Positions 1 through 64,000 of a stretch of DNA of 64,000 bases are shown piece after piece. Numbering within the stretch: position 1 is the first letter of the stretch; each line of letters starts with the position of its first letter. The stretch comes from Silvibacterium dinghuense (lineage in GTDB: Bacteria; Acidobacteriota; Terriglobia; Terriglobales; Acidobacteriaceae), in the NCBI RefSeq assembly GCF_004123295.1, contig NZ_SDMK01000005.1:248001-312000 (forward strand), read 5' to 3'. The notes under the pieces are model-generated. The model was not told the origin of the DNA. It ran no database searches and was given only the letters and a program-made list of their open reading frames with translations. Position numbers and translations under genes: made by a program.

Positions 1-3000
1 GTTTGACGAATGCCGCCGGGTTATACCATTCGTTTACACAGCCCGAGTATCCAGCTTCGCAACGAGCCGACTGATGAGCTGGCTTGATGTTCTTCACTGC
101 TGGATTCCAGTTCGGCATCATCGAACCAGCCTGCTGGTAGTTGGCCTGTGTGCCATAGACGGTGAAAGGGTTACCAGTAGAGAGCACGATGGTGCCTGAC
201 ACTTGCCACCCGCCAATCACTTCATCGAGCAGCTGGTTGTGATTCAGGAACGTACGGCCCTTGCCGAAGGGCAACTCATAGAGAGCATAGCCCTTGAAGG
301 CATTGCGGACGTCGAAATTCGAGTTGCTGTAGTTTGCCTTGGGGTTGTTGGCCTGCTGATAGTTCTGCTGACCTTCACGGCTACCCCAACCCGACGAATC
401 CTGATCATCAAGGAAGTGCGACCAGACATAGTTGAAGGCATAGCTAACGCCAGACTTGAGGCGCTGCTGGATCTGGGCCTGTAGCGAGTTGTAATTCGAG
501 ATGCCGTTATTTGTGCTACCCGTAATGCTCTGGTAGGCCGAGTACGGACGATAGGCCGTATCGTTCGACGAGAAGTATTGCTCGGGAACTGCATTCAGGT
601 CTGTTGGATAGTTCAGGTTAAAGCCATGGCTGCCTACATAGGATAGCTGCGTCATCGTATTTGCGCCGACCATCTTCTGCAGCGAAACATTGTATTGGTA
701 GATCTTCGGCACCGGGGTATGGAACTCATTGTAAGTTGCAGACTGGCCATTAAAGCGAGTGGGCGAAGTAGATGCTGCGCTGTACGGCAGCGCGGTGCTG
801 GTGCCGTAATAAGTACCGGTACCATCGAGCTGAGTAATCGGCGTAATGCCGTTGGTCTGATCGGAGACGCTGCCCGATGAACTCACTGCCGCTCCCATGC
901 CGCCACCGTAGGTATCGAGACTCCAGTTATAGGAGTAGACACCGAAGCCGCCATTCAGCGTGGTATCTGACTTAGGCTGCCAGGAGAAACCCACACGGGG
1001 CAGGATGGTGTTGTAGACGTCGGCCTGTAGCGCGCCACGGCCGTGAGCCTTGGTGCTGCCATACCAGTAGGCGCCATCCTGATTCGTTGCGGTGTTCAGC
1101 ACTTCGGGATCCCACACGGCTTCGTTGCCATGAATTTCATTCCAGCCATGGTTGATCTGGTAGCGGAGACCGAGATTGATGGTGAGATTCGGGCGCAGCT
1201 TCCAGTCATCCTGGATGAAGACCTGCGGACTCTTGAGACGTGCGCCATATTCCGGACTTACACTCGCGTTCCAGTTATTGGCCATGCCAAGCAAAAAGTC
1301 AGCATACTCCAGACCAGTAGAGGTATCCGGCGAGGCAACACCGTTCTTATCAAGAGTCCACTGCTCGGTGTACTGACCAGAGAACTGCATAGTACCAGCG
1401 TTGTAATTACCCCAGGCTGTCGAATCGTCGCGGTAGATGAGAAATTCGCCGCCAAAGTGCAGGATATGGCGGCCGCGAATCATGGTCACGACATCGGAGG
1501 GATCAAAAACGTGCTCTTTATAAACAGCCTGCACCTGAGGCTCGATCCAGGCATAAGGATAGTTACGAGTAAACTGAATCGCGGGGATATCATCAGCCTT
1601 GGCAAACTGCCAGCCTAACTGCGAGGCATAGCCCTTATTGAGAGTAAGGTCCTGATAGAAATTACCCTGCCAGGTATAGCCGAGGCGCGCTTCGTTAATG
1701 GTCGTTGGGCTGATGTTCCAAACGTCAGTGACTTGCGCGTTGTTGTTGTCGACGTCGCCCATCTGGCAGCCAACGGGGCAGGCAGTGACCTGGCTCGGAT
1801 AAAGAACCGGCGTATCGCTCTGCGTATCGGACATCGTCAGGCGATTCGTGTGCGTGATATCCCAGTCCAGGCGGCCGAAGTACTTCCGGTAAGGTGTGGA
1901 CTGTGGCTCCTGAGCATAGAAATTATTTTGTGTTTCTCCATCGGCACCAGTCGATCCAGTAACGAATTTGCCGCCCGAGATGTGATTGGAAGGCGTGGGA
2001 TAAAATTGCTGGAACTTACTCGCCACTGAGTCGAACATGCTTGCCGGAATTGCATTCGAGCCATACTCCTCCTGGAACGACTTACGTACCGGGTATGGAT
2101 TACCCTGCGAATCATAGGCAATAGTCTGCGTCGTCGGATCGTAGATAGGAAGCTGCCCAGTGAAATCGCCGCCCATCACCGCCTGAGTTGGAATCGAGTT
2201 CGTTCCACTGCTCGAACCATGATCCACAATCTGGTCGTAGTTGAAGTAGAAGAACATCCGCTTCTTGAGGATCGGACCGCCGATCGAACCGCCGAAGTCG
2301 TTGTACTTCGAATAAGGTACCGTCGGCTGACTAGCAAAGCCGAAGCTGTTCGCGTTCAGTTTGTCATTCTGAAAGTAGTCATACGCCGTACCGTGGAACT
2401 GACTGGTACCGCCCTTCGAAATCTGGTTGAAGACCGCGCCTCCAATGCCGTATTGCGCCGAGAAGGTCGAGGTGTTCACCTGCAGCTCAGCTACGTTTTC
2501 GAAGACCTCCGGGTTGGCATTCGAGCTGTGCGAGAGCGTCGTCGAGGCACCGTCAGCGAGCACGTTGCTGTACGGCAGATTGCCATTAATGGCCACTTCC
2601 TGGCCGGGATTGTTCGCACCCGCGCTCGAGGCCGGCGTGCCGGTCGCGCCCGGCAGCAGGATCATGAAGTTTTCCCAGTCCTGCGTGGTCTGCGGCAGCT
2701 GCGCCATGGACTTCGCATCGAGCGTCGTCTTCTGCTCGCCGGATTCAGTCTGCAGCAACGGGATGTCGGTGTTGACGATCACCTTCTGGCTTACCTCGCC
2801 CACCTTGAGGTTGCCGTTGACCGTGCTGTAGCCCACCTGCAGCGTAATGGGGCCGCGGACCAGCTGCTCGAAGCCATCCTTGCTGAAGGTCACCGTGTAA
2901 TTACCGGTGACGATCGACCCGGTATCGAAAACGCCCGCTCCATCCGAGGTAAAGCTCTTCGACACGCCGGTATCGACATTCAGCACCGTGACCGTCGCAC

Positions 3001-3139
3001 CCGGAATCACTGCCCCGGTCGCGTCCGTGATCGTACCGCGAATATCGCCGGCATTCATGCTCTGCGCAAACAGCGATGTTCCGCCTGCGCCCAGGGCAAC
3101 GGCCAGAACCGCAGCTCCAAGGCGTCCAAGGTTTTTCAT
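1..3139 (-). CDS. Oar-like TonB-dependent receptor, partial (C-terminus beyond left edge)
   Basis: Large outer-membrane receptor of the acidobacterial Oar-like TonB family, probably for uptake of a carbohydrate or oligosaccharide (substrate inferred only from the LacI neighbour). The frame opens at ATG 3137-3139, with AGGAGG four bases upstream, and stays open to the window edge (1046 codons). Residues 1-26 are a signal peptide ending in FAQ. Residues about 30-110 form a carboxypeptidase-regulatory-like beta sandwich (GTITDATGAVIPGATVTV). A plug domain follows (QLPQTTQDWENFM, then GGAVFNQISKGGTSQFHG), then the barrel (GGPILKKRMFFYFNYDQ). The visible end reads WYNPAAFVK, usual near the C-terminus of this family, so perhaps 100-200 residues are missing. 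It is divergent from the LacI-type gene at 3521. Confidence 0.9.
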   Translation of the reverse strand, partial: MKNLGRLGAAVLAVALGAGGTSLFAQSMNAGDIRGTITDATGAVIPGATVTVLNVDTGVSKSFTSDGAGVFDTGSIVTGNYTVTFSKDGFEQLVRGPITLQVGYSTVNGNLKVGEVSQKVIVNTDIPLLQTESGEQKTTLDAKSMAQLPQTTQDWENFMILLPGATGTPASSAGANNPGQEVAINGNLPYSNVLADGASTTLSHSSNANPEVFENVAELQVNTSTFSAQYGIGGAVFNQISKGGTSQFHGTAYDYFQNDKLNANSFGFASQPTVPYSKYNDFGGSIGGPILKKRMFFYFNYDQIVDHGSSSGTNSIPTQAVMGGDFTGQLPIYDPTTQTIAYDSQGNPYPVRKSFQEEYGSNAIPASMFDSVASKFQQFYPTPSNHISGGKFVTGSTGADGETQNNFYAQEPQSTPYRKYFGRLDWDITHTNRLTMSDTQSDTPVLYPSQVTACPVGCQMGDVDNNNAQVTDVWNISPTTINEARLGYTWQGNFYQDLTLNKGYASQLGWQFAKADDIPAIQFTRNYPYAWIEPQVQAVYKEHVFDPSDVVTMIRGRHILHFGGEFLIYRDDSTAWGNYNAGTMQFSGQYTEQWTLDKNGVASPDTSTGLEYADFLLGMANNWNASVSPEYGARLKSPQVFIQDDWKLRPNLTINLGLRYQINHGWNEIHGNEAVWDPEVLNTATNQDGAYWYGSTKAHGRGALQADVYNTILPRVGFSWQPKSDTTLNGGFGVYSYNWSLDTYGGGMGAAVSSSGSVSDQTNGITPITQLDGTGTYYGTSTALPYSAASTSPTRFNGQSATYNEFHTPVPKIYQYNVSLQKMVGANTMTQLSYVGSHGFNLNYPTDLNAVPEQYFSSNDTAYRPYSAYQSITGSTNNGISNYNSLQAQIQQRLKSGVSYAFNYVWSHFLDDQDSSGWGSREGQQNYQQANNPKANYSNSNFDVRNAFKGYALYELPFGKGRTFLNHNQLLDEVIGGWQVSGTIVLSTGNPFTVYGTQANYQQAGSMMPNWNPAVKNIKPAHQSARCEAGYSGCVNEWYNPAAFVK

Positions 3140-3302
3140 ACTGCCTCCTAAAAATTTCGTGCCCATCTGTCTTCTTTTGTGAACCACATGAGGTCTGCTT
3201 TCTTCCGCCCACGCTGCAGCGAGGAAGAAGCAGCACTTCCGTGCGCCTATCCCCATATTCACCAGACAATCGCTTGTCTAAACTATGGATAGGAATGCGT
3301 GG

Positions 3303-3335
3303 GAGATTACAGCGTCTTCTGACAACAGTTGTCAA
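3303..3335 (-). promoter_or_regulatory. Receptor promoter with overlapping LacI-type operator
   Basis: On the minus strand TTGACA (3335-3330) and TGTAAT (3311-3306) are separated by 18 bases, a good sigma-70 promoter for the TonB receptor, with a 5' leader of about 160 bases. The 15-bp perfect palindrome TGACAACAGTTGTCA (3320-3334) covers the -35 box. Palindromes of this size are typical LacI-family operators, so the divergent regulator at 3521 probably represses here. Confidence 0.65.
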
Positions 3336-3404
3336 GCAGTACCTGTTTCTTTTTTTGCAAGAAGACAAACGTTTTTCTCTGGAACAGGCCCCCTCCACGC
3401 TCCA

Positions 3405-3428
3405 GCCAGGTGACAGAAGTCACCTGGC
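3405..3428. repeat. Perfect inverted repeat, 10-bp arms, 4-bp spacer
   Basis: Arms GCCAGGTGAC (3405-3414) and GTCACCTGGC (3419-3428) flank AGAA in the receptor/LacI intergenic region. It could be a second operator or an RNA hairpin. The rest of the 3140-3520 gap holds the promoter described above and nothing else recognisable. Confidence 0.6.
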
Positions 3429-3520
3429 CCAGCAATCGTTTGCCTGTTTTCCCAGGGCAATGTCTGCTTTGAGCTGTTTTTTTGCTACACTCCTCAGGAC
3501 ACCATGCAGGTCGAAGGCGA

Positions 3521-4576
3521 ATGGCGGGGAAATCCGAGAGCGGGAAGAAAAACAAGCAGACGCTTCGCGACAAGCCAGTCCGGCTCAAGGAGTTGGCCGA
3601 GTATCTTGGTCTGAATCCCTCGACGATTTCTGTCGTGCTCAATGACACCCCGGGCCGCTCCATTCCCGAGGCGACGCGGCAGCGCATCAAGGAAGCGGCC
3701 CAGAAGCTCAACTACCAGCCCAACCTGGTTGCCCGCTCCTTCCGCAACCGCCGCACGCTGACCATCGGCATCATGGTGCCGGTCTTGAGCGACGGCTACC
3801 ATACCGAGATCATGACCGGCGCCGGGGACTGCCTGGTCAATGCCGGATATTTCTACTTCACCGCTCACCACCGCCATCGCCCTGCCCTGGTCGAGCAGTA
3901 CAGCCGCCAGCTTGTGGCCAAGGGAGCAGAAGGCCTTATCTGCATCGATACGGCTCTCGACCATCCCATGTCGGTGCCCGTGGTTGCCGTCGCCGGACAC
4001 CGGCATATCCGCAACGTAACCAATGTGGTTCTCGATCATCGCCGCGCCGCCGAACTGGCGATCCAGCATCTCTATACGCTTGGGCACCGCCGGATTGCCT
4101 TTATGCACGGCCAGCCCTTCAGCTCCGATTCCAACGATCGCTGGCAGAGCATTGTCGATGTCTGCAACGGGTTGGGACTTCCGATGCATCCCGAGCTGAT
4201 CATGCAGCTGGATCGCGATATCAGCACGCCGGAGCTTGGCTACCCGGTGGTCGAGCACCTGGTCAGAGGACGGCGCAAGTTCACCGCGCTGGTCTGCTTT
4301 AACGACGTTGCTGCTATCGGCGCGATCCGCGGCCTGCGCGACCTGGGCCTGCGCGTGCCGGAGGATGTCTCCGTGATCGGCTTCGACGACATCAAGGCCG
4401 CGGCCTTCCTCACTCCGGGCCTTACCACCATCCGCCAGCCACTGGCCGAGATGGGCCGCTTTGCCGCGCAGTACATGGTGAATCGCCTGAATCAGACGGA
4501 AGAGTTCCGCGAGCAGGTGGCCTTCGAGCCGGAACTGATCGTGCGCGAATCGACAGCTCCTCCGCGACGCAGCTAG
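3521..4576 (+). CDS. LacI-family transcriptional regulator
   Basis: Sugar-responsive repressor of about 351 residues. Residues about 17-65 are a LacI helix-turn-helix and hinge (VRLKELAEYLGLNPSTIS, then IPEATRQRIKEAAQKLNYQPN). The rest is a periplasmic-binding-protein-like effector domain (TIGIMVPVLSDGYHTEI; LGHRRIAFMHG; VPEDVSVIGFDDIKAA; LTTIRQPLAEMG). ATG 3521 is chosen over an upstream TTG at 3482, which would add 13 unlikely residues; GAAGG lies just upstream of the ATG. It is divergent from the TonB receptor, and the palindrome over that gene's -35 box is its likely target. The effector is unknown. Confidence 0.93.
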   Translation: MAGKSESGKKNKQTLRDKPVRLKELAEYLGLNPSTISVVLNDTPGRSIPEATRQRIKEAAQKLNYQPNLVARSFRNRRTLTIGIMVPVLSDGYHTEIMTGAGDCLVNAGYFYFTAHHRHRPALVEQYSRQLVAKGAEGLICIDTALDHPMSVPVVAVAGHRHIRNVTNVVLDHRRAAELAIQHLYTLGHRRIAFMHGQPFSSDSNDRWQSIVDVCNGLGLPMHPELIMQLDRDISTPELGYPVVEHLVRGRRKFTALVCFNDVAAIGAIRGLRDLGLRVPEDVSVIGFDDIKAAAFLTPGLTTIRQPLAEMGRFAAQYMVNRLNQTEEFREQVAFEPELIVRESTAPPRRS

Positions 4577-4615
4577 CTTTTTAAAAAAGAAAAAGCCCGG
4601 GATGGCTCCCGGGCT
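4577..4615 (-). terminator. Intrinsic terminator of the RND operon
   Basis: Perfect 9-bp stem AGCCCGGGA (4594-4602) / TCCCGGGCT (4607-4615) with loop TGGC. Read on the minus strand it is followed by TTTTTCTTTTTT, a strong U-tract. It lies 47 bases after the last gene of the efflux operon and abuts the LacI stop codon. Confidence 0.9.
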
Positions 4616-4661
4616 CAACGTGCTGCAGTTCTGCCAGTGCGGCCGCTCCCATTGGCCGCAG

Positions 4662-6176
4662 TTATGGTTTCTTCGTTACCTCGGAAACCGTCGGCAGCTG
4701 TGAAGTGTCCCAGCCTCCGCCGAGCGCGGCAATCAGCTCGACGGCGGACACCATCTGATTCATCTGCAAGGTCGCCAGCGACTGGCGATTCGTCAGCAGC
4801 GTATTCTGCGCGGTGAGCACGTTCAGGTAAGTATCCACACCCGACTTGTAGCGTGTCGTCGCGATGTCCTGATACCGCTGCGCCGAGTCGACGGCAAGCT
4901 GCTGCTTCTGAATCTGCTCGGAGAGCATACGGCAGGAGACCAGGTAGTCTTCCACCTCTTTGAATGCCGTCAGTACCGTTTGCCGATAAGAAGCGACATC
5001 GGCGTTGTACTGCGCCTGGTAGTTCTGCACATTCGCCTTGCGCTGCCCCCAGTCGAGCAGTGTCTCCGAAGCCGAAGCGCCGAGCGACCAGAAGCGCGCC
5101 GGCCAGCCGAGGAGCTGCGTAATATCGGAGCTCTGCGTGCCGGCACTGCCGCTGAGTGAGATCGTCGGATAATACGCTGCCTTCTGCACGCCGATATACG
5201 CGTTGGCTTCGGCCATCGTGCGTTCGGCCGCGGCGATATCCGGCCGCCGCTCGAGCAGCTGCGACGGCACGCCGGTAGGAATATACGGCAGCTTCGCATC
5301 GAGCGGCCGCACCGGCATGGAGAAGGAGCTCGCCGGCTTGCCCAGCAGCAGCGCGATGGCGTGCTCATACTGCGCGCGCGTGATGCCCACGGCCACAGCG
5401 CTTGCCTCAGCCGAACGCAGATTGGTCTCGGCTTCGGCCACATCTTCATCCGTATCGATGCCGGACTGGCGCAGGGTCTTGGTCAGCTCAAGGTACTGCT
5501 TATAGCTCGCAGCTGTGTTGTCATACACCTGCTGCAGCGCGTCCTCTCCGCGCAGCTCGAAATAGTATTGCGCCAGGCTTGACTGCTCGCTCAGCGTCTC
5601 GTTGGCCAGGTCCGCAGCGCTCACCTGCGCCGCATTCTGGTCGGCGCGCAGTGTGTTGCGGACACTGCCCCAGAGATCCGGCTCCCAGGATACGGAGCCA
5701 GCCAGTTCTGTGCTGGTCGAACCGCTGCTGGACTCGAGTTTCGCCGTGCTGCCGCTGCCTGTGCCCTCCCGCGAGTACGAAGGCCCGGCGGTAAGCGAGG
5801 GAAACAGCGAGGCATGCTCCGAGCGCACCACGGCGCGCGCGGCCATGTAGTTCTGGAAATACTGCTTGAGATTCTGGTCGTTAATCAGCAGCGACTCTTC
5901 GAGCTGATTGAGCTCGGAATCGCCGAAGATCTCCCACCACTTGCCGCGCAGCATTGTGTCTTGCGGATTGGCCTGCTTCCAGCCGGTGGCCTGCGCCTCG
6001 GGCGAGCCGGGCTGGCTTTCCTTGTAGGCCGGCGGCGCGGGCATGCTGGCGCGCTGATACTTGGGACCGACATTGCATCCTGCCAGCGCCACGAGCAGCG
6101 CTGCGCCGGCTGCCTTGAACAGCAGCGCCTGGGCGGAATTTCGGACGGAATTCTGTACAGGGGTTCGGGCGTTCAT
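4662..6176 (-). CDS. Outer-membrane efflux lipoprotein, OprM/NodT (TolC-like) family
   Basis: Outer-membrane channel of the tripartite pump, 504 residues, the normal family size. A lipoprotein signal ends LLVALAGC with the lipidated cysteine at residue 34, followed by the family hallmark NVGPKYQRP-like start (NVGPKYQRASMPAPP). Two outer-membrane-efflux repeats follow, including VPSQLLERRPDIAAAERTM and a C-terminal YKSGVDTYLNVLTAQ segment. It is the last of four genes. Its ATG overlaps the stop of the preceding pump gene (ATGA), and a terminator follows. Confidence 0.95.
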   Translation of the reverse strand: MNARTPVQNSVRNSAQALLFKAAGAALLVALAGCNVGPKYQRASMPAPPAYKESQPGSPEAQATGWKQANPQDTMLRGKWWEIFGDSELNQLEESLLINDQNLKQYFQNYMAARAVVRSEHASLFPSLTAGPSYSREGTGSGSTAKLESSSGSTSTELAGSVSWEPDLWGSVRNTLRADQNAAQVSAADLANETLSEQSSLAQYYFELRGEDALQQVYDNTAASYKQYLELTKTLRQSGIDTDEDVAEAETNLRSAEASAVAVGITRAQYEHAIALLLGKPASSFSMPVRPLDAKLPYIPTGVPSQLLERRPDIAAAERTMAEANAYIGVQKAAYYPTISLSGSAGTQSSDITQLLGWPARFWSLGASASETLLDWGQRKANVQNYQAQYNADVASYRQTVLTAFKEVEDYLVSCRMLSEQIQKQQLAVDSAQRYQDIATTRYKSGVDTYLNVLTAQNTLLTNRQSLATLQMNQMVSAVELIAALGGGWDTSQLPTVSEVTKKP

Positions 6177-9100
6177 AGAGCCTCCTGGGGCCGTGCCATC
6201 GGGATCACGGTGTTGCGGCCTCTCAGGCGCAGCCGCAACCGGTCCAGCACGAGATAAACCACCGGTGTGGTGTAAAGCGTCAGCACCTGGCTCACCACCA
6301 GGCCGCCGAGAATGGTAAGTCCGAGCGGCTGGCGCAGCTCGTGTCCGAGACCGGTTCCAAAGGCAAGCGGTACCGCGCCGAAAAAAGCCGCAGCCGTCGT
6401 CATCAGAATCGGGCGGAAACGCAGCAGGCAGGCATGGAAGATCGCATCCTCGCTCTTCATTCCCTGTTCCCGCTCGAGCTGCAGCGCAAAATCGATCATC
6501 ATGATGGCGTTCTTCTTCACAATGCCGATCAGCAGGATGATGCCGATAATCGAGATCACATCCAGCTCGGAATTGAAGAGGATCAGCGTGATCACCGCGC
6601 CCAGCGAGGCCGAAGGCAGCGTGGTCAGAATCGTGATGGGATGAATGAAGCTCTCGTAGAGAATGCCCAGCACGATATACACCGCGCCGATGGCAGCGGC
6701 AATCAGCACCGGCTCATTGCCCAGCGACTTCTGGAACTGCTGCGCCGTGCCGGTGAAGCTGCCATGGATGCTCTTCGGAATATGCAGCCGGTCTTCGAGT
6801 GCGTTCACCTGCTGCGTTGCCTGGTCGAGCGAGACGCCGGGAGCGAGGTTGAACGAGATCGTCGACGACGGATAAAGCCCGGTGTGATTCACCGAGAGCG
6901 GCCCGGTACGCGCCTGGTAGCTGCTGATCGCACTGATGGGCACTGCGCCATCCGAGCCCGTCACGTACGTATTGCGCAGCGCATCCGGCCCTGTGCTGAA
7001 GTGCGGATCTGCCTCCAGCACGACGTGGTACTGATTCAGCGGCTTGTAAATCGTCGAAGGCTGAGCCTGCGAGTACGAATAATTCAGCACGTTGTCGATG
7101 TCGTTCGGCGTGAGCCCCAGCCGCGCCGCGGTCATGCGGTCATAGGTCAGGTAGGACTCCAGTCCCCCTGCCAGCAGATCCGAATCCACGTCCGTAAGCG
7201 AAGAGAGCTTCTTCATCTCACGCGTCAGTATCGGCACATACTTCTTCAGATCGTCGGTGGAATCCGCCTGCAGCGTGTACTGGTACTGCGAGTTCGACTG
7301 CCGTCCGCCGATGTGCAGATCCTGCGCGGCCATCAGGAAGGTCTGCGCCTCCTTGATCGCCATCAGTTTCGGACGCAGGCGGTTCACGATATCGGTCGCA
7401 CTCACCTTGCGCTCTTCGAGCGGCTTGAGGGCAACGAACATGAAGCCGCTGTTCGAAGAGCCCATGCCGCCGCCGGTAAACGCGACGACATTCTTCACCC
7501 CGGGATCGGCACGCACGATGTTCACCGCCCGTGTCACTGCGGCATGCATCTTGTCGTAGGAGGCATCCTGCGAACCCTGCAGGCCGCCCATGATGACGCC
7601 GGTATCTTCCTGCGGAAAGAAGCCTTTCTGTACCCGCGTCAGGTACAAAATATTCAGAGCCATGGTGCAGAAGAACAAGAGCAGCACCAGCCCGGCATGA
7701 TCGCGGAGCACCCAGCGCAGGCTGCGCTCATAACCACGCACCAGCACGTTGAAGGCCCGTTCCGAGGCGTGATACAGCCGCCCATGCCCTTCCTGCTTCT
7801 CCTTCTTCAGCAGCACCGAGCAGAGCATCGGTGTCGTGGTCAGCGAGAGCACCATGGAGATGAGAATCGCCACTGCGAGCGTGACGGAAAACTCGCGGAA
7901 GAGCCGCCCCACGACGCCGCCCATCATCAGGATGGGAATGAAGACGGCAATCAGCGAGATGGTGATCGAGAGAACGGTGAAGCCGATCTCCTTCGAGCCG
8001 CGCAGCGCGGCAGCCACCGGCGTCATGCCCTCTTCGAGATAGCGCGCGATGTTTTCCATCACCACGATCGCATCGTCGATCACGAAGCCCGTGGAGATGG
8101 TCAGCGCCATCAGCGAAAGATTGTCGAGCGAGTAGCCCAGCAGGTACATCGCCGCGAAGGTGCCGATCAGCGACACCGGAACCGCAATGCCCGGAATCAG
8201 CGTGGCCCGCCAGTTGCGCAGGAAGACAAAGACGACCACGACCACCAGGCCGATCGAGATGATGAGCGAGCGTTCGACATCGTGCAGCGAGGCGCGAATG
8301 GTCGTCGTCTGGTCGAGCGTGAGCGTCAGATGCTGATTCCGCGGGATCGCCGCCTGCAGCGCAGAAAACTCGGCCTTGATCTGATCGACCGTGTTGATCA
8401 CATTCGCGCCCGGCTGCTTGAAGATGATCAGATCGATGGTCTGCTGGCCGTTCATCATGCCGCCGGCGCGCAGGTTCTCGGTCGAGTCCACCACGTCGGC
8501 AACGTCTTCCAGCCGCACCGCCGTGCCGTTGTGCTGCGCAATCACCAGCGGCTTGTAATCCTCGGCCTTCGAGAGCTGGTCGTTGGTATGGAGATAGGTG
8601 ACCGTCTGCCCGTTGGTCAGCTCGCCGGTGGGCGTGTGCGCATTCTGGTTCGACAGGAAGGTCGCAACCGTCGCCAGACTGATGCCGTAGTGCTGCAGCT
8701 GGAGCGGGTTGATCTCGACACGCACCGCCGGCAGCGTGCCGCCGCCAATCTCCACTTCGCCGACGCCGCTGATCTGTAACAGTTTCTGTTCCAGAATCGT
8801 TGAGGCCGAATCGTACCGCGCGCCCACGCCTGCTGAATCCGAGGTGATACTGATGATCGCGATCGGCGAATCCGAAGAATTCATCTTGCGATAGGTGGGA
8901 TTCGAAGGCAGGTTCGTCGGCAGATAGGTGCGCGCAGCGCTGATGGCCGCCTGCACGTCGCGCGCCGCCGCGTTGATATTGCGATTCAGATCGAACTGCA
9001 GCGAAATCGAAGCCGAGCCAGTGGAGCTCTGCGAGAGCATCTCCGTAACCCCGGCGATGTGCCCGAACTCGCGTTCGAGCGGCGTCGCCACCGAGGAAGC

Positions 9101-9277
9101 CATCACCTCCGGGCTTGCGCCGGGCAGCGAGGCGCTCACAGAGATGGTCGGCGAATCGACCTGCGGCAACGGAGCCACCGGCAGCACGATGAAAGCGATG
9201 ATGCCGGCAATCGCCACCGCCACAGTCAGCAGCGTGGTGGCGATGGGTCGCCGGATCGCGGGAGCGGAGAGGTTCAT
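6173..9277 (-). CDS. mdtC: RND multidrug efflux permease, MdtC-like subunit
   Basis: Inner-membrane proton-driven exporter, 1034 residues. The N-terminus ([37 protein letters not shown]) matches MdtC more than MdtB. The proton-relay aspartates are in [18 protein letters not shown] (TM4) and the relay lysine in [15 protein letters not shown] (TM10). In enterobacteria MdtB and MdtC form a B2C heterotrimer, and having both genes here suggests the same. It starts inside the stop of the MdtB-like gene and ends inside the start of the outer-membrane gene, both by ATGA overlaps, which predicts translational coupling. Confidence 0.93.
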
Positions 9278-12200
9278 ACTTCTCCTTCCAGCGCCGGATC
9301 GAGCTGAACACGCTGACGCACACCGAGCTTCTCGCCCAGCCAGTCAAACCAGAGATAGATGACCGGCGTGGTGTAAAGCGTAAGCAGCTGGCTCAGCAGC
9401 AGGCCGCCGACCATCGCAATGCCCAGCGGACGGCGCAGCTCCGCGCCGATGCCATGGCCGAGTGCCAGCGGCAGACCGCCGAAGAGCGCTGCCAGCGTGG
9501 TCATCAGAATCGGACGGAAGCGCAGCAGCGAGGCCTCATAGATGGCCTCCTTCGGCGTCTTGCCATGATGCCGCTCCGCTTCAAGCGCAAAGTCGACCAT
9601 CATGATGCCGTTCTTCTTCACAATGCCAATCAGCAGCACAATGCCGATGATGCCCACGATGCCGAGATCCTGTTTGAAGAGCATCAGCGCCAGCAGCGCT
9701 CCAACACCGGCCGAAGGCAGCGTGGAGAGAATCGTCAGCGGATGAATGAAGCTCTCATAAAGCACGCCGAGCACGATGTACACCGTGACCAGCGCCGCGA
9801 TGACCAGCCATCCTTCATTGCTCAGCGAGTTCTGATACGACGCTGCCGTGCCCTGGAACTTGGCCTGCACGTTGATCGGCAGATGCAGGTCCTTCTGCAC
9901 CTTCTCGATCGCATCCACGGCCTGGCTCAGGTGATAGCCCGGCGCCAGGTTGAAAGAGAGGGTCACGACCGGGAACTGTCCCTGGTGATTGACGGTCAGC
10001 GGCGAGAGCGTCTTCGTCGCCGTGGTGAAGGCCGCGAGCGGAATCGGCTGCGCAGCGCTCGTGCTGGTGGAGGAGCTCGAGCTGCCGCCACTGCTTGCAG
10101 CGGTACTCACCGCGGATGTCGTTCCGCTGGTCGAGGCTGTCTGCAGCACCGTGCTGTTTGTCGAAGACGAAGAGAGTGAGCTGGTGGACGAGGAAGTCCC
10201 GAGCGTCGTCGAGTTGCTGGTTGTGCCCAGCGTCGTGCTGTTCGAGGTCGTCGATGAAACGCCGGAAGTCGAAGACGCCGTCAGCTGCGAGGTTCCGGTC
10301 GAGCTCGACGAAGAGCTTGAGGAGCTGCTCGAAGACGACGAGCCGGAGGAAGACGAACTGGTCGAGCTCGAGCTGGTGCTGCTCGGCAGATAAATCTCTT
10401 CCAGGTTCTTCGGGCTCACCTGGAAGCTTGGATCGACCTCCAGAATCACATGGTACTGATTAGTCTGCGTGTAGAGCGTCGTGACCTGCCGCTGCCCAAA
10501 GGCATCGTAGAGCGTGTCATCGATGGTCTGCGGCGTAATGCCGAGACGCGACGCGGTCACACGATCGATGCCGATGTCGATCGCATTGCCATTCGGCTGC
10601 TGATCGCTGACTACATCCTCGATCTGGGGCAGCGTCTTCATCTTGTCGAGCAGCTTCGCGGTCCAGCTGTTGAGCTCCTCGAGGCTCGGGTCCTCGACCG
10701 TGTACTGGTACTGCGTGCGGCTCACACGGTCTTCCACGGTGAGGTCCTGCACCGGCTGCATGTAGGTCTGGATGCCGGTGATCTGCGCGAGCTTCGGTTT
10801 CATACGCTCGATTACATCGGTTGCGCTCACGCCGCGCGTCGAAAGCGCCTTCAGGTTGATCTGCATGCGGCCGCTGTTCAGCGTGGTGTTGGTGCCGTCC
10901 ACGCCGATGAAGGAGGAGAGAGACTCGACCGCCGGATCTTCCAGAATCACGCGCGCCACGGCCTTCTGCCGCGAAGTCATCGCGTCGAAGCTCGTCGCCT
11001 CCGGAGCCTGGGTCACGGCCTGAATGATGCCCGTATCCTGGATCGGGAAGAAGCCTTTCGGGATGACGACGTAGAGCAGTACTGCGCCCACCAGCGTAGC
11101 GGCGGCGATGACAAGCAGCATCGCCTGGCGTTGCAATACCCAGCCGAGCGTCCGCCCATAGAAGGCGATGATGTCCTTGAACATCTTTTCGGACCAGTGA
11201 TAGAAGCGGCCCTGCTCGGATTCAGGCGTGTGCTTCAGCAGCTTGGAGCACATCATCGGCGTCAGCGTCAGGGAAACAACCGCCGAGACGATGATGGTCA
11301 CCGCCAGCGTCACTGCAAATTCGCGGAAGAGCCGCCCGGTGATATCGCCCATAAAGAGCAGCGGGATCAGCACGGCGATCAGCGAGATGGTCAGCGAGAG
11401 AATGGTGAAGCCGATCTCGCTTGCGCCCTTGAGTGCGGCCTCGAGCGGCGCCATGCCCTCTTCGAGATAACGGCTGATGTTCTCGATCATCACGATGGCG
11501 TCGTCCACGACGAAGCCGGTCGAGATGGTGAGCGCCATCAGCGTGAGGTTGTTCAGGCTGTAGCCCATCGCGTACATCACCGCGAAGGTGCCGACGAGCG
11601 AGAGCGGCACGGCCACCGAGGGAATGATGGTCGCGCGCCAGCTGCGTAGGAAGATGAAGATCACCGCGACAACGAGGCCGATGGTCAGCATCAGCTCGAA
11701 TTCGACGTCATCCACCGAAGCGCGGATGGTCGTCGTGCGGTCGGTGAGCACCGTCACCTTCACCGAGGCCGGCAGCGACTCTTCAAGCTGCGGCAGCAGC
11801 GCCTTGATCGAATCGACCACCTGGATGGTGTTCGCATTCGACTGCCGCTGGATATTCACGATGATCGCCGGCGTCTGATTCATCCATGCGGCGAGCTGCG
11901 AATTCTCGACGCCGTTGAAGACATTCGCCACATCGCTCAGCATCACCGGCGAGCCGTTCTTGTAGGCGACGACGATGTTCTTGTATTCGCTGGCCGAACG
12001 GATCTGGTCGTTCGCATCGAGCGTATACGCCTGCTGGGGGCCGTTAAATGTACCCTTCGAGCCGTTTACGCTGGCATCGCTGATCGCCGTGCGCACATCT
12101 TCCAGCCCGATCCCGTAGGCAGAAAGCGCAGCGGGATTCGCCTGGATGCGCACCGCAGGCTTCTGTCCGCCCTGGATCGAAACCAGACCCACGCCGCTGA

Positions 12201-12705
12201 GCTGCGAGATCTTCGGCGCGAAGCGCGTGTCGGCGAGGTCCTGAATGTCGGAGAGCGCCATCGACTTCGAGGTCAGCGCCAGCGTCAGCACCGGCGCGTC
12301 GGCCGGGTTTGTCTTACTGTAGACAGGCGGCACCGGCAGGTCGGTCGGCAGATAGCTGTTGGCCGCGTTGATGGCCGCCTGCACCTCCTGCTCGGCCACG
12401 TCGATGTCTTCCTTCAACGTGAACTGCAGCACGATCACCGACGCGCCACCCGAGCTCGTCGAGGTCATCTGCGCCAGGCCGGGGATCTGGCCGAACTGCT
12501 TTTCGAGCGGCCCGGTGACGGTCGACGACATCACATCCGCACTCGCGCCCGGATAGAGCGTCTGCACCGAGATGGTCGGATAGTTCACCTCCGGCAGCGC
12601 GGAGATCGGCAGCTGAAAATAGGCCACCGCACCCACCAGAAGGATGGCAACCATCATCAGGATGGTCGCCACCGGGCGAAGAATGAATGGGCGGGACAGG
12701 CTCAT
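9274..12705 (-). CDS. mdtB: RND multidrug efflux permease, MdtB-like, with Ser/Thr-rich insertion
   Basis: Inner-membrane exporter of 1143 residues, about 100 longer than MdtB. The start ([39 protein letters not shown]) is MdtB-like. Relay residues are present in [18 protein letters not shown] and [15 protein letters not shown]. The extra length is one low-complexity block, residues about 775-885, made almost wholly of Ser and Thr with a few Gly, Leu, Asn and Val. It lies between KNLEEIYLP and [12 protein letters not shown], where other pumps have a short turn in the periplasmic docking region. Flanking sequence continues normally, so this is an insertion and not a frameshift. It overlaps the adaptor stop by ATGA. 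Confidence 0.94.
10051..10383 (-). repeat. Low-complexity Ser/Thr-rich coding tract inside the MdtB-like gene
   Basis: About 330 bp dominated by AGC, TCC, TCG, ACC and related codons. It encodes roughly 111 residues, mostly Ser with Thr, including an uninterrupted Ser run and a near-duplicated SNSTTLGT motif. Serine codons are mixed (AGC and TCN), so it is not a simple trinucleotide expansion. The tract stays in frame. Confidence 0.9.
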
Positions 12706-13937
12706 CGCGGTCCGGGACCCGCCGGGCCCGCTGCCGAAGCGACGCTTACCTTGGCTCCATCCTGGAGGCGGTCGAAGTTGCTGGTCACCACCGTCTGGCC
12801 ATGCGTGATGCCGGTCACCGCGGTCTTGTCTTCGTCCGCATTCACCACCGTGACATTCGTCAGCGCCACGGTCTTGTCGGACTTCTCCACGTACACGAAA
12901 GCCTGCTGGCCGTTGTACTGCACGGCCACCGTGGGAATCAGGTTGGCATTCTCGAGCGTGCCCACTTCCAGCTTCGCGTTTACAAACTGATTCGGAAAGA
13001 GCGCGTTATTCGCGTTATCGAAAGCCGCGCGCAGCTTCACCGTACCGGTGGTGGTATCCACCTGGTTGTCGAGCGTCAGCAGTTTGCCGGTTGTGAGCTT
13101 GTTCAGCTGGGCGCGATCGTAGAGATCCACCTTCAGCGCCGAGTGCTTCACCGCCTGCATCACCTGCGGCACATGATCTTCCGCAATGGCGAAGACCACG
13201 GTCATCGGGTTGAGCTGCGTGATGGTCGCAATGGTGCTCGAAGAGCCGGAGAAGATCGTGTTGCCGGGATCGACGAGCCGCAGGCCGATGCGGCCGGAGA
13301 GCGGCGCCGTGATATGGCAGTAGGCAAGCTGCACCTTGTCATAGGCCACCGTGCCTTCGTCATTCTCGACCGTGCCTTCGTACTGCTTCACCGTGCCCAG
13401 CTGATCGTCGTAGGTCTGCTGGCTGACGGCGTTGCCCTTGAGGGCGATCTCATACTTCTTCAGGTCGTTGCGCGCCGCGTCGAGCGCTGCCTGGTCATGC
13501 TTGAGCGTGCCCATCGCCTCCTGCAGCTGCGCCTGATACGGCCGCGGATCGATCTCCACCAGCGACTGGCCCTTGCTCACCATCTGGCCTTCGCGATAGT
13601 TCACCGCCAGCACTTCGCCACTCACCTGGCTGTAGACGTTAACCGTATGCTCAGGCGTCACCGTGCCCAGCGCATTCAGGTAGATGTCCATCGATCCCTG
13701 TTCCACGGGCGAGACAGTCACGGAAGTGCCTGCATTCGCGCCGCCCATGCCACCGGGACCGCCCGGTCCACCGCCTGGAGGGCCGCCGGGACCACCGGGG
13801 CCGCCCGCAGGCATCGCGCGGTGCAGGAGCGGCAGCAGCAGTACGCCGACCACCAGCAGCACCAGCAGCCATGCCAGCCAATGTTTCTTCTTCGATGAGG
13901 AGGGAGCTGTGCCTTGCGATGTCTGTTCGTCGTTCAT
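12702..13937 (-). CDS. mdtA: RND efflux periplasmic adaptor (membrane fusion protein), MdtA-like
   Basis: Adaptor linking the RND pumps to the outer-membrane channel, about 411 residues. One N-terminal membrane anchor ([19 protein letters not shown]) is followed by an unusual Gly/Pro-rich linker of about 25 residues. Then come a biotinyl-lipoyl half ([32 protein letters not shown]), a coiled-coil hairpin, the second half ([18 protein letters not shown]) and beta-barrel domains. ATG 13937 is preferred because AAGG sits six bases before it. An ATG two codons earlier (13943) directly abuts that Shine-Dalgarno. First gene of the four-gene operon, divergent from the two-component genes. Confidence 0.93.
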
Positions 13938-14010
13938 GGTCATCCTTAGGAAGAAACTGTGCGCGGAGCAGTGTGCTCTTTTAGGAGACTGCAGAAATGG
14001 GGCGGCGAAC

Positions 14011-14055
14011 GTAATACTGTGTCACGGTTCGTCATCGTATGTAACAGATCGTCAC
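14011..14055. promoter_or_regulatory. Array of five GTMAY pentamers at exact 10-bp spacing
   Basis: GTAAT 14011, GTCAC 14021, GTCAT 14031, GTAAC 14041 and GTCAC 14051 lie in the same orientation, exactly one helical turn apart, in the 178-bp region between the divergent adaptor and response-regulator genes. CpxR/OmpR-type regulators bind direct repeats of this geometry (the enterobacterial CpxR box is GTAAA-N5-GTAAA). The adjacent regulator is CpxR-like, so this is its probable site for controlling pump genes and itself. Confidence 0.75.
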
Positions 14056-14115
14056 GAACCCTACGCAGCGCGAGAGAACAGGCGCAAACTAAAGAAGGTG
14101 AACGCGAACGAAACG

Positions 14116-14838
14116 ATGAGTGCCTCTCCCGGGCCCGCCGAACTCGACACCGTGCTGCTCATCGATGACGACGTCGAGCTGTGCCGCATGCTGCAGGACT
14201 ATCTCAGCCGCCATGGCTGGAGCGTTTCCATGGCCCATCGCGGCTCCAGCGGCCTTACCGCGGCGCTCGAAATGCGCCACGGCCTCATCGTTCTCGACGT
14301 CATGCTGCCCGACTTCGACGGCTTCGAGCTGCTGCGCCGGCTCCGCCACAGCGCCGACGCCGACGTCTACGTGCTGCTGCTCACCGCGCGCGGCGAAGAG
14401 ATCGACCGCATCGTCGGCCTGGAGCTCGGCGCGGATGATTACCTGCCGAAGCCCTTCAATCCGCGCGAGCTGCTGGCCCGCATGCGCGCCATCGTGCGCC
14501 GCGGCGCGCCGCGATCTACTTCCTCCGAAGAGCCCCATGCACCCACGGCCAGCTTCACCATCGACCACGCGGTGCGTACCATCCGCTACGCGGATCAGGC
14601 GCTCGAGCTCACCGATCTCGAATTCGATCTGCTGCACCACTTCCTGACTCACCCGTCGGAGGTGCTCAACCGGGAGCAGCTGGTCGAGCGCATCCTCGAA
14701 CGCCCCTATCGCCCGCTCGACCGCAGCCTGGACATGCTTGTCTCCCGCCTGCGGCGTAAACTCGAAGCGCTGCCCGGTTTCTCCGGCGGCATCAAGGCCG
14801 TACGCTCCAACGGCTATCTTTTCTATCTCGAAAGCTGA
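14116..14838 (+). CDS. CpxR-like OmpR-family response regulator
   Basis: Response regulator of 240 residues. The receiver domain has the acidic pair in LLIDDDVELCR, phospho-acceptor Asp61 in LIVLDVMLPDFDG and conserved Lys112 in ADDYLPKPF. A C-terminal winged-helix DNA-binding domain (residues about 140-238) contains LTDLEFDLLHHFLTHP and the terminal VRSNGYLFYLES. ATG 14116 is chosen because it gives the canonical short receiver N-terminus; open frame further upstream runs into the adaptor gene. AAGGTG lies 15 bases before it, somewhat far. Two bases separate it from the kinase. Divergence from the RND operon and the phased repeats suggest it controls the pump. Confidence 0.93.
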   Translation: MSASPGPAELDTVLLIDDDVELCRMLQDYLSRHGWSVSMAHRGSSGLTAALEMRHGLIVLDVMLPDFDGFELLRRLRHSADADVYVLLLTARGEEIDRIVGLELGADDYLPKPFNPRELLARMRAIVRRGAPRSTSSEEPHAPTASFTIDHAVRTIRYADQALELTDLEFDLLHHFLTHPSEVLNREQLVERILERPYRPLDRSLDMLVSRLRRKLEALPGFSGGIKAVRSNGYLFYLES

Positions 14839-14840
14839 CC

Positions 14841-16208
14841 ATGCGCAGCTTCTTTCTGCAGATATTCCTCTCTTTCTGGATCATCATTGTCGGCATCTTC
14901 ATTGCCGTTACCGTGCTTACGCCGCAAGACGATCCGGGTACCTGGGACGAGGTTCGGGATGCGTTCGACACATCGGTCGATGCCCTGGCAAACACCGCCA
15001 TCGCACAATACCGGGCAGACGGCTGCGCAGGCCTGGCCGCACTGGGAAGCGCCATCACCCTGGCGGACAGCAGCGGGCGCGCAATTTGCGCGCCGCCCCT
15101 TGAAAAGCCCGTCGCCGATCTGCTCCGCCAGGCCCATGAAGAACCCCATCCCGTTTCCCTGCGTGAGCAGGGCTGGTGGGTGCAGGCGCGCCAGGTCCGC
15201 ATCAAGAGCGGCGAGTACTACTACTTCATCCAGCGCATCCATGACCCGCAGCGGCCCTGGTGGCCGCATCTACCGGCAGTTGCCCTGCCGATCTCGATCA
15301 TCGTCACCTTTTTCTTTGCCTACATCCTCACGCGGCCGGTTCGTGCGCTCCGGCGAGCTTTCCGCCGCTTCTCGGCCGGCGACATGGATGTCCGCCTCCC
15401 CGTCGCGCCCTCGCGCTGGAAGGATTTCGGCGGCGCCGATGTGCGCACCCTGATGATCGACTTCAACCACATGGCCGACCGCATTCGCGAGCTGGTGGAA
15501 GCCCAGAAGCTGCTCATCCGCGATATCTCCCACGAGCTCCGTTCGCCGCTCGCCCGCCTGCAGGTTGCTCTCGAGATTGCCCGGGAAGAATCCCCCGAAT
15601 CCTCGGCGCTGATGGATCGCGTCTCCGCGGAAGCCGACCGCCTCAATGCGCTGATCGGCGAAACACTGCGGCTCTCGCTGCTCGAATCCCTGCGTCAGCC
15701 TCCCAGCGACGAGACCTTTACTCTCGGCGATATCTTCGCCCTGCTGCTGCCGGATATGCGCTTCGAGGCCGAGGCGCGCGGCACCCGCGTCACCTACAGC
15801 TCGGCGTGCGATACGCTGCGGCTCCAAGGCCAGTCCGAGCTGCTGCGCCGCGCGCTCGAAAACATCATTCGCAACGCCATCCGTTACACGCCGGCCGGCG
15901 GCGTAGTCGAGATCGCTGCAACCTGCCACATGCATCCGGTCACCTCCAGCGCTACCCCGATCTGGATCGAGATCCTCATCGCCGACCGCGGCCCCGGCAT
16001 CCCTGAGCAGTATCTTTCCGAGATCTTCCGCCCCTTCTATCGCGTCGACATGGCCCGCGAAGGCACGACCGGCGGCTTCGGCGTCGGCCTCGCCATTGCC
16101 GAGCGCGCCATCCACCTGCACTCCGGCAGCATCCGCGTAGAAAACCGCCGCGGCGGCGGCCTCACCGTCTTCGTACGCCTGCCCAGCCTTTCGCCTGCTC
16201 AGCACTGA
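14841..16208 (+). CDS. CpxA-like sensor histidine kinase
   Basis: Membrane sensor kinase of 455 residues, partner of the response regulator two bases upstream. TM1 spans about residues 7-28. A short periplasmic domain of about 115 residues follows, then TM2 about 146-164 and a HAMP linker. The phospho-acceptor His231 is in RDISHELRSPLARLQVAL, close to the CpxA H-box. The ATPase domain shows the N box (LENIIRNAIRYTP), G1 (DRGPGIP), F box (IFRPFYR) and G2 (GGFGVGLAIAERAI). The stimulus is probably envelope stress or pump substrate; this is inferred from CpxA similarity and neighbours only. Confidence 0.93.
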   Translation: MRSFFLQIFLSFWIIIVGIFIAVTVLTPQDDPGTWDEVRDAFDTSVDALANTAIAQYRADGCAGLAALGSAITLADSSGRAICAPPLEKPVADLLRQAHEEPHPVSLREQGWWVQARQVRIKSGEYYYFIQRIHDPQRPWWPHLPAVALPISIIVTFFFAYILTRPVRALRRAFRRFSAGDMDVRLPVAPSRWKDFGGADVRTLMIDFNHMADRIRELVEAQKLLIRDISHELRSPLARLQVALEIAREESPESSALMDRVSAEADRLNALIGETLRLSLLESLRQPPSDETFTLGDIFALLLPDMRFEAEARGTRVTYSSACDTLRLQGQSELLRRALENIIRNAIRYTPAGGVVEIAATCHMHPVTSSATPIWIEILIADRGPGIPEQYLSEIFRPFYRVDMAREGTTGGFGVGLAIAERAIHLHSGSIRVENRRGGGLTVFVRLPSLSPAQH

Positions 16209-16290
16209 AGAAAGAAGCGCATCTTCCGGAACTCCCCGCCGCTGCGCTGCGTAAGCTCAGGCAGGCCGCACCGCGAGGAGAAACATACCC

Positions 16291-16803
16291 ATGAAAGCCG
16301 GAAGACTGCTCCATCTGCTCATGCCTGCCGTACTCGCCTTTTCCGGATACACCATGTACGCCCAGACCAGCACCCAGACCGAAGCCCAAACCCGCACACC
16401 GCCCGATCCCCTCTTCCAGACCATCCAGTCGCTCGACACGAAGCTGTTTGATGCCTATAACCACTGCGACCTGGAGACGCTGGGCGCCATGGTCTCCGAC
16501 GATCTGGAGTTCTATCACGATCAGACGGGGCTCTCTGTAGGGAAGGCGCCATTCCTCGCCGCCATCAAGCAAAACATCTGCGGCAAGGTACAGCGGGAAC
16601 TGCTGAAGGATACGCTCGAGGTCTATCCGCTCAAGAACTACGGCGCCGTAGAGCTGGGCATCCACCGTTTTAGTCACCCCGGACACCCGGAAAACGGTCC
16701 GGGAGACGCCCGATTCATCACGCTGTGGCAGAACAAGGACGGCCAGTGGAAGGTCACGCGCGTTATCAGCTACGACCACAACCACGGCCTGCTGGCCAAA
16801 TAG
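16291..16803 (+). CDS. Secreted DUF4440/SnoaL-like (NTF2 fold) protein
   Basis: 170 residues with a signal peptide (residues 1-25, ending MYAQ). The mature part is a single NTF2-like fold: LDTKLFDAYNHCDLETLGAMVSDDLEFYHD near the start and TLWQNKDGQWKVTRVISYDHN at the end, the usual DUF4440 layout. It follows the sensor kinase by 82 bases with GAGGAGA upstream, so it could be a distal member of that transcript. Small periplasmic proteins of this fold may bind ligands or be enzymes; no catalytic residues can be assigned. Confidence 0.8.
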   Translation: MKAGRLLHLLMPAVLAFSGYTMYAQTSTQTEAQTRTPPDPLFQTIQSLDTKLFDAYNHCDLETLGAMVSDDLEFYHDQTGLSVGKAPFLAAIKQNICGKVQRELLKDTLEVYPLKNYGAVELGIHRFSHPGHPENGPGDARFITLWQNKDGQWKVTRVISYDHNHGLLAK

Positions 16804-16886
16804 CCGGCGGCTCCGCTCCTGGGAAATATTCTGGGGGATACTGTGAGCGCGGCAGAGTACACACATAGATTCCGGGAGCATGCTCA

Positions 16887-17867
16887 ATGGTTCACCACGA
16901 TCAGGAGGTCCTTGCCTGGCTCCTCGATTCCGATCCGGCCATTCGCTGGCAGGTGATGCATGACCTGCTCGAAGCTCCCGACGCGGCATGCGCAGCGGAG
17001 CGCGCCAGGATCGAGACCGAGGGCTGGGGCGCCAGGCTGCTTTCCCTGCAGGACGCGGACGGGCAATGGGCCGGCGGCGCTTTCGTGCCTGCCGGTTTCA
17101 CCCGCGAGGAGTGGAAAACATCCGGCCAGCCCTGGACCGCAACCTGCTATTCGTTAAACATGCTCCGCGAGTTCGGGCTCGACCCGAAAAGCGAAAGCGC
17201 GCAGCGCACGATCGCGCTGGTTGGGCAGAACTGTCATTGGGACGAAGGCGGCCAACCCTTCTGGCATGGCGAAACCGAAGAATGCATCAACGGCCGGACG
17301 GTCGCCGACGGCGCTTATTTCGGCGCCGACATATCCGGCATCGTCGCCCGCCTGCTCGGAGAACAGCAGCCCGACGGCGGCTGGAACTGCGAGCGGGCCA
17401 ACGGATCGGCCTGCTCGTCCTTCGCCAGCACCCTCAACGTGCTCGAAGGGCTGCTTGCCTATGAGCAGGCAACAGGCGGCACAGCCGCTGTTTCCGCTGC
17501 GCGCCGCTCAGGCGAGGCATATCTTCTCCAGCGGCACCTCTATCGCCGCCTGAGCACGGGGCAGACCGCCGATGAACGCTTTCTTGCGCTGCTCCATCCG
17601 AGTCGCTGGCGATACGACATCCTGCGGGCGCTCGATTATTTCCGCGCCGCTTCGCTGTTTTCCGGCTCGGCTCCCGATCCAAGACTCGGCGAGGCCATCG
17701 AGCACCTGCGGTCAAAGCGACGGAGCGACGGGAAATGGGCACCCGACTGGAGTCTCCCGGGACGGATATGGTTTCCTCTCGACGACGGCATAGGGCACCC
17801 ATCCCGCTGGATCACATTGCGGGCAATGCGGGTGCTGCAATGGTGGGACGCCGCGCGGCCATCCTGA
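16887..17867 (+). CDS. Squalene-cyclase/prenyltransferase-like alpha-toroid protein, function unknown
   Basis: 326 residues without signal peptide or membrane segments. It contains repeated motifs of the terpenoid-cyclase/prenyltransferase alpha-alpha toroid: LLSLQDADGQWAGG, QNCHWDEGGQPFWHGE, LLGEQQPDGGWNCE, LRSKRRSDGKWAPDW. These are QW-like motifs, but the protein is half the length of hopene cyclase and I see no DXDD acid motif, so cyclase activity is unlikely. Database entries of this kind are often loosely named squalene cyclase. GGGAG lies eight bases before the ATG. No operon partner. Confidence 0.7.
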   Translation: MVHHDQEVLAWLLDSDPAIRWQVMHDLLEAPDAACAAERARIETEGWGARLLSLQDADGQWAGGAFVPAGFTREEWKTSGQPWTATCYSLNMLREFGLDPKSESAQRTIALVGQNCHWDEGGQPFWHGETEECINGRTVADGAYFGADISGIVARLLGEQQPDGGWNCERANGSACSSFASTLNVLEGLLAYEQATGGTAAVSAARRSGEAYLLQRHLYRRLSTGQTADERFLALLHPSRWRYDILRALDYFRAASLFSGSAPDPRLGEAIEHLRSKRRSDGKWAPDWSLPGRIWFPLDDGIGHPSRWITLRAMRVLQWWDAARPS

Positions 17868-17912
17868 TCGCTTGTGGAACGATCCCGTAAAAGATTGTTT
17901 TGGAAGGGAATC

Positions 17913-18006
17913 TGGCGGAGAGAGAGGGATTCGAACCCTCGATAGAGCTTTACAACCCTATAACGGTTTAGCAAACCGCCGCCTTCAGCCTCTCGGCCAT
18001 CTCTCC
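17913..18006 (-). tRNA. tRNA-Ser (anticodon GCU)
   Basis: Class II tRNA of 94 nt including an encoded CCA (17913-17915 on the complement). The acceptor stem pairs GGAGAGA with TCTCTCC, with G as discriminator. The anticodon loop TTGCTAA carries GCT, reading AGC/AGU. A long variable arm is present and the T-loop is GTTCGAAT. All arms can be paired by eye. Confidence 0.96.
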
Positions 18007-18378
18007 AGCACGCGATGAATCTCAGTATAGCGGATTTGTCGCCTGTGCCCAGCCCCCGGGACATTTTCCGGGAGAATTTCCTCTCCATGCCGGCATCCGC
18101 GATAATCTAGAGCGGAATCTGGACAATCGTACCCACTCGATGTGCATAGAGGTGGACTTTTCCTGAGGAAAAGTCCACGGAAGGCATGTGGCTCCCGAAT
18201 ATACTTCCGGATATATCTGTCCTGATTGCGCTATTTGCCCAACCCGCCCACTCGGGCGTGACACAGGAGCACAGCCAAAGTCATCCGCCCCATCGTCAGC
18301 CGTTTTCGTTCCTCTGCCTCTTCGCGGCCCGCGCGCCGCGGTCTCCGGCTGATTCCTCTTGCCGCCGCCACGTATTTC
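18007..18378. other. Gap between tRNA-Ser and permease frame
   Basis: No convincing gene. It holds a perfect hairpin (18152-18178) and an in-frame-looking but displaced permease N-terminus: GTG at 18258 opens a reading that would need a one-base shift to join the permease. Confidence 0.5.
18152..18178. repeat. Perfect 12-bp inverted repeat with 3-bp loop
   Basis: Arms GTGGACTTTTCC (18152-18163) and GGAAAAGTCCAC (18167-18178) flank TGA. There is no T-run on either side, so it is not a typical terminator. It could be an operator or an RNA hairpin between the tRNA and the permease. Confidence 0.65.
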
Positions 18379-19671
18379 ATGGTCTCCGGCGGCCCCTATG
18401 GCATTGAAGACATCCTCGGCGGCGCCGGCTATCTCAAGGCGCTGATCATTCTGCTGGTGCTGCCCCTGGTCTGGAGCGTGCCCACGGCGCTGATGATCGG
18501 AGAGCTGGCCTCTGCCCTGCCGAATGAGGGCGGCTTCTACGTCTGGGTGCGCCGCGCGCTCGGGCCCTTCTGGGGGTACCAGGAGGCGTGGCTCTCACTC
18601 ACGGCCAGCATCTTCGACATGGCCATCTACCCGACGATCTTCGTGCTCTACCTGAACCGCCTCTTCCCGGCGTGGACCGCGGGCTCGCGGGGCACATGGT
18701 GGGAGCTGGGACTCATCGCGGTCTGCGCACTCTGGAACCTGCGCGGCGCTCCGGCCGTCGGCCATGGATCGATCACCCTGTTCGTCGTCCTGCTGGCGCC
18801 CTTCGCAGTGCTGGGCATGGCGGCGCTGCATCACGGATGGCGCCTGCACGCCCATGTTCTCTGGAACTCCGCACCCTCCGGCAGCGACGGGCTTTCGACG
18901 GCAATTCTGGTCGCACTGTGGAACTACATGGGCTGGGACAACGCCTCGACCGTAGCGCAGGAGGTCGAGAATCCGCAGCGGAACTACCCACGCGCCATGC
19001 TGATCTCAGCCGGGGTCGTGGCGCTGACCTACGTCGTGCCGCTGGCCTCGGTGGCCTTTGCCGGCCTGGCCATCGCGCAATTCACCACCGGCTCGTGGAC
19101 GGACGCCGCCACGCAGCTCGCCGGCCCATGGCTTGGCCTGGCCATCGTGCTCGGCGGCACCATCTCCGGCCTGGGCATGTTCAATGCCCTGATGATGAGC
19201 TACGCCCGCCTGCCGGTGGCCCTGGCCGAAGACGGCATGCTGCCGCCGGTCTTCACCGCGCGCAACGGACGGGATGTGCCCTGGGTGGCGCTGCTGACCT
19301 GCGGCATCGCCTGGGCGCTGGCGCTGCAGTTCAGCTTCGAGCGGCTGATCTCGATCGACCTGATCCTCTACGGGGCGAGCCTGATCCTCGAATTCGTGGC
19401 GCTGATCGTGCTGCGGCTGCGCGAGCCGAACCTCGAGCGCCCCTTCCGCGCCGGCAACCTGGCCTGCGCCATCGCGCTCGGTGTCATGCCGACGGCGCTG
19501 ATCGTCTACGCCGCCTTCGCCTCACGCGATGAGAAGATGGGGCACATGCCGGCGCTCGCCTTCGGAGCGCTGATAGCGGCCATCGGACCAGTCTTTTACC
19601 TGATCTCACGCAGCCTGTGGGCGGGAAAGCACACGCCGGAGGAGCTGGCATCGGAGACAGCCAGATCCTAG
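18379..19671 (+). CDS. APC-superfamily amino acid permease, possibly 5'-frameshifted
   Basis: Amino acid/polyamine transporter with about 12 membrane helices. Family motifs: FMVSGGPYGIEDILGGAGY in TM1, IGELASALPNEGGFYVWVRRALGP, and LWNYMGWDNASTVAQEVENPQRNYPRAM. ATG 18379 lies inside TM1, so the protein would lack its N-terminal cytoplasmic part. The same frame is open upstream to a TGA at 18259-18261 (RRGLRLIPLAAATYF just before the ATG, typical of TM1) but contains no ATG, GTG or TTG. A GTG at 18258 begins a plausible N-terminus in another frame. A one-base indel near 18285-18310 would restore a normal gene. The error may be in the sequence or real. Confidence 0.8.
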   Translation: MVSGGPYGIEDILGGAGYLKALIILLVLPLVWSVPTALMIGELASALPNEGGFYVWVRRALGPFWGYQEAWLSLTASIFDMAIYPTIFVLYLNRLFPAWTAGSRGTWWELGLIAVCALWNLRGAPAVGHGSITLFVVLLAPFAVLGMAALHHGWRLHAHVLWNSAPSGSDGLSTAILVALWNYMGWDNASTVAQEVENPQRNYPRAMLISAGVVALTYVVPLASVAFAGLAIAQFTTGSWTDAATQLAGPWLGLAIVLGGTISGLGMFNALMMSYARLPVALAEDGMLPPVFTARNGRDVPWVALLTCGIAWALALQFSFERLISIDLILYGASLILEFVALIVLRLREPNLERPFRAGNLACAIALGVMPTALIVYAAFASRDEKMGHMPALAFGALIAAIGPVFYLISRSLWAGKHTPEELASETARS

Positions 19672-19726
19672 AGCGTATCGCCGTGGTACAAAGACAGCGA
19701 TCGTCCTAAGCAGGAGGATGGAACGA

Positions 19727-20548
19727 GTGCGCATCCGCATCAGTGCCGTTCTGTTATTGCTGTGCCTCGCCGGCAAGGGCCACGGCCAGGCTGCATCTCC
19801 GCAGGGGATGTCTTTGCGCTATGAAACCGTGTCGATCCGCGAGAACTCCGACGCCAACGCGCGAACCGGCATGCTGGAAAACGCCCCCGACATGACAGCT
19901 CTGCGCATGTCTTTGCATGACCTCGTCGCATACGCCTGCCAGGTCCGCTCAGAGCTGGTGTTTGGAGGGCCGGCCTGGTCGAACTCCCGTCATTTCGACA
20001 TCTCCGCGAAGGTCGCAGCTTCCGACACTCCGGAGCTCCAGAAGATGAAGTGGAGAGAGCGCGGCCCACTGATACTGCCCGCACTGACCGAGCGCTTCGC
20101 TCTGAAGATCCATCACGAGACCCGGACGCTGCCCGTCTACGATCTCGTCGTCTCACCAAAGGGCAACAAGCTGAAGCCGACCACAATTGAAAAAGGAGAC
20201 GACACGTTCAAGTTGAATGGAGGTCTTGTTCCGAGCGGATCCATGGTCTTTTACGCGGATTACATTCGCGGCATCGGCGTCGATATGCCTACCCTGGCTC
20301 GCATCCTCAGCGGACAGGTCGATCGGGTCATCGTCGACCATACCGGCCTGACTGGTGTCTTCAACTTTGCGATCAATACAGCAGAAGATCCGGGCAACGA
20401 TGCGCCGTCCATGGAACGCACATCCGAAAGACCCGAACAGGCGATTGCCATCGCACTCCACGACCAGGCCGGATTGGAGTTGAAACCGGCTCGCGAAGCA
20501 GTCGATGTGGTGGTTATCGATTCCGCAACGCCGCCGACGCCAGATTAA
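19727..20548 (+). CDS. TIGR03435-family secreted protein
   Basis: About 273 residues with a signal peptide (RISAVLLLLCLAGKGHGQ). It matches the acidobacterial TIGR03435 family: an early YETVSIRENSDANARTG segment, LHDLVAYACQV, GGPAWSNSRHFDISAK, LLPALTERF-like (LILPALTERFALKIHHE), LPVYDLVVSPKG, VDRVIVDHTGLTGVFNF, and the C-terminal VVVIDSA. Function is unknown; the family is heavily expanded in soil acidobacteria. GTG 19727 has AGGAGG nine bases upstream, whereas ATG 19718 directly abuts that Shine-Dalgarno, so the GTG is preferred. Confidence 0.9.
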   Translation: MRIRISAVLLLLCLAGKGHGQAASPQGMSLRYETVSIRENSDANARTGMLENAPDMTALRMSLHDLVAYACQVRSELVFGGPAWSNSRHFDISAKVAASDTPELQKMKWRERGPLILPALTERFALKIHHETRTLPVYDLVVSPKGNKLKPTTIEKGDDTFKLNGGLVPSGSMVFYADYIRGIGVDMPTLARILSGQVDRVIVDHTGLTGVFNFAINTAEDPGNDAPSMERTSERPEQAIAIALHDQAGLELKPAREAVDVVVIDSATPPTPD

Positions 20549-20627
20549 GAAACTGCTGCCATGCGAACCGCAGTGGAGAGGCGCATTACGGTGGAGATGA
20601 CAATCTCTCGGAAATCTGCACACCAAC

Positions 20628-20658
20628 AAAAAGCACCGCCGGCCAAAGCCGACGGCGC
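20628..20658 (-). terminator. Intrinsic terminator of the pyrophosphatase gene
   Basis: On the minus strand an 11-bp stem with two G-U pairs (20658-20648 with 20643-20633) and a TTTG loop is followed by TTTTTG. It lies about 45 bases past the ppa stop. Confidence 0.8.
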
Positions 20659-20674
20659 CTCCTGATCGCTTTTC

Positions 20675-20701
20675 CTGAGCCCTGAGCTCTGAGCCCTGAA
20701 A
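20675..20701. repeat. Short heptanucleotide tandem repeat
   Basis: CTGAGCC, CTGAGCT and CTGAGCC lie in tandem (20675-20695), followed by a decayed CTGAAAA. They sit between the ppa stop and its terminator. Same unit length as the larger arrays at 54.6-55.9 kb. Confidence 0.6.
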
Positions 20702-20702
20702 A

Positions 20703-21230
20703 CTACTTCTTGTTATCCGTAAAGTTCTGCGCAGCCTTCTGGATGTGCTCCTTGGCGTAATCGGCGCCGTGCCAGCCGTGGATTTCGACGCGCTTGCCCT
20801 CAAGATCCTTGTAGATCGAGAAGAAGTGCGTGATCTCGCGCAGGATGTGCGGGTAGATCTCCGAATAGTCGTTGACGCCCTTGTAGCGGGGGTTGTTCTT
20901 GCCTACCGCAAGGATCTTCTCATCGAGCACGCCCTGGTCGAGCATCTCGAGCACGCCGATGGGGCGCACCTGCATCACGCAGCCCGGGAAGCTGGGAGCA
21001 TCGACCAGCACCAGCACGTCCAGCGGATCGCCGTCATCGCTCAGCGTCGAGGGGATAAAGCCGTAGTCGCCCGGATAGTGAACGGGCGAGTACAGGTTGC
21101 GATCCAGGCGGAAAACGCCCAGCTGCTTGTCGTACTCGTACTTGTTGATTCCTTCGAGGGGAATCTCGATGACTGCTTCGACGACCTCCGGCATGTCCTT
21201 GCCGATGGGAAGTTCCAGATAATTGATCAT
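20703..21230 (-). CDS. ppa: Inorganic pyrophosphatase (family I)
   Basis: Cytoplasmic Mg-dependent soluble pyrophosphatase, 175 residues, normal size. It hydrolyses PPi to two phosphates and so pulls biosynthetic reactions forward. Active-site signatures: EIPLEGINKYEYDKQ, HYPGDYGFIPSTLSDDGDPLDVLVLVDAP (metal-binding aspartates) and NPRYKGVNDYSEI. Monocistronic, divergent from purS, with its own terminator. Confidence 0.97.
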   Translation of the reverse strand: MINYLELPIGKDMPEVVEAVIEIPLEGINKYEYDKQLGVFRLDRNLYSPVHYPGDYGFIPSTLSDDGDPLDVLVLVDAPSFPGCVMQVRPIGVLEMLDQGVLDEKILAVGKNNPRYKGVNDYSEIYPHILREITHFFSIYKDLEGKRVEIHGWHGADYAKEHIQKAAQNFTDNKK

Positions 21231-21323
21231 GTGTTTCCTGTTCCCGTTTCCTCTAAAAATCCTGTGAGTAGTGTAGGGCGTGGAGTTGAACGCGGGCTAT
21301 GGAGCGCTGACAGCCCAACCATT

Positions 21324-21338
21324 TATAATCAGACACGA
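21324..21338 (+). promoter_or_regulatory. -10 box of purS, possible near-leaderless start
   Basis: TATAAT at 21324-21329 lies only eight bases before the purS ATG (21338) and there is no Shine-Dalgarno, so the transcript probably starts at or next to the start codon. No good -35 box at normal spacing was seen. Confidence 0.55.
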
Positions 21339-21589
21339 TGAAGGCTCATGTCTACGTGACTCTCAAGCAGACGGTCCTCGACCCCCAGGGTCAGGCCATT
21401 CACGGTGCACTTAAAAAGATGCAGTACCAGGGAATAGAAGACGTGCGCCAGGGGAAGTATTTTGTGATTCGTCTCAGCGACGCCCTGGATGCAGCCGCGG
21501 CCACAGCGGAGGTCGAACGCATCGCGAAGGAAGTGCTCACCAACCCCGTGATCGAGGAGTTCTCCTTCCATCTTGAAGACGCCGACTAA
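21338..21589 (+). CDS. purS: Phosphoribosylformylglycinamidine synthase subunit PurS
   Basis: 83-residue PurS subunit. In Gram-positive-type purine synthesis PurS bridges PurL and PurQ in the FGAM synthase complex. Typical sequence: AHVYVTLKQTVLDPQGQAIHGALK, then GKYFVIRLSDALD and a C-terminal NPVIEEFSFHLED. purQ and purL are not in the window, so the subunits are encoded apart. A TATAAT box eight bases upstream suggests little or no leader. glmS follows 55 bases later with its own -10-like box. Confidence 0.94.
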   Translation: MKAHVYVTLKQTVLDPQGQAIHGALKKMQYQGIEDVRQGKYFVIRLSDALDAAAATAEVERIAKEVLTNPVIEEFSFHLEDAD

Positions 21590-21632
21590 CGGCGTCAACC
21601 GGAATCGGAATTCCACATCGGCAAAGCTCCGA

Positions 21633-21645
21633 TAGAATCAGCCCA
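21633..21645 (+). promoter_or_regulatory. -10 box of glmS, possible leaderless start
   Basis: TAGAAT (21633-21638) sits exactly six bases before the glmS ATG, and there is no Shine-Dalgarno. This geometry places the transcript start on the start codon. Confidence 0.5.
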
Positions 21646-23540
21646 TGTGCGGCATCGTCGGCTACGTCGGCAGCAAGTCAGTCGTTCCTCTTATCCTTGA
21701 AGGCCTGAGTCGCCTCGAATATCGCGGCTATGACTCGGCCGGCATCGCCGTAGGCGGCGACGGCCCCTCGCTCGAGCTGCGCCGCGCCCCGGGCAAGCTG
21801 CGCAACCTGGAAGCCGTGCTGCGCGATCAGCCTCTCAGCGGCACGTGGGGCATCGGCCACACCCGCTGGGCCACGCACGGCCGTCCCACCGAGGAAAACG
21901 CTCACCCCCACCGCGACTGCACCGGCCGCCTGGTGGTCGTACACAACGGCATCGTCGAGAACTATCTCGCCCTCAAGCAGGAGCTTGCCGCCGAAGGCCA
22001 CACATTCGTCACCGAGACGGATACAGAAATCATCGCGCACCTCATCGAGCAGGAGATACGGTCGGCGGCCAGCTCGGGCAAGACCATGGCGCTCGAAGAC
22101 GCCGTGCGCCGCGCCTGCCGCCGGCTGACCGGAGCCTACGCCATCGGCGTCATCTCCGCCGATGAGCCGGACAAGATCGTGGCCGCGCGCAACGGGCCTC
22201 CAGCCGTCATCGGACTGGGCAAGGACAGCCTGGGCGAGGGCGAGTATTTTCTCGCCTCCGACGTACCCGGCATCCTGCACCACACCCGCAATCTCTACTT
22301 CCTCGCCGACGGCGATGTGGCCGTGCTCACCCGCGACGGCGTGAAGCTCACCGATCTGCACGGCGAGCCGGTCACGCGGCCCGTGCAACGCATCACCTGG
22401 GACCCGATCCAGGCGGAGAAGAGCGGTTACAAGCACTTCATGCTCAAGGAAATCTTCGAGCAGCCGCGCGCCATCCGCGACACGACGCTGGGCCGCATCT
22501 CGCTCGAAACCGGCAAGGTCTTCCTCGGCGAAATGAAGATCACAGAGGAAGACTTCCGCCGCGCCACGCGCATCCACATTGCCGCCTGCGGCACCAGCTG
22601 GCACGCGGCCATCGTGGGCAAGTTCATGATCGAGCGGCTGGCGCGCGTGCCGGTGGAAGTCGATTACGCGAGCGAATACCGCTACCGCGATCCCATCCCC
22701 GATCCGAATGCAATCGGCCTGCTCATCACCCAGTCCGGCGAGACCGCCGACACCCTGGCTGCGCAGCGCGAGATGATCGCCAAGGGTATGAAGACGCTGG
22801 CCATCTGCAACGTGGTCGGCGCCATGATCGCCCGCGAGGCGCAGGGCACCCTCTACACCCATGCCGGACCGGAGATCGGCGTCGCCTCGACGAAAGCATT
22901 CACCTCGCAGCTCGTCGCGCTGTTTCTCTTCGCGCTGCATCTGGCGCAAACGCGCGGCACGCTCTCGGATGACGAGAGCCGCACCCTCGTCGAGTCACTC
23001 AGCCTGCTCCCCGGCAAAGTCGAAGAGATTCTGCGCAGCGCGGACAGCGTCTGCGAGCAGCTGGCAAAGATCTACTCCGGCGCGCGCGATTTCCTCTTTC
23101 TCGGGCGCGGCATTCACTATCCGATTGCGCTCGAGGGCGCGCTGAAGCTCAAGGAAATTTCCTACATCCACGCCGAGGGCTATCCCGCCGGCGAGATGAA
23201 GCACGGGCCGAATGCGCTCATCGATGAATCGCTGCCGGTGGTCGTGCTGGCTACGCAGGACGAGACCAACCGCGACTCGCACCTGCGCTACGAGAAGACA
23301 CTCTCGAACATCCAGGAGGTCACGGCGCGCTCCGGCAAGGTGATCGCTGTCGCTATCGAAGGCGATACGCACATCACGCAGCTTGTCGACCACGTGCTCT
23401 ATGTGCCGCCGGCCTCGGAGCTGCTGCTGCCCGTGCTCGACATCATCCCGCTGCAACTGCTCGCGTATCACATCGCAGTGCGGCGCGGCTGCGATGTGGA
23501 CCAGCCGCGCAACCTCGCCAAGTCCGTCACCGTGGAGTAA
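21645..23540 (+). CDS. glmS: Glutamine--fructose-6-phosphate aminotransferase (isomerizing)
   Basis: 631 residues; makes glucosamine-6-phosphate for peptidoglycan and LPS precursors. The N-terminal class II glutaminase domain starts MCGIVGYVG with the nucleophile Cys2 exposed after Met removal, followed by [11 protein letters not shown] and [11 protein letters not shown]. Two SIS sugar-binding domains follow ([44 protein letters not shown]). The C-terminal [13 protein letters not shown] is invariant in the family. No glmS ribozyme is visible in the short upstream region. Confidence 0.97.
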
Positions 23541-23577
23541 TTTCCCGGCTTATAACAGGCGTGCTGGAAACAGAGAA

Positions 23578-23612
23578 CAGCGCGTACCGGAATAGATGTC
23601 CGGCACGCGCTG
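23578..23612. repeat. Inverted repeat after glmS
   Basis: 13-bp arms (23578-23590 and 23600-23612) with one mismatch and a nine-base loop. It lies between the convergent glmS and TonB receptor genes. It lacks a T-run, so it is at best a weak terminator. Confidence 0.45.
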
Positions 23613-23651
23613 AAGATACACATCGAGAAGATACGGTTATTCGATTCCGCC

Positions 23652-26600
23652 TTAAAACGTGGCGCGAAGTGCGAACTGTATCTGTCTCGGGGTGTAATTC
23701 GGATCGACGTTGGTCAGCTGGCCGAAACTTCCATTGCCCAGCTGCGCGTCGCCCGAGTTGTTATTCGGCATGTAGAGGCTGACCGTGTTCGTAAGATTGA
23801 AGAACTCCGCACGAAACTGGAGATCGAGTGCCTCGTGAATGGGGAAATTCTTGAAGAGCGAGATGTCAACGTGCCGGAATGATGGCCCGTAGAGCTGGTT
23901 TCTCGCCTGGTTGCTGACGGTACCGATCGTTTGCCCCTCGAATGCGCTGGTATTGAACCACTCGTCCTTGCCCGGGCTATTGCGATGGAAGGGCGCGATG
24001 ATGTTGGGGCGGTCATTGCCCGGCGACCCGATCTCTGAGCCGCTGTAGGGATGAGCGCAGTTGCCGGTGGTTGCGGCGGCCAGACCATCAGGCACGATGC
24101 AGCCCGCGGCGGTAGAGTTCTCCACCGAAAAATCCTTGCCTGACTGGATCGCAAAGATCTCATTGAATTGCCAGCCTGCGGCAAGCTGCTTCTTGAAGCC
24201 GGTAAGCTTCTTGCCGAAAGGCAGGAGATAGGTGCTCTGCAGCACGAAGCGGTTGCGGATATCGTTGTCGCCGTTTCCATATTCTGTCTTGCGCAGGTTA
24301 TGCGGATCGGCGTTGCCGTAGCCCTGGTCGCCTTCTTCGCTCAGTCCGGAGAAGTCGTCGAGTACATGCGACCAGGTGTAGTTCGCATTCAGGGTAAAGC
24401 CGTGGCTGAGGCGCTGCTCGAGCGAAGCCTGCAGTGCGTTGTAATTCGAGACGCCTTCGCTGTCGTAGTATCCGACCGTGGCCACGTTCGGCAGCACCGA
24501 GGAGAGAAGATAGGTCTGCGACTGCGCCGCGGTGGGTCCGGCCGGGCTGGGAAGATTGATGTTATTCAGCACCTGGGGCTGATGATTCCCCACTTCCCCG
24601 ACATATCCGAGAGTGGCGACCGCGGCTCCCAGCTGCCGCTCCACCATGAGGTTGTACTGGTAAACCACTCCCTGGCGGAGCTTGGGATTTTCCGCATTGA
24701 AGCTCAATCCGGAAAGTGAGGCCAGATCAGGAGACTGTCCAGCCACAAAAGGAGCGCTTGGAACTGGAAGTCCCTGAGAGAGCGTTTGCGTGGACGTGCT
24801 GCCCTGCCCTCCTGTTCCGCAGACAGGAGTGGCCGAGACGCCATGGCTGGTGGTGATGTAATAAGCCAGGGTCGATTCGCAGCTTGGCTGATAGGTGGAG
24901 ACGAAGGGCACATTCTTCAGATCGGCATTCGAGGTGTAGTTGCCGGGGAAGTAGCTCATGCCGAAGCCGCCTCGCAGGACGGTGCCGGGCTGCACGGTCG
25001 CTGCAAAGCCGATGCGCGGCGCAAAGTTGGAATAATCCGTGGCAATGCCCGCCGTGCTCGATGCGCCGTTTGCTCCTGCTACCTGGAGAGCAGAATCGAT
25101 ATTGTCGGCCGAGAGCGTCTGGGCCAGCGGCCAGTTGAAGTTCGAAATGTGATTGTGCGCCTCGGTGAACGGAGTGAAGACGTCATATCTTGCGCCATAA
25201 ATCACCGTAAGATTCGGAGTTACCTTCCAGAAATCCTGCCAGTAGACGCTCGGCTCCCACGAGCGGTAATCCGGAGGTGTCAGGTTGTAGACGCGTCCCG
25301 GGCCGGTAAACGCACCGATCAGCATGGATGCAAGCACGTTCGTATTCTGATCGGCAATGGAGTAGCCCGACGTGTCCGTGCTCAGACCAAAGCTGTAATA
25401 ACCCACGGCAGAGGCACTCTGCACGTTCCGCGCCTGGCGCCGGATGAGGCCCGCGCCCATCTTCATATTGTGCGGACCCACGGTATAGGAGACATTGCCC
25501 GCGTACTGGAACGTGTTGTCGATATCCTGCAGCGGAACATACGCGCCATCGCCGAGGTCTTCGAAGTTCGATATCCCAGCGACGGTAAGTCCGCTCGAGT
25601 AGGTATTGAAGTTATTCGTGCCCGCCGGGAATCCGAACTCCGTTGCGACATTATTGCCGTAATTGAGTGGCGTGGAGAAGTTATTGATGCGCGTGTAACC
25701 GGCCTTCAATTCGAGAACCAGCTGCGAACTGAAGAGGTGCGTGTAGTTGACCTGGTATCCGTAGGCCACATCGGTGGCGTCGCCCGAAAAGTTATACCGG
25801 CCCCCGCCGGGGATGACTCCGGCAAGCGCATTCGGACCGGCCACCGGAAGCTGCGCAGGGTTGTAAGTCGAAACATTGTTATAGGTGAAGCGCGCATAGA
25901 GCTGATTGCTGCTGTTAAAACTATGATCGACACGTGCATCCACGGTCGTGCTGAACTGTGTTTTGTTGCCGCCGGACACATAGTTATTCGTTACCCCGCT
26001 ATTGCTGCCTGCGGCGTTCGGCGCAGGAAAGAGCTTCAGATAGTTCAGGGCAATCGGATCCACCGTATAGGTGCCGCCGCTGCCCGGAGCAGGGTTTACG
26101 GCAGGCAACGAGCCGTTGGTGATGGCCGCCTGGATCAGATCGTCCGGCGACGAACCTCCGATGCTATTGATACTGTCGAAGTTGGTGAGGTCGGGAACCG
26201 TGCTGGTATAGGGGTTCACCGCCTGTACCAGGCGGAAGCCTTCATAAGAACCGAAGAAGAAGGTCTTGTTCCTGATAATCGGACCACCCAGCGAGCCTCC
26301 AAACTGATTCTGGCGCAGCTCCGGCTTCTGCGGAATAGATGTGGTCGTGGCGAAATAGGAGCGCGCATCCAGAACATCGTTGCGGAAGAACTCATACAGC
26401 GAGCCATGAAAGGCATTGGACCCGGACTTGGTAATGACATTGATGACGCCGCCGGCGGTGCGGCCGATTTCAGGAGCGTAATTATTCGTCTGAACCGATA
26501 TCTCCTGGATCGAATCGACCGACGGCTTGACGCCGATGCTGCCAATAATGCGTTCGTTGTTGTCGATACCATCGATGATCTCGTTGTTCAGCACGTCGTC

Positions 26601-27227
26601 CTGACCGTTGACCGACAATCCGTTTGTGGAACGTCGATCATCCGGTCTCTGACCGCTGGTGAGACCGTTTCCAGGACCTTCATTGGCTCCAGGCACAAGC
26701 TGCACTTCCTGGATGAAGTTACGTCCATTCAGCGGCAGATCGACTACCGCGCCCGCGGTGACGCTGGAGCTGACAGTGGCATTATCGGCTTGTAACAGAG
26801 GCGTCGCCGCTGTGACCTGCACAGTCTCCGACGCCGAGCCAACGATCATATGCGCATCGGCGCGGCCGCGATCACCTGCTTCCACTCCTATGTCACTTAC
26901 AGTGAAGGCCCGGAAGCCCTGCGCTTCTACGCGGACAGAATAATGTCCTGGAAGCAGAAATGAGAATACATATTCTCCCTGCCCGTTGCTCTGGGCCTGG
27001 CGAGACTCTTTCGTGCCCAGGTTGGTTAAGGTCACCGTCGCATGAGGAAGGACGTTTCCCTGCTGGTCTGTCACTAATCCAGTGATATCCGCAGTCGTGA
27101 GCTGGGCACGCGCGGACGGCACCATGGATAAGCCAACAGCGGCGATGCAGAGAAGCAGCATCGTAAGACGCTGCAGGATCTGCAATGTGAGATTCTTTGA
27201 CTGCCTCCGAAACATAGACAAAATCAA
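23652..27227 (-). CDS. Oar-like TonB-dependent receptor
   Basis: About 1191 residues. The signal segment is TMLLLCIAAVGLSMVPSARAQ. A carboxypeptidase-regulatory-like domain follows (DITGLVTDQQGNVLPHATVTL), then the plug (LPLNGRNFIQEVQLVPGANEG; NEIIDGIDNNERIIGS; GGVINVITKSGSNAFHG) and a long barrel ending in FALRATF, a typical C-terminal aromatic signature. TTG 27227 is preferred because AGGAGG lies six bases before it; ATG 27215 is 18 bases from that site, and an upstream frame extension to 27278 is unlikely. Divergent from the membrane regulator at 27430, which may control it. The substrate is unknown. Confidence 0.93.
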   Translation of the reverse strand: MILSMFRRQSKNLTLQILQRLTMLLLCIAAVGLSMVPSARAQLTTADITGLVTDQQGNVLPHATVTLTNLGTKESRQAQSNGQGEYVFSFLLPGHYSVRVEAQGFRAFTVSDIGVEAGDRGRADAHMIVGSASETVQVTAATPLLQADNATVSSSVTAGAVVDLPLNGRNFIQEVQLVPGANEGPGNGLTSGQRPDDRRSTNGLSVNGQDDVLNNEIIDGIDNNERIIGSIGVKPSVDSIQEISVQTNNYAPEIGRTAGGVINVITKSGSNAFHGSLYEFFRNDVLDARSYFATTTSIPQKPELRQNQFGGSLGGPIIRNKTFFFGSYEGFRLVQAVNPYTSTVPDLTNFDSINSIGGSSPDDLIQAAITNGSLPAVNPAPGSGGTYTVDPIALNYLKLFPAPNAAGSNSGVTNNYVSGGNKTQFSTTVDARVDHSFNSSNQLYARFTYNNVSTYNPAQLPVAGPNALAGVIPGGGRYNFSGDATDVAYGYQVNYTHLFSSQLVLELKAGYTRINNFSTPLNYGNNVATEFGFPAGTNNFNTYSSGLTVAGISNFEDLGDGAYVPLQDIDNTFQYAGNVSYTVGPHNMKMGAGLIRRQARNVQSASAVGYYSFGLSTDTSGYSIADQNTNVLASMLIGAFTGPGRVYNLTPPDYRSWEPSVYWQDFWKVTPNLTVIYGARYDVFTPFTEAHNHISNFNWPLAQTLSADNIDSALQVAGANGASSTAGIATDYSNFAPRIGFAATVQPGTVLRGGFGMSYFPGNYTSNADLKNVPFVSTYQPSCESTLAYYITTSHGVSATPVCGTGGQGSTSTQTLSQGLPVPSAPFVAGQSPDLASLSGLSFNAENPKLRQGVVYQYNLMVERQLGAAVATLGYVGEVGNHQPQVLNNINLPSPAGPTAAQSQTYLLSSVLPNVATVGYYDSEGVSNYNALQASLEQRLSHGFTLNANYTWSHVLDDFSGLSEEGDQGYGNADPHNLRKTEYGNGDNDIRNRFVLQSTYLLPFGKKLTGFKKQLAAGWQFNEIFAIQSGKDFSVENSTAAGCIVPDGLAAATTGNCAHPYSGSEIGSPGNDRPNIIAPFHRNSPGKDEWFNTSAFEGQTIGTVSNQARNQLYGPSFRHVDISLFKNFPIHEALDLQFRAEFFNLTNTVSLYMPNNNSGDAQLGNGSFGQLTNVDPNYTPRQIQFALRATF

Positions 27228-27395
27228 GAGATGCCTCCTGTTTGCCCGTCTGATCGATAGAGCCCGGGCTGGGGGCAAACCTTAGGGAGCAGAAATCATC
27301 TTCGGCAAGGCTTATACGGTAAAAGTACTTTCATCTTCTCTATGTTGATGAAAACACCCACCTTTCAGAGGAAGGTAAAACCTGTTAAATACCGG

Positions 27396-27401
27396 TATAA
27401 T
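27396..27401 (+). promoter_or_regulatory. -10 box upstream of the membrane regulator
   Basis: TATAAT 28 bases before the ATG at 27430. No strong -35 box 17 bases upstream, so the promoter is only partly supported. GGTGAG (27421-27426) is the ribosome binding site. Confidence 0.5.
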
Positions 27402-27429
27402 TCGCCGCGTTCAGGAAACAGGTGAGACG

Positions 27430-28797
27430 ATGCCCCCAACATTTGTCGTGCCCGCTGCTACCCGCGATGTAGGCTCCTCTGAACCAGCAGTGATAGGCCA
27501 TGAAGCAATCATCGAGCAGGTACGCAGGATCATCGGCAGCACATACTTCCGCAATAGCAGACGATATCCGCCCTTCATTCGCTATGTCGTCGAACAGGCC
27601 CTGCAACGACCCGGTGAAGTTCTAAAGGAAAGGATGATCGGGATCGAAGTATTTCGGCGTTCGAGCGACTACGATACCGCTACCGATCCCATCGTAAGAG
27701 TGACGGCGGGCGAGATACGAAAACGGCTTGCCCAGTACTATCAGGAGCCGGATCATCATAGGGAACTTCGCATTGAATTGCCGCTGGGCTCCTACATGCC
27801 TGTTTTTATGGAACCCGCCGCTTCAACAGGCGAAGAGCATGATGGCGGCGAGAGCGAAACCTCTCATCGGTATGTTCTTCCGTCCGATGATCCAGCATTA
27901 TTGATGCCGGCAGAGAGCAAACAAAAAAATGGCTCTACGGCTCACGCGCTATCGGATATCTCCGATAGCATCATGCTTCGGAAGCATCACTTCCTGCCGC
28001 TCCTTTCTATAGGTGGAACCATCTTCCTGCTTCTTTCTGTTGCCTTTGTCATCTTTTCTCATGCTTATATCCGGAAACCTCAAGAAGATACAGGACTCGC
28101 CTATGTATGGAATCCATTCTGGAATACAGATAGCTCCACGCTGATTGTGTTGGGAACGCACTCCCTTGATAAGGATGGACATGACTTATCCCCAGGAGAG
28201 ATACCGGAGATGGGAAAAGACACCACGATGCTCTCTTCGATGATCCGTTCCGACATGGTTCCCATCAGCGACCTGGTCAGTGTCGAAACCCTGGTCCGAC
28301 CGCTGGCCGATCATCGTCGCAAGTACTCTGTTCGAGCGGCGCATGAAACAACATTCGAACAGATCCAGCAAGGCCCTGTGCTCCTGATCGGAGCGTTTGA
28401 CAACCCCTGGACACTGCGGCTTACAGAAAATCTTCCTTATGTCTTCAGGGCAGGCAAAAACGGCGTGAATTGGATCGTGGACCGGCAGAGACCACAGAAC
28501 CAGTGGGGCTTCGACTGGAGTTTCGACAGTGCCCAGCAAGCCCGGGGAAGCTCGCGGGATTATGCCATCGTCGCGGGCTTCTTCGATGCCGACATCCAGC
28601 AGCATGTGCTCGTGGCTGCGGGGATCGGCAAGAGTGGAACGGCCGCGGCCGCAGAGTTCCTTTCCACGAATGGATATCTGAAGAGCTGGCTCGCGCATGC
28701 TCCTGCGCAGAAGAACAATTTCGAAATAGTTTTGACCACGGAGACGATGGATGCCCAGCAGGGCCCTCCTCGAGTCGTGCAAATGCAGACCTGGTAG
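27430..28797 (+). CDS. Predicted membrane-anchored one-component regulator, type shared with 34038
   Basis: 455 residues. Residues about 31-127 match the N-terminus of the gene at 34038: LKERMIGIEVFRR, DYDTATDPIVRVTAGEIRK, then RIELPLGSYMPVF. This domain recurs in acidobacterial proteins and looks like a winged-helix DNA-binding module, but I know no established name for it. One membrane helix (about 188-214) separates it from a periplasmic part of about 240 residues of unknown fold (TLIVLGTHSLD, GPVLLIGAFDNPWTLRL, RDYAIVAGFFD). The layout resembles CadC/ToxR. It stands between two TonB receptor genes. Lower GC than its neighbours suggests transfer. DNA binding is inferred. Confidence 0.7.
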   Translation: MPPTFVVPAATRDVGSSEPAVIGHEAIIEQVRRIIGSTYFRNSRRYPPFIRYVVEQALQRPGEVLKERMIGIEVFRRSSDYDTATDPIVRVTAGEIRKRLAQYYQEPDHHRELRIELPLGSYMPVFMEPAASTGEEHDGGESETSHRYVLPSDDPALLMPAESKQKNGSTAHALSDISDSIMLRKHHFLPLLSIGGTIFLLLSVAFVIFSHAYIRKPQEDTGLAYVWNPFWNTDSSTLIVLGTHSLDKDGHDLSPGEIPEMGKDTTMLSSMIRSDMVPISDLVSVETLVRPLADHRRKYSVRAAHETTFEQIQQGPVLLIGAFDNPWTLRLTENLPYVFRAGKNGVNWIVDRQRPQNQWGFDWSFDSAQQARGSSRDYAIVAGFFDADIQQHVLVAAGIGKSGTAAAAEFLSTNGYLKSWLAHAPAQKNNFEIVLTTETMDAQQGPPRVVQMQTW

Positions 28798-29190
28798 TGC
28801 ATGACAAGCTGCCTTCTCTGCCACAAATAGCACAGCAGTAAATATTCGAGGCTCTCAGCGCTTAAAGAAATCAGGACCATCGCTCTCCTGCCAATGCGCA
28901 CCAGACGGGCATCGCACCTTGCGATGGCGGTGAAACCCTCCTGCCATTGACATTCTCGCGGAAGTGTTGTCTGCTAAGCTCATGATTCGCCAACTCCATC
29001 TGTATCTGTGTTGTCGATAGCCACGCCGGGCAATCCTCTGCCCACCTTTCCTCTTACAACCGAATAGAAGCTCAGCGCGGTCCTGCCGCTCACGCAGCAG
29101 CTCGTCCACGCTCATAGACTTCGCCGGCGGAGTCATCTCCGTACCTGTCCGCGTACGCTGCGGCGATTGTTTTTATTTTCTGGAGAAACC
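28798..29190. other. Gap before the third TonB receptor
   Basis: Nothing firmly identifiable. TTGACA at 28947-28952 could be a -35 box, but no good -10 follows at normal spacing. A 93-codon frame on the minus strand (28855-29136) has arginine-rich, non-protein-like composition and was not accepted. Confidence 0.4.
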
Positions 29191-32100
29191 ATGCGATTCA
29201 AATCCGGCAGCCATTGGCTGCTCTCTGCACTGCTGCTTCTTCTGTCTTCTCTTACCCTGCATGCGCAGGTGGATACCGGTTCACTGAGCGGCATCGTCAC
29301 CGACCCTGCCGGAGCGGTGGTTGCAAATGCAACGGTAACGGTAACAAATACAGGGACCAGCGCAGCACATACCGTGAGCACAAGTAATAACGGCGCCTTC
29401 CATCTGGAAAATCTTGAACCGGCGGTCTACACCGTCAGCGTAGAACTGGCGGGATTCGAGACCTGGCGCGCACGCGTGGAAGTTACCGTCGGCGGCCACG
29501 CCGCATTGAATGCAAAGCTGGCCGTCGGGTCGAACAAATCGACCGTGGAAGTGGTCGCACTCGGCGGCGTCGAGGTCGACACCTCATCGCAGGAAGTCTC
29601 GGAGATCGTGACCCCCGAGCAGGTCAAGCAGCTGCCCAGCCTCACACGCAACATCTATGACTTCGTCGGCCTCTCAGGCAATGTCTCACAGGGCGACGAG
29701 GCACAGGGACACACGCAGAACTCGACCAACCTCGGCGTGGGCTATTCGATCAACGGGCAGCGCTCCTCAGGCACGGAAATTCTGCTCGACGGCGTTGAGA
29801 ACATCGAGCTCTTCGACGACGTCGTGGGCCTGCATGTACCGGTCGACTCCGTGGGCGAGTATCGCGTGCTGACCAGCAACTTCGATCCACAATACGGGCG
29901 CGCCTCGGGCGGCGTGGTGAGCGTGGTCACGGCCAGCGGCTCGAACCAGTTTCACGGCACCTTCTCCGAATTCAACCGCGTGGCCGCCTACACCGCAAAT
30001 ACAGTCACGAACGCACAGGGAGGACTCTCGAAAGGCGGCTACACGCGCAACCAGCCGAGCTTCTTCCTCAGCGGCCCCATCGTGCGCAACAAGCTGTTCT
30101 TCGCAGCGGGCGCGGAGTGGCTGCGGGTGCGCAGCAATACCATCCAGACAGCCTGGGTGCCCACCTCCGATCTGCTCTCCTATGCGGCCACCACGACGCA
30201 GAATTTCGTCAGCAAATATGGGCAGAGCTTCACCTACGCTCAGACCATCACCAACAGCGCCGCCGGCACACCCTTCGCCAGCGTGCCTGCCAGCACTCCG
30301 GTCTTTGGGCTGGTGAACTACAGCGTGCCGCAGGATGCAGGCGGCGGCCTGCCGCAGAACACCTACAACTACGTGCTCCGCGGCGACTACCAGTACTCAG
30401 ACCGCACGCAGTACTTCGGCCGCTTCGTCGGCTGGAAGCTCGATGAGCCGCTGGGCGCTCTCTACTACAGCCCCTACTCGAACTACGACGCAGGCGAGCT
30501 GGACAAGGACTACGCAGCACTCGGCGGCTTTACGCATGTCTTCTCGCCTACGCTGGTCACCAGCGGCCGTGTCAGCTTCAGCCGCATCAACCTGAACGAG
30601 AACACCACCGAAGCCGGGCTCACAACGCCCGCACTCTACTTCTCGAGCGCGGCGCAGGTAAACGGCTACAGTGTGGATCTGCCAGGTAACGGCCTCGGCC
30701 TTCCCTTCGGCGGTCCGCAGAACGTCCTTCAGTGGAACCAGGATGTGGACTGGAACCGCGGCAACCACAACTTCAAGTTCGGCTCGCAGCTTCTCTACAT
30801 TCAAGCCAACCGCACCTTCGGCGCCTACGCGCAGGCGGAAGAGGCGCTGGCCGGCTCCGTGGAGGGCGACTCCACCGGCTATGCGGGCTTCCTCTCAGGC
30901 ACCGTGGGAACGTTCTCCACCGCCGTCGATCCTCAGGGGCACTTCCCTGGCCAAACCATCTCCACGCCACTCACGCAACCGAACTTTGCGCGCAGCGACC
31001 GCTTCCACGACTGGGCCGTCTACGGGCAGGATGCATGGCGCGCCACGCCGAAGCTTACTGTGAACTACGGCGTGCGCTACGAATACTTCGGCGTGCAGCA
31101 CAACAACAAGGCAGACCTCGACTCGAACTTCTACTACGGCTCCGGCTCGTCCTACGCCGACCAGATCCGTAGCGGCCAGGTCTTCACGGTGCCGAACAGT
31201 CCGATCCATGAATTGTGGGAGCCGAGCTATGGCACGGTGAGTCCGCGCCTGGGATTTGCCTTTGATCCAACCGGTTCGGGCAAGACAGCAGTGCGTGGCG
31301 GCTGGGGTATCAGTTACGAGCGCAACTTCGGCAATGTCACTTTTAACGTCATCCAGAATCCCCCGAACTATGCGGTCGTCGTGCAGAACGGCGTAGCTGT
31401 CAGCACCTCGAACCTGGGCACTCTTGCCGACGCCGACGGCGAGGTAACACTGCCCTCCACCAGCCTTCGCCACGTCGCACAGAATATCCGCACCGCACAG
31501 ACGCAGTTCTGGAACCTCACCGTGGAGCACCAGATCGCACCACAGACCGTGGTCAGCGCGACCTATCTCGGCGCGCGCGGCCTGCACCTCTATGACATCA
31601 AGAACATCAACGGCGAAGGCTCGGGCAACTACCTGGCCGGCGACGATTACGCCACCGACGGGCTCACGCGGCTGAACTCGACGTACAGCAACATCAACAG
31701 CCGCGGCTCCAATGGCGACTCCTACTACGAAGCCGTGAACCTGCGCTTCTCGACACGCAACCTGCTGACCTCCGGTCTCAGCGCAACCGCGAACTACACC
31801 TATGGGCACGCCATCGACGACCTGAGCTCAACCTTCTCCGAGACCAACGCCGGCGGCGGCGGTTACAACCTCGGCTATACCAACCCCTTTGATCCAGGCT
31901 ACGACCGCGGCTCGAGCGATCTCGACATCCGCCAGCGCTTTGTCTTTGCACCCATCTACGAAACGCCGTGGTTCCACAACAGCAAAAGCCTCAAGGGCGA
32001 GCTGCTGGGCAACTGGACAGCGACCGGCATCTACACGGTGCGCAGCGGCACATCGTTTACCTACTACGACTCGACCTACAATCTTGGCGACTACTACAAC

Positions 32101-32547
32101 ATCGCGCGTTACGTGCCGTCGTCCTCGATCAAGAAGTGGAAGTACACCAAATCGCAGGGCGAAGTACCAGGCGCAGTCAATCAGTATTACCTGGCATCGA
32201 GCCTGCCAACGGGTCAGAAGATCGTGAACGATGCGATCGGTGGCTACTCGAACTGGGCCTTCCCCACCTATGCACCGGAGCGGAACTCCTTTGTCGGCCC
32301 CGGCGCGTGGAACCTGGACCTGGCGGTAAGCAAGCAGTTTCCGGTGTGGGAGAAGGTGAACGTAGAGCTGCGCGCCGAGGGCTTCGACGTGCTCAACCAC
32401 CACAACCTCTATGTGCAGGAGACGCTCGCCGACGCGGCAAACTACTATCCCAGCACGCCGGTGATCACCGCCAAGAAAGGCGGCGTAAACGGCTCCGCCA
32501 GCGAGGAGCGCCGCTTCGGACAGCTGGCAGTGAAGGTGAACTTCTAA
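29191..32547 (+). CDS. Oar-like TonB-dependent receptor
   Basis: 1118 residues with a signal peptide (WLLSALLLLLSSLTLHAQ). A carboxypeptidase-regulatory-like domain follows (GSLSGIVTDPAGAVVANATV), then the plug (QLPSLTRNIYDFVGLSGNVS; SINGQRSSGTEILLDGVEN; GRASGGVVSVVTASGSNQ) and a long beta barrel (GPIVRNKLFFAAGAEWLRV), ending RRFGQLAVKVNF. ATG 29191 has GGAGA at the right distance; an upstream TTG at 29167 is unlikely. Downstream of the membrane regulator at 27430 on the same strand and followed by a strong terminator. Substrate unknown. Confidence 0.93.
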   Translation: MRFKSGSHWLLSALLLLLSSLTLHAQVDTGSLSGIVTDPAGAVVANATVTVTNTGTSAAHTVSTSNNGAFHLENLEPAVYTVSVELAGFETWRARVEVTVGGHAALNAKLAVGSNKSTVEVVALGGVEVDTSSQEVSEIVTPEQVKQLPSLTRNIYDFVGLSGNVSQGDEAQGHTQNSTNLGVGYSINGQRSSGTEILLDGVENIELFDDVVGLHVPVDSVGEYRVLTSNFDPQYGRASGGVVSVVTASGSNQFHGTFSEFNRVAAYTANTVTNAQGGLSKGGYTRNQPSFFLSGPIVRNKLFFAAGAEWLRVRSNTIQTAWVPTSDLLSYAATTTQNFVSKYGQSFTYAQTITNSAAGTPFASVPASTPVFGLVNYSVPQDAGGGLPQNTYNYVLRGDYQYSDRTQYFGRFVGWKLDEPLGALYYSPYSNYDAGELDKDYAALGGFTHVFSPTLVTSGRVSFSRINLNENTTEAGLTTPALYFSSAAQVNGYSVDLPGNGLGLPFGGPQNVLQWNQDVDWNRGNHNFKFGSQLLYIQANRTFGAYAQAEEALAGSVEGDSTGYAGFLSGTVGTFSTAVDPQGHFPGQTISTPLTQPNFARSDRFHDWAVYGQDAWRATPKLTVNYGVRYEYFGVQHNNKADLDSNFYYGSGSSYADQIRSGQVFTVPNSPIHELWEPSYGTVSPRLGFAFDPTGSGKTAVRGGWGISYERNFGNVTFNVIQNPPNYAVVVQNGVAVSTSNLGTLADADGEVTLPSTSLRHVAQNIRTAQTQFWNLTVEHQIAPQTVVSATYLGARGLHLYDIKNINGEGSGNYLAGDDYATDGLTRLNSTYSNINSRGSNGDSYYEAVNLRFSTRNLLTSGLSATANYTYGHAIDDLSSTFSETNAGGGGYNLGYTNPFDPGYDRGSSDLDIRQRFVFAPIYETPWFHNSKSLKGELLGNWTATGIYTVRSGTSFTYYDSTYNLGDYYNIARYVPSSSIKKWKYTKSQGEVPGAVNQYYLASSLPTGQKIVNDAIGGYSNWAFPTYAPERNSFVGPGAWNLDLAVSKQFPVWEKVNVELRAEGFDVLNHHNLYVQETLADAANYYPSTPVITAKKGGVNGSASEERRFGQLAVKVNF

Positions 32548-32571
32548 CACTCCCGGCAACACTGCCGCGCG

Positions 32572-32622
32572 ATGGCCAGTCCTGCATCTGGATACGTTCA
32601 GACGCAGGACTGGCCATTTTTC
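32572..32622 (+). terminator. Intrinsic terminator of the third receptor
   Basis: Perfect 14-bp stem ATGGCCAGTCCTGC (32572-32585) with its complement 32604-32617. The 18-base loop itself contains a TCTG/CAGA mini-stem, and TTTTTC follows. It lies 24 bases after the stop. Confidence 0.9.
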
Positions 32623-32798
32623 TTAGATGGGTATGCCGGTCCATGCCGGTGCTGCTTCAGCGAATGCGGGGTAGCCGGTTTTGCAGAAAGGAATGGAAAC
32701 GGCGATCGGCCATAAAGCGCTCTGGCCTCGACAAGCGCTCGGTTGTGGACTGCGGCAGGCAGACGACGAGCGTCACGATCGAGACAGCATCACTTCCG

Positions 32799-33542
32799 CT
32801 ACTGACAGGACGGAACCGGCTTAGCGTTCTTCATCTCCCGGCTGAGTCGATGAGAGCTCCATCTGAATTTGAATAGCCAGTGCATGCGAAGTTGGTTTAA
32901 CCAGGAGCAGTAGCTTCTTCCTTTCGACAGAAGAATCGGCCGCGCCAGATAGTATCCCTGAAACAGGTCGAACCCTTCCTCGAGCGCGGCCTCGAGCTCT
33001 TCGCGCGTCTCAACCTTTTCTGCGATGAACTGGATAGGCCGCTTCTTCAATGTCGACAGCAGCTTTTTTCTGCATTCCTTACCGTCCTGCCGAAAATCGA
33101 CCTTGATATAGTCGGCGAGCTGAATCAGATCGTGATTGCAGCCGTGGAGCTGAAAGTCATCCAGTGCGATGAGATGACCGAACGCCTTGATCTTCCGGCA
33201 GGCGTCCTCGACCCATTCGTCTACTTCTACCGTTTCGAGCACCTCCAGCACGGTCGAGGTCGGGAGCAGGGCAAAAAATTCGAGTAGATCTTCGCGGGTG
33301 CAGTTTACGAAGACCGGCTTTCCATCTGTGAGCTTCTCCAGGCCGTCCAGCAGCCAATCTTCGATGACGTGCCTGGTCGCACTACGAGGGTCGCTGGTAA
33401 ACCCCTTGCTGTTCGTTGTGCGGCACAACGCCTCGTAGCCAAACACCTGCCCTTTTGAGTCGAAGATGGGCTGAAGCGCGATGTAACGCCGTTTCCCGGT
33501 GTCGGATACCGCACGCTGCTCGGCGCTGTGCCACGCCCCCAC
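32799..33542 (-). CDS. EAL-domain protein, probable c-di-GMP phosphodiesterase, YuxH-like without HDOD
   Basis: About 247 residues. EAL features in order: ALQPIFDSKGQVFGYEALCR, PVFVNCTRED, VLEVLETVE, LIALDDFQLHG, DYIKVDF, IQFIAEKVET and FQGYYLARP. Most metal and substrate residues are kept, but the usual DDFGTG loop is DDFQLHG, which may weaken catalysis. The spacing resembles YuxH-type EAL-HDOD proteins, yet only about 45 non-conserved residues follow the EAL part, so the HDOD domain is absent. GTG 33542 is chosen (GGAAG ten bases before). The frame is open to a GTG at 33947, but that 135-residue extension has no protein-like character. Confidence 0.8.
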   Translation of the reverse strand: MGAWHSAEQRAVSDTGKRRYIALQPIFDSKGQVFGYEALCRTTNSKGFTSDPRSATRHVIEDWLLDGLEKLTDGKPVFVNCTREDLLEFFALLPTSTVLEVLETVEVDEWVEDACRKIKAFGHLIALDDFQLHGCNHDLIQLADYIKVDFRQDGKECRKKLLSTLKKRPIQFIAEKVETREELEAALEEGFDLFQGYYLARPILLSKGRSYCSWLNQLRMHWLFKFRWSSHRLSREMKNAKPVPSCQ

Positions 33543-34037
33543 ACGGTAATCGCTTCCAATCGGCGCGCATGGCGCCTGCAATGAACTCGAAATACTCAAC
33601 GAAAACCTCCCTACGATCGGAGCGATCAGAGCGGCAACTTCGGGGCCTGGGGAAATCGTTCTGCCAGAGAGTGAGAAAAGTGTTCCTCCTCGCCGCTCCC
33701 GGAGATGTGGTTGCATCCGGGGAAACTGAGCCGTCCATGGAGACAAATACGACGAGGAGGAACGGGGGTTAGAACAGGGCCTATACGGACAAATTCCCAC
33801 CGGCTCCCTGTAGCTCCCGAGGCTTGACCTGTCTACCTGGATTCCCAGTGGATTGTCTGGAACAAGATCATCACGATGCCTGCGTGCCTGGAATGTTCTG
33901 AACTGTTTGTTGTCTTTATGCGCATAAAGCTGTTTACTTTCAGCCACCTACGTTTTCCGGGGGAGACCGTTTGTTCCTTCGCCAGGGGACGTTTGCTCTG
34001 TGATAGAGTCGCTCCACAAGCACTGTTCTGAGGAGAA
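33543..34037. other. Gap between EAL gene and TolB/TPR regulator
   Basis: No supported gene. It contains a 16-bp perfect palindrome (33914-33929) and the ribosome binding site GAGGAGAA just before 34038. Confidence 0.45.
33914..33929. promoter_or_regulatory. 16-bp perfect palindrome, possible operator
   Basis: CTTTATGCGCATAAAG lies 108 bases before the regulator gene at 34038 and well upstream of the EAL start. A dyad of this size suits a dimeric DNA-binding protein. The binder is unknown. Confidence 0.5.
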
Positions 34038-35963
34038 ATGCCTACCATCGGTCCATTCTCGATTCCGGAAGAGCTCAGTCCGGAGCAAACGAGGCTGATC
34101 CGGGCTCATCTGCACGAAGTCATTTCAAGCCCGGCCTTTGCAGGCAGTAAGCGTGCACAGGATTTCCTGCAGTTGATCGTCGAGCACGCCGTCGCTGGCC
34201 GCCTGGATCATTTACGGGAGCGCATGATTGGAGCCGAGATGTTCGGCCGGCCGATCGACTATGACACGGCCAACGATGCCGTCGTCCGGGTAAAAGCGAC
34301 GGAAGTCCGCAAGAAGCTGTTGCAGTTTTATCAGGAAGCGCCGAAGCCCGCTCCCGTGCGCATTGAGCTGCCGACCGGCTCCTACGTGCCGCGATTCTGC
34401 TTTGAAGCACCGGAAGCCGTGGCGGCGCCAGATCCGGTGGCAGCCTCGGCAGACGCAAAGGAGAGCGAGCAGGATACGGATGCGAAGGTCCAGCCGGGCA
34501 TTGCGCGCAGGCTTCTCCTTGCACTGGCGGCCTTGGCGGTGGCTGCCGCGGCCGGCTATTTCGGATACAGACTCTGGCGAGTTCAGCCCCCCTCCAAGCC
34601 GAGCATTCGCGCGATTGCCGTGCTGCCCTTGGAAAACCTCTCCGGGGACCCGAGCCAGGAGTACTTCGCCGACGGAGTGACGGAGGAATTGATCTCCGAC
34701 CTGGGGCAGGTTTCTGCCTTGCGCGTCATTTCCAGGACTTCGACGATGACGTATCAGCACACCCAAAAAACGTTGCCGGAGATTGCGCGCGAATTAGGCG
34801 CCGACGTGATCGTGGAAGGTTCGGTACTGCGCGAAGGCCGTAAAGTCCGCGTCACGGCCCAATTGATAGACGCTCATACGGACGAACATCTATGGGCGCA
34901 GAATTACGTCCGTGACCTCACCAGCGTCCTCGCTCTTCAGGGAGAGGTAGCGCAGACCATTGCGGATGAGATCAGCATTCATGTCACGCCGCAGGAGCAG
35001 GCGCGCTTAGGACATCTGCGCAATGTGAATAATGAAGAGGCGCAGGACCTCTACCTCCTGGGTCGGTATTCGCTGAATTCAGGCGACCCCAGGCAAGCCA
35101 TCCGCTACATGCAGCAGGCGATTGACAAAGATCCCAACTATGCTCCAGCGTACGCCGGGCTGGCGAACGGCTATGGCTGGCTTGGCGTAGCCGGCTGGAT
35201 GCCATACCTGGATGCGTTTTCCCGGCAAAAGGCCGCGGCCATGAAAGCCATCGAGTTGGATGACCTGCTGCCCGAAGGGCATGTCGAGTTGGCGGATGCC
35301 GCTCTCAACCTGAACTGGGACTGGGGAACCTGCGAGCGAGAGTTAAAGCACGCATTGCAGCTGAACCCCAGCTCGATCTCGGCCCATTCGACATATGGGT
35401 TTTATCTCTTGAGGGTAGGAAGAATCCAGGAAGGTCTGGAGCAGCTGAAGCAGCTGCTGGTGCTTGATCCGGTATCGAGCCGGTCCTTTATGAATGCGGC
35501 CTTTGCGTACTACTACGCGAGGCAATATGACGAGGCCTTTGCTCAGATCCAAAGAGCCAACTCCTTTGCGCCAAACCCCGCTGAAACCATATTTCCTCTC
35601 GGTGTCATTTATGCCGAGCAGGGACAGTATCAACAGGCCATCGATGAATTAAAGAAACTCGGAGATACGCCGCACGCCCTCGGCCATGCAGGAAATGCCT
35701 ATGCCCGCATGGGACAACCTGCTCAGGCACGGAAGATGATCGAAAATCTCGAAGCGCATGTGCAGAAAGAGGGAGTGGGAAGATACGAGATCGCGCTGGT
35801 CTACGCTGCCCTTGGAGAAAAGGATCAGGCCTTTGCCTGGCTGGAAAAATCGTTGGATGCTCATGACAAAGGGCTGACGTTCCTCAAGGTGGATCCGTGC
35901 CTTGACCCGCTGCGCAACGACCCTCGATTTCAGGATCTGGTCCGGCGTGTCGGGTTCCCTTGA
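34038..35963 (+). CDS. Predicted membrane-anchored regulator with TolB-like and TPR domains
   Basis: 641 residues. Residues about 24-120 share the unnamed N-terminal domain of the protein at 27430 (LRERMIGAEMFGRPIDYDTANDAVVRVKATEVRKK; RIELPTGSYVPRF, given here in parts). A membrane helix at about 158-180 is followed by a TolB-like domain (AIAVLPLENLSGDPSQEYFADG, VEGSVLREGRKVRVTAQL) and then tetratricopeptide repeats from about 340 to the end (PAYAGLANGYGWLGVAG, SAHSTYGFYLLRVGR). Similar CadC-like or adenylate-cyclase-associated proteins are common in acidobacteria. It probably senses periplasmic signals and regulates transcription; targets are unknown. GAGGAGAA precedes the ATG. Confidence 0.8.
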   Translation: MPTIGPFSIPEELSPEQTRLIRAHLHEVISSPAFAGSKRAQDFLQLIVEHAVAGRLDHLRERMIGAEMFGRPIDYDTANDAVVRVKATEVRKKLLQFYQEAPKPAPVRIELPTGSYVPRFCFEAPEAVAAPDPVAASADAKESEQDTDAKVQPGIARRLLLALAALAVAAAAGYFGYRLWRVQPPSKPSIRAIAVLPLENLSGDPSQEYFADGVTEELISDLGQVSALRVISRTSTMTYQHTQKTLPEIARELGADVIVEGSVLREGRKVRVTAQLIDAHTDEHLWAQNYVRDLTSVLALQGEVAQTIADEISIHVTPQEQARLGHLRNVNNEEAQDLYLLGRYSLNSGDPRQAIRYMQQAIDKDPNYAPAYAGLANGYGWLGVAGWMPYLDAFSRQKAAAMKAIELDDLLPEGHVELADAALNLNWDWGTCERELKHALQLNPSSISAHSTYGFYLLRVGRIQEGLEQLKQLLVLDPVSSRSFMNAAFAYYYARQYDEAFAQIQRANSFAPNPAETIFPLGVIYAEQGQYQQAIDELKKLGDTPHALGHAGNAYARMGQPAQARKMIENLEAHVQKEGVGRYEIALVYAALGEKDQAFAWLEKSLDAHDKGLTFLKVDPCLDPLRNDPRFQDLVRRVGFP

Positions 35964-36004
35964 GTTGAGTGCGTTCTTATCCGCCTGAAGAGGCAGACGC
36001 CATG

Positions 36005-36055
36005 AAAACAAAATCCACCCGGAATCCCGTCCATAACGAATGAGATTCCAGGTGG
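36005..36055 (-). terminator. Terminator-like hairpin for the secreted repeat protein
   Basis: 12-bp arms with one mismatch (36015-36026 and 36044-36055). On the minus strand it is followed by ATTTTGTTTT. It lies about 140 bases beyond the stop of the gene at 36191. Confidence 0.6.
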
Positions 36056-36079
36056 CTTCGTGTTGCATGGGCTCGGCTA

Positions 36080-36191
36080 GAGCATTTCCCCTGAAGAGGT
36101 GGAGTACGGCGAGATCGTCCGTCCCGTTTTCTCCCAAGGAAAATGGCATGGCACGCCCGCTGAAGACGCCATAGGATCAGGGGAAATGCTT
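36080..36191. mobile_element. Candidate MITE-like palindromic element
   Basis: Terminal inverted repeats AGCATTTCCCCTGA (36081-36094) and TCAGGGGAAATGCT (36177-36190) enclose about 82 bases. TA dinucleotides flank both ends (36078-36079 and 36192-36193), as expected for TA-targeting IS630/mariner-type MITEs. No coding sequence inside. The right end supplies part of the stop codon context of the gene at 36191. It may equally be a long stem-loop. Confidence 0.4.
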
Positions 36192-39100
36192 TAAGGCGTT
36201 GTGATGGACACGTTATCGAAGGTCGCCGTGCATAACTCGGAGCTGTTCCGGCTGCTGACGACCAGTCCGATATAGGCTGTGTCCGCCATCGATATGGTCA
36301 CTGTGCCCTGCTGGGTCCAGGTCACTCCATCCGCTGAAAAGTACCCGGTAAAGGTGCTCCCGCTGCGTACGACGCGAACCCAATAAGGCGCTACGAGGCC
36401 GCTGGTTCTGCTGCCGCTCGCACTGCCGCTGGTGGCCGTGCGATAGACCCAGGTGACGCCGTTCGAAGGGGTGACGTTGATATTCGCCATCGTCGAACCG
36501 GCATCGAGTGTCTCGCGAATCATGACACCTGCCTGCGCTCCGCTGTTGGTGTTCGTCATGCTGACCACCCGGGCCGTGATGGTATAGTCCGTGCCCGCGG
36601 CCTGGTATGCATAGTTGAATTGATCGGCCGTGCCGCTGATGCTGGTCCCGGAACCGTTCACCGTGAACGTGCCATTGGTATCGCTCGCGCTGCCGGCGAC
36701 ACCCACGCTTCCAATGTCCTGATCCGTCCAACCCGACGGCAGACCGCCTCCTGTGGTACTGACGACCAGTGTGACTGTGGCCGAGTGTGACAGGCTGCCG
36801 CTGGCGCCGGTGATCGTCAGGGTGTAGGTTCCCGTCGGAGTCGTGCTCGCAGTGGAGACTGTCAGCGTCGCATTCCCCGAACCGGCGACGGACGTGGAGC
36901 TAAAGCTTGCCGTCGCATCGGTAGGTAATCCGCTCACACTCAGATCCACCGTGTCGGCGAAACCATTGAGAGCGCCAATCGTTGTGGTGTAAGTAGCGCT
37001 GTTCCCCGGCGCCACGTCCAGCGAACTCGGTGTCGCGGAGATGCTGAAGTCCGGTGCCACCACGACCAATGTCACTGTGGCCGAGTGCGTGAGGCTGCCG
37101 CTGGTGCCCGTGATCGTCAGGGTGTAGGTTCCTGTCGGAGTCGTGCTCGCGGTGGAGACAGTGAGCGTCGAACTCCCCGAGCCAGCGACGGATGTGGAAC
37201 TAAAAGTCGCCGTTGCTCCGGTCGGCAATCCGCTGACGCTCAGGTTTACCGCGTCAGAGAAGCCACTGATAGCGCCGATCGTTGTGGTGTAAGCAGCATT
37301 GCTGCCCGGTGTCGCTGTCTGCGAGCTCGGACTCGCCGAGAGACTGAAGTCAGGTGGACCTGGCACGATCAAGGTCGCCGTAGTGGTGCGCGATAGAGTG
37401 CCGTCGGTGCCCGTAATCGTCAGGGTATAGGTCCCTGCCGGAGTTGTCGTAGCTGTTGAGACCGTGAGTGTCGAGCTCCCCGAGGTGGTAACCGACACTG
37501 GACTGAAAGCAGCGGTAGCCCCAGTCGGCAATCCGCTCACACTCAGATTCACCGTGTCGGTGAAGCCGTTCAAAGGACTGATCGTAGTTGTATAGGTCGT
37601 GTCGCTCCCTTGTGTCACCGTCTGCGAGCTCGGCGTAGCTGCAATCGTGAAATCCGGCGTCGGAGGACCGACGGTCATCCTGTGAATGATGATCGAGTTG
37701 TTGTTGTAATTATCCTTGCTGATCAGATAATCGCCATTGCTCGCCTGATACGCCCGAATGCCATACATCGAATCCACATCGTTGCCCACCGCGACATTGG
37801 GATCCGCGCTGGTCATCGTCAGATCATTGGCGCCGGTGGTGAGATTGTAGGCATCGATATCCGGCACCGTATGGACATACGAGATAAACAGATAGTTGCC
37901 CGCTGCCGCTCGGCCCTTGGGATTCTGAGAAGTCTTCAGAGTGATGACAGGGTTGGGATTGGTGGTGTTACCTGCCATCCAGCCGTGGTACACCTCGACG
38001 CGGCCGCCCAGCGCGGTCCAGTCCGTAGAGGTCGCATTCATCAGGATCATGGTGTCTGTGGAGGGGATGTACTCGATGCCGCCCAGAGGCGCAATGGTCG
38101 ACGGCGTCGGCGTGGTCGTCGGCGTTCCGTAGATCGGCACACCGTTGGCGTCGAAGCCGGTCAACGGGTAATGAGTGATCTCGTTGGTCTTATCCAACCC
38201 GACCCAGATATCTCCGTTCGTGTCGAGGGTAAATCCGTTCCGGACCCGGGCCGTCGTGTTGAAGTAGTTGGTATAACCCGCAGGACTGGTCTGGCCCGGT
38301 AAAGTGCCGAACGGAATCGACGCGTATTGGTTGGTTGGGAAATAGGAGAACAGGAAGATATCAGGATTCTGGCCGGTGGAGGCGAGAATGCGATGGCCAT
38401 TCACGCTGGTCATGATGCCGAAGTCGAATCCCCGGCTGTTGTTGGTCACATCCACGCGCGGGTCCGTCGGATAGTCGAGCGAATCGACGCTGTTGCCCAC
38501 GTATCCTGCGCCTGCCGAACCGGTGTACACATCCTGACCGCTGTATAAGTAGGCGCCGTCCGTTCCGGGATCGAAGGCAGCATTGCCTTCGAAGTTCAGC
38601 CCTTGCAGGGTGTACTGCAACACGCCGGAACTGTTGTAAGCGTGAAGATCGGTCTTCCCGTTTCGCCCTAAATCCCAGGTTCCTCCCCAGGGATTATTGA
38701 GTACGTACAGCATTCCGGAGCTATCCTTCCCGATACCCACCACGCGCGTGAAGCGCTGGCTCCCGGTTTGCCCCTTGTTACCCGTAGTGGTGTCGAGATA
38801 TCCGCCTTGCACGCCGAAGGTACCGACCAGGGACGGACTGCTCGACAGATTTCCGTAGATTTGAATGTTCATGTTCGGCCCCTGGTCGCCGACCATCAAC
38901 TGGTTATTAGCGCTGTCATAGTACAGCGAGGAAGGCCGCGCGCTGGAGCCCATGTTGATCGAGTTCAACACGCTCCCCGAAGGAGCAAATTCCTGGATCG
39001 TACCTTCGCTCAACTGCGCGACCCAGATATTCCCCGATCCGTCGATCGCGATCGCGCCGGGATCCGTGAGGCTCCAGTCCGATTGCCATACCCCCGCGGT

Positions 39101-39622
39101 CGTGTAGCACCGCACCAGGTTGTCGGGATGATCGCTGACATAAACGAGCGTGCCGGTATCGGCGATTCCCGTGATCACATCCGCGAGCCGCTCCGTCGTA
39201 TCGGAACTCGCAGACCATGTCAGATCCCGCGTTCCAGTGCTCCGGTTGTATCGGCCGATATAGCCGCTGCCGCCGAGGCTGGTGTTGAATTGCAGCGCGG
39301 CGAAAACATCGGTGCTATCGCCGCCGATTGCCCCACCCTGGGTTTCTCCATGAGCACCCATGGAGCCTGTTTTTTGCCCGTTTTGATAGATGTTGATGCT
39401 GCCTTCGCTTTCATCCCACATCGACGAGGTATAAACAACGCCTTCTGGCGCCACCCACATGGATCGCATCGCGTTGCCCACATAAGTGGGAGTCGTCGAA
39501 TAGGTATTGCTTACCCAGGTCGTCGTGTAACTCACCTGTGCATGGCCGATCGTCGCACTTATCCATAGAACGAAAAACCAGGAAATCGCGAAGAAGGCTC
39601 GCCAGCCTCGTTTTGAAAACAT
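36191..39622 (-). CDS. Secreted beta-propeller protein with three 100-residue Ig-like repeats
   Basis: 1143 residues with a signal peptide (FFAISWFFVLWISATIGHAQ). Residues about 40-640 resemble an NHL/SMP-30-type beta-propeller (AIAIDGSGNIWVAQLSEG, FTLDTNGDIWVGLD). Residues about 654-954 are three near-identical 100-residue repeats beginning PDF-S-SATPSS and containing TVNLSVSGLPTGATATFS and STPTGTYTLTITG-like strands. The C-terminal 190 residues look like a concanavalin/DUF1349-type sandwich (SMTNTNSGAQAGVMIRETLD, VRVVRSGSTFTGYFSADG). A role in binding surface polysaccharide or adhesion is plausible but unproven. Confidence 0.8.
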   Translation of the reverse strand: MFSKRGWRAFFAISWFFVLWISATIGHAQVSYTTTWVSNTYSTTPTYVGNAMRSMWVAPEGVVYTSSMWDESEGSINIYQNGQKTGSMGAHGETQGGAIGGDSTDVFAALQFNTSLGGSGYIGRYNRSTGTRDLTWSASSDTTERLADVITGIADTGTLVYVSDHPDNLVRCYTTAGVWQSDWSLTDPGAIAIDGSGNIWVAQLSEGTIQEFAPSGSVLNSINMGSSARPSSLYYDSANNQLMVGDQGPNMNIQIYGNLSSSPSLVGTFGVQGGYLDTTTGNKGQTGSQRFTRVVGIGKDSSGMLYVLNNPWGGTWDLGRNGKTDLHAYNSSGVLQYTLQGLNFEGNAAFDPGTDGAYLYSGQDVYTGSAGAGYVGNSVDSLDYPTDPRVDVTNNSRGFDFGIMTSVNGHRILASTGQNPDIFLFSYFPTNQYASIPFGTLPGQTSPAGYTNYFNTTARVRNGFTLDTNGDIWVGLDKTNEITHYPLTGFDANGVPIYGTPTTTPTPSTIAPLGGIEYIPSTDTMILMNATSTDWTALGGRVEVYHGWMAGNTTNPNPVITLKTSQNPKGRAAAGNYLFISYVHTVPDIDAYNLTTGANDLTMTSADPNVAVGNDVDSMYGIRAYQASNGDYLISKDNYNNNSIIIHRMTVGPPTPDFTIAATPSSQTVTQGSDTTYTTTISPLNGFTDTVNLSVSGLPTGATAAFSPVSVTTSGSSTLTVSTATTTPAGTYTLTITGTDGTLSRTTTATLIVPGPPDFSLSASPSSQTATPGSNAAYTTTIGAISGFSDAVNLSVSGLPTGATATFSSTSVAGSGSSTLTVSTASTTPTGTYTLTITGTSGSLTHSATVTLVVVAPDFSISATPSSLDVAPGNSATYTTTIGALNGFADTVDLSVSGLPTDATASFSSTSVAGSGNATLTVSTASTTPTGTYTLTITGASGSLSHSATVTLVVSTTGGGLPSGWTDQDIGSVGVAGSASDTNGTFTVNGSGTSISGTADQFNYAYQAAGTDYTITARVVSMTNTNSGAQAGVMIRETLDAGSTMANINVTPSNGVTWVYRTATSGSASGSRTSGLVAPYWVRVVRSGSTFTGYFSADGVTWTQQGTVTISMADTAYIGLVVSSRNSSELCTATFDNVSITTP
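36763..37662 (-). repeat. Three direct repeats of exactly 300 bp
   Basis: Tandem coding repeats; for example CCGAGTG recurs at 36781 and 37081, exactly 300 bp apart. Repeats 2 and 3 are closest in DNA sequence; repeat 1 (nearest the propeller) is more diverged. The period is a multiple of three, so copy number can change without a frameshift. Confidence 0.85.
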
Positions 39623-40359
39623 AGGGGTCTCCTTAGCCTTCTGCTCGCAATGCTCAGGAGGCTTCAGCAGTGTGGTTTTGTAAATTCCACGAGCCTTTTA
39701 GTGCGCAGTCCAAAGGCGTGTCAATTTGAATGCGTTATCGAAACGCTCTCACGCCGGGCGTTTCATTTTTACGCCGGCCCGCTTGGCGAATCCCGCTTGC
39801 ATAACTGGACTAACTCACAGGAAGAACGCGAGTATCCTTCCAGTACGCGGCTTCCGAGACATGCGCCACATGGATGCGTACGGAGCGGCAGTTTGTTTCG
39901 TCCCATGAAACTCCTGGTTATCGACAAGACTCTTCCTGTCAGTCCCTATTCGAACTACCTCTCCGGCAGCAGTATCGGAACCAGCCCGCACCACAAACTG
40001 GCAGCAGGCAACGGTGCGATAAAAGACCGGCATCTCTAACGAGAGACTCCCGCGATGAGCCCTGTCTCGGGGTGCGACCCGGCAATCCTTCATCCATGAA
40101 GTAATCCGAGGCGAATTTCTTCCCATCACGGTTTCGTCAGAGCATCTATTCGGAGCGCCGCACGACTGGCATCCTCTGCAAGCGCAGGTTGCGCCGAACA
40201 GACTGGGAGGCGAGGTGAAAATCCGATTTTCTGCGGCGATGCTGTATCCTACTCTCCTTCAGCTTCAATTCAGGCGGGCAGGATAGAATAGGCTGGTACA
40301 TTTGTTCCCATGGATGTACCTGTCCGCCCAGCGAACTCACCTAAGGACTATTCCAGAAA
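39623..40359. other. Long gap before the acyl carrier protein gene
   Basis: No convincing gene. A 44-codon frame at 39905 (starting MKLLVIDKTLPVS) has no ribosome binding site. A stem-loop near the right end (40273-40328) and a TAGAAT box (40284-40289) are the only signals seen. Confidence 0.45.
40273..40328 (+). promoter_or_regulatory. Possible structured leader or operator before the lipid cluster
   Basis: Outer stem GGCGGGCA (40273-40280) / TGTCCGCC (40321-40328, one G-U) and inner stem GGTACAT (40295-40301) / ATGTACC (40314-40320), separated by a one-sided bulge. The bulge contains TAGAAT, which could instead be a -10 box, so an RNA structure and a DNA-level promoter/operator are alternative readings. 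Confidence 0.4.
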
Positions 40360-40626
40360 TTGCAGAGTCAAACGATCCAAGATCGAGTTCTGAAAGTCAT
40401 CGCGACCTCGAAGCGCATTCCAATAGAAACTGTCGGGCCTGACAGCAGCTTCGAGGCCCTCAATATTGATTCGCTCGATCGTCTCAACATCCTTTTTGAC
40501 CTTGAGAGCGAGTTTGAAATCGAGATCAACGACGAGCAGGCCAAACAGGTCAAGAACGTCCAAGAGATGATCGAAGGCGTCACCCTTCTGGTCAAGGCGA
40601 AGGACTCTTCGCCAGCCGCTGAATAA
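40360..40626 (+). CDS. Acyl carrier protein
   Basis: 88-residue ACP with the 4'-phosphopantetheine site Ser38 in LNIDSLDRLNILFDLES. The downstream helix EIEINDEQAKQVKNVQEMIE is normal. The start is TTG 40360 with AAGGA upstream; no ATG gives a full-length ACP. It is one base from the ketoacyl synthase gene, so it probably carries the growing chain for that enzyme and is not the housekeeping ACP. The convergent genes suggest a dedicated lipid pathway. Confidence 0.92.
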   Translation: MQSQTIQDRVLKVIATSKRIPIETVGPDSSFEALNIDSLDRLNILFDLESEFEIEINDEQAKQVKNVQEMIEGVTLLVKAKDSSPAAE

Positions 40627-40627
40627 C

Positions 40628-41836
40628 GTGCATCGCGTCGTCATTACCGGAACCGGCGTGGTCAGCGCCCTCGGCAGGAACACGGCCGAATTCTGCCAGT
40701 CCCTGTTCTCAGGCACATCCGCCATCCGCGAGCTCCTCAGCGTGGATACCGCGCAGCTCCGCTTCAAGCACGGTGCAGAAATCCGGGACTATACGCCCGA
40801 AAAGCACTTCGAGACGAAAGACATCGCATTCATGGACCGCTTCGCGCAGTTTGCGGTCCTTGCTGCCCGCGAGGCGATCTCGCATGCCGGCATCGCATGG
40901 AGCCAGGAGCTGCGGGAGACGACAGCTGTCATTACCGGCTCCTGCCTGGGCGGAAAATTTGCAGAGGAAAGCGGCTACTGGGAGCTTTTCCATAATGGCA
41001 GGAATCGCGTTCAGCCGTTAACGATCCCGCTCAGCATGAGCAACGCCGGCGCCAGCCATATCGGCATGCAGTTCGGCATCGAAGGCCCCACCTACACCGT
41101 TTCCACGGCATGCGCCTCTTCCACCCACGCGATCGGCCAGGCCTTCTGGATGGTCCGCTCCGGTGCTGCTCCCATGGCCATTGCCGGAGGCAGCGAGGCG
41201 CCGTTCTTCCTTGGCGGCCTCAAGGCGTGGGAGGCCATGCGCGTCATCAGCAAGGACACCTGCCGTCCCTTTTCAGCCGAACGCAGCGGGATGGTGCTTG
41301 GGGAAGGCGCGGCCATGCTCGTGCTCGAAACGCTGGACGCCGCACTCGCTCGCGGAGCTCGCCCAATCGCCGAAATCGTCGGCTTCGGCATGTCCGCGGA
41401 TGCCAGCCATATCACTCAGCCCCTCGCGACCGGACCCAGCCGCGCCATGCGCCTTGCTCTGCGCGACGGCGGCCTCGCTCCTGAGCAGATTGGCTATATC
41501 AATGCTCACGGAACCGCCACCGAGGCGAATGACCGTATCGAAACCGCGGCCATTCGCAGCACATTCGGTTCCCACGCCGACAAGCTGGCGGTCAGCTCGA
41601 CAAAATCCATGCACGGTCATGCTCTCGGTGCTGCCGGCGCGCTCGAAGCCGTTGCGAGTGCCCTCAGCCTCAAGCACGGCATGCTCCCCCCCACGGCCAA
41701 CTTCCTCACACCCGACCCTGCCTGCAATCTGGACGTAGTACCTAATGAAGTCCGCGTAGCCTCCGTGGAAGCCTGCCTCTCGAATTCTTTCGCCTTTGGC
41801 GGCCTGAATGCCGTGCTGGCCTTCAAAGCGCTCTAG
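40628..41836 (+). CDS. Beta-ketoacyl-ACP synthase, FabF-type
   Basis: 402 residues; condenses malonyl-ACP with an acyl thioester. The complete catalytic triad is present: Cys162 in VSTACASSTHAI, His294 in NAHGTATEAND and His331 in KSMHGHALGAAG. It starts with GTG one base after the ACP stop. Its own stop (41834-41836) overlaps the stop of the convergent epimerase gene within one CTAG. An unusual stretch after the start (FETKDIAFMDRFAQFA) is typical of KAS II enzymes. The adjacent dedicated ACP suggests a specialised chain. Confidence 0.95.
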   Translation: MHRVVITGTGVVSALGRNTAEFCQSLFSGTSAIRELLSVDTAQLRFKHGAEIRDYTPEKHFETKDIAFMDRFAQFAVLAAREAISHAGIAWSQELRETTAVITGSCLGGKFAEESGYWELFHNGRNRVQPLTIPLSMSNAGASHIGMQFGIEGPTYTVSTACASSTHAIGQAFWMVRSGAAPMAIAGGSEAPFFLGGLKAWEAMRVISKDTCRPFSAERSGMVLGEGAAMLVLETLDAALARGARPIAEIVGFGMSADASHITQPLATGPSRAMRLALRDGGLAPEQIGYINAHGTATEANDRIETAAIRSTFGSHADKLAVSSTKSMHGHALGAAGALEAVASALSLKHGMLPPTANFLTPDPACNLDVVPNEVRVASVEACLSNSFAFGGLNAVLAFKAL

Positions 41837-42825
41837 CTCAAGCCCTTCCACCACGCCACCGAACGGGTGATTCCCTCTTCCAGGGACACCCGCGAGGCAA
41901 AGCCGAACTCCTCTCGCGCTTTGTCGCTCGGGTACTCCTGATCCCGTCCCAGGAGAAAAACAGCGTGCCGGGTCAGCAGCGGACGCCCCGGTAGCGCCTT
42001 CACCCAGTGATAGGGTGCTTCCATTGCGGCAGCCAGCACCATGGCAGTGGCATAGGGCAGGTTGATCCAGGGATGCTTGCAGCCCAGCCCCTCGGCCAGG
42101 GCGGTGACGTAGTCTCTCCAGGTCGCCCCGGTTCCATCCGTCAGGTTATAGGCCTTCGCTTCGGTATGCGGGCTCCTCGCTGCGGCAAGCATCGCGTCCA
42201 CTGCGTTATCGACGTACAGGAATCCACCCGTCGCCCGTCCTCCGCCGATATAAGCCATCTGCCCTTTTCGCAATAAATCCGCGATATCGCTCACAAAGGC
42301 TTTCCCGCGAGGACCATAGATGGTTGCCGGACGGATGACCGTTACCGGCAACCCGCTTTCCTGCGCGCGCCAGACGGCCTCTTCCGCCAGAATCTTCGTC
42401 CGGTTGTACGGAAGGCCCACATCCTGCAGCGCGCCTGCCTCGGAGCACGGCACCTGCGGATACCCATAGACATCCGTCGTGCTCACATGGACAAACCGTT
42501 CGAGCCGGCGCGCTTCGCGCGCCGCGGCCAGCAGCGTCTCCGTGCCCCGGACGTTGCTTTCGAGATAAACCTGCGCGGCAGCCCAGTCCGTCGAGGCCGC
42601 CGCGCAGTGAAAGATATGGGTAGCCTCGCGAACGGCCTGCATCACCGGACCGTTGTCCGTCAGCCCTCCCCGCACCACCTGCACCTGGTTTCCCAGGAAC
42701 GCGGAAAGATGGCGCAGATCGGAATTCGTCCGGGCCAGGACGATCACCTGTTCCCCTTGACGCGCCAGGACCTCCGCCAACCGTCCACCGAGAAAACCGC
42801 TCGCCCCGGTTACGAGCGTTGGCAT
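41833..42825 (-). CDS. NAD-dependent epimerase/dehydratase (extended SDR), CerR-like by context
   Basis: 330 residues. A Rossmann fold opens with LVTGASGFLGG (residues 4-14). The active site is Ser115-Thr116 in HVSTTDVYG and Tyr140-x3-Lys144 in LPYNRTK. Further family motifs are VIRPATIYGPRG and GGFLYVDNAVDAM. The 3-beta-HSD/epimerase type fits ketone reduction or sugar epimerisation. It follows the oxoamine synthase by three bases. In Caulobacter a similar SDR (CerR) reduces the keto group of sphingolipid intermediates beside serine palmitoyltransferase and an ACP; the same role is inferred here from context only. Confidence 0.9.
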   Translation of the reverse strand: MPTLVTGASGFLGGRLAEVLARQGEQVIVLARTNSDLRHLSAFLGNQVQVVRGGLTDNGPVMQAVREATHIFHCAAASTDWAAAQVYLESNVRGTETLLAAAREARRLERFVHVSTTDVYGYPQVPCSEAGALQDVGLPYNRTKILAEEAVWRAQESGLPVTVIRPATIYGPRGKAFVSDIADLLRKGQMAYIGGGRATGGFLYVDNAVDAMLAAARSPHTEAKAYNLTDGTGATWRDYVTALAEGLGCKHPWINLPYATAMVLAAAMEAPYHWVKALPGRPLLTRHAVFLLGRDQEYPSDKAREEFGFASRVSLEEGITRSVAWWKGLS

Positions 42826-42828
42826 GGG

Positions 42829-44127
42829 CTATACACTCCGCATCTTCTCGAAAATATCCAGAGCAAACTCGAGATGCTCCGAGGTGTGGGCTGCCGTCAC
42901 ACAGAGCCGCAGGCGTGCCGCTCCCTGCGCCACTGCAGGGAACAGGACCGGCGAAGTCAGAACGCCGAAATCGCGCAGCTTCCGGGCAAAGAGCGCGGTC
43001 TGCACATCGTCATGCAACATGATCGGAATGACCGCCGTCTCCGAAAGCCCGGTGTTGTATCCAAGGCTCTTGAGCCCCTCACGCAGAAACTGCGCATTGG
43101 CCTGCAGCCGTGCGACCCGCTCCGGCTCCTGCTTCAGGATTTTCAGCGTCTCCAGGACAGCCGCAGCCGCCGGTGCGGCCAATGCTCCGGAAAAAATAAA
43201 CGGAGCCGCTGCGTGCTGCAGGAAGATCGAGAGCCGGCGCGAAACGGCAACAAATCCGCCATTCGACGGAATCGCCTTCGCCAGCGATCCGGTCCAGATA
43301 TCGACGTCGTCCGTATGGACGCCGAAATGCTCGTCCGTCCCTCGCCCGTGCTTACCCAAGACACCGCTTGCATGCGACTCATCCATCAGCAGGAAGCAGT
43401 CGAACTCCTTCTTGATGGCAATCAGCTCCGGAAGCGGACAGATATCGCCATCCATCGAAAACACGCCGTCGGAGATGATCAGGGTGCGATTCGCCTCCGG
43501 ACCATTCTCGAGCTCATGCCGGAGCGAAGCCATGTTGTTGTGCTCAAATCTCTGGACCTGAACACCCGCCAGCCGGCAGGCGTCCATGAGGCTGCGGTGC
43601 GAAAGCGCGTCGGCGATCACACGATCGGCAGGCCCCAGCAATGCGCTGATGACTGCCAGATTCGCGGCATAGCCTGAAGTGAACGTGATCGCCGTCTCGG
43701 TTCCCTTGAACTCCGCAAGGGCCTGCTCCAATTCCCGGTGAAGCTCCAGCGTTCCGGTCAGAAGGCGCACTCCGCCTGTTCCCGTGCCGTACTTCCGGAT
43801 CGCAGCGATGGCTGCCTCATCGACGCGCGGGTCTCCGATCAGTCCGAGGTAGTCATACGAGGACAGCATCAGCATGCGATGGCCGTTCATCTCTACGATC
43901 GGACCGGACCGCGTGCTCAACGGAGCCTGGAATGGATACGCGTCCATCGAACAGGCCAGCGCCGTGTTCTCGAACAGCCTCCTTGCCCGCGCGTCGATGA
44001 GATCGCGCTTCTTGTAGCTCTCTTCACGCTCAGACGTAAAGTAGTTCTCAAACATCTGACCTGAGGAGGAGGGGAATGTTTTCTTGGCAGAGGAGGCAGA
44101 TTCTTCCGGATGCAGGCGAGTACTCAT
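42829..44127 (-). CDS. Alpha-oxoamine synthase family PLP enzyme (serine palmitoyltransferase/AONS/KBL type)
   Basis: 432 residues. Fold-I PLP enzyme that joins an amino acid to an acyl thioester. Features: LSSYDYLGLIGDPRV, YGTGTGGVRLLTGTLELH, FTSGYAANLAVIS, LLMDESHASGVLGKHGRG (cofactor Asp249, His252), and the PLP lysine Lys284 in TGSLAKAIPSNGGFVA. An N-terminal extension of about 60 residues (MFENYFTSEREES) is longer than in BioF. With ACP, KAS and SDR next door and no biotin or threonine genes, a sphingoid-base or related amino-lipid product is more likely than biotin. AONS/KBL cannot be excluded by eye. Confidence 0.88.
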   Translation of the reverse strand: MSTRLHPEESASSAKKTFPSSSGQMFENYFTSEREESYKKRDLIDARARRLFENTALACSMDAYPFQAPLSTRSGPIVEMNGHRMLMLSSYDYLGLIGDPRVDEAAIAAIRKYGTGTGGVRLLTGTLELHRELEQALAEFKGTETAITFTSGYAANLAVISALLGPADRVIADALSHRSLMDACRLAGVQVQRFEHNNMASLRHELENGPEANRTLIISDGVFSMDGDICPLPELIAIKKEFDCFLLMDESHASGVLGKHGRGTDEHFGVHTDDVDIWTGSLAKAIPSNGGFVAVSRRLSIFLQHAAAPFIFSGALAAPAAAAVLETLKILKQEPERVARLQANAQFLREGLKSLGYNTGLSETAVIPIMLHDDVQTALFARKLRDFGVLTSPVLFPAVAQGAARLRLCVTAAHTSEHLEFALDIFEKMRSV

Positions 44128-44142
44128 GCATACCCACTATAT
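44128..44142 (-). promoter_or_regulatory. -10 box close to the oxoamine synthase start
   Basis: On the minus strand TATAGT (44141-44136) lies eight bases before the ATG at 44127, within the near-palindrome CCCACTATATAGCGGG. The leader would be very short or absent. Confidence 0.45.
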
Positions 44143-44250
44143 AGCGGGCGCTAGAGCGCGGAAAGCGAGGCTTGATTGCGTGATCCGAACGCGCCGCCAG
44201 ATCGCGAACATGTGAAGTTGTGCGGCAGGAACAAGATCGATCGCAGGCCA

Positions 44251-47200
44251 TTACTCCACGGTTAGCTGGAAGCTTGCGCTCTGCACATCCTGTCCGGATG
44301 TCGCCGTAACGGTCACCGGATAGGTGTGGGATGTCGTGGTCTGCGAGGCGCCGCATCCATTCAGCACCAGCGCAATCGCCAGGAAGGCCAGCATGGTAAA
44401 GCCGGCAAGACGACAGCGCATGCGGCGCGGAAGCAGAAACGGCAGCAGGAGGCCCAATGCGATCCGTGCCGTCATTCCGAAGGAAAACGTATTGGCAGCG
44501 CCGAGATTTGCTGTCTGAATCTCCAGTGTGGAGGAAGCTGGATTCGCTCCCGGCGTGATGCTGGATGGAGTAAACGTAGCAACAGCTCCGGAAGGCAGAC
44601 CGCTCACCGAAAGCTGAATGGCGTTGCTGAATGACCCGCCCACAGGAGAAGCCGTAAGCGTGAGCACGGCCTGGCTGCCTGCCGCCACCTGCATACTTTG
44701 CTTCGAAAGCGACACGGAGAACGTCGTGACCGTCTCCGTAAACGCTGTGGACGCGCCGCTGTTGAAGTCCGCATCGCCGGAGTAACTCGCCGTAACGCTG
44801 TCCGAGCCGCTGGCCAGCTGGCTGGTTTGCAGGCTCGCCGCGCCATTCGCCAGCGCGGCATTCCCCAGGCTGGTTGTGCCCTGGTAGAACGTGACCGTGC
44901 CGGTCGGCGTTCCAGTGGTCGTGGACGCGACCACCGCATTCAGCGTGACCGGCGAGCCGTCACCGGAGATCGATGACGATGCATGCGCCTGCACCTGTAC
45001 ATTCGCCTTGGTCACGGTCAGCGTGCCGTTCGTTGCGCTGAGGGTGTAGTTCTGGATGCCTGTCCCGGTGATTCCCAGTACCAGGATGGGATAGCTTCCC
45101 GGTGCGGAGGTAGCTGTAGCCGTTGTTGCGAAGGCCTCCGCGATCTGGTCGCCGTTGACGACGCCGGTAATGGTGCCGGTGAACTGCGGATTCGGCGCGC
45201 CATAGGCCCGCGAAGCATTGTTTGCCGTGAGCGTCAGCGGCGCGGCCTTGACCAGAAGCGTCACCGCATCGGTCGCGCTGCGATAGAGGCTTGTGTTCTG
45301 GGGAGCGAAAGCGGTCTTCAAGGTTTGACTGCCGGCTCCCAGCACAGTTCCGGCAGGCGGGCTATAGACAAAGGTTCCGGCAACCGGAGCAGCGGCATCG
45401 AGCTGCGTGCCACCTAGCGCCGTGCCATAGACAATCGGCAATGGAGTGCTCCAGGCAAGCACCGGCGTCTGCAGCGGAACCAGGCCTGAGATGGCATCGG
45501 TGACGTGCACGATCTCATGCACCGCAAGCTGGACGCCCGGCATCATATTGTCCGCATCGGTGACGTGAATCGTCTCGGCAATGTTGAGAACCACGGGCAC
45601 CATGCCGGTGCCCGACATGCCCGCGGTCAGAGGAGAGCTGGTCATGTTGCCGGCGACGTTGAGGGTCGCGCTGTAGGCGGACGCAGCCTGGGGCGTGAAG
45701 CGGACCTCGATGGTGCAATGGCTGCCTGCGGCCAGTGTCGCGCCGCAGGTGCCGGCGCTTCCCAGTGAGAACTCTGCCGGATTGGTCCCCGTGATGGTGA
45801 TGCCGCTGAGATTGAGCTGGATGGTGCCGGTATTCGTGAGCGTTTCATCCAGCGAGGCCGTGCCGCCCACCTCCGTTGCAGGAAACGCCAGGTCAGGAAT
45901 GGAAAGCGCCGCGGATGTCGTTCCTGCGCCCACGCCGATACCGCTCAGCTGCGCAACCAGCGGGGATGCCGGATCGTTGCTGGCGAAACTTATCGTGCCG
46001 GTCAGGGCGCCGGCAACCTGCGGAGTAAATGCCATGGCAACCGTGCAGGAACTGCCGGCCGCCAACGGCTCCGTGAAGTCGCACGTGCCGCCGCCGATGA
46101 CGGCAAAGTCTCCGGTCACGCTGTACGGTGTGGTGCTGAAGTCGAGCGCCGCTGCGCCGCTGTTCTGAATCGTCAGATACATCGGGCTGCTCGTCGAGCC
46201 CGTGTTTACGTTGCCGAAATTGAGCGCTCCCTGTGCGCCGATCGCCATCACCTGGTTGATGTTCTGCGCGGTAACGATCATCCTGCCGTCGGACAGAAAT
46301 GTCGCGCCTGCGTTGTAGCCGCCTGCGCCGAACCTTGTCGTGTAGCTCGTCGATGGAAACTGCGCAATGGTGCCGCTGCTGTCGATCTTGTAGATGAGCC
46401 CCTGAAAATCGATCGGGTATGCGTTGCCGGAGCCATCGACGGCAATCGCGATCGGCGCGATCACCGCACCGGATGCGGGCAGATCCTGCGCGGCCAGTTG
46501 CGCGGAGGTGCCGAGGGCGATGTCGCCGATGCCCGCAACCGTGCTGATGACCTGGGTGGCGGCATTCACCATGCGCAGCCGGTCGCTGCCGGTGTCGGCG
46601 ATGTAGAGGTTGCCCTTCGCATCGACGGCCAGGCCCTCCGGATACCCCAGCGTCGCGCTGGTCGCCGGGCCGCCATCGCCGGAGTAGCCAAGAAACGGAA
46701 GCGGTTCCTTATTCGCATACGCAAGCGGAAAGTTCTGCCCCGCATACGCGGTGATCGTGCCGCTGCTGTCCACCTTGCGCACGTAGCCGAGATCCACATC
46801 TGCGATGTAGAGATTGTTCTTCGAGTCGAGCGCAATCGCGCCGACCTGATCGAAGAGCGCGCTGGTCGCGGCTCCGCCGTCGCCGGTGTAGCCCAGCTGA
46901 TAGCTGACCGGCCCGGCATAGGTGGTAATGATGCCCGTCGCGGCATCCACTCTGCGAATCGCCGTCGGGTAATCGGAGATATAGAGGTTATCCGCGGAAT
47001 CGATGGCCAGCGAGACCGGCTCCTGCAATACGGCCGAGGTGGCCGCGCCACCCTCACCGCTATACTGCGAGGCCGGATAGCCCTGCTGCGGCGTGCCCGC
47101 GTAGATCGAGATGTTGCCCGAGGTGTCGATCCTGCGCACCACGAAGTTCTGGGCATCGGCGACGTAGATATTTCCCTTGCTGTCCGCCACGACACTCGAA

Positions 47201-47787
47201 GGACGATCGAGCTCGGCGCTGGTGGCCGGGCCGTTGTTGCCGGAGTAGCCCTGCGCGCCTGTCCCGGCAATCACCGAGACCGCTGGCAGGAAAGAAAGAT
47301 GAGAGCCAGTGGCCGCAGGCAGCGCCAGCACCGTGCCCGAAAGATTGATCGCCCCCGAAACGATGTTGCCTGAAGAATCCTCGTAGCTATAGGTAGCCGT
47401 AGCGGTGTAGGTGCCGGGCGAAGCAGGCGCGGAAAAATAAATGGGAGCCTGGCAGTCCAGACCATCGGCAAAGGGTCCGCTCCCGCCGGGGCACTGGTAC
47501 GCACGCGAGGTATCGACCTGGAAATATGAGGCGCCGGAACCGGTGATGAGCAGCCCCTGCGGATACCCTGCCACCGAGGAGGGGACGCTGACGACGATCA
47601 CGTTGTCTTCGGTAATCATGCCGGGATAGGCCGTGAACACGGCCGTTCCGTTCGACTGGACATAGGCCGACATGCTGACCTGGGCCGCCGCGGGAGCGGC
47701 TGCGCCGAGCACCCATCCCCCCGCACAGATTGCCATCGCCGCCGCGAGCCTGCGAGGCCCTGCCGCATTGTTTCGTAGATTCCGCAT
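44251..47787 (-). CDS. Secreted NHL-repeat protein with HYDIN/choice-of-anchor-D, MBG and Ig-like domains
   Basis: 1178 residues with a signal peptide (MAICAGGWVLGAAAPAAAQ). Residues about 165-500 are NHL propeller blades (PSSVVADSKGNIYVADAQN, GLAVDAKGNLYIADTGSD, each with YSGDGGPATSA-like turns). Then come choice-of-anchor/ASPM-type domains (FTPQVAGALTGTISFASND), an MBG-like domain (LTANNASRAYGAPNPQFTG), an Ig-like domain (GTPTGTVTFYQGTTSLGN) and one domain like the 300-bp repeats at 36.8 kb. A membrane helix near the C-terminus (MLAFLAIALVLNGCG) suggests anchoring. Last gene of a three-gene operon. Surface adhesion or matrix role is inferred. Confidence 0.8.
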   Translation of the reverse strand: MRNLRNNAAGPRRLAAAMAICAGGWVLGAAAPAAAQVSMSAYVQSNGTAVFTAYPGMITEDNVIVVSVPSSVAGYPQGLLITGSGASYFQVDTSRAYQCPGGSGPFADGLDCQAPIYFSAPASPGTYTATATYSYEDSSGNIVSGAINLSGTVLALPAATGSHLSFLPAVSVIAGTGAQGYSGNNGPATSAELDRPSSVVADSKGNIYVADAQNFVVRRIDTSGNISIYAGTPQQGYPASQYSGEGGAATSAVLQEPVSLAIDSADNLYISDYPTAIRRVDAATGIITTYAGPVSYQLGYTGDGGAATSALFDQVGAIALDSKNNLYIADVDLGYVRKVDSSGTITAYAGQNFPLAYANKEPLPFLGYSGDGGPATSATLGYPEGLAVDAKGNLYIADTGSDRLRMVNAATQVISTVAGIGDIALGTSAQLAAQDLPASGAVIAPIAIAVDGSGNAYPIDFQGLIYKIDSSGTIAQFPSTSYTTRFGAGGYNAGATFLSDGRMIVTAQNINQVMAIGAQGALNFGNVNTGSTSSPMYLTIQNSGAAALDFSTTPYSVTGDFAVIGGGTCDFTEPLAAGSSCTVAMAFTPQVAGALTGTISFASNDPASPLVAQLSGIGVGAGTTSAALSIPDLAFPATEVGGTASLDETLTNTGTIQLNLSGITITGTNPAEFSLGSAGTCGATLAAGSHCTIEVRFTPQAASAYSATLNVAGNMTSSPLTAGMSGTGMVPVVLNIAETIHVTDADNMMPGVQLAVHEIVHVTDAISGLVPLQTPVLAWSTPLPIVYGTALGGTQLDAAAPVAGTFVYSPPAGTVLGAGSQTLKTAFAPQNTSLYRSATDAVTLLVKAAPLTLTANNASRAYGAPNPQFTGTITGVVNGDQIAEAFATTATATSAPGSYPILVLGITGTGIQNYTLSATNGTLTVTKANVQVQAHASSSISGDGSPVTLNAVVASTTTGTPTGTVTFYQGTTSLGNAALANGAASLQTSQLASGSDSVTASYSGDADFNSGASTAFTETVTTFSVSLSKQSMQVAAGSQAVLTLTASPVGGSFSNAIQLSVSGLPSGAVATFTPSSITPGANPASSTLEIQTANLGAANTFSFGMTARIALGLLLPFLLPRRMRCRLAGFTMLAFLAIALVLNGCGASQTTTSHTYPVTVTATSGQDVQSASFQLTVE

Positions 47788-47811
47788 GGCTGCAGTCCTC
47801 GACTGTTGCGA

Positions 47812-48621
47812 CTAGGAGAAGCTCAGGGTGACGGTGATGCTGAGCACCTGCCCGGCAGCGACGGCCTGCGTAACCGTGGTCCCGGTAAAGGGCAGGGCCA
47901 GTACCCCGGTCAGCGACGGCAGGCTGCCCTGGTTCTGGCACTGCGACGGGCTCACCGTGGCCGTCGTCGAAGCCGCGCCGATCGAGGCGAAGCAGGAAAC
48001 GAAGACCGTCTGCACCCCGTAAACGGTCACCGGCTGCGTGCCGCTGTTGGTGTAATTGCCCGAAAGCACAAGCTGCGTCGGATATTTCGAGCCGCTCGGG
48101 GTGGGCGTCGTAAGGGTGAGCCCGGCATCGCAGACCGGCGAGTTCGGGCAGATGACGGTGCCGAAGTAGCCGCTCATCGAGGTCACGATCAGCCCGTCCC
48201 AGTAGGAGTTCGCCGCCCCGCTATAGTTCCAGCCGCACCAGGGGCTCGAGGGCGAGGAGGCCGGAAACATGCCCGAGTTCGCCGCGTTGCACAGCACCAC
48301 CGCCCACTCGCCGATAACCGCCTGGCCGGAGAGCGTGTAGCTCAGCAGCGAGTCCCCCGAGCCCGGGGTGAGCAGCGCGTTCTCGAACTCCTTCGTGCTG
48401 GCAATCGATCCATCCGGGTTTTTGACGACAAACTTCCAATGCCCATGGACCTTGATTCCCTCCTCGCCCGGCTTTTGCGGAGCGGCGGGCGCCGTCTTCT
48501 CCACCGACGGCCCCTGCGCCACGAGAGGCCCCGGAAGCAGCAGAAACAGCAGGGACAGAAGCAGCGCAATGGGAGTACGTTTCGTCGCAGATGGTTTCAA
48601 GTACGGCGGGTTGTGCTTCAT
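47812..48621 (-). CDS. Secreted protein of unknown function
   Basis: 269 residues with a signal peptide (ALLLSLLFLLLPGPLVAQ). A short charged/Pro-rich linker follows, then a beta-rich body (HGHWKFVVKNPDGSIASTKE, LLSYTLSGQAVIGEWAVVLC, TQLVLSGNYTNSGTQPVTVYG) with six cysteines, ending in SITVTLSFS. I recognise no family; the early motif recalls phage or surface fibre-like proteins. It lies 24 bases before the NHL protein and overlaps the small upstream gene by ATGA, so the three are probably made together. Confidence 0.75.
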   Translation of the reverse strand: MKHNPPYLKPSATKRTPIALLLSLLFLLLPGPLVAQGPSVEKTAPAAPQKPGEEGIKVHGHWKFVVKNPDGSIASTKEFENALLTPGSGDSLLSYTLSGQAVIGEWAVVLCNAANSGMFPASSPSSPWCGWNYSGAANSYWDGLIVTSMSGYFGTVICPNSPVCDAGLTLTTPTPSGSKYPTQLVLSGNYTNSGTQPVTVYGVQTVFVSCFASIGAASTTATVSPSQCQNQGSLPSLTGVLALPFTGTTVTQAVAAGQVLSITVTLSFS

Positions 48622-48848
48622 GGCTGGACCTCATCTTTCTTTCGGAGTGCGTGGACGGTCTTTGAAAGACTGCGAAACAGGGGATGGGCGGTGATGTCCG
48701 CGGGAGGGCTGTCTTCCTGGAAGTGCTGCACGGACACCACGGAGAGCACCTCCCGCTCGACGGTCTGCTCGATGCGGGTCGTGCGGATTTCCGTCCTCTT
48801 TTCCCGGCGGCGGTTACCATCTGCCCACTTTTTCCAAAAGGCTTCCAT
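48618..48848 (-). CDS. Small hypothetical protein, first gene of the secreted-protein operon
   Basis: 76 residues starting MEAFWKKWADGNRRREKR and ending ALRKKDEVQP. No signal peptide or membrane helix; charged, probably cytoplasmic. Support: ATG 48848 has GGAG seven to eight bases upstream, the stop overlaps the next gene's ATG by ATGA, and composition is protein-like. It is easily hidden because the same frame is open upstream through the divergent regulator gene. Family unknown. Confidence 0.65.
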   Translation of the reverse strand: MEAFWKKWADGNRRREKRTEIRTTRIEQTVEREVLSVVSVQHFQEDSPPADITAHPLFRSLSKTVHALRKKDEVQP

Positions 48849-48926
48849 CGGTACACTCTCCGTGCCTGACAATGGGACACCCTGTCCGGCTGCGAGCCAC
48901 TGGAATCCAAACGCGGCCGAAATGTC

Positions 48927-48963
48927 TTGAAAAGTCGTCTGAATTGTTTTGAAAACGTTTGAA
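48927..48963. promoter_or_regulatory. Direct TTGAAAA repeats before the winged-helix regulator
   Basis: TTGAAAA at 48927 and 48949 (22 bp apart, about two helical turns) and TTGAA at 48959, just before ATG 48972 in the divergent region. Possibly autoregulatory sites of the winged-helix protein. Weak evidence. Confidence 0.35.
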
Positions 48964-48971
48964 GGCCTGCT

Positions 48972-51329
48972 ATGCGACCTGTTTTCAATGGCTTGTGCCG
49001 CTTTGACGATTTCGAGCTGGACTGCGCCGGCAGGAAGGTACTGCGCAACGGGGAGCGCATCGCGCTCTCTCCCAAGGCATTCGACGTGCTGGTATATCTC
49101 GCGTCCAACCCCGGCCGCCTGATCCCGAAAGACGAGCTGATGAAGGCCGTATGGCCGGAGTCTTACGTGGAAGAGAGCAACCTGGCGCAGCAGATCAGCC
49201 AGTTGCGCAAGGCCTTCAAGGACAAATCGGACCTGATCGCCACCGTGCCGGGACGGGGCTACCAGTTCACAGCGCAGGTGGTGCCGCTCACCCATCCCCA
49301 GGCGGAGCTACCACCGGCTGAGCCGAACCCCGACGTTCTCTTGCTCCAGCATGTCCGTGAACGCACGCACACGGTGCTCGAGCAACGCTCCGAGACCAGG
49401 CACGCCTCCCGCAGCCTCCCGTCCTGGGTGGCCTCGTCCTGGATGATCGGGTGCGCCGCTGTGCTCCTGGCACTTTCGGTCATCGGGTATTTCGGCTGGC
49501 GGCATTTTGCTCCCCGGCCGCAGCTGCGCAAGGTGGTGATCGCGGACTTCCTGAACCTCACCGGCGATTCCTCCATGGATGCGGCGCTCAAAAGCGCTGT
49601 GAGCATCGGCCTGGGGCAGACCCCTTATATCCAGCTCATGAGCGACAGCCTGATTCGCCAGACGCTGGCCAGGATGGAGAAGCCGCCGGATACGCCGCTG
49701 CTCGGCGACACGGCGCTCGAAATCTGCCGGCGCGGCGACTACCAGGTGCTGCTTCGCGGACACATTGAACTGACCGATTACCGTTACCAGCTGAGCCTGG
49801 AGCCGGTGAACTGCGCGACCGGGAGAAGTCTTGGCGTCTTTCGCGGACAGGCCAATGAAAAAGACACCATCCTCGACACCCTCGACAGCGAGATGCGACG
49901 CGTGCGCGCGGTCATCGGCGAGCCGAACGCATCGCTCGCGCAATTCAGCGCGCCGCTGATCGATGCGACGACGTTCTCCTTTGAAGCACTGCAGGACTAC
50001 AACACCGGCACACGGCTGGGCAACGCCGGCAACTCACAGGCCGCGAAGGCCATGTTCGAAAAGGCCGTGGCCATCGATCCCAAGTTCGCCGAAGGCTGGG
50101 ATCAGCTCGGTGTGGCATGGTGGGATCTGGGCGACAGCAACAAGGCCGCAGCGATGTTTCAAAAAGCCTACGACCTGAGCTCGAACGTCACCCAGGATGA
50201 GAAGTTCAGTATCCGTTATCACTACGACGCCGCCACGCTGGGCGACCTGGTCGCCGGCGCGAAGAACCTGGAGGCATACACGAAGGTCTATCCCGCCGAC
50301 GACTGGGGATGGGGAGCGCTGGCCGATGCCTACGTCCAGCTCGGCGACTTTCCCCACGCGCTCACAACCGCCGAGCAGGTGCTCAGGCATGGCACCTACC
50401 ATCTGGAAATGATCGACGAGGTGTGGATCGGCGCGCTCTTCCGCTCCAACCGCTTTGCCGATGCCAAGCGCGCCATCGCGCAGGCGCAGGCCCAGGGCAG
50501 GGATGGCCCGCACCTGCACCACATGCTCTATGAAATGGCGCTCATCGAGCAGGATCGCGAAACGCAGCGCAAAGAAGCGGCATGGTCGAAAAATCAGCCC
50601 GAGTACAGCAAGATGCTTCGCATCGAGGCCATTGCCAGTGCAGATGCAGGTAAGCTGCAGGAGTTCGAGTCCTCGTTCGAGAAGGATCTCCCTCTGGCGG
50701 CGAAGGACATCAGCCCATCGTTTGCCGACAGCATGCTCCTCGATGAAGCGCTGATCGAGATGGAGTTCGGCCGCATGGAGAAAGCTGCTTCCGTTCTCGA
50801 GAAAGTGCAGAACAAGTCCGACCTGGATTCCATCCTGATGGACGCCCGCGCCGGAAACTTCACGCCCGCCAAAGCCCTCCTGCGCCAGAAAGAATCCAGG
50901 CCCACCGACACCTTTCGCCACTATCTGCAGCTGCCGGAACTGCGCGCGCTCGCAGCCCTGCATAACCACGACCCACTCAGCGCGATTGCCGCATTGGAAG
51001 TCTCGCGGCCCTACGAGCTGGCACGCGGCGACATCCTCGAAGTCCGCGCCCAGGCATATCTGACTGCCGGTCAAGCCGATCAGGCTATCGCCGAATACCA
51101 GAAGATGCTGGCTCATCCCGCACTGGAAGATCCCATGCTGCCCAGAACCATCCTGGCGCACCTGGGATTGGCCCGCGCCTACGCTCTGCAGCGAGAAACC
51201 GCCGCCAGCCGCGCCGAATACGAAAAACTGTTTGAACTTTGGAAGGATGCGGACCCGGGTCTCCCCATTCTCGATCAGGCGCGTCGCGAATACAGGCAGC
51301 TCGACTCATCCTCCGGCGTTCACCCCTGA
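48972..51329 (+). CDS. Membrane-anchored winged-helix regulator with TPR domain (CadC-like)
   Basis: 785 residues. The N-terminal OmpR/CadC-type winged helix spans about residues 8-98 (RFDDFELDCAGRKVLRNGE, LSPKAFDVLVYLASNPGRL, VEESNLAQQISQLRKAF, IATVPGRGYQF). A membrane helix follows (about 157-176, MIGCAAVLLALSVIGYFGW). The periplasmic part has a TolB-like segment (LRKVVIADFLNLTGDSSMD) and many TPR-like helical repeats (YNTGTRLGNAGNSQAAKAMF). It lacks a receiver, so it is a one-component regulator. Divergent from the secreted-protein operon at 44-49 kb, its likely target. Confidence 0.88.
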   Translation: MRPVFNGLCRFDDFELDCAGRKVLRNGERIALSPKAFDVLVYLASNPGRLIPKDELMKAVWPESYVEESNLAQQISQLRKAFKDKSDLIATVPGRGYQFTAQVVPLTHPQAELPPAEPNPDVLLLQHVRERTHTVLEQRSETRHASRSLPSWVASSWMIGCAAVLLALSVIGYFGWRHFAPRPQLRKVVIADFLNLTGDSSMDAALKSAVSIGLGQTPYIQLMSDSLIRQTLARMEKPPDTPLLGDTALEICRRGDYQVLLRGHIELTDYRYQLSLEPVNCATGRSLGVFRGQANEKDTILDTLDSEMRRVRAVIGEPNASLAQFSAPLIDATTFSFEALQDYNTGTRLGNAGNSQAAKAMFEKAVAIDPKFAEGWDQLGVAWWDLGDSNKAAAMFQKAYDLSSNVTQDEKFSIRYHYDAATLGDLVAGAKNLEAYTKVYPADDWGWGALADAYVQLGDFPHALTTAEQVLRHGTYHLEMIDEVWIGALFRSNRFADAKRAIAQAQAQGRDGPHLHHMLYEMALIEQDRETQRKEAAWSKNQPEYSKMLRIEAIASADAGKLQEFESSFEKDLPLAAKDISPSFADSMLLDEALIEMEFGRMEKAASVLEKVQNKSDLDSILMDARAGNFTPAKALLRQKESRPTDTFRHYLQLPELRALAALHNHDPLSAIAALEVSRPYELARGDILEVRAQAYLTAGQADQAIAEYQKMLAHPALEDPMLPRTILAHLGLARAYALQRETAASRAEYEKLFELWKDADPGLPILDQARREYRQLDSSSGVHP

Positions 51330-51352
51330 GCGGATGGCTGCCAGAGGAGAAA

Positions 51353-51940
51353 TTACTTTCTGGTGTACACGTCCAGGAGCACGTCCATCGAGTTGCGCGC
51401 ATGCTGGAGAGCCGTGCCGGTGCCGTCGAGCCTGCTCATCAGCAGCGCGCCCTCGAGCGCGGCAATCAGCGTATCGGCCAGCTCTGCCGGGCGGCAACTC
51501 TCCTGAATCTCTCCGTCCCGGATTCCCTTCCGTATGATGGCGGCGATCCGGCTCCGCCAGTCGGTAAAGGCCTGGTGCACCAGGTCGCGCAGGATCGCGT
51601 TGCCATCGTCGGAGTCGACGGCCGTATTCATCAGCGGGCATCCACCCTGGATCGAAGAAGGCTCGGAGACAAAGCGGTCCATCAGGTAGCGCAGCTTCTC
51701 CAGCGCGCCCGGAATCTTCTGCAGGTCGTCGGTACGCAGCTTCCTGACCGCGCGCTGTGAAAACAGGAAGGCCTCGGCAGCCAGCGCCTCTTTGGACTCG
51801 AAATAGCGATAGATTCCACCTTTTTCAAGTCCCGTCGCCTCCATGATGTCGGCCATGGAACAGCCCGCATAACCGCGCTGATTGAACAGCGGAGCGGCCA
51901 GCTCGATGATCCGCTGCCGCGTGATCTCTCCCTTTTTCAT
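51353..51940 (-). CDS. TetR-family transcriptional regulator
   Basis: 195 residues. The N-terminal TetR helix-turn-helix is clear: TRQRIIELAAPLFNQRGY, then MADIMEATGLEKGGIYRYFESKEAL. The C-terminal half matches the TetR_C group with CPLMNTAVDSDDGN, as in YcdC/LmrA-type relatives. It is divergent from a DHA2 exporter across 104 bases that contain two operator-like palindromes, the usual arrangement for drug- or metabolite-induced export. The inducer is unknown. Confidence 0.94.
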   Translation of the reverse strand: MKKGEITRQRIIELAAPLFNQRGYAGCSMADIMEATGLEKGGIYRYFESKEALAAEAFLFSQRAVRKLRTDDLQKIPGALEKLRYLMDRFVSEPSSIQGGCPLMNTAVDSDDGNAILRDLVHQAFTDWRSRIAAIIRKGIRDGEIQESCRPAELADTLIAALEGALLMSRLDGTGTALQHARNSMDVLLDVYTRK

Positions 51941-51966
51941 GCCTCCCCCCTTTGCGCCCGAAAAAA

Positions 51967-52021
51967 AGACGAATCGGTCTCTTTCTCTCTTTCATCAGAT
52001 GCAGAACAGGACCGATCGGTC
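51967..52021. promoter_or_regulatory. Two TetR-type operator palindromes
   Basis: Box 1 AGACGAATCGGTCT (51967-51980, imperfect dyad) and box 2 GACCGATCGGTC (52010-52021, perfect dyad) share the half-site CGGTC and are about four helical turns apart. They lie between the divergent TetR and exporter genes. Confidence 0.7.
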
Positions 52022-52044
52022 TTTTTCTACCACAACGAGGACGC

Positions 52045-53664
52045 ATGAGCGCTGCGGCAGTCGCGGTTCCATCACAGCCCCATACCTCCCGGCGCGCCAT
52101 CAACCCATGGGTGATCGCGCTGACAGTCACGCTCGCTACGTTCATGGAGCTGCTCGACACTTCGATCGCCAACGTATCACTGCCCTACATCGCCGGTGGA
52201 CTCGGCCGCTCCTTCGATGAAGTCACCTGGATTCTGACCAGCTACCTGGTCGCGAATGCCGTTGTGCTGCCCATGTCCGCATGGCTCAGCCGGGTCTTCG
52301 GGCGCAAGAACTATTACATGGCCTGCGTAGCGCTCTTCACGATTACTTCGTTCCTGTGCGGCATCGCACCCAGCCTGCCGTTCATGCTGCTGGCGCGCGT
52401 GCTGCAGGGCGTAGGAGGAGGCGGCCTCGCGCCCGTGGAGCAGGCCATCCTGGTGGACACCTTTCCGCCTGCGAAACGGGCTTCGGCCTTTGCCCTCTAC
52501 ACCGTTGCGATCGTTACGGCTCCCGCCATCGGGCCGGTGCTCGGCGGATGGATCACCGATAACTACAACTGGCGCTGGGTCTTCCTGATCAATATCCCGA
52601 TCGGCATCCTGTCCTTATTCCTCACCAACAGATTCGTCCACGATCCGGAGAGCTATGCCGCCGAGCGCTCTACCGTGCGCGGAAACGACGGACGTCTGCG
52701 GGTCGACGGCATCGGCATCGCGCTCATCGGCCTGGGATCGGCCGCGCTGGAAGTGCTGCTGGACCGCGGCCAGATCGACGACTGGTTCGGCTCGACGTTC
52801 ATCTCATGGATGATGGCCGCTGCTGTTCTCTGCCTCTCCTCGGCAGTGATATGGGAACTGCGCCATCCGGACCCGGTCATCGACTTTCGCCTGCTGAAGA
52901 CGCGGAATTTCTCCATCGCATGCGCTTTTTACTTCCTCTTCGGCGTGGGCCTCTTCGCTTCGACGACGCTCATCCCGCAGATTCTGCAGTCGCTCTATGG
53001 ATATCGCGCTATCGATGCGGGGCTGGTGCTCGGTCCGGGAGCCTTTGTCATCACGGTGTTGGCGCCGGTGGGCGCGCAACTGGTGCAGCGACGCATCGTG
53101 CACCCGCGCATCATGCTAGTGGGCGCGGTCACAGTAGTAGGCATCTCCTTCCTGCATTACAGCCGCTTCACCCTGCAGACCGACTACGCGCATTACGCCT
53201 GGGCCCGCGCGCTCCAGGGACTGGGATACGCCTTCTTCTTCGTGCCGCTGACCATGCTTGCCTACTCGGAGCTGCGGCCGGACCAGAACAACCGCGCTTC
53301 CAGCCTGACGAACTTCTTCCGCAACTGGGGCGGCTCATTCGGCATTGCCTTCGCAACCACTCTGGCCGAGCGCCGCGAGGACTTCCACCAGAGCAGCGTA
53401 GGCAATCACCTGGCCGCTTCCGCGCCTGCGCTGCAGAATACGGTGCAGCAGATGGCAGGTTACCTGCAGGCGCATGGTTTCTCTCCCGCCGATGCGCTGC
53501 AGGCGGCCTACGCGCGCGTCTACAGCCAGTTCACGGCGCAGAGCCAGATGCTGGCCTTCATGGACTGCTTCTTCCTGATCGGCGTGATGACACTGGCCGC
53601 CGTGCCGCTGCTCCTGCTCACACGGCACTTTCGCGTAGGGGGTGGCGGGGGTGGAGGACACTGA
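52045..53664 (+). CDS. DHA2-family MFS drug/metabolite exporter (EmrB/QacA type)
   Basis: About 539 residues with 14 predicted membrane helices. Motifs: ELLDTSIANVSLPYIAGGLG (TM1, motif D1), LSRVFGRKNYY (motif A), LLARVLQGVGGGGLAPVEQA (motif B), GPVLGGWITDNYNWRWVFLINIP (motif C). ATG 52045 with GAGGA upstream is chosen; a longer frame from 51952 would overlap the operators. No EmrA-like adaptor is adjacent. It ends in a glycine-rich tail. Regulated, by inference, by the divergent TetR protein. Confidence 0.94.
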   Translation: MSAAAVAVPSQPHTSRRAINPWVIALTVTLATFMELLDTSIANVSLPYIAGGLGRSFDEVTWILTSYLVANAVVLPMSAWLSRVFGRKNYYMACVALFTITSFLCGIAPSLPFMLLARVLQGVGGGGLAPVEQAILVDTFPPAKRASAFALYTVAIVTAPAIGPVLGGWITDNYNWRWVFLINIPIGILSLFLTNRFVHDPESYAAERSTVRGNDGRLRVDGIGIALIGLGSAALEVLLDRGQIDDWFGSTFISWMMAAAVLCLSSAVIWELRHPDPVIDFRLLKTRNFSIACAFYFLFGVGLFASTTLIPQILQSLYGYRAIDAGLVLGPGAFVITVLAPVGAQLVQRRIVHPRIMLVGAVTVVGISFLHYSRFTLQTDYAHYAWARALQGLGYAFFFVPLTMLAYSELRPDQNNRASSLTNFFRNWGGSFGIAFATTLAERREDFHQSSVGNHLAASAPALQNTVQQMAGYLQAHGFSPADALQAAYARVYSQFTAQSQMLAFMDCFFLIGVMTLAAVPLLLLTRHFRVGGGGGGGH

Positions 53665-53853
53665 TCCAGAGATTGATCTGCGGAGGAAACGGGCAGGCAT
53701 GAAATGAACAAAGTTGCGCAATCTGGTGGATGGAATGGGATTGCAAAGATCAGATTCGCCTGCAATTACGGATTTGTTGCGCTTCGAGGGATGCAAAGCG
53801 ACCCTTGAGGCAATAGACTGTTACCACTCCCGTCAAAGGCAGGTAAAACAGTT

Positions 53854-54624
53854 TTGGCTCGTCAACTCTCCGTCGCACGCCTTGAAAACAAGAAGCTTCT
53901 TTCCGAGCGTGCACAGTGCTACCACCTCGAATTTTCTGTTCCCGCAGCTGAATCTTTTCCTTTCATCTCTGGCCAGTTTGTCTCGGTAGTCGCAGAGGAT
54001 GGCAACGGCAAACAACAGACCCGCGCCTATTCGATCGCCTCCGGTCCCTCGGCCAATCGCTTCGATCTGTGCGTAAACCGCGTCGAAGGCGGCTTCTTCT
54101 CCAATCGCCTCTGCGATCTGGAACCCGGCCAGGAAGTGAATTTCCACGGTCCGCACGGCCTCTTTACGCTGCGTAAGCCGTTGACCGACAGCATTTTCAT
54201 CGCCACCGGCACCGGCATTGCGCCCATGCGCGGCTTTGCCGAGCATCTTTTCCCCGAGTCGGGCGAGGATCGCAGCGAAGGCCGCCACATCTGGCTGGTC
54301 TACGGCACGCGCCATGAAAGCGAGCTCTACTTCCAGAAGTATTTCGAGAAGCTTGCCGCCGAGCGCCCCAACTTCCACTACCTCGCCACGCTCAGCCGTC
54401 CGCACGAGGGCTGGGAAGGACTGCGCGGCTACGTGCAGGATCACGTTGCCGATGTCGTCACACGCCGCGCCGCCGGCACGCCAGAGATTACCGTGGCCGA
54501 GGGTGCGCCCTACGACATCCACGCTTACATCTGCGGCCTGAACGAGATGGTCTCCGGCAACCGCGACCGCCTCACCGGTCTGGGCTGGGATAAGAAGCAG
54601 GTCATCTTCGAGCGCTACGACTAG
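53854..54624 (+). CDS. Ferredoxin/flavodoxin--NADP reductase-like flavoprotein
   Basis: 256 residues, cytoplasmic. FAD-binding barrel with QTRAYSIASGPSANRFDL (the RxYS motif), then VNRVEGGFFSNRLCDLEPG. NAD(P)-binding half with IFIATGTGIAPMRGFAEHL and IWLVYGTRHESELYF; ends AYICGLNEMVSGNRDRLTGLGW and a terminal FERYD, like bacterial Fpr proteins. Starts with TTG 53854. It transfers electrons between NADPH and ferredoxin or flavodoxin. Followed directly by a heptanucleotide repeat and a terminator. Confidence 0.9.
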   Translation: MARQLSVARLENKKLLSERAQCYHLEFSVPAAESFPFISGQFVSVVAEDGNGKQQTRAYSIASGPSANRFDLCVNRVEGGFFSNRLCDLEPGQEVNFHGPHGLFTLRKPLTDSIFIATGTGIAPMRGFAEHLFPESGEDRSEGRHIWLVYGTRHESELYFQKYFEKLAAERPNFHYLATLSRPHEGWEGLRGYVQDHVADVVTRRAAGTPEITVAEGAPYDIHAYICGLNEMVSGNRDRLTGLGWDKKQVIFERYD

Positions 54625-54626
54625 GC

Positions 54627-54728
54627 AGCTTCTAGCTTCTAGCTTCTAGCTTCTAGCTTCTAGCTTCTAGCTTCTAGCTTCTAGCTTCTAGCTTCTAGCT
54701 TCTAGCTTCTAGCTTCTAGCTTCTAGCT
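54627..54728. repeat. (AGCTTCT)14 heptanucleotide tandem repeat
   Basis: Fourteen perfect copies of AGCTTCT (54627-54724) plus AGCT, starting two bases after the ferredoxin reductase stop and ending 16 bases before its terminator stem. Intergenic. Perfect identity suggests recent expansion or an assembly collapse. Confidence 0.95.
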
Positions 54729-54743
54729 AAAGATTGAAAACGG

Positions 54744-54784
54744 AAGGCCACGCTCGATGCGTGGCCTTTTTGTTATTTTTTGTG
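54744..54784 (+). terminator. Intrinsic terminator of the ferredoxin reductase gene
   Basis: Perfect 10-bp stem AAGGCCACGC (54744-54753) / GCGTGGCCTT (54759-54768) with a TCGAT loop, followed by a T-rich tail. Confidence 0.9.
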
Positions 54785-54863
54785 CTTGTTTTCCAGGACT
54801 TGCTGCCTCTTTCCCCGGACCTAAAAACGCGCAGAGAGAAGGGTGCACTCAGCGGCACGGTCG

Positions 54864-54891
54864 AGCTAAAAGCTAAGAGCTAGAAGCTGCT
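54864..54891. repeat. Degenerate heptanucleotide array, inverse of the one at 54627
   Basis: AGCTAAA, AGCTAAG, AGCTAGA, AGCTGCT in tandem. AGCTAGA is the reverse complement of a rotation of AGCTTCT, so this is an inverted decayed copy. It runs up to the stop codon of the LytTR gene. Confidence 0.7.
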
Positions 54892-55712
54892 TACAGCTTG
54901 AACAGCTCGCGCAGGCGGCGTGTCTGTGCGCGGCTCACCGGAATCTCCGTCTGCTTGCGGTCATCCATGCGCAGCTGGTAGCTCGACTTGAACCACGGCA
55001 CCACTTCCTTGATGTGGTTGATGTTCACCACGAAGGAGCGATGGGCCCGCCAGAAGAGATTCGGGTCCAGCAGTTCCAGCAATTCCTCGAGCGTACGGCA
55101 CTTCGACTGCCCTTCGAGCGTCGGCGTCACCACCGAGATCACGCCCTCATCGATCGAGGCAAAGCAGATATCTTTCTGGTCCACCAGCAGCAGGCGGCTC
55201 TGTGCCTGCAGCACAATCTTGCCGCTGTGCGGACGGGGGCTGGCCTGCTGCTGCTCGATCAGGCGCAGCAGCGTGTCGATGTTCAGATCGCCTGCGGGCT
55301 TCGCCGGCTCCGCCTCGCTGCCGTTCATTTCCTGCAGGCGCAGCCGCACGCGGTCGAGCGCCTGCAGCACGCGATTGCGGTCGAAGGGCTTCAGCAGGTA
55401 GTCGATGGCATTGACGTCGAAGGCACGCACCGCATACTGGTCGAAAGCCGTCGCGAAGACAATCTGGGGAATCAGGTCGCGATGCTCGATGAGCTGCTTG
55501 AGGACGGCAAAGCCATCGAGCCCCGGCATCTGCACGTCGAGAAAAACAACGTCGGGCTGGTATTCGCGGATGAGCTCAACCGCCTCGACACCGTTCGAAC
55601 CCTGCGCCAGCACCTCGACACTGCCGGCCGTATCGAGCAGATACTTCAGCTCTTCGCGGGCAAGCTGCTCGTCGTCGATAATCAGCGCCGTGATGGGTGC
55701 GGTTGATGCCAA
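54891..55712 (-). CDS. LytTR-family response regulator
   Basis: 273 residues. The receiver domain (residues about 8-125) contains LIIDDEQLAREELKYLL, the phospho-acceptor Asp in VVFLDVQMPGLDG, and IDYLLKPF. A LytTR DNA-binding domain follows (about 165-270: KIVLQAQSRLLLVDQKDI, FWRAHRSFVVNINHIKEV, IPVSRAQTRRLRELFKL). TTG 55712 is the only start that gives a normal receiver; open frame further upstream runs through intergenic repeats. A TATACT box six bases before the TTG and no Shine-Dalgarno suggest a leaderless mRNA. No LytS-type kinase is in the window. Confidence 0.93.
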   Translation of the reverse strand: MASTAPITALIIDDEQLAREELKYLLDTAGSVEVLAQGSNGVEAVELIREYQPDVVFLDVQMPGLDGFAVLKQLIEHRDLIPQIVFATAFDQYAVRAFDVNAIDYLLKPFDRNRVLQALDRVRLRLQEMNGSEAEPAKPAGDLNIDTLLRLIEQQQASPRPHSGKIVLQAQSRLLLVDQKDICFASIDEGVISVVTPTLEGQSKCRTLEELLELLDPNLFWRAHRSFVVNINHIKEVVPWFKSSYQLRMDDRKQTEIPVSRAQTRRLRELFKL

Positions 55713-55726
55713 GTTTTTAGTATAAA
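55713..55726 (-). promoter_or_regulatory. -10 box of the LytTR gene, possible leaderless start
   Basis: On the minus strand TATACT (55724-55719) is exactly six bases before TTG 55712. The repeats upstream leave no obvious -35 box. Confidence 0.5.
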
Positions 55727-55730
55727 GCGG

Positions 55731-55901
55731 TTGCCGGTCCCCAGTCCCCAGTTGCCAGTTGCTGGTTGGCGGGTGGCCCACACAAGCCCGGTGTTGGCTT
55801 GTGTGGGGAGGCACGAACCCCGGGGTTGAAATCCGTGGCGCATCCAGTCCCCCACCCGGCAACTGGGGACTGGCAACTGAAAACTGACAACTAACAACTG
55901 G
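55731..55901. repeat. Paired inverted heptanucleotide arrays around a palindromic core
   Basis: Left array 55731-55772: TTGCCGG, TCCCCAG, TCCCCAG, TTGCCAG, TTGCTGG, TTGGCGG. Right array 55860-55901: CAACTGG, GGACTGG, CAACTGA, AAACTGA, CAACTAA, CAACTGG. The right unit is the complement of a rotation of the left. Between them are a 12-bp perfect stem (55777-55788 with 55796-55807) and a 12-bp palindrome AACCCCGGGGTT (55816-55827). Non-coding. Confidence 0.8.
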
Positions 55902-55912
55902 AAGGCCAGTCC

Positions 55913-56476
55913 CTAGCCGGGGAAGGCCTGCAGACGGGCCGGGCGATGATCGGAAGCCAGATCGTGTCCGCAGTGCGTGCAGAAAAGATCGGTGATGCTC
56001 GTCGTGCGATAGCAGTTTCCGCAGCTTGCCGATACCTGGTAAGCGCATTGCGGACAGAAGTGATAATTCCCCGTGATCCGCGTGCCGCATGAGGGGCAGG
56101 AGGTGAGGATCGGCTGGCGCAGCAGGAAGTAGAGCACCGCGCCGATGCCGCCCGGCATCACCACGCAGACCATCCACAGGCGCGCGCTCATGCCGCGCCG
56201 CGGAGCGTCATTGCTGATGTAGCCCATCATCAGCATGGAGACGGCGGCCAGCGCTCCCCAGCTGAGCACAAGATAAAAGTGCAGGGCCACCGGCAGCGCG
56301 CTGGGATGGTGGTTGTGCATGGGAAGCACAACCAGGAAGTAGTATTCCGTGAGCGCGAAGGCGATCAGCGCGCCGAGCATCGACCAGCGCGGAATCAGAT
56401 GCAGCTCCTGGCTGATATCGCTGCCCGTCTTCGCCTCATGCAAGGGCGAGTTTCCGCTTTGCCGCATTCCATCCAT
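55913..56476 (-). CDS. Zinc-ribbon membrane protein, copy 2 of a tandem duplication
   Basis: 187 residues. Two N-terminal membrane helices (WSMLGALIAFALTEYYFLVV and FYLVLSWGALAAVSMLMMG), a third (LWMVCVVMPGGIGAVLYFLL), then a cytoplasmic double zinc ribbon with cysteine pairs CPSCG, CPQC, CGNC and CTHCG. Ends HRPARLQAFPG. The upstream neighbour is a paralogue with identical long C-terminal stretches. Function unknown. It is probably co-transcribed with the sigma-factor genes upstream. Confidence 0.82.
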   Translation of the reverse strand: MDGMRQSGNSPLHEAKTGSDISQELHLIPRWSMLGALIAFALTEYYFLVVLPMHNHHPSALPVALHFYLVLSWGALAAVSMLMMGYISNDAPRRGMSARLWMVCVVMPGGIGAVLYFLLRQPILTSCPSCGTRITGNYHFCPQCAYQVSASCGNCYRTTSITDLFCTHCGHDLASDHRPARLQAFPG

Positions 56477-56498
56477 TGGAAAGAGAGTCCCCTTCGCT

Positions 56499-57062
56499 TC
56501 AGCCCGGGAAGGCCTGCAACCGGGCCGGGCGATGATCGGAAGCCAGATCGTGTCCGCAGTGGGTGCAGAAAAGATCGGTGATGCTCGTCGTGCGATAACA
56601 ATTCCCGCAGCATGGAGCTATCTGGTAGGCGCAATGCGGACAGAAGTGATCGTTTCCTGTGATCCGCGTGCCGCATGAGGGGCAGGAGGTGAGAATCGGC
56701 TGGCGCAGCAGGAAGTAGAGCACCGCGCCGATACCGCCCGGCATCACCACGCAGACCATCCACAGGCGCGCGCTCATGCCGCGCCGCGGAGCGTCATTGC
56801 TGATGTAGCCCATCATCAGCACGTAGAGCGCGGCCAGCGCTCCCCAGCTGATCAGCAGGTAGAAGCGCAGGGCCACCGGCAACGGGCTGGGATGGTGGCG
56901 GTGCGCGGGCAGCACCACCCAGAAGTAGTATTCGGTCAGAGCAAATGCTGCAAGCGCTCCCACCATGGACCATCGTGGGATCAGTCGAAGCTCTTCGCTG
57001 ATGTCGCTGCCGATCTTCGCCTCACGCGGCGAAGCAAAACCGTTTTGCCTCAAATCGTTCAT
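56499..57062 (-). CDS. Zinc-ribbon membrane protein, copy 1 of a tandem duplication
   Basis: 187 residues, the same length and domain order as the next gene: three membrane helices (WSMVGALAAFALTEYYFWVV, FYLLISWGALAALYVLMMG, LWMVCVVMPGGIGAVLYFLL) and a double zinc ribbon (CPSCG, CPHC, CGNC, CTHCG). The two proteins differ mainly before residue 75 and between the ribbons. It lies 26 bases after the small membrane protein gene. Function unknown. Confidence 0.82.
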   Translation of the reverse strand: MNDLRQNGFASPREAKIGSDISEELRLIPRWSMVGALAAFALTEYYFWVVLPAHRHHPSPLPVALRFYLLISWGALAALYVLMMGYISNDAPRRGMSARLWMVCVVMPGGIGAVLYFLLRQPILTSCPSCGTRITGNDHFCPHCAYQIAPCCGNCYRTTSITDLFCTHCGHDLASDHRPARLQAFPG

Positions 57063-57088
57063 GCAACAGGCAAGCCCTTAACAGGAGA

Positions 57089-57478
57089 TCAGTACTTTTC
57101 ACCGCCACGCGGCTCACCGCCCAGGGACTCGCGTTTGCGCCAGGTAACGATCAGCGCGGCAAAGATGGCCGTCAGAAAGGTAACGACCATGGACACCGCG
57201 AGCGTCGGCGGATCCTGGAAATGCTCTCCCTCAAAAAGATCGTCCGCCATCAGCCAGATCGCCGGAGTCAGGAAGATGAGCAGGCCGCCGATAGCCAGCA
57301 GCACCATGCCCAGCTGCTTCTGCGCCTGGACCCGGGCCATGCGGCGCTCGTTGGCCGCCACCATCACCGCGCGGCGCGTCCGCTGCACCGCCAGCATGCT
57401 GGCATCCGCGTCCAGCCCGGCCAGTGCGCGGATCAGCTGCGGATCGAAGGAAGAAGATGCTGTCGGACGTTCGCTCAT
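57089..57478 (-). CDS. Small membrane protein, possible sigma-factor partner
   Basis: 129 residues. An N-terminal charged helix (RALAGLDADASMLAVQRTRRAV) precedes two membrane helices (LGMVLLAIGGLLIFLTPAIWLM and LAVSMVVTFLTAIFAALIV) and a charged tail. Its ATG overlaps the stop of the ECF sigma gene by ATGA, so it is translationally coupled and may tether or control the sigma factor. No zinc-binding anti-sigma motif (HxxxCxxC) is visible, so a classical anti-sigma role is unproven. Confidence 0.75.
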   Translation of the reverse strand: MSERPTASSSFDPQLIRALAGLDADASMLAVQRTRRAVMVAANERRMARVQAQKQLGMVLLAIGGLLIFLTPAIWLMADDLFEGEHFQDPPTLAVSMVVTFLTAIFAALIVTWRKRESLGGEPRGGEKY

Positions 57479-58188
57479 CGCACCTCCCTCGCCACCGGCA
57501 TGGTTTCCATCTTTGCTTCTGCCCGGCTCTCCACCCGCGGCCGCAGCGTCGCCAGGCCGCGATAGAGCCGCGACTTGACCGTCGAAAGCGGAGCCCGCGT
57601 CACCTGCGCGATCTCCTCGAGCGAGAGCTCCTCATGGAAGCGCAGGATCAGGACTTCGCGCTGCAGCGGCTCGAGCGTAAGCAGGGCCTCGGCCATGCGG
57701 CCGGCATTTTCGCTGCTCTGGTAATGATCGAAAGGATTGGGCTCGTTGCTGGCCACCTCGTAGGGGCGCTCGTCCTCGTCGTTCTCGCTCATCTCTTCGA
57801 GGCTGGCCATGGTCCGGCGGCGCCGGAAGTCGATCACCAGGTTGCGCGCAATCGTGAACAGCCAGGTATCGAAGCGGGCCGAGCCGTTGTACTGCGAACC
57901 GCGCGTCAGCACCCGCATCCAGGTCTCCTGGAAAAGGTCTTCGGCAATCTCACGATTGCTGGTGAGGTACATCAGATAGCGGAGCAGGCGGTGCTGATAC
58001 TGCAGGATCAGACGATCCAGCAGTTCGGCGTCGCCACCACGCAATCCCTGGGCGATGGCCAGGTTCTCGGCGCGCGCCTGCTGGGTCAGTGATAGGGCTG
58101 CAGTGCTCATCTCAGCTTCAGAGACGGACGAAGCCGGAGCGAAGACGCTCTTTTCGACAAGAATCTCGAGTTTGCGGACGAAACTCAT
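57475..58188 (-). CDS. ECF-type RNA polymerase sigma factor
   Basis: About 237 residues. Region 2 includes LILQYQHRLLRYLMYLTSNREIAEDLFQETW (given in the usual order) and FDTWLFTIARNLVIDFRRRR. Region 4 includes LEPLQREVLILRFHEELSLEEIAQ and APLSTVKSRLYRGLATL. ATG 58188 has AGGGG six to seven bases upstream and is preferred to 58236. First gene of a minus-strand series (sigma, small membrane protein, two zinc-ribbon proteins); divergent from rlmB. Targets and signal unknown. Confidence 0.93.
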   Translation of the reverse strand: MSFVRKLEILVEKSVFAPASSVSEAEMSTAALSLTQQARAENLAIAQGLRGGDAELLDRLILQYQHRLLRYLMYLTSNREIAEDLFQETWMRVLTRGSQYNGSARFDTWLFTIARNLVIDFRRRRTMASLEEMSENDEDERPYEVASNEPNPFDHYQSSENAGRMAEALLTLEPLQREVLILRFHEELSLEEIAQVTRAPLSTVKSRLYRGLATLRPRVESRAEAKMETMPVAREVR

Positions 58189-58330
58189 ACGCACCCCTTT
58201 GTGCGGCCAAAAGGAGGAATGGAAGCGAATCCTCATCGGGGGTGAAGTTTCGTTCGCTAACTTCCCAAGTATGAACGTGATGCCGCAGGCAAAGCAAACG
58301 ATGCGGGAAATTCCCCCTGAACACAGAGCG

Positions 58331-58372
58331 GGACTGGCCGTCCAGGCCAGTCCGCAGCAGTAAACTAAAAGT
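58331..58372 (+). promoter_or_regulatory. rlmB upstream region: hairpin and -10 box
   Basis: A perfect 9-bp inverted repeat GGACTGGCC (58331-58339) / GGCCAGTCC (58345-58353) is followed by TAAACT (58361-58366), exactly six bases before the rlmB ATG. The latter fits a -10 box of a leaderless transcript; the dyad would then lie at promoter DNA and not in RNA. Confidence 0.45.
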
Positions 58373-59158
58373 ATGGAAATTCTTTACGGCCTCCACCCGG
58401 TCGAGGAGGCCTTGCGCTCCGGCAGCCGGCGCTTTGACCACGTATGCGTGGCGCGCGAACGCGGCGACAAGCGGCTACAGAAGGTCATCGACGCCTGCCG
58501 CGAGGGCGGCGTCCGCATCCGCTTCGAATCGAAGGAAGAACTGACCCGGATGGCCAAGACCGCCGGACACCAGGGCGTGGTCGCCGTGGTCCGGGAACGC
58601 GAATTCCTGGAGATTGAAGACCTGCTTGCATCCCCCTCCGGCCAGTCCCGTCTCATGCTGGCTCTCGACGGCCTGGAAGACCCGCAGAACCTGGGCGCCC
58701 TGCTGCGCACCGCCGACGCCTCCGGCGTCGATGGCGTGGTCATGACCGAGCGCCGCGCCGCGCCACTCTCCGCTGTCGCCATCAAGGCCTCGGCCGGAGC
58801 CGCCGAGCATGTCCGCATCGCCCGCGTCGTCAACCTGGTCCGCGCGCTCGAGCAGCTCAAGGAGCAGAACATCTGGGTCGTCGGCCTGGACGAGCGCGGC
58901 ACCCAGGCTTACGACGAGTACGATTTCACGTCGAATACGGTGGTAGTGCTGGGCCGCGAAGGCGACGGCATGCACGACCTGGTCAAGAAGAGCTGCGACC
59001 ACCTGCTGCGCATTCCCATGGCCGGCAAGGTGTCCTCGCTCAACGTCTCGGCCGCCGGCGCCGTGGTCCTTTTCGAGGCCGCCCGCCAGCGCCGACAGAA
59101 AGCCGCACCCGCCGAAGCGGCCAAGCCCCGCAAGGAGAAAAAAGGCCTCGGTTCATGA
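58373..59158 (+). CDS. rlmB: 23S rRNA (guanosine-2'-O-)-methyltransferase RlmB (SpoU/TrmH family)
   Basis: 261 residues. The substrate-binding N-terminal domain starts EILYGLHPVEEALRSGSR. The knotted SPOUT methyltransferase domain has the three motifs: LDGLEDPQNLGALLRTADA, VVVLGREGDGM, and RIPMAGKVSSLNVSAAGAVVLFE. It 2'-O-methylates 23S rRNA G2251 (E. coli numbering). The C-terminal Lys-rich tail is short. Its stop overlaps the start of the M1-like gene by ATGA. No Shine-Dalgarno; a -10-like box is six bases upstream. Confidence 0.94.
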   Translation: MEILYGLHPVEEALRSGSRRFDHVCVARERGDKRLQKVIDACREGGVRIRFESKEELTRMAKTAGHQGVVAVVREREFLEIEDLLASPSGQSRLMLALDGLEDPQNLGALLRTADASGVDGVVMTERRAAPLSAVAIKASAGAAEHVRIARVVNLVRALEQLKEQNIWVVGLDERGTQAYDEYDFTSNTVVVLGREGDGMHDLVKKSCDHLLRIPMAGKVSSLNVSAAGAVVLFEAARQRRQKAAPAEAAKPRKEKKGLGS

Positions 59159-61053
59159 CGCATTGGAAGTTGGCGGCAGCAGCCGTCCTCGGCGCAGCCT
59201 GCTGCACGGCAGCCGCTCAGCAAAGCAATACCCAGCAGAATCCCGCCACGCAGGAAAGCCCCGCCCAGCCCGCACCGCATGGCCAGGTTCTCTTTCACCG
59301 CTCGACGTCCGACCCCTCGCAGTCGGATCAGCCCGCCGAAGCGGCGCATCCTGCGGCCAAGGTCACGGATGAAGAGCGCGGCGCCGTCACCTACACGCGG
59401 TACGATCTCGACGTTCACCTCCTGCCGCAGCAGCAGACCCTCTCAGCGCAGGCACGCATCACGATCCGCAATGACGGCCCGGCGCCGCTCCGCGTGGTGC
59501 CGGTCCAGCTCAGCTCCGACCTGAAGTTCGACGGCATCAGCTCCGCAGGCAAGCGGATCACCTACGGCGTAGCCACGCTCAACAGCGATGCCGACCATAC
59601 CGGCCAGCTCAACGAAGCCGTTCTCGAACTGCCCGAGCCGCTGGCTCCCAAGGCTACGCTCGATCTTGAGATCGCTTACGACGGCACCATCCAGGCCAGC
59701 GCCAAACGCCTCGAGCAGATGGGTACGCCGGCCGATGCCGCAGCGCACTCGGACTGGGACGAAATCTCGGCCGATTTCGTCGGTCTGCGCGGCTTCGGCA
59801 ATGTGGTCTGGTACCCGGTCACCGCGCCGCCCGCGCTGCTCGGCGACGGAGCGAAGCTCTTCCAGGAGATCGCCCGCCAGAAGCAGCGGCAATCTGAAGC
59901 CACGATCCGCATCCGCGTGAGCGCGGAGTTTTATGACATTGCCCCGACGCTTGCCGTGCTCAACGGGCATCCCGTTGCAATCGACAAGCCCGAGGCCGCG
60001 CCTTCGGAGACAGCACCCGGCGTGGTGACCGCAAGCTATGGACCGGTCCCGATGGGTTTTGCCGTACCATCGCTCTTCCTCACCACAGATAAGGCGAGAA
60101 CGGAAGACGGCCTGCACATCTATACGCGTACCGAAGACCAGCCCAACGCGCAGAATTACGTCAATGCTGCCGCGGCGGTGCGTCCGCTCGTCGAGCAGTG
60201 GCTGGGGCAGAAACAGCGTGAGCCGTTGACCATTCTCGATCTGCCTGAGGCCGGTGACGCAGCCTTCGAGCAGGGCTCGCTGCTGGCGACCAGCGTGGAC
60301 AATACGCCTTTCGAAAAACTCGAGCCGCAGGTGGCCCACGGACTCGCCCACACGTACTTCACCTCGCCGCGCGAATGGCTCAACGAGGGCGTGCCGAACT
60401 TCGTCGAGTCGTTGTGGATCGAGCACACGCAGAGCCGCGACCTGGCCCTCGCCAGCCTCGAGCAGCAGCGCGGAGCGTTGTCCTTTGCCGAGCCGGCCTC
60501 ACCCGGCGCAGGCGGCGGCGAAAGCCTCCTCGATGCGACCGATCCGGTGTATTTCCGCACCAAGGCGACGTACGTTCTGTGGATGCTGCGCGACAACACC
60601 ACCGACAAGCAGCTGTCCAACGCGCTGACCGACTATCGCCCCAGCGAAGATACGAGCCCGGAGTATTTTGAAAAGCTGACCGAGCGCTCCGATGGTTTCG
60701 ACCCGGCGCAGGACCTGCAATGGCTCTTTGCCAACTGGGTGAACGCCGACCGCGGCCTGCCCGATCTCTCCATCGCCGCCGTGCATCCCAGCCCGGTGGC
60801 GCAGGCCGGCGGACAGTACCTCGTAGGCATCGATATCCAGAACGACGGCTACACCGAAGCCGAGGTACCGGTGACCGTCATCTCCGCCAAGGGAACACTC
60901 ACCGAACGCGTCCGCCTGCCCGGCAAGACACTCACCACCCACCGCATGCTCGTCCAGGGCACACCGCAGAAGATTGTCGTGAATGACGGCGCAGTGCCAG
61001 AACTGCAAAGCACCGTGCACACGCAGGACCTGACCGGCGCTCCGCAACAGTAG
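59155..61053 (+). CDS. M1 (gluzincin) peptidase-like protein lacking the catalytic glutamate
   Basis: 632 residues with a signal peptide (WKLAAAAVLGAACCTAAAQ). The N-terminal part is an M1-type beta saddle (YTRYDLDVHLLPQQQTLSAQ, VPVQLSSDLKF). The gluzincin helix reads VAHGLAHTYF, then EWLNEGVPNFVE. Zinc ligands His395, His399 and Glu418 are at the exact HExxH-x18-E spacing, but Glu396 is Gly (codon GGA 60340-60342). No GAMEN exopeptidase motif is seen. It should bind zinc but not hydrolyse peptides by the usual mechanism. Probably periplasmic. Translationally coupled to rlmB. Confidence 0.85.
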   Translation: MTHWKLAAAAVLGAACCTAAAQQSNTQQNPATQESPAQPAPHGQVLFHRSTSDPSQSDQPAEAAHPAAKVTDEERGAVTYTRYDLDVHLLPQQQTLSAQARITIRNDGPAPLRVVPVQLSSDLKFDGISSAGKRITYGVATLNSDADHTGQLNEAVLELPEPLAPKATLDLEIAYDGTIQASAKRLEQMGTPADAAAHSDWDEISADFVGLRGFGNVVWYPVTAPPALLGDGAKLFQEIARQKQRQSEATIRIRVSAEFYDIAPTLAVLNGHPVAIDKPEAAPSETAPGVVTASYGPVPMGFAVPSLFLTTDKARTEDGLHIYTRTEDQPNAQNYVNAAAAVRPLVEQWLGQKQREPLTILDLPEAGDAAFEQGSLLATSVDNTPFEKLEPQVAHGLAHTYFTSPREWLNEGVPNFVESLWIEHTQSRDLALASLEQQRGALSFAEPASPGAGGGESLLDATDPVYFRTKATYVLWMLRDNTTDKQLSNALTDYRPSEDTSPEYFEKLTERSDGFDPAQDLQWLFANWVNADRGLPDLSIAAVHPSPVAQAGGQYLVGIDIQNDGYTEAEVPVTVISAKGTLTERVRLPGKTLTTHRMLVQGTPQKIVVNDGAVPELQSTVHTQDLTGAPQQ

Positions 61054-61080
61054 CAGCCCCACACCAAGCTGCCAGCACTC

Positions 61081-61485
61081 CTACTCCCCGTTTTCTACGC
61101 GCGCCTTGATGTCCGCATAGGCCGTCTCAATGAGGATGCGGAGCGCGGCAGCATCGATCGCACGGTCCGGCCTCAGCTTTACGTGACGCATGAACCTGCC
61201 GCTCCCCTCCAGGAGCCGGGACGGGTCCGGCAGCGAAGCTCCCTGAAAGAAGCCCACATTCACGTGGGAAGTGAAGGCATGGACATAAGCGAAGGGCACG
61301 TCGCCAAAGCAAGCCGTCGGGCAGCCATCATGCAACAGCTCTCGGACCTCATCCCCGCATCGCCGCATTACATCGAACCAGGTGCGCGCGATGGCTCCCA
61401 GCGCATTCTCATGTGCCTTCATCCAGGCGTCGATCGCGGGATCGTGTGCGACCGTACCATCGAAGCGCAGCAATCCTGTTCTCAT
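61081..61485 (-). CDS. DUF1801 (YdhG-like) protein
   Basis: 134 residues, cytoplasmic. The DUF1801 pattern is visible: WFDVMRRCGDEVRELLHDG, CFGDVPFAYVHAFTSHVNVGFFQGA and the C-terminal RFMRHVKLRPDRAIDAAALRILIETAY. ATG 61485 with AAGGGCA upstream is preferred to a start at 61569 that would cross the terminator of the preceding gene. Function unknown; the fold is related to frataxin-like YdhG proteins. Confidence 0.85.
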   Translation of the reverse strand: MRTGLLRFDGTVAHDPAIDAWMKAHENALGAIARTWFDVMRRCGDEVRELLHDGCPTACFGDVPFAYVHAFTSHVNVGFFQGASLPDPSRLLEGSGRFMRHVKLRPDRAIDAAALRILIETAYADIKARVENGE

Positions 61486-61539
61486 CGTGTCTGCCCTTAT
61501 CGGGCTCCGCTCGAGCCATCTTAGGCGCTTTGATGCGCA

Positions 61540-61566
61540 AGAAGAAGGAGCAGCCGAGGCTGCTCC
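61540..61566 (-). terminator. Terminator of the AsmA-like gene
   Basis: Perfect 8-bp stem GGAGCAGC (61547-61554) / GCTGCTCC (61559-61566). On the minus strand it is followed by a TTCTTCTT tail. It lies about 20 bases past the stop at 61588. Confidence 0.7.
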
Positions 61567-61587
61567 CAACGCCTAGAGCCCATCACG

Positions 61588-64000
61588 CTACGGCTTGGCC
61601 GTCACCAGCGGATGCGCCAGTGTTCCGCCGACGATCTGTCCTTCGGGCCAGCTCAGGCTCAAGCCGCGATCAAAACCAATCTTGCCGGCAACAGCACCGG
61701 CTGCCGGCGCAGCATTTCCCAGCACCAGCGCACCGTTGCCGATTGTTCCCGAAGCATTCCACTGCGTAAAGCCCGACGGCGCCATGGCGCCCGCCGCGAG
61801 ACGTCCAGCCGGAGCTGTCAGCGAGCCGTGGTTCCACTGCCAGTGAAAGCGGCCCTGCGCCGAGGAGAGAAGATCAGCCTCCGTGTAGCCGGAGAGCGTC
61901 AGGTCCGCGCCCCCATCGAGCGTTCCCGTTGCAGGCCACTTCTCGGCAAAGAGCGCGGCAACCGGAGCCATGGCCACGCCGCTCCACGTCGTCTTGAGGC
62001 TGTAGCGCGGCGCGCCGTGTGAGCCGTCCATTCGCCCCGAAGCATGCAGGCTGCCGTTCAGCGCGCTCGCATCGAGCGACGGAATCGTCCAGCCGCGCCC
62101 ATCGGCGGCAATCTGCGCACGTACATCGTGCAGCGTCAGCGTGCCCAGCGTGAAGGCTCCCACATGGACCTGTCCTTCAAGCGCAGGCCAGCTCTTCTTC
62201 GGCTCGACCTCGGACAAAATCGCCTGCACCAGAGCACCCGGATGCCCGGAGCCGAGCAGCACCGTCTCCAGCGCCGCCGCATCGAGCTGGGGCACATCGA
62301 GATTCAGCCGCGCCGGGCACACGCTCTCGCAACGCAGTGCAGCATCCAGCGAGCCGCGCAGCGCAATGCCGTGCAGCGTCGCTGCGACATTCGCCCAGTG
62401 CATGCCTGTGTCGTCGAAATTCACCGTAGCGGAAGCCAGCTCTACCGGATCGCTCAGCCAGGGCAGAACGGCCTGCGCCTTTTCGAGACGCAGCCAGCCC
62501 TGCACATCCGCATAACGCGGCAGCAGAGAACCATCGGCCGCGATCGCCGGCTCGGCCGTCCACGGACGCGCAAAGGTCAGATCGATATTCGCCGTGCCCT
62601 GCGGCGCGACATGCGCCATCAGTGGATGCAGAGATCCAAGCGCCCCGGCCAGCTGGCGCAGGCGCGCCATCGGAGCAGCTCCCACCAGGTGGAACGAGAA
62701 TCCTGCCTGCGTCATCTCACCGGAGATACCGAAGGGAGCACTGCCCCCCATCTCCATCGTTGCCGGCTCGAGAACGATTCCCTGCGCTGCCGGCGACGCA
62801 GCCGGTGTCATTTCTTTTTTATGCTTCCGCCCCGTGGGCTTCGCTGCCACCGGCTCTGCGCCCCGCGCCACAAAGTGCAAGGAGGCAAAGCGGAAGGGCG
62901 TGCCATCCCCTGCAAACGAGACTTCGAGCGGAGTTACGGTCGCATCCCCGGTAAGCTCCGGCGCAGCCTCGCTCTCCGTGTCGTAGTGGAAGGTGCCTGC
63001 GATCGTGCCCTTCGCCTCGAGGTCCGTGGGCAACTCGGAGCGCAGCAGTCCCAACACGTTGACCGCAAAGGAGGCCGGAACCTGGTTGATCTCAAACGCC
63101 AGCTGCGCCTTGCGCGCGGCGATATCCGCAACGTTGCCGGTCAGCAGCAGATGCCCGCTCTCCACCGGCCACAGGCAGGTGAGCCCATCGAGCGCCCGCG
63201 CCGCATGCCGATATCCGGCCTGGCAACGGGCATCGATGTCGAAGGCATTCATCGGTGTGAACTCTTCGCGATGCGCATTGCCGACACGCAGGTGCGTCTT
63301 GACCTGCAGATTCTCGATCGGGCCGGCCAGATCGGCGTCGGCACGCAGATCGCCGCGCCATCCAGCATCGAAACCAAGCAGCATCTCTCCGGCCTGCCCC
63401 AGCTCGGCGTGGTTCCACTCGGCGTGCAGCCTGACCGGCATCTGGTTGAGTGCGGCTGCGCGATCGAGCGAGCCATCCACCTGGATCGTGCCGGTGTCTT
63501 CGAGGTCGAGACTCATATCGGTGCGCACCGGCTGCGCCTCGAAGCGCAGCCGCCACTCATTCGCCGATTCAAGCCAGATGGAGAGATCGCTGTTCAGGAA
63601 AGAGAATCCGGATTTTTCAACACCGGACTTGAAGTTGAAGCGGGCACCGGAGAACTCGATATAGGGAAAGCGCGGGCTCGCGCCCGAATGCCGCTGCGCG
63701 GTAGGCGCGTTCGCGGTGTGCGAGGCCTGCTCGAGCAGCGTGCCGAAATTCCACTGCCCCTGCGCATTGCGCACGAGATTGACGCTCGCCTGGTCGAGAT
63801 CGATGCGGCTCACCTCGAGCCTGCGCCGCCACAGGGAGCTCAGCCGCAGTGAGACCGTGACTGAAGGCGCACGCAGCATCGGCTCCGCACCGAAGTCCGC
63901 ATTCTCTTCCACCACAAAATCGGTGATGGCAAGCCCCGGGCGCGGCAGCATCTGCAGCTTTACCGAGCCGATATGCACCGGATGCCCGAGGCTGCGTTCG
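61588..64000 (-). CDS. AsmA-family protein, partial (N-terminus beyond right edge)
   Basis: At least 803 residues; the frame is open to the window edge (ERSLGHPVHIGSVKLQ first), so the N-terminal membrane anchor is outside. Typical AsmA/YhjG/TamB-like start: LQMLPRPGLAITDFVVEEN, APSVTVSLRLSSLWRRRLEVSRIDLDQASVNLV and QGQWNFGTLLEQ. A long beta-rich body follows, with a repeated ANVAATLHGIALRGSLDA-like pattern. AsmA proteins bridge inner and outer membranes and are implicated in lipid transport and outer-membrane assembly. A GTG at 63978 is not the true start, because conserved sequence precedes it. Confidence 0.88.
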   Translation of the reverse strand, partial: ERSLGHPVHIGSVKLQMLPRPGLAITDFVVEENADFGAEPMLRAPSVTVSLRLSSLWRRRLEVSRIDLDQASVNLVRNAQGQWNFGTLLEQASHTANAPTAQRHSGASPRFPYIEFSGARFNFKSGVEKSGFSFLNSDLSIWLESANEWRLRFEAQPVRTDMSLDLEDTGTIQVDGSLDRAAALNQMPVRLHAEWNHAELGQAGEMLLGFDAGWRGDLRADADLAGPIENLQVKTHLRVGNAHREEFTPMNAFDIDARCQAGYRHAARALDGLTCLWPVESGHLLLTGNVADIAARKAQLAFEINQVPASFAVNVLGLLRSELPTDLEAKGTIAGTFHYDTESEAAPELTGDATVTPLEVSFAGDGTPFRFASLHFVARGAEPVAAKPTGRKHKKEMTPAASPAAQGIVLEPATMEMGGSAPFGISGEMTQAGFSFHLVGAAPMARLRQLAGALGSLHPLMAHVAPQGTANIDLTFARPWTAEPAIAADGSLLPRYADVQGWLRLEKAQAVLPWLSDPVELASATVNFDDTGMHWANVAATLHGIALRGSLDAALRCESVCPARLNLDVPQLDAAALETVLLGSGHPGALVQAILSEVEPKKSWPALEGQVHVGAFTLGTLTLHDVRAQIAADGRGWTIPSLDASALNGSLHASGRMDGSHGAPRYSLKTTWSGVAMAPVAALFAEKWPATGTLDGGADLTLSGYTEADLLSSAQGRFHWQWNHGSLTAPAGRLAAGAMAPSGFTQWNASGTIGNGALVLGNAAPAAGAVAGKIGFDRGLSLSWPEGQIVGGTLAHPLVTAKP

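Follow-up and report, generated by a model that had tools for sequence, protein, structure and literature searches.

A conserved array of GTMAY half-sites as the predicted operator of a CpxR-like response regulator beside an RND pump operon in Silvibacterium dinghuense

Described multi-box operators and the setting of the array

The F and C sites of OmpR at ompF and ompC comprise several boxes. Several repeated tor boxes are likewise described for TorR (PMC9239176), and the pho box of PhoB, built from TGTCA tracts (PMC6194859), occurs in multiple copies at ugp (PMC4415409), so that operators with more than two half-sites are a known kind. The box of Escherichia coli CpxR is GTAAA-N5-6-GTAAA (PMC9600279) and that of RstA is TACATNTNGTTACA; in the structure of RstA with DNA, Arg208 is among the residues that determine which bases are recognised (PMC4117788). 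Among the open-licence papers searched, we found no relevant paper on CpxR in Acidobacteria.

We analysed a 64,000-nucleotide stretch of the S. dinghuense genome (the window), for which the initial annotation had described five GTMAY pentamers in exact 10-bp phase between a CpxRA-like pair and an RND operon. The positions of the pentamers could be confirmed letter by letter, and the setting is as described, with the response regulator (RR) gene on one side (plus strand) and the RND adaptor gene on the other (minus strand). The features of the locus are the following:

4662-6176, minus strand: probable outer-membrane factor of the pump, 504 aa (open reading frame, sequence inspection alone)
6173-9277, minus strand: RND permease, MdtC-like (models)
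9274-12705, minus strand: RND permease, MdtB/MuxB-like (models)
12702-13943, minus strand: RND periplasmic adaptor, MdtA/MuxA-like (models)
13976-13988, minus strand: conserved block around an A located 28 bp before the first unit, candidate -10 of the RND operon
14011-14055, plus strand (toward the RR gene): five-unit GTMAY array (sequence, shuffles, four-unit arrays of orthologs)
14011-14020, plus strand: distal fifth unit, GTAATACTGT (exact 10-bp insertion when aligned with the four nearest homologs, whose arrays have four units)
14082-14093, plus strand: conserved element GCGCAAACTAAA, candidate -10 of the RR promoter (distance to the start of the last unit, 31 bp)
14116-14838, plus strand: OmpR/PhoB-family RR, CpxR-like, 240 aa (profile models and tree)
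14841-16208, plus strand: sensor histidine kinase, 455 aa (closest to CpxA models)

The pentamers GTAAT, GTCAC, GTCAT, GTAAC and GTCAC start at 14011, 14021, 14031, 14041 and 14051, and the whole array reads GTAATACTGT GTCACGGTTC GTCATCGTAT GTAACAGATC GTCAC. It is located mid-way in the 172-bp intergenic space; the start codon of the RR (14116, plus strand) is 60 bp away and that of the adaptor (13943, minus strand) 67 bp.

The RR consists of a receiver and a C-terminal winged helix (PF00072, 2.7e-24; PF00486, 2.2e-18; both above cut-off), and it scores below the cut-offs of both the NCBIfam CpxR equivalog (171 bits vs 341) and the OmpR model (196 bits). When seven E. coli regulators were included in a tree, a fork supported at 97/92 joined the window RR and E. 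coli CpxR and left out OmpR, RstA, PhoB, BaeR, CreB and ArcA; since the E. coli CpxR branch is long, this placement is insecure and supports the grouping rather than proving it. The best models of the kinase are two CpxA equivalogs, matched over the full length with 246 and 222 bits, both below cut-off. The pump genes show the MdtABC-type layout of an adaptor and two different RND permeases in one operon, and their best models are MdtA/MuxA, MdtB/MuxB and MdtC, yet again below the equivalog cut-offs. The MdtB-like permease contains a Ser/Thr-rich low-complexity insert of about 100 residues, which is unusual for an RND permease.

Compared with the described systems, the array resembles the E. 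coli CpxR box in its direct repeats with a GTMA core at 10 or 11 bp, which E. coli also carries upstream of its cpxR gene. However, the E. coli sites consist of two units, whereas the window has five and most homologs have four; E. coli combines GTAAA with Asn at the specificity position, the window GTMAY with Arg; and the cpxP layout is not matched, the divergent gene of the window being an RND adaptor. The likeness to GTAAA-N5-GTAAA proposed in the initial annotation thus holds for the N5 spacing but not for the units, none of which is GTAAA. The reverse complement of the RstA box, TGTAAC-NANA-TGTA, contains the same GTAAC unit as the window and RstA has Arg at the same helix position, but its box has two units and RstA falls outside the clade of the window RR. 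PhoB shares tandem head-to-tail half-sites, Arg at this position, multi-box promoters and autoregulation, but uses an 11-bp repeat and belongs to another RR subfamily. TorR and OmpR also bind several direct-repeat boxes at one promoter, but with other consensus sequences, as members of other RR subfamilies and without a divergent RR/RND region. In E. coli, a two-component system likewise adjoins an MdtABC-type pump (BaeSR-mdtABC), but BaeR lies outside the clade of the window RR, and the genes are co-directional without an array between divergent genes.

Uniqueness, conservation and flanks of the array

Even with two mismatches allowed, the five-unit pattern matched only once in the window and in none of 100 dinucleotide shuffles of it. 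A genome-wide search for the 10-bp-periodic motif, which had been suggested with the initial annotation, returned an exact four-unit GTMAY match at the window array only (5.1 Mb; reversed-pattern controls, 0), and allowing two mismatches added a single place, C6:39298-39332, which deviates by one mismatch (control matches, 1). Among 398 genomes of the family, the five-unit GTMA pattern matched the window array and three other places, all three of them simple tandem repeats of nearly identical 10-bp units; apart from such repeats, a five-unit array was found in the window genome only.

The additional place on contig C6 (L149 = G000:C6:36500-42500, 2799-2833) is a minus-strand array of four units, GTCAC, GTCAA, GTCAC and GTCAC, followed at 32 bp by GGCGCAAACC, which is much like the RR-side element of the window. 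We did not see a clear start codon just downstream of this array, whose target is possibly a small RNA or a short gene. A paralogous RR of the same genome (L189, G000:C6:17649-18726) is likewise preceded by an array, which consists of four GTCAA units (spacings 10, 11, 10).

The RR was then searched in 150 genomes of the family, and 300 bp upstream were read for the 30 best matches and for 40 more across the identity range. At least three in-phase GTMA units (10 or 11 bp) precede 35 of the 50 RRs with at least 46% identity, 32 of which have at least four, vs 0 of 20 less similar OmpR-family RRs (<46%) of the same bacterial family (Fisher P 4e-8, ignoring the relatedness of the genomes). In shuffled upstream regions, 0.02 of 50 would be expected to carry three or more units, and spacings other than 10/11 give at most one array, with the 9/10 result reflecting the same 10-bp steps. 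Four-unit arrays are located 50-180 bp upstream of the orthologous CpxR-like RR in many genera, including the two closest homologs (62% identity, another genus; L004, L005). Throughout 250 genomes the four-unit pattern matched 45 times vs 10 for the reversed pattern, and 15 of 30 matching loci lie no more than 350 bp upstream of a CpxR-like RR.

The arrays come in two forms, GTMAY at 10, 10, 10 as in the window and GTAAA-N6-GTCAA-N5-GTAAA-N5-GTAAA (11, 10, 10). The second form is often succeeded by two units on the opposite strand, and a four-plus-two layout of this kind, with the forward array first and a two-unit array on the opposite strand after it (e.g. GTAAAGAATTGTCAA), is present in many homologs (L010, L013, L016, L032 and others). 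Two Arg-type RRs from the clade of the window RR (L183, L184) have no array, and none of eight other genomes of the same genus contains a close RR ortholog (best 48% in G005 and 43% in G001; nearest adaptors, 45-51% identity). A sample of 80 CpxR-like RRs, drawn from many phyla, included 28 with two units in phase (vs 2 expected), and four-unit arrays were present in four acidobacterial records only.

The phasing thus proved to be conserved in orthologous intergenic regions, both in register and in place, and the proposed link between direct repeats of the OmpR/CpxR kind and the adjoining RR is borne out by their presence upstream of orthologs, though not of other RR subfamilies, and by the recognition-helix covariation described below. 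Since relatives carry a four-unit version before the same RR gene, the array is most likely a docking site of this regulator itself, as predicted from sequence. From this we conclude that the array is real and conserved and that it belongs to a kind of operator already known, of which it is an extended version. Five units are indeed more than the usual two, but their rarity had been overstated, because four are the norm in this RR group and several-box arrays are known for TorR, OmpR and PhoB.

Both edges of the array keep fixed distances to conserved flanks. On the RR side, the distance between the start of the last unit and a GCGCARACT-like element is 31 bp in the window and in G039 and G153 (the latter with the reading GAGCACACT), and 30 bp in G196; the close homolog G146 lacks this element. 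On the pump side, the conserved block aligns 28 or 29 bp from the first unit in all five closest arrays, and an A at -28 is present in 21 of 21 aligned GTMAY-type arrays. As these distances are fixed, the extra unit of the window represents an exact 10-bp insertion. A scan of the intergenic region for consensus sigma-70 promoters found none; 14082-14093 and 13976-13988 are possible -10 regions by their conservation only, in which case the array edges would lie near -45 of both promoters, and the vicinity of -45 is the usual position of activators of the OmpR family.

Covariation of the recognition helix with the fifth base

The residue at the position of R211 in the window RR, which aligns with Arg208 of RstA, varies together with the fifth base of the units. 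Where it is Arg, as also in RstA and PhoB, the fifth base is C or T in 38 of 44 units (GTMAY, as in the window); with Lys it is A in 94 of 97 units, and with Asn, the residue of E. coli CpxR, in 10 of 11 (both GTMAA). In the tree, most Arg-type RRs form one clade, and L177, an Arg-type RR with GTAAC units, is placed inside the Lys/GTAAA clade, which makes it, as judged from the sequences, a second independent case of the Arg/GTMAY covariation.

Predicted function, alternatives and meaning

Taken together, we consider it highly probable that the array is the operator of the adjacent CpxR-like RR, with head-to-tail half-sites, autoactivation and probable control of the pump. A single winged-helix DNA-binding domain would occupy each GTMAY pentamer as its half-site, and neighbouring domains, spaced by about one turn, would follow one another head-to-tail along the same face of the helix. 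Four half-sites may be taken up by two phosphorylated dimers, the extra unit of the window offering one more contact; both binding and its dependence on phosphorylation are predictions. The bound RR most likely activates, rather than represses, its own RR-kinase operon, because the last unit lies upstream of a -10-like element at a distance typical of activators. Since the first unit has a similar distance to the conserved element before the adaptor gene, the same bound array probably also sets the expression of the pump.

The main competing explanation, which appears rather unlikely but deserves serious weight, is that the array serves the autoregulation of the RR-kinase pair only and that the RND operon is adjacent by chance and under its own control. 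The arrays do point toward the RR, and they are kept without an adjacent RND operon in G153, L005, L009, L010, L011 and others, so that pump control is not an ancestral constant. On the other hand, a divergent MdtABC-like RND operon stays beside the array in three other genomes (G039, G196, G146), the pump-side distance is fixed at 28-29 bp, and in genus g7 (L145, L146, L147) four-unit arrays precede RND adaptors by 184-253 bp at loci where no RR is adjacent. These g7 arrays and adaptor genes sit directly after a leuD-like gene. The earlier claim that the array controls both divergent promoters thereby receives indirect support, from the distances at both edges and from the kept and independent association with RND genes. 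Because the array accompanies the RR even at loci that have no pump next to it, the ancestral role was probably autoregulation, to which control of the pump was added.

It is improbable that some other OmpR-family regulator encoded in the genome, such as the paralogs C6:17649 or C1:1713608, recognises the array. They share the fold, and the C6 paralog has an array of four units, but this array is of the GTCAA type and its RR carries Asn as the specificity residue, no array precedes the C1 RR, and across genera the arrays track the adjacent RR. Still less probable is the filament-like binding once proposed, here taken as an RR filament that is nucleated at the five half-sites, spreads and silences or bridges the intergenic space: more than four half-sites are indeed in phase, but the homologs have four, no units extend beyond the array edges, and the fixed distances from these edges to the flanking elements suit a defined complex and not spreading. 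A chance alignment of short words is hardly credible for the array as a whole. The fifth unit alone would be expected at either edge about once in 256 cases and could therefore be accidental, but the conserved flanks on both sides show it to be a clean insertion of 10 bp; for the four-unit core, a chance origin is refuted, with no match in 100 shuffles and in-phase conservation upstream of homologs.

Returning to the operator of the adjacent RR, we tentatively propose, as one joint hypothesis that may well fail in some part, that acidobacterial CpxR-like regulators use fixed-length arrays of four or five half-sites as one oligomeric platform for two divergent promoters simultaneously, that array length evolves by steps of exactly 10 bp, which preserves the distance and the helical face of both promoters, and that a single recognition-helix residue (Arg vs Lys/Asn) determines the fifth base throughout the array.

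Further arrays are located before or beside genes for lipoproteins, outer-membrane beta-barrel and carboxypeptidase-regulatory-like proteins and secreted proteases, an envelope-themed set of neighbours. In three genomes (L150, L153, L155), arrays are located beside large secreted proteases with pro-kumamolisin domains.

Three points are new here: the length of four units is conserved in this RR group, the five-unit case represents the exact insertion of one unit, and a rule links residue and base. With the arrays, the operator becomes readable for an entire group of so far uncharacterised two-component systems of soil bacteria, and their regulons, including RND pumps as well as outer-membrane and secreted proteins, are predictable from sequence. 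The natural series of operators with two, four and five units bears on how RRs of this family assemble on more than two half-sites, and the Arg/Lys covariation yields a specificity rule that is directly testable.
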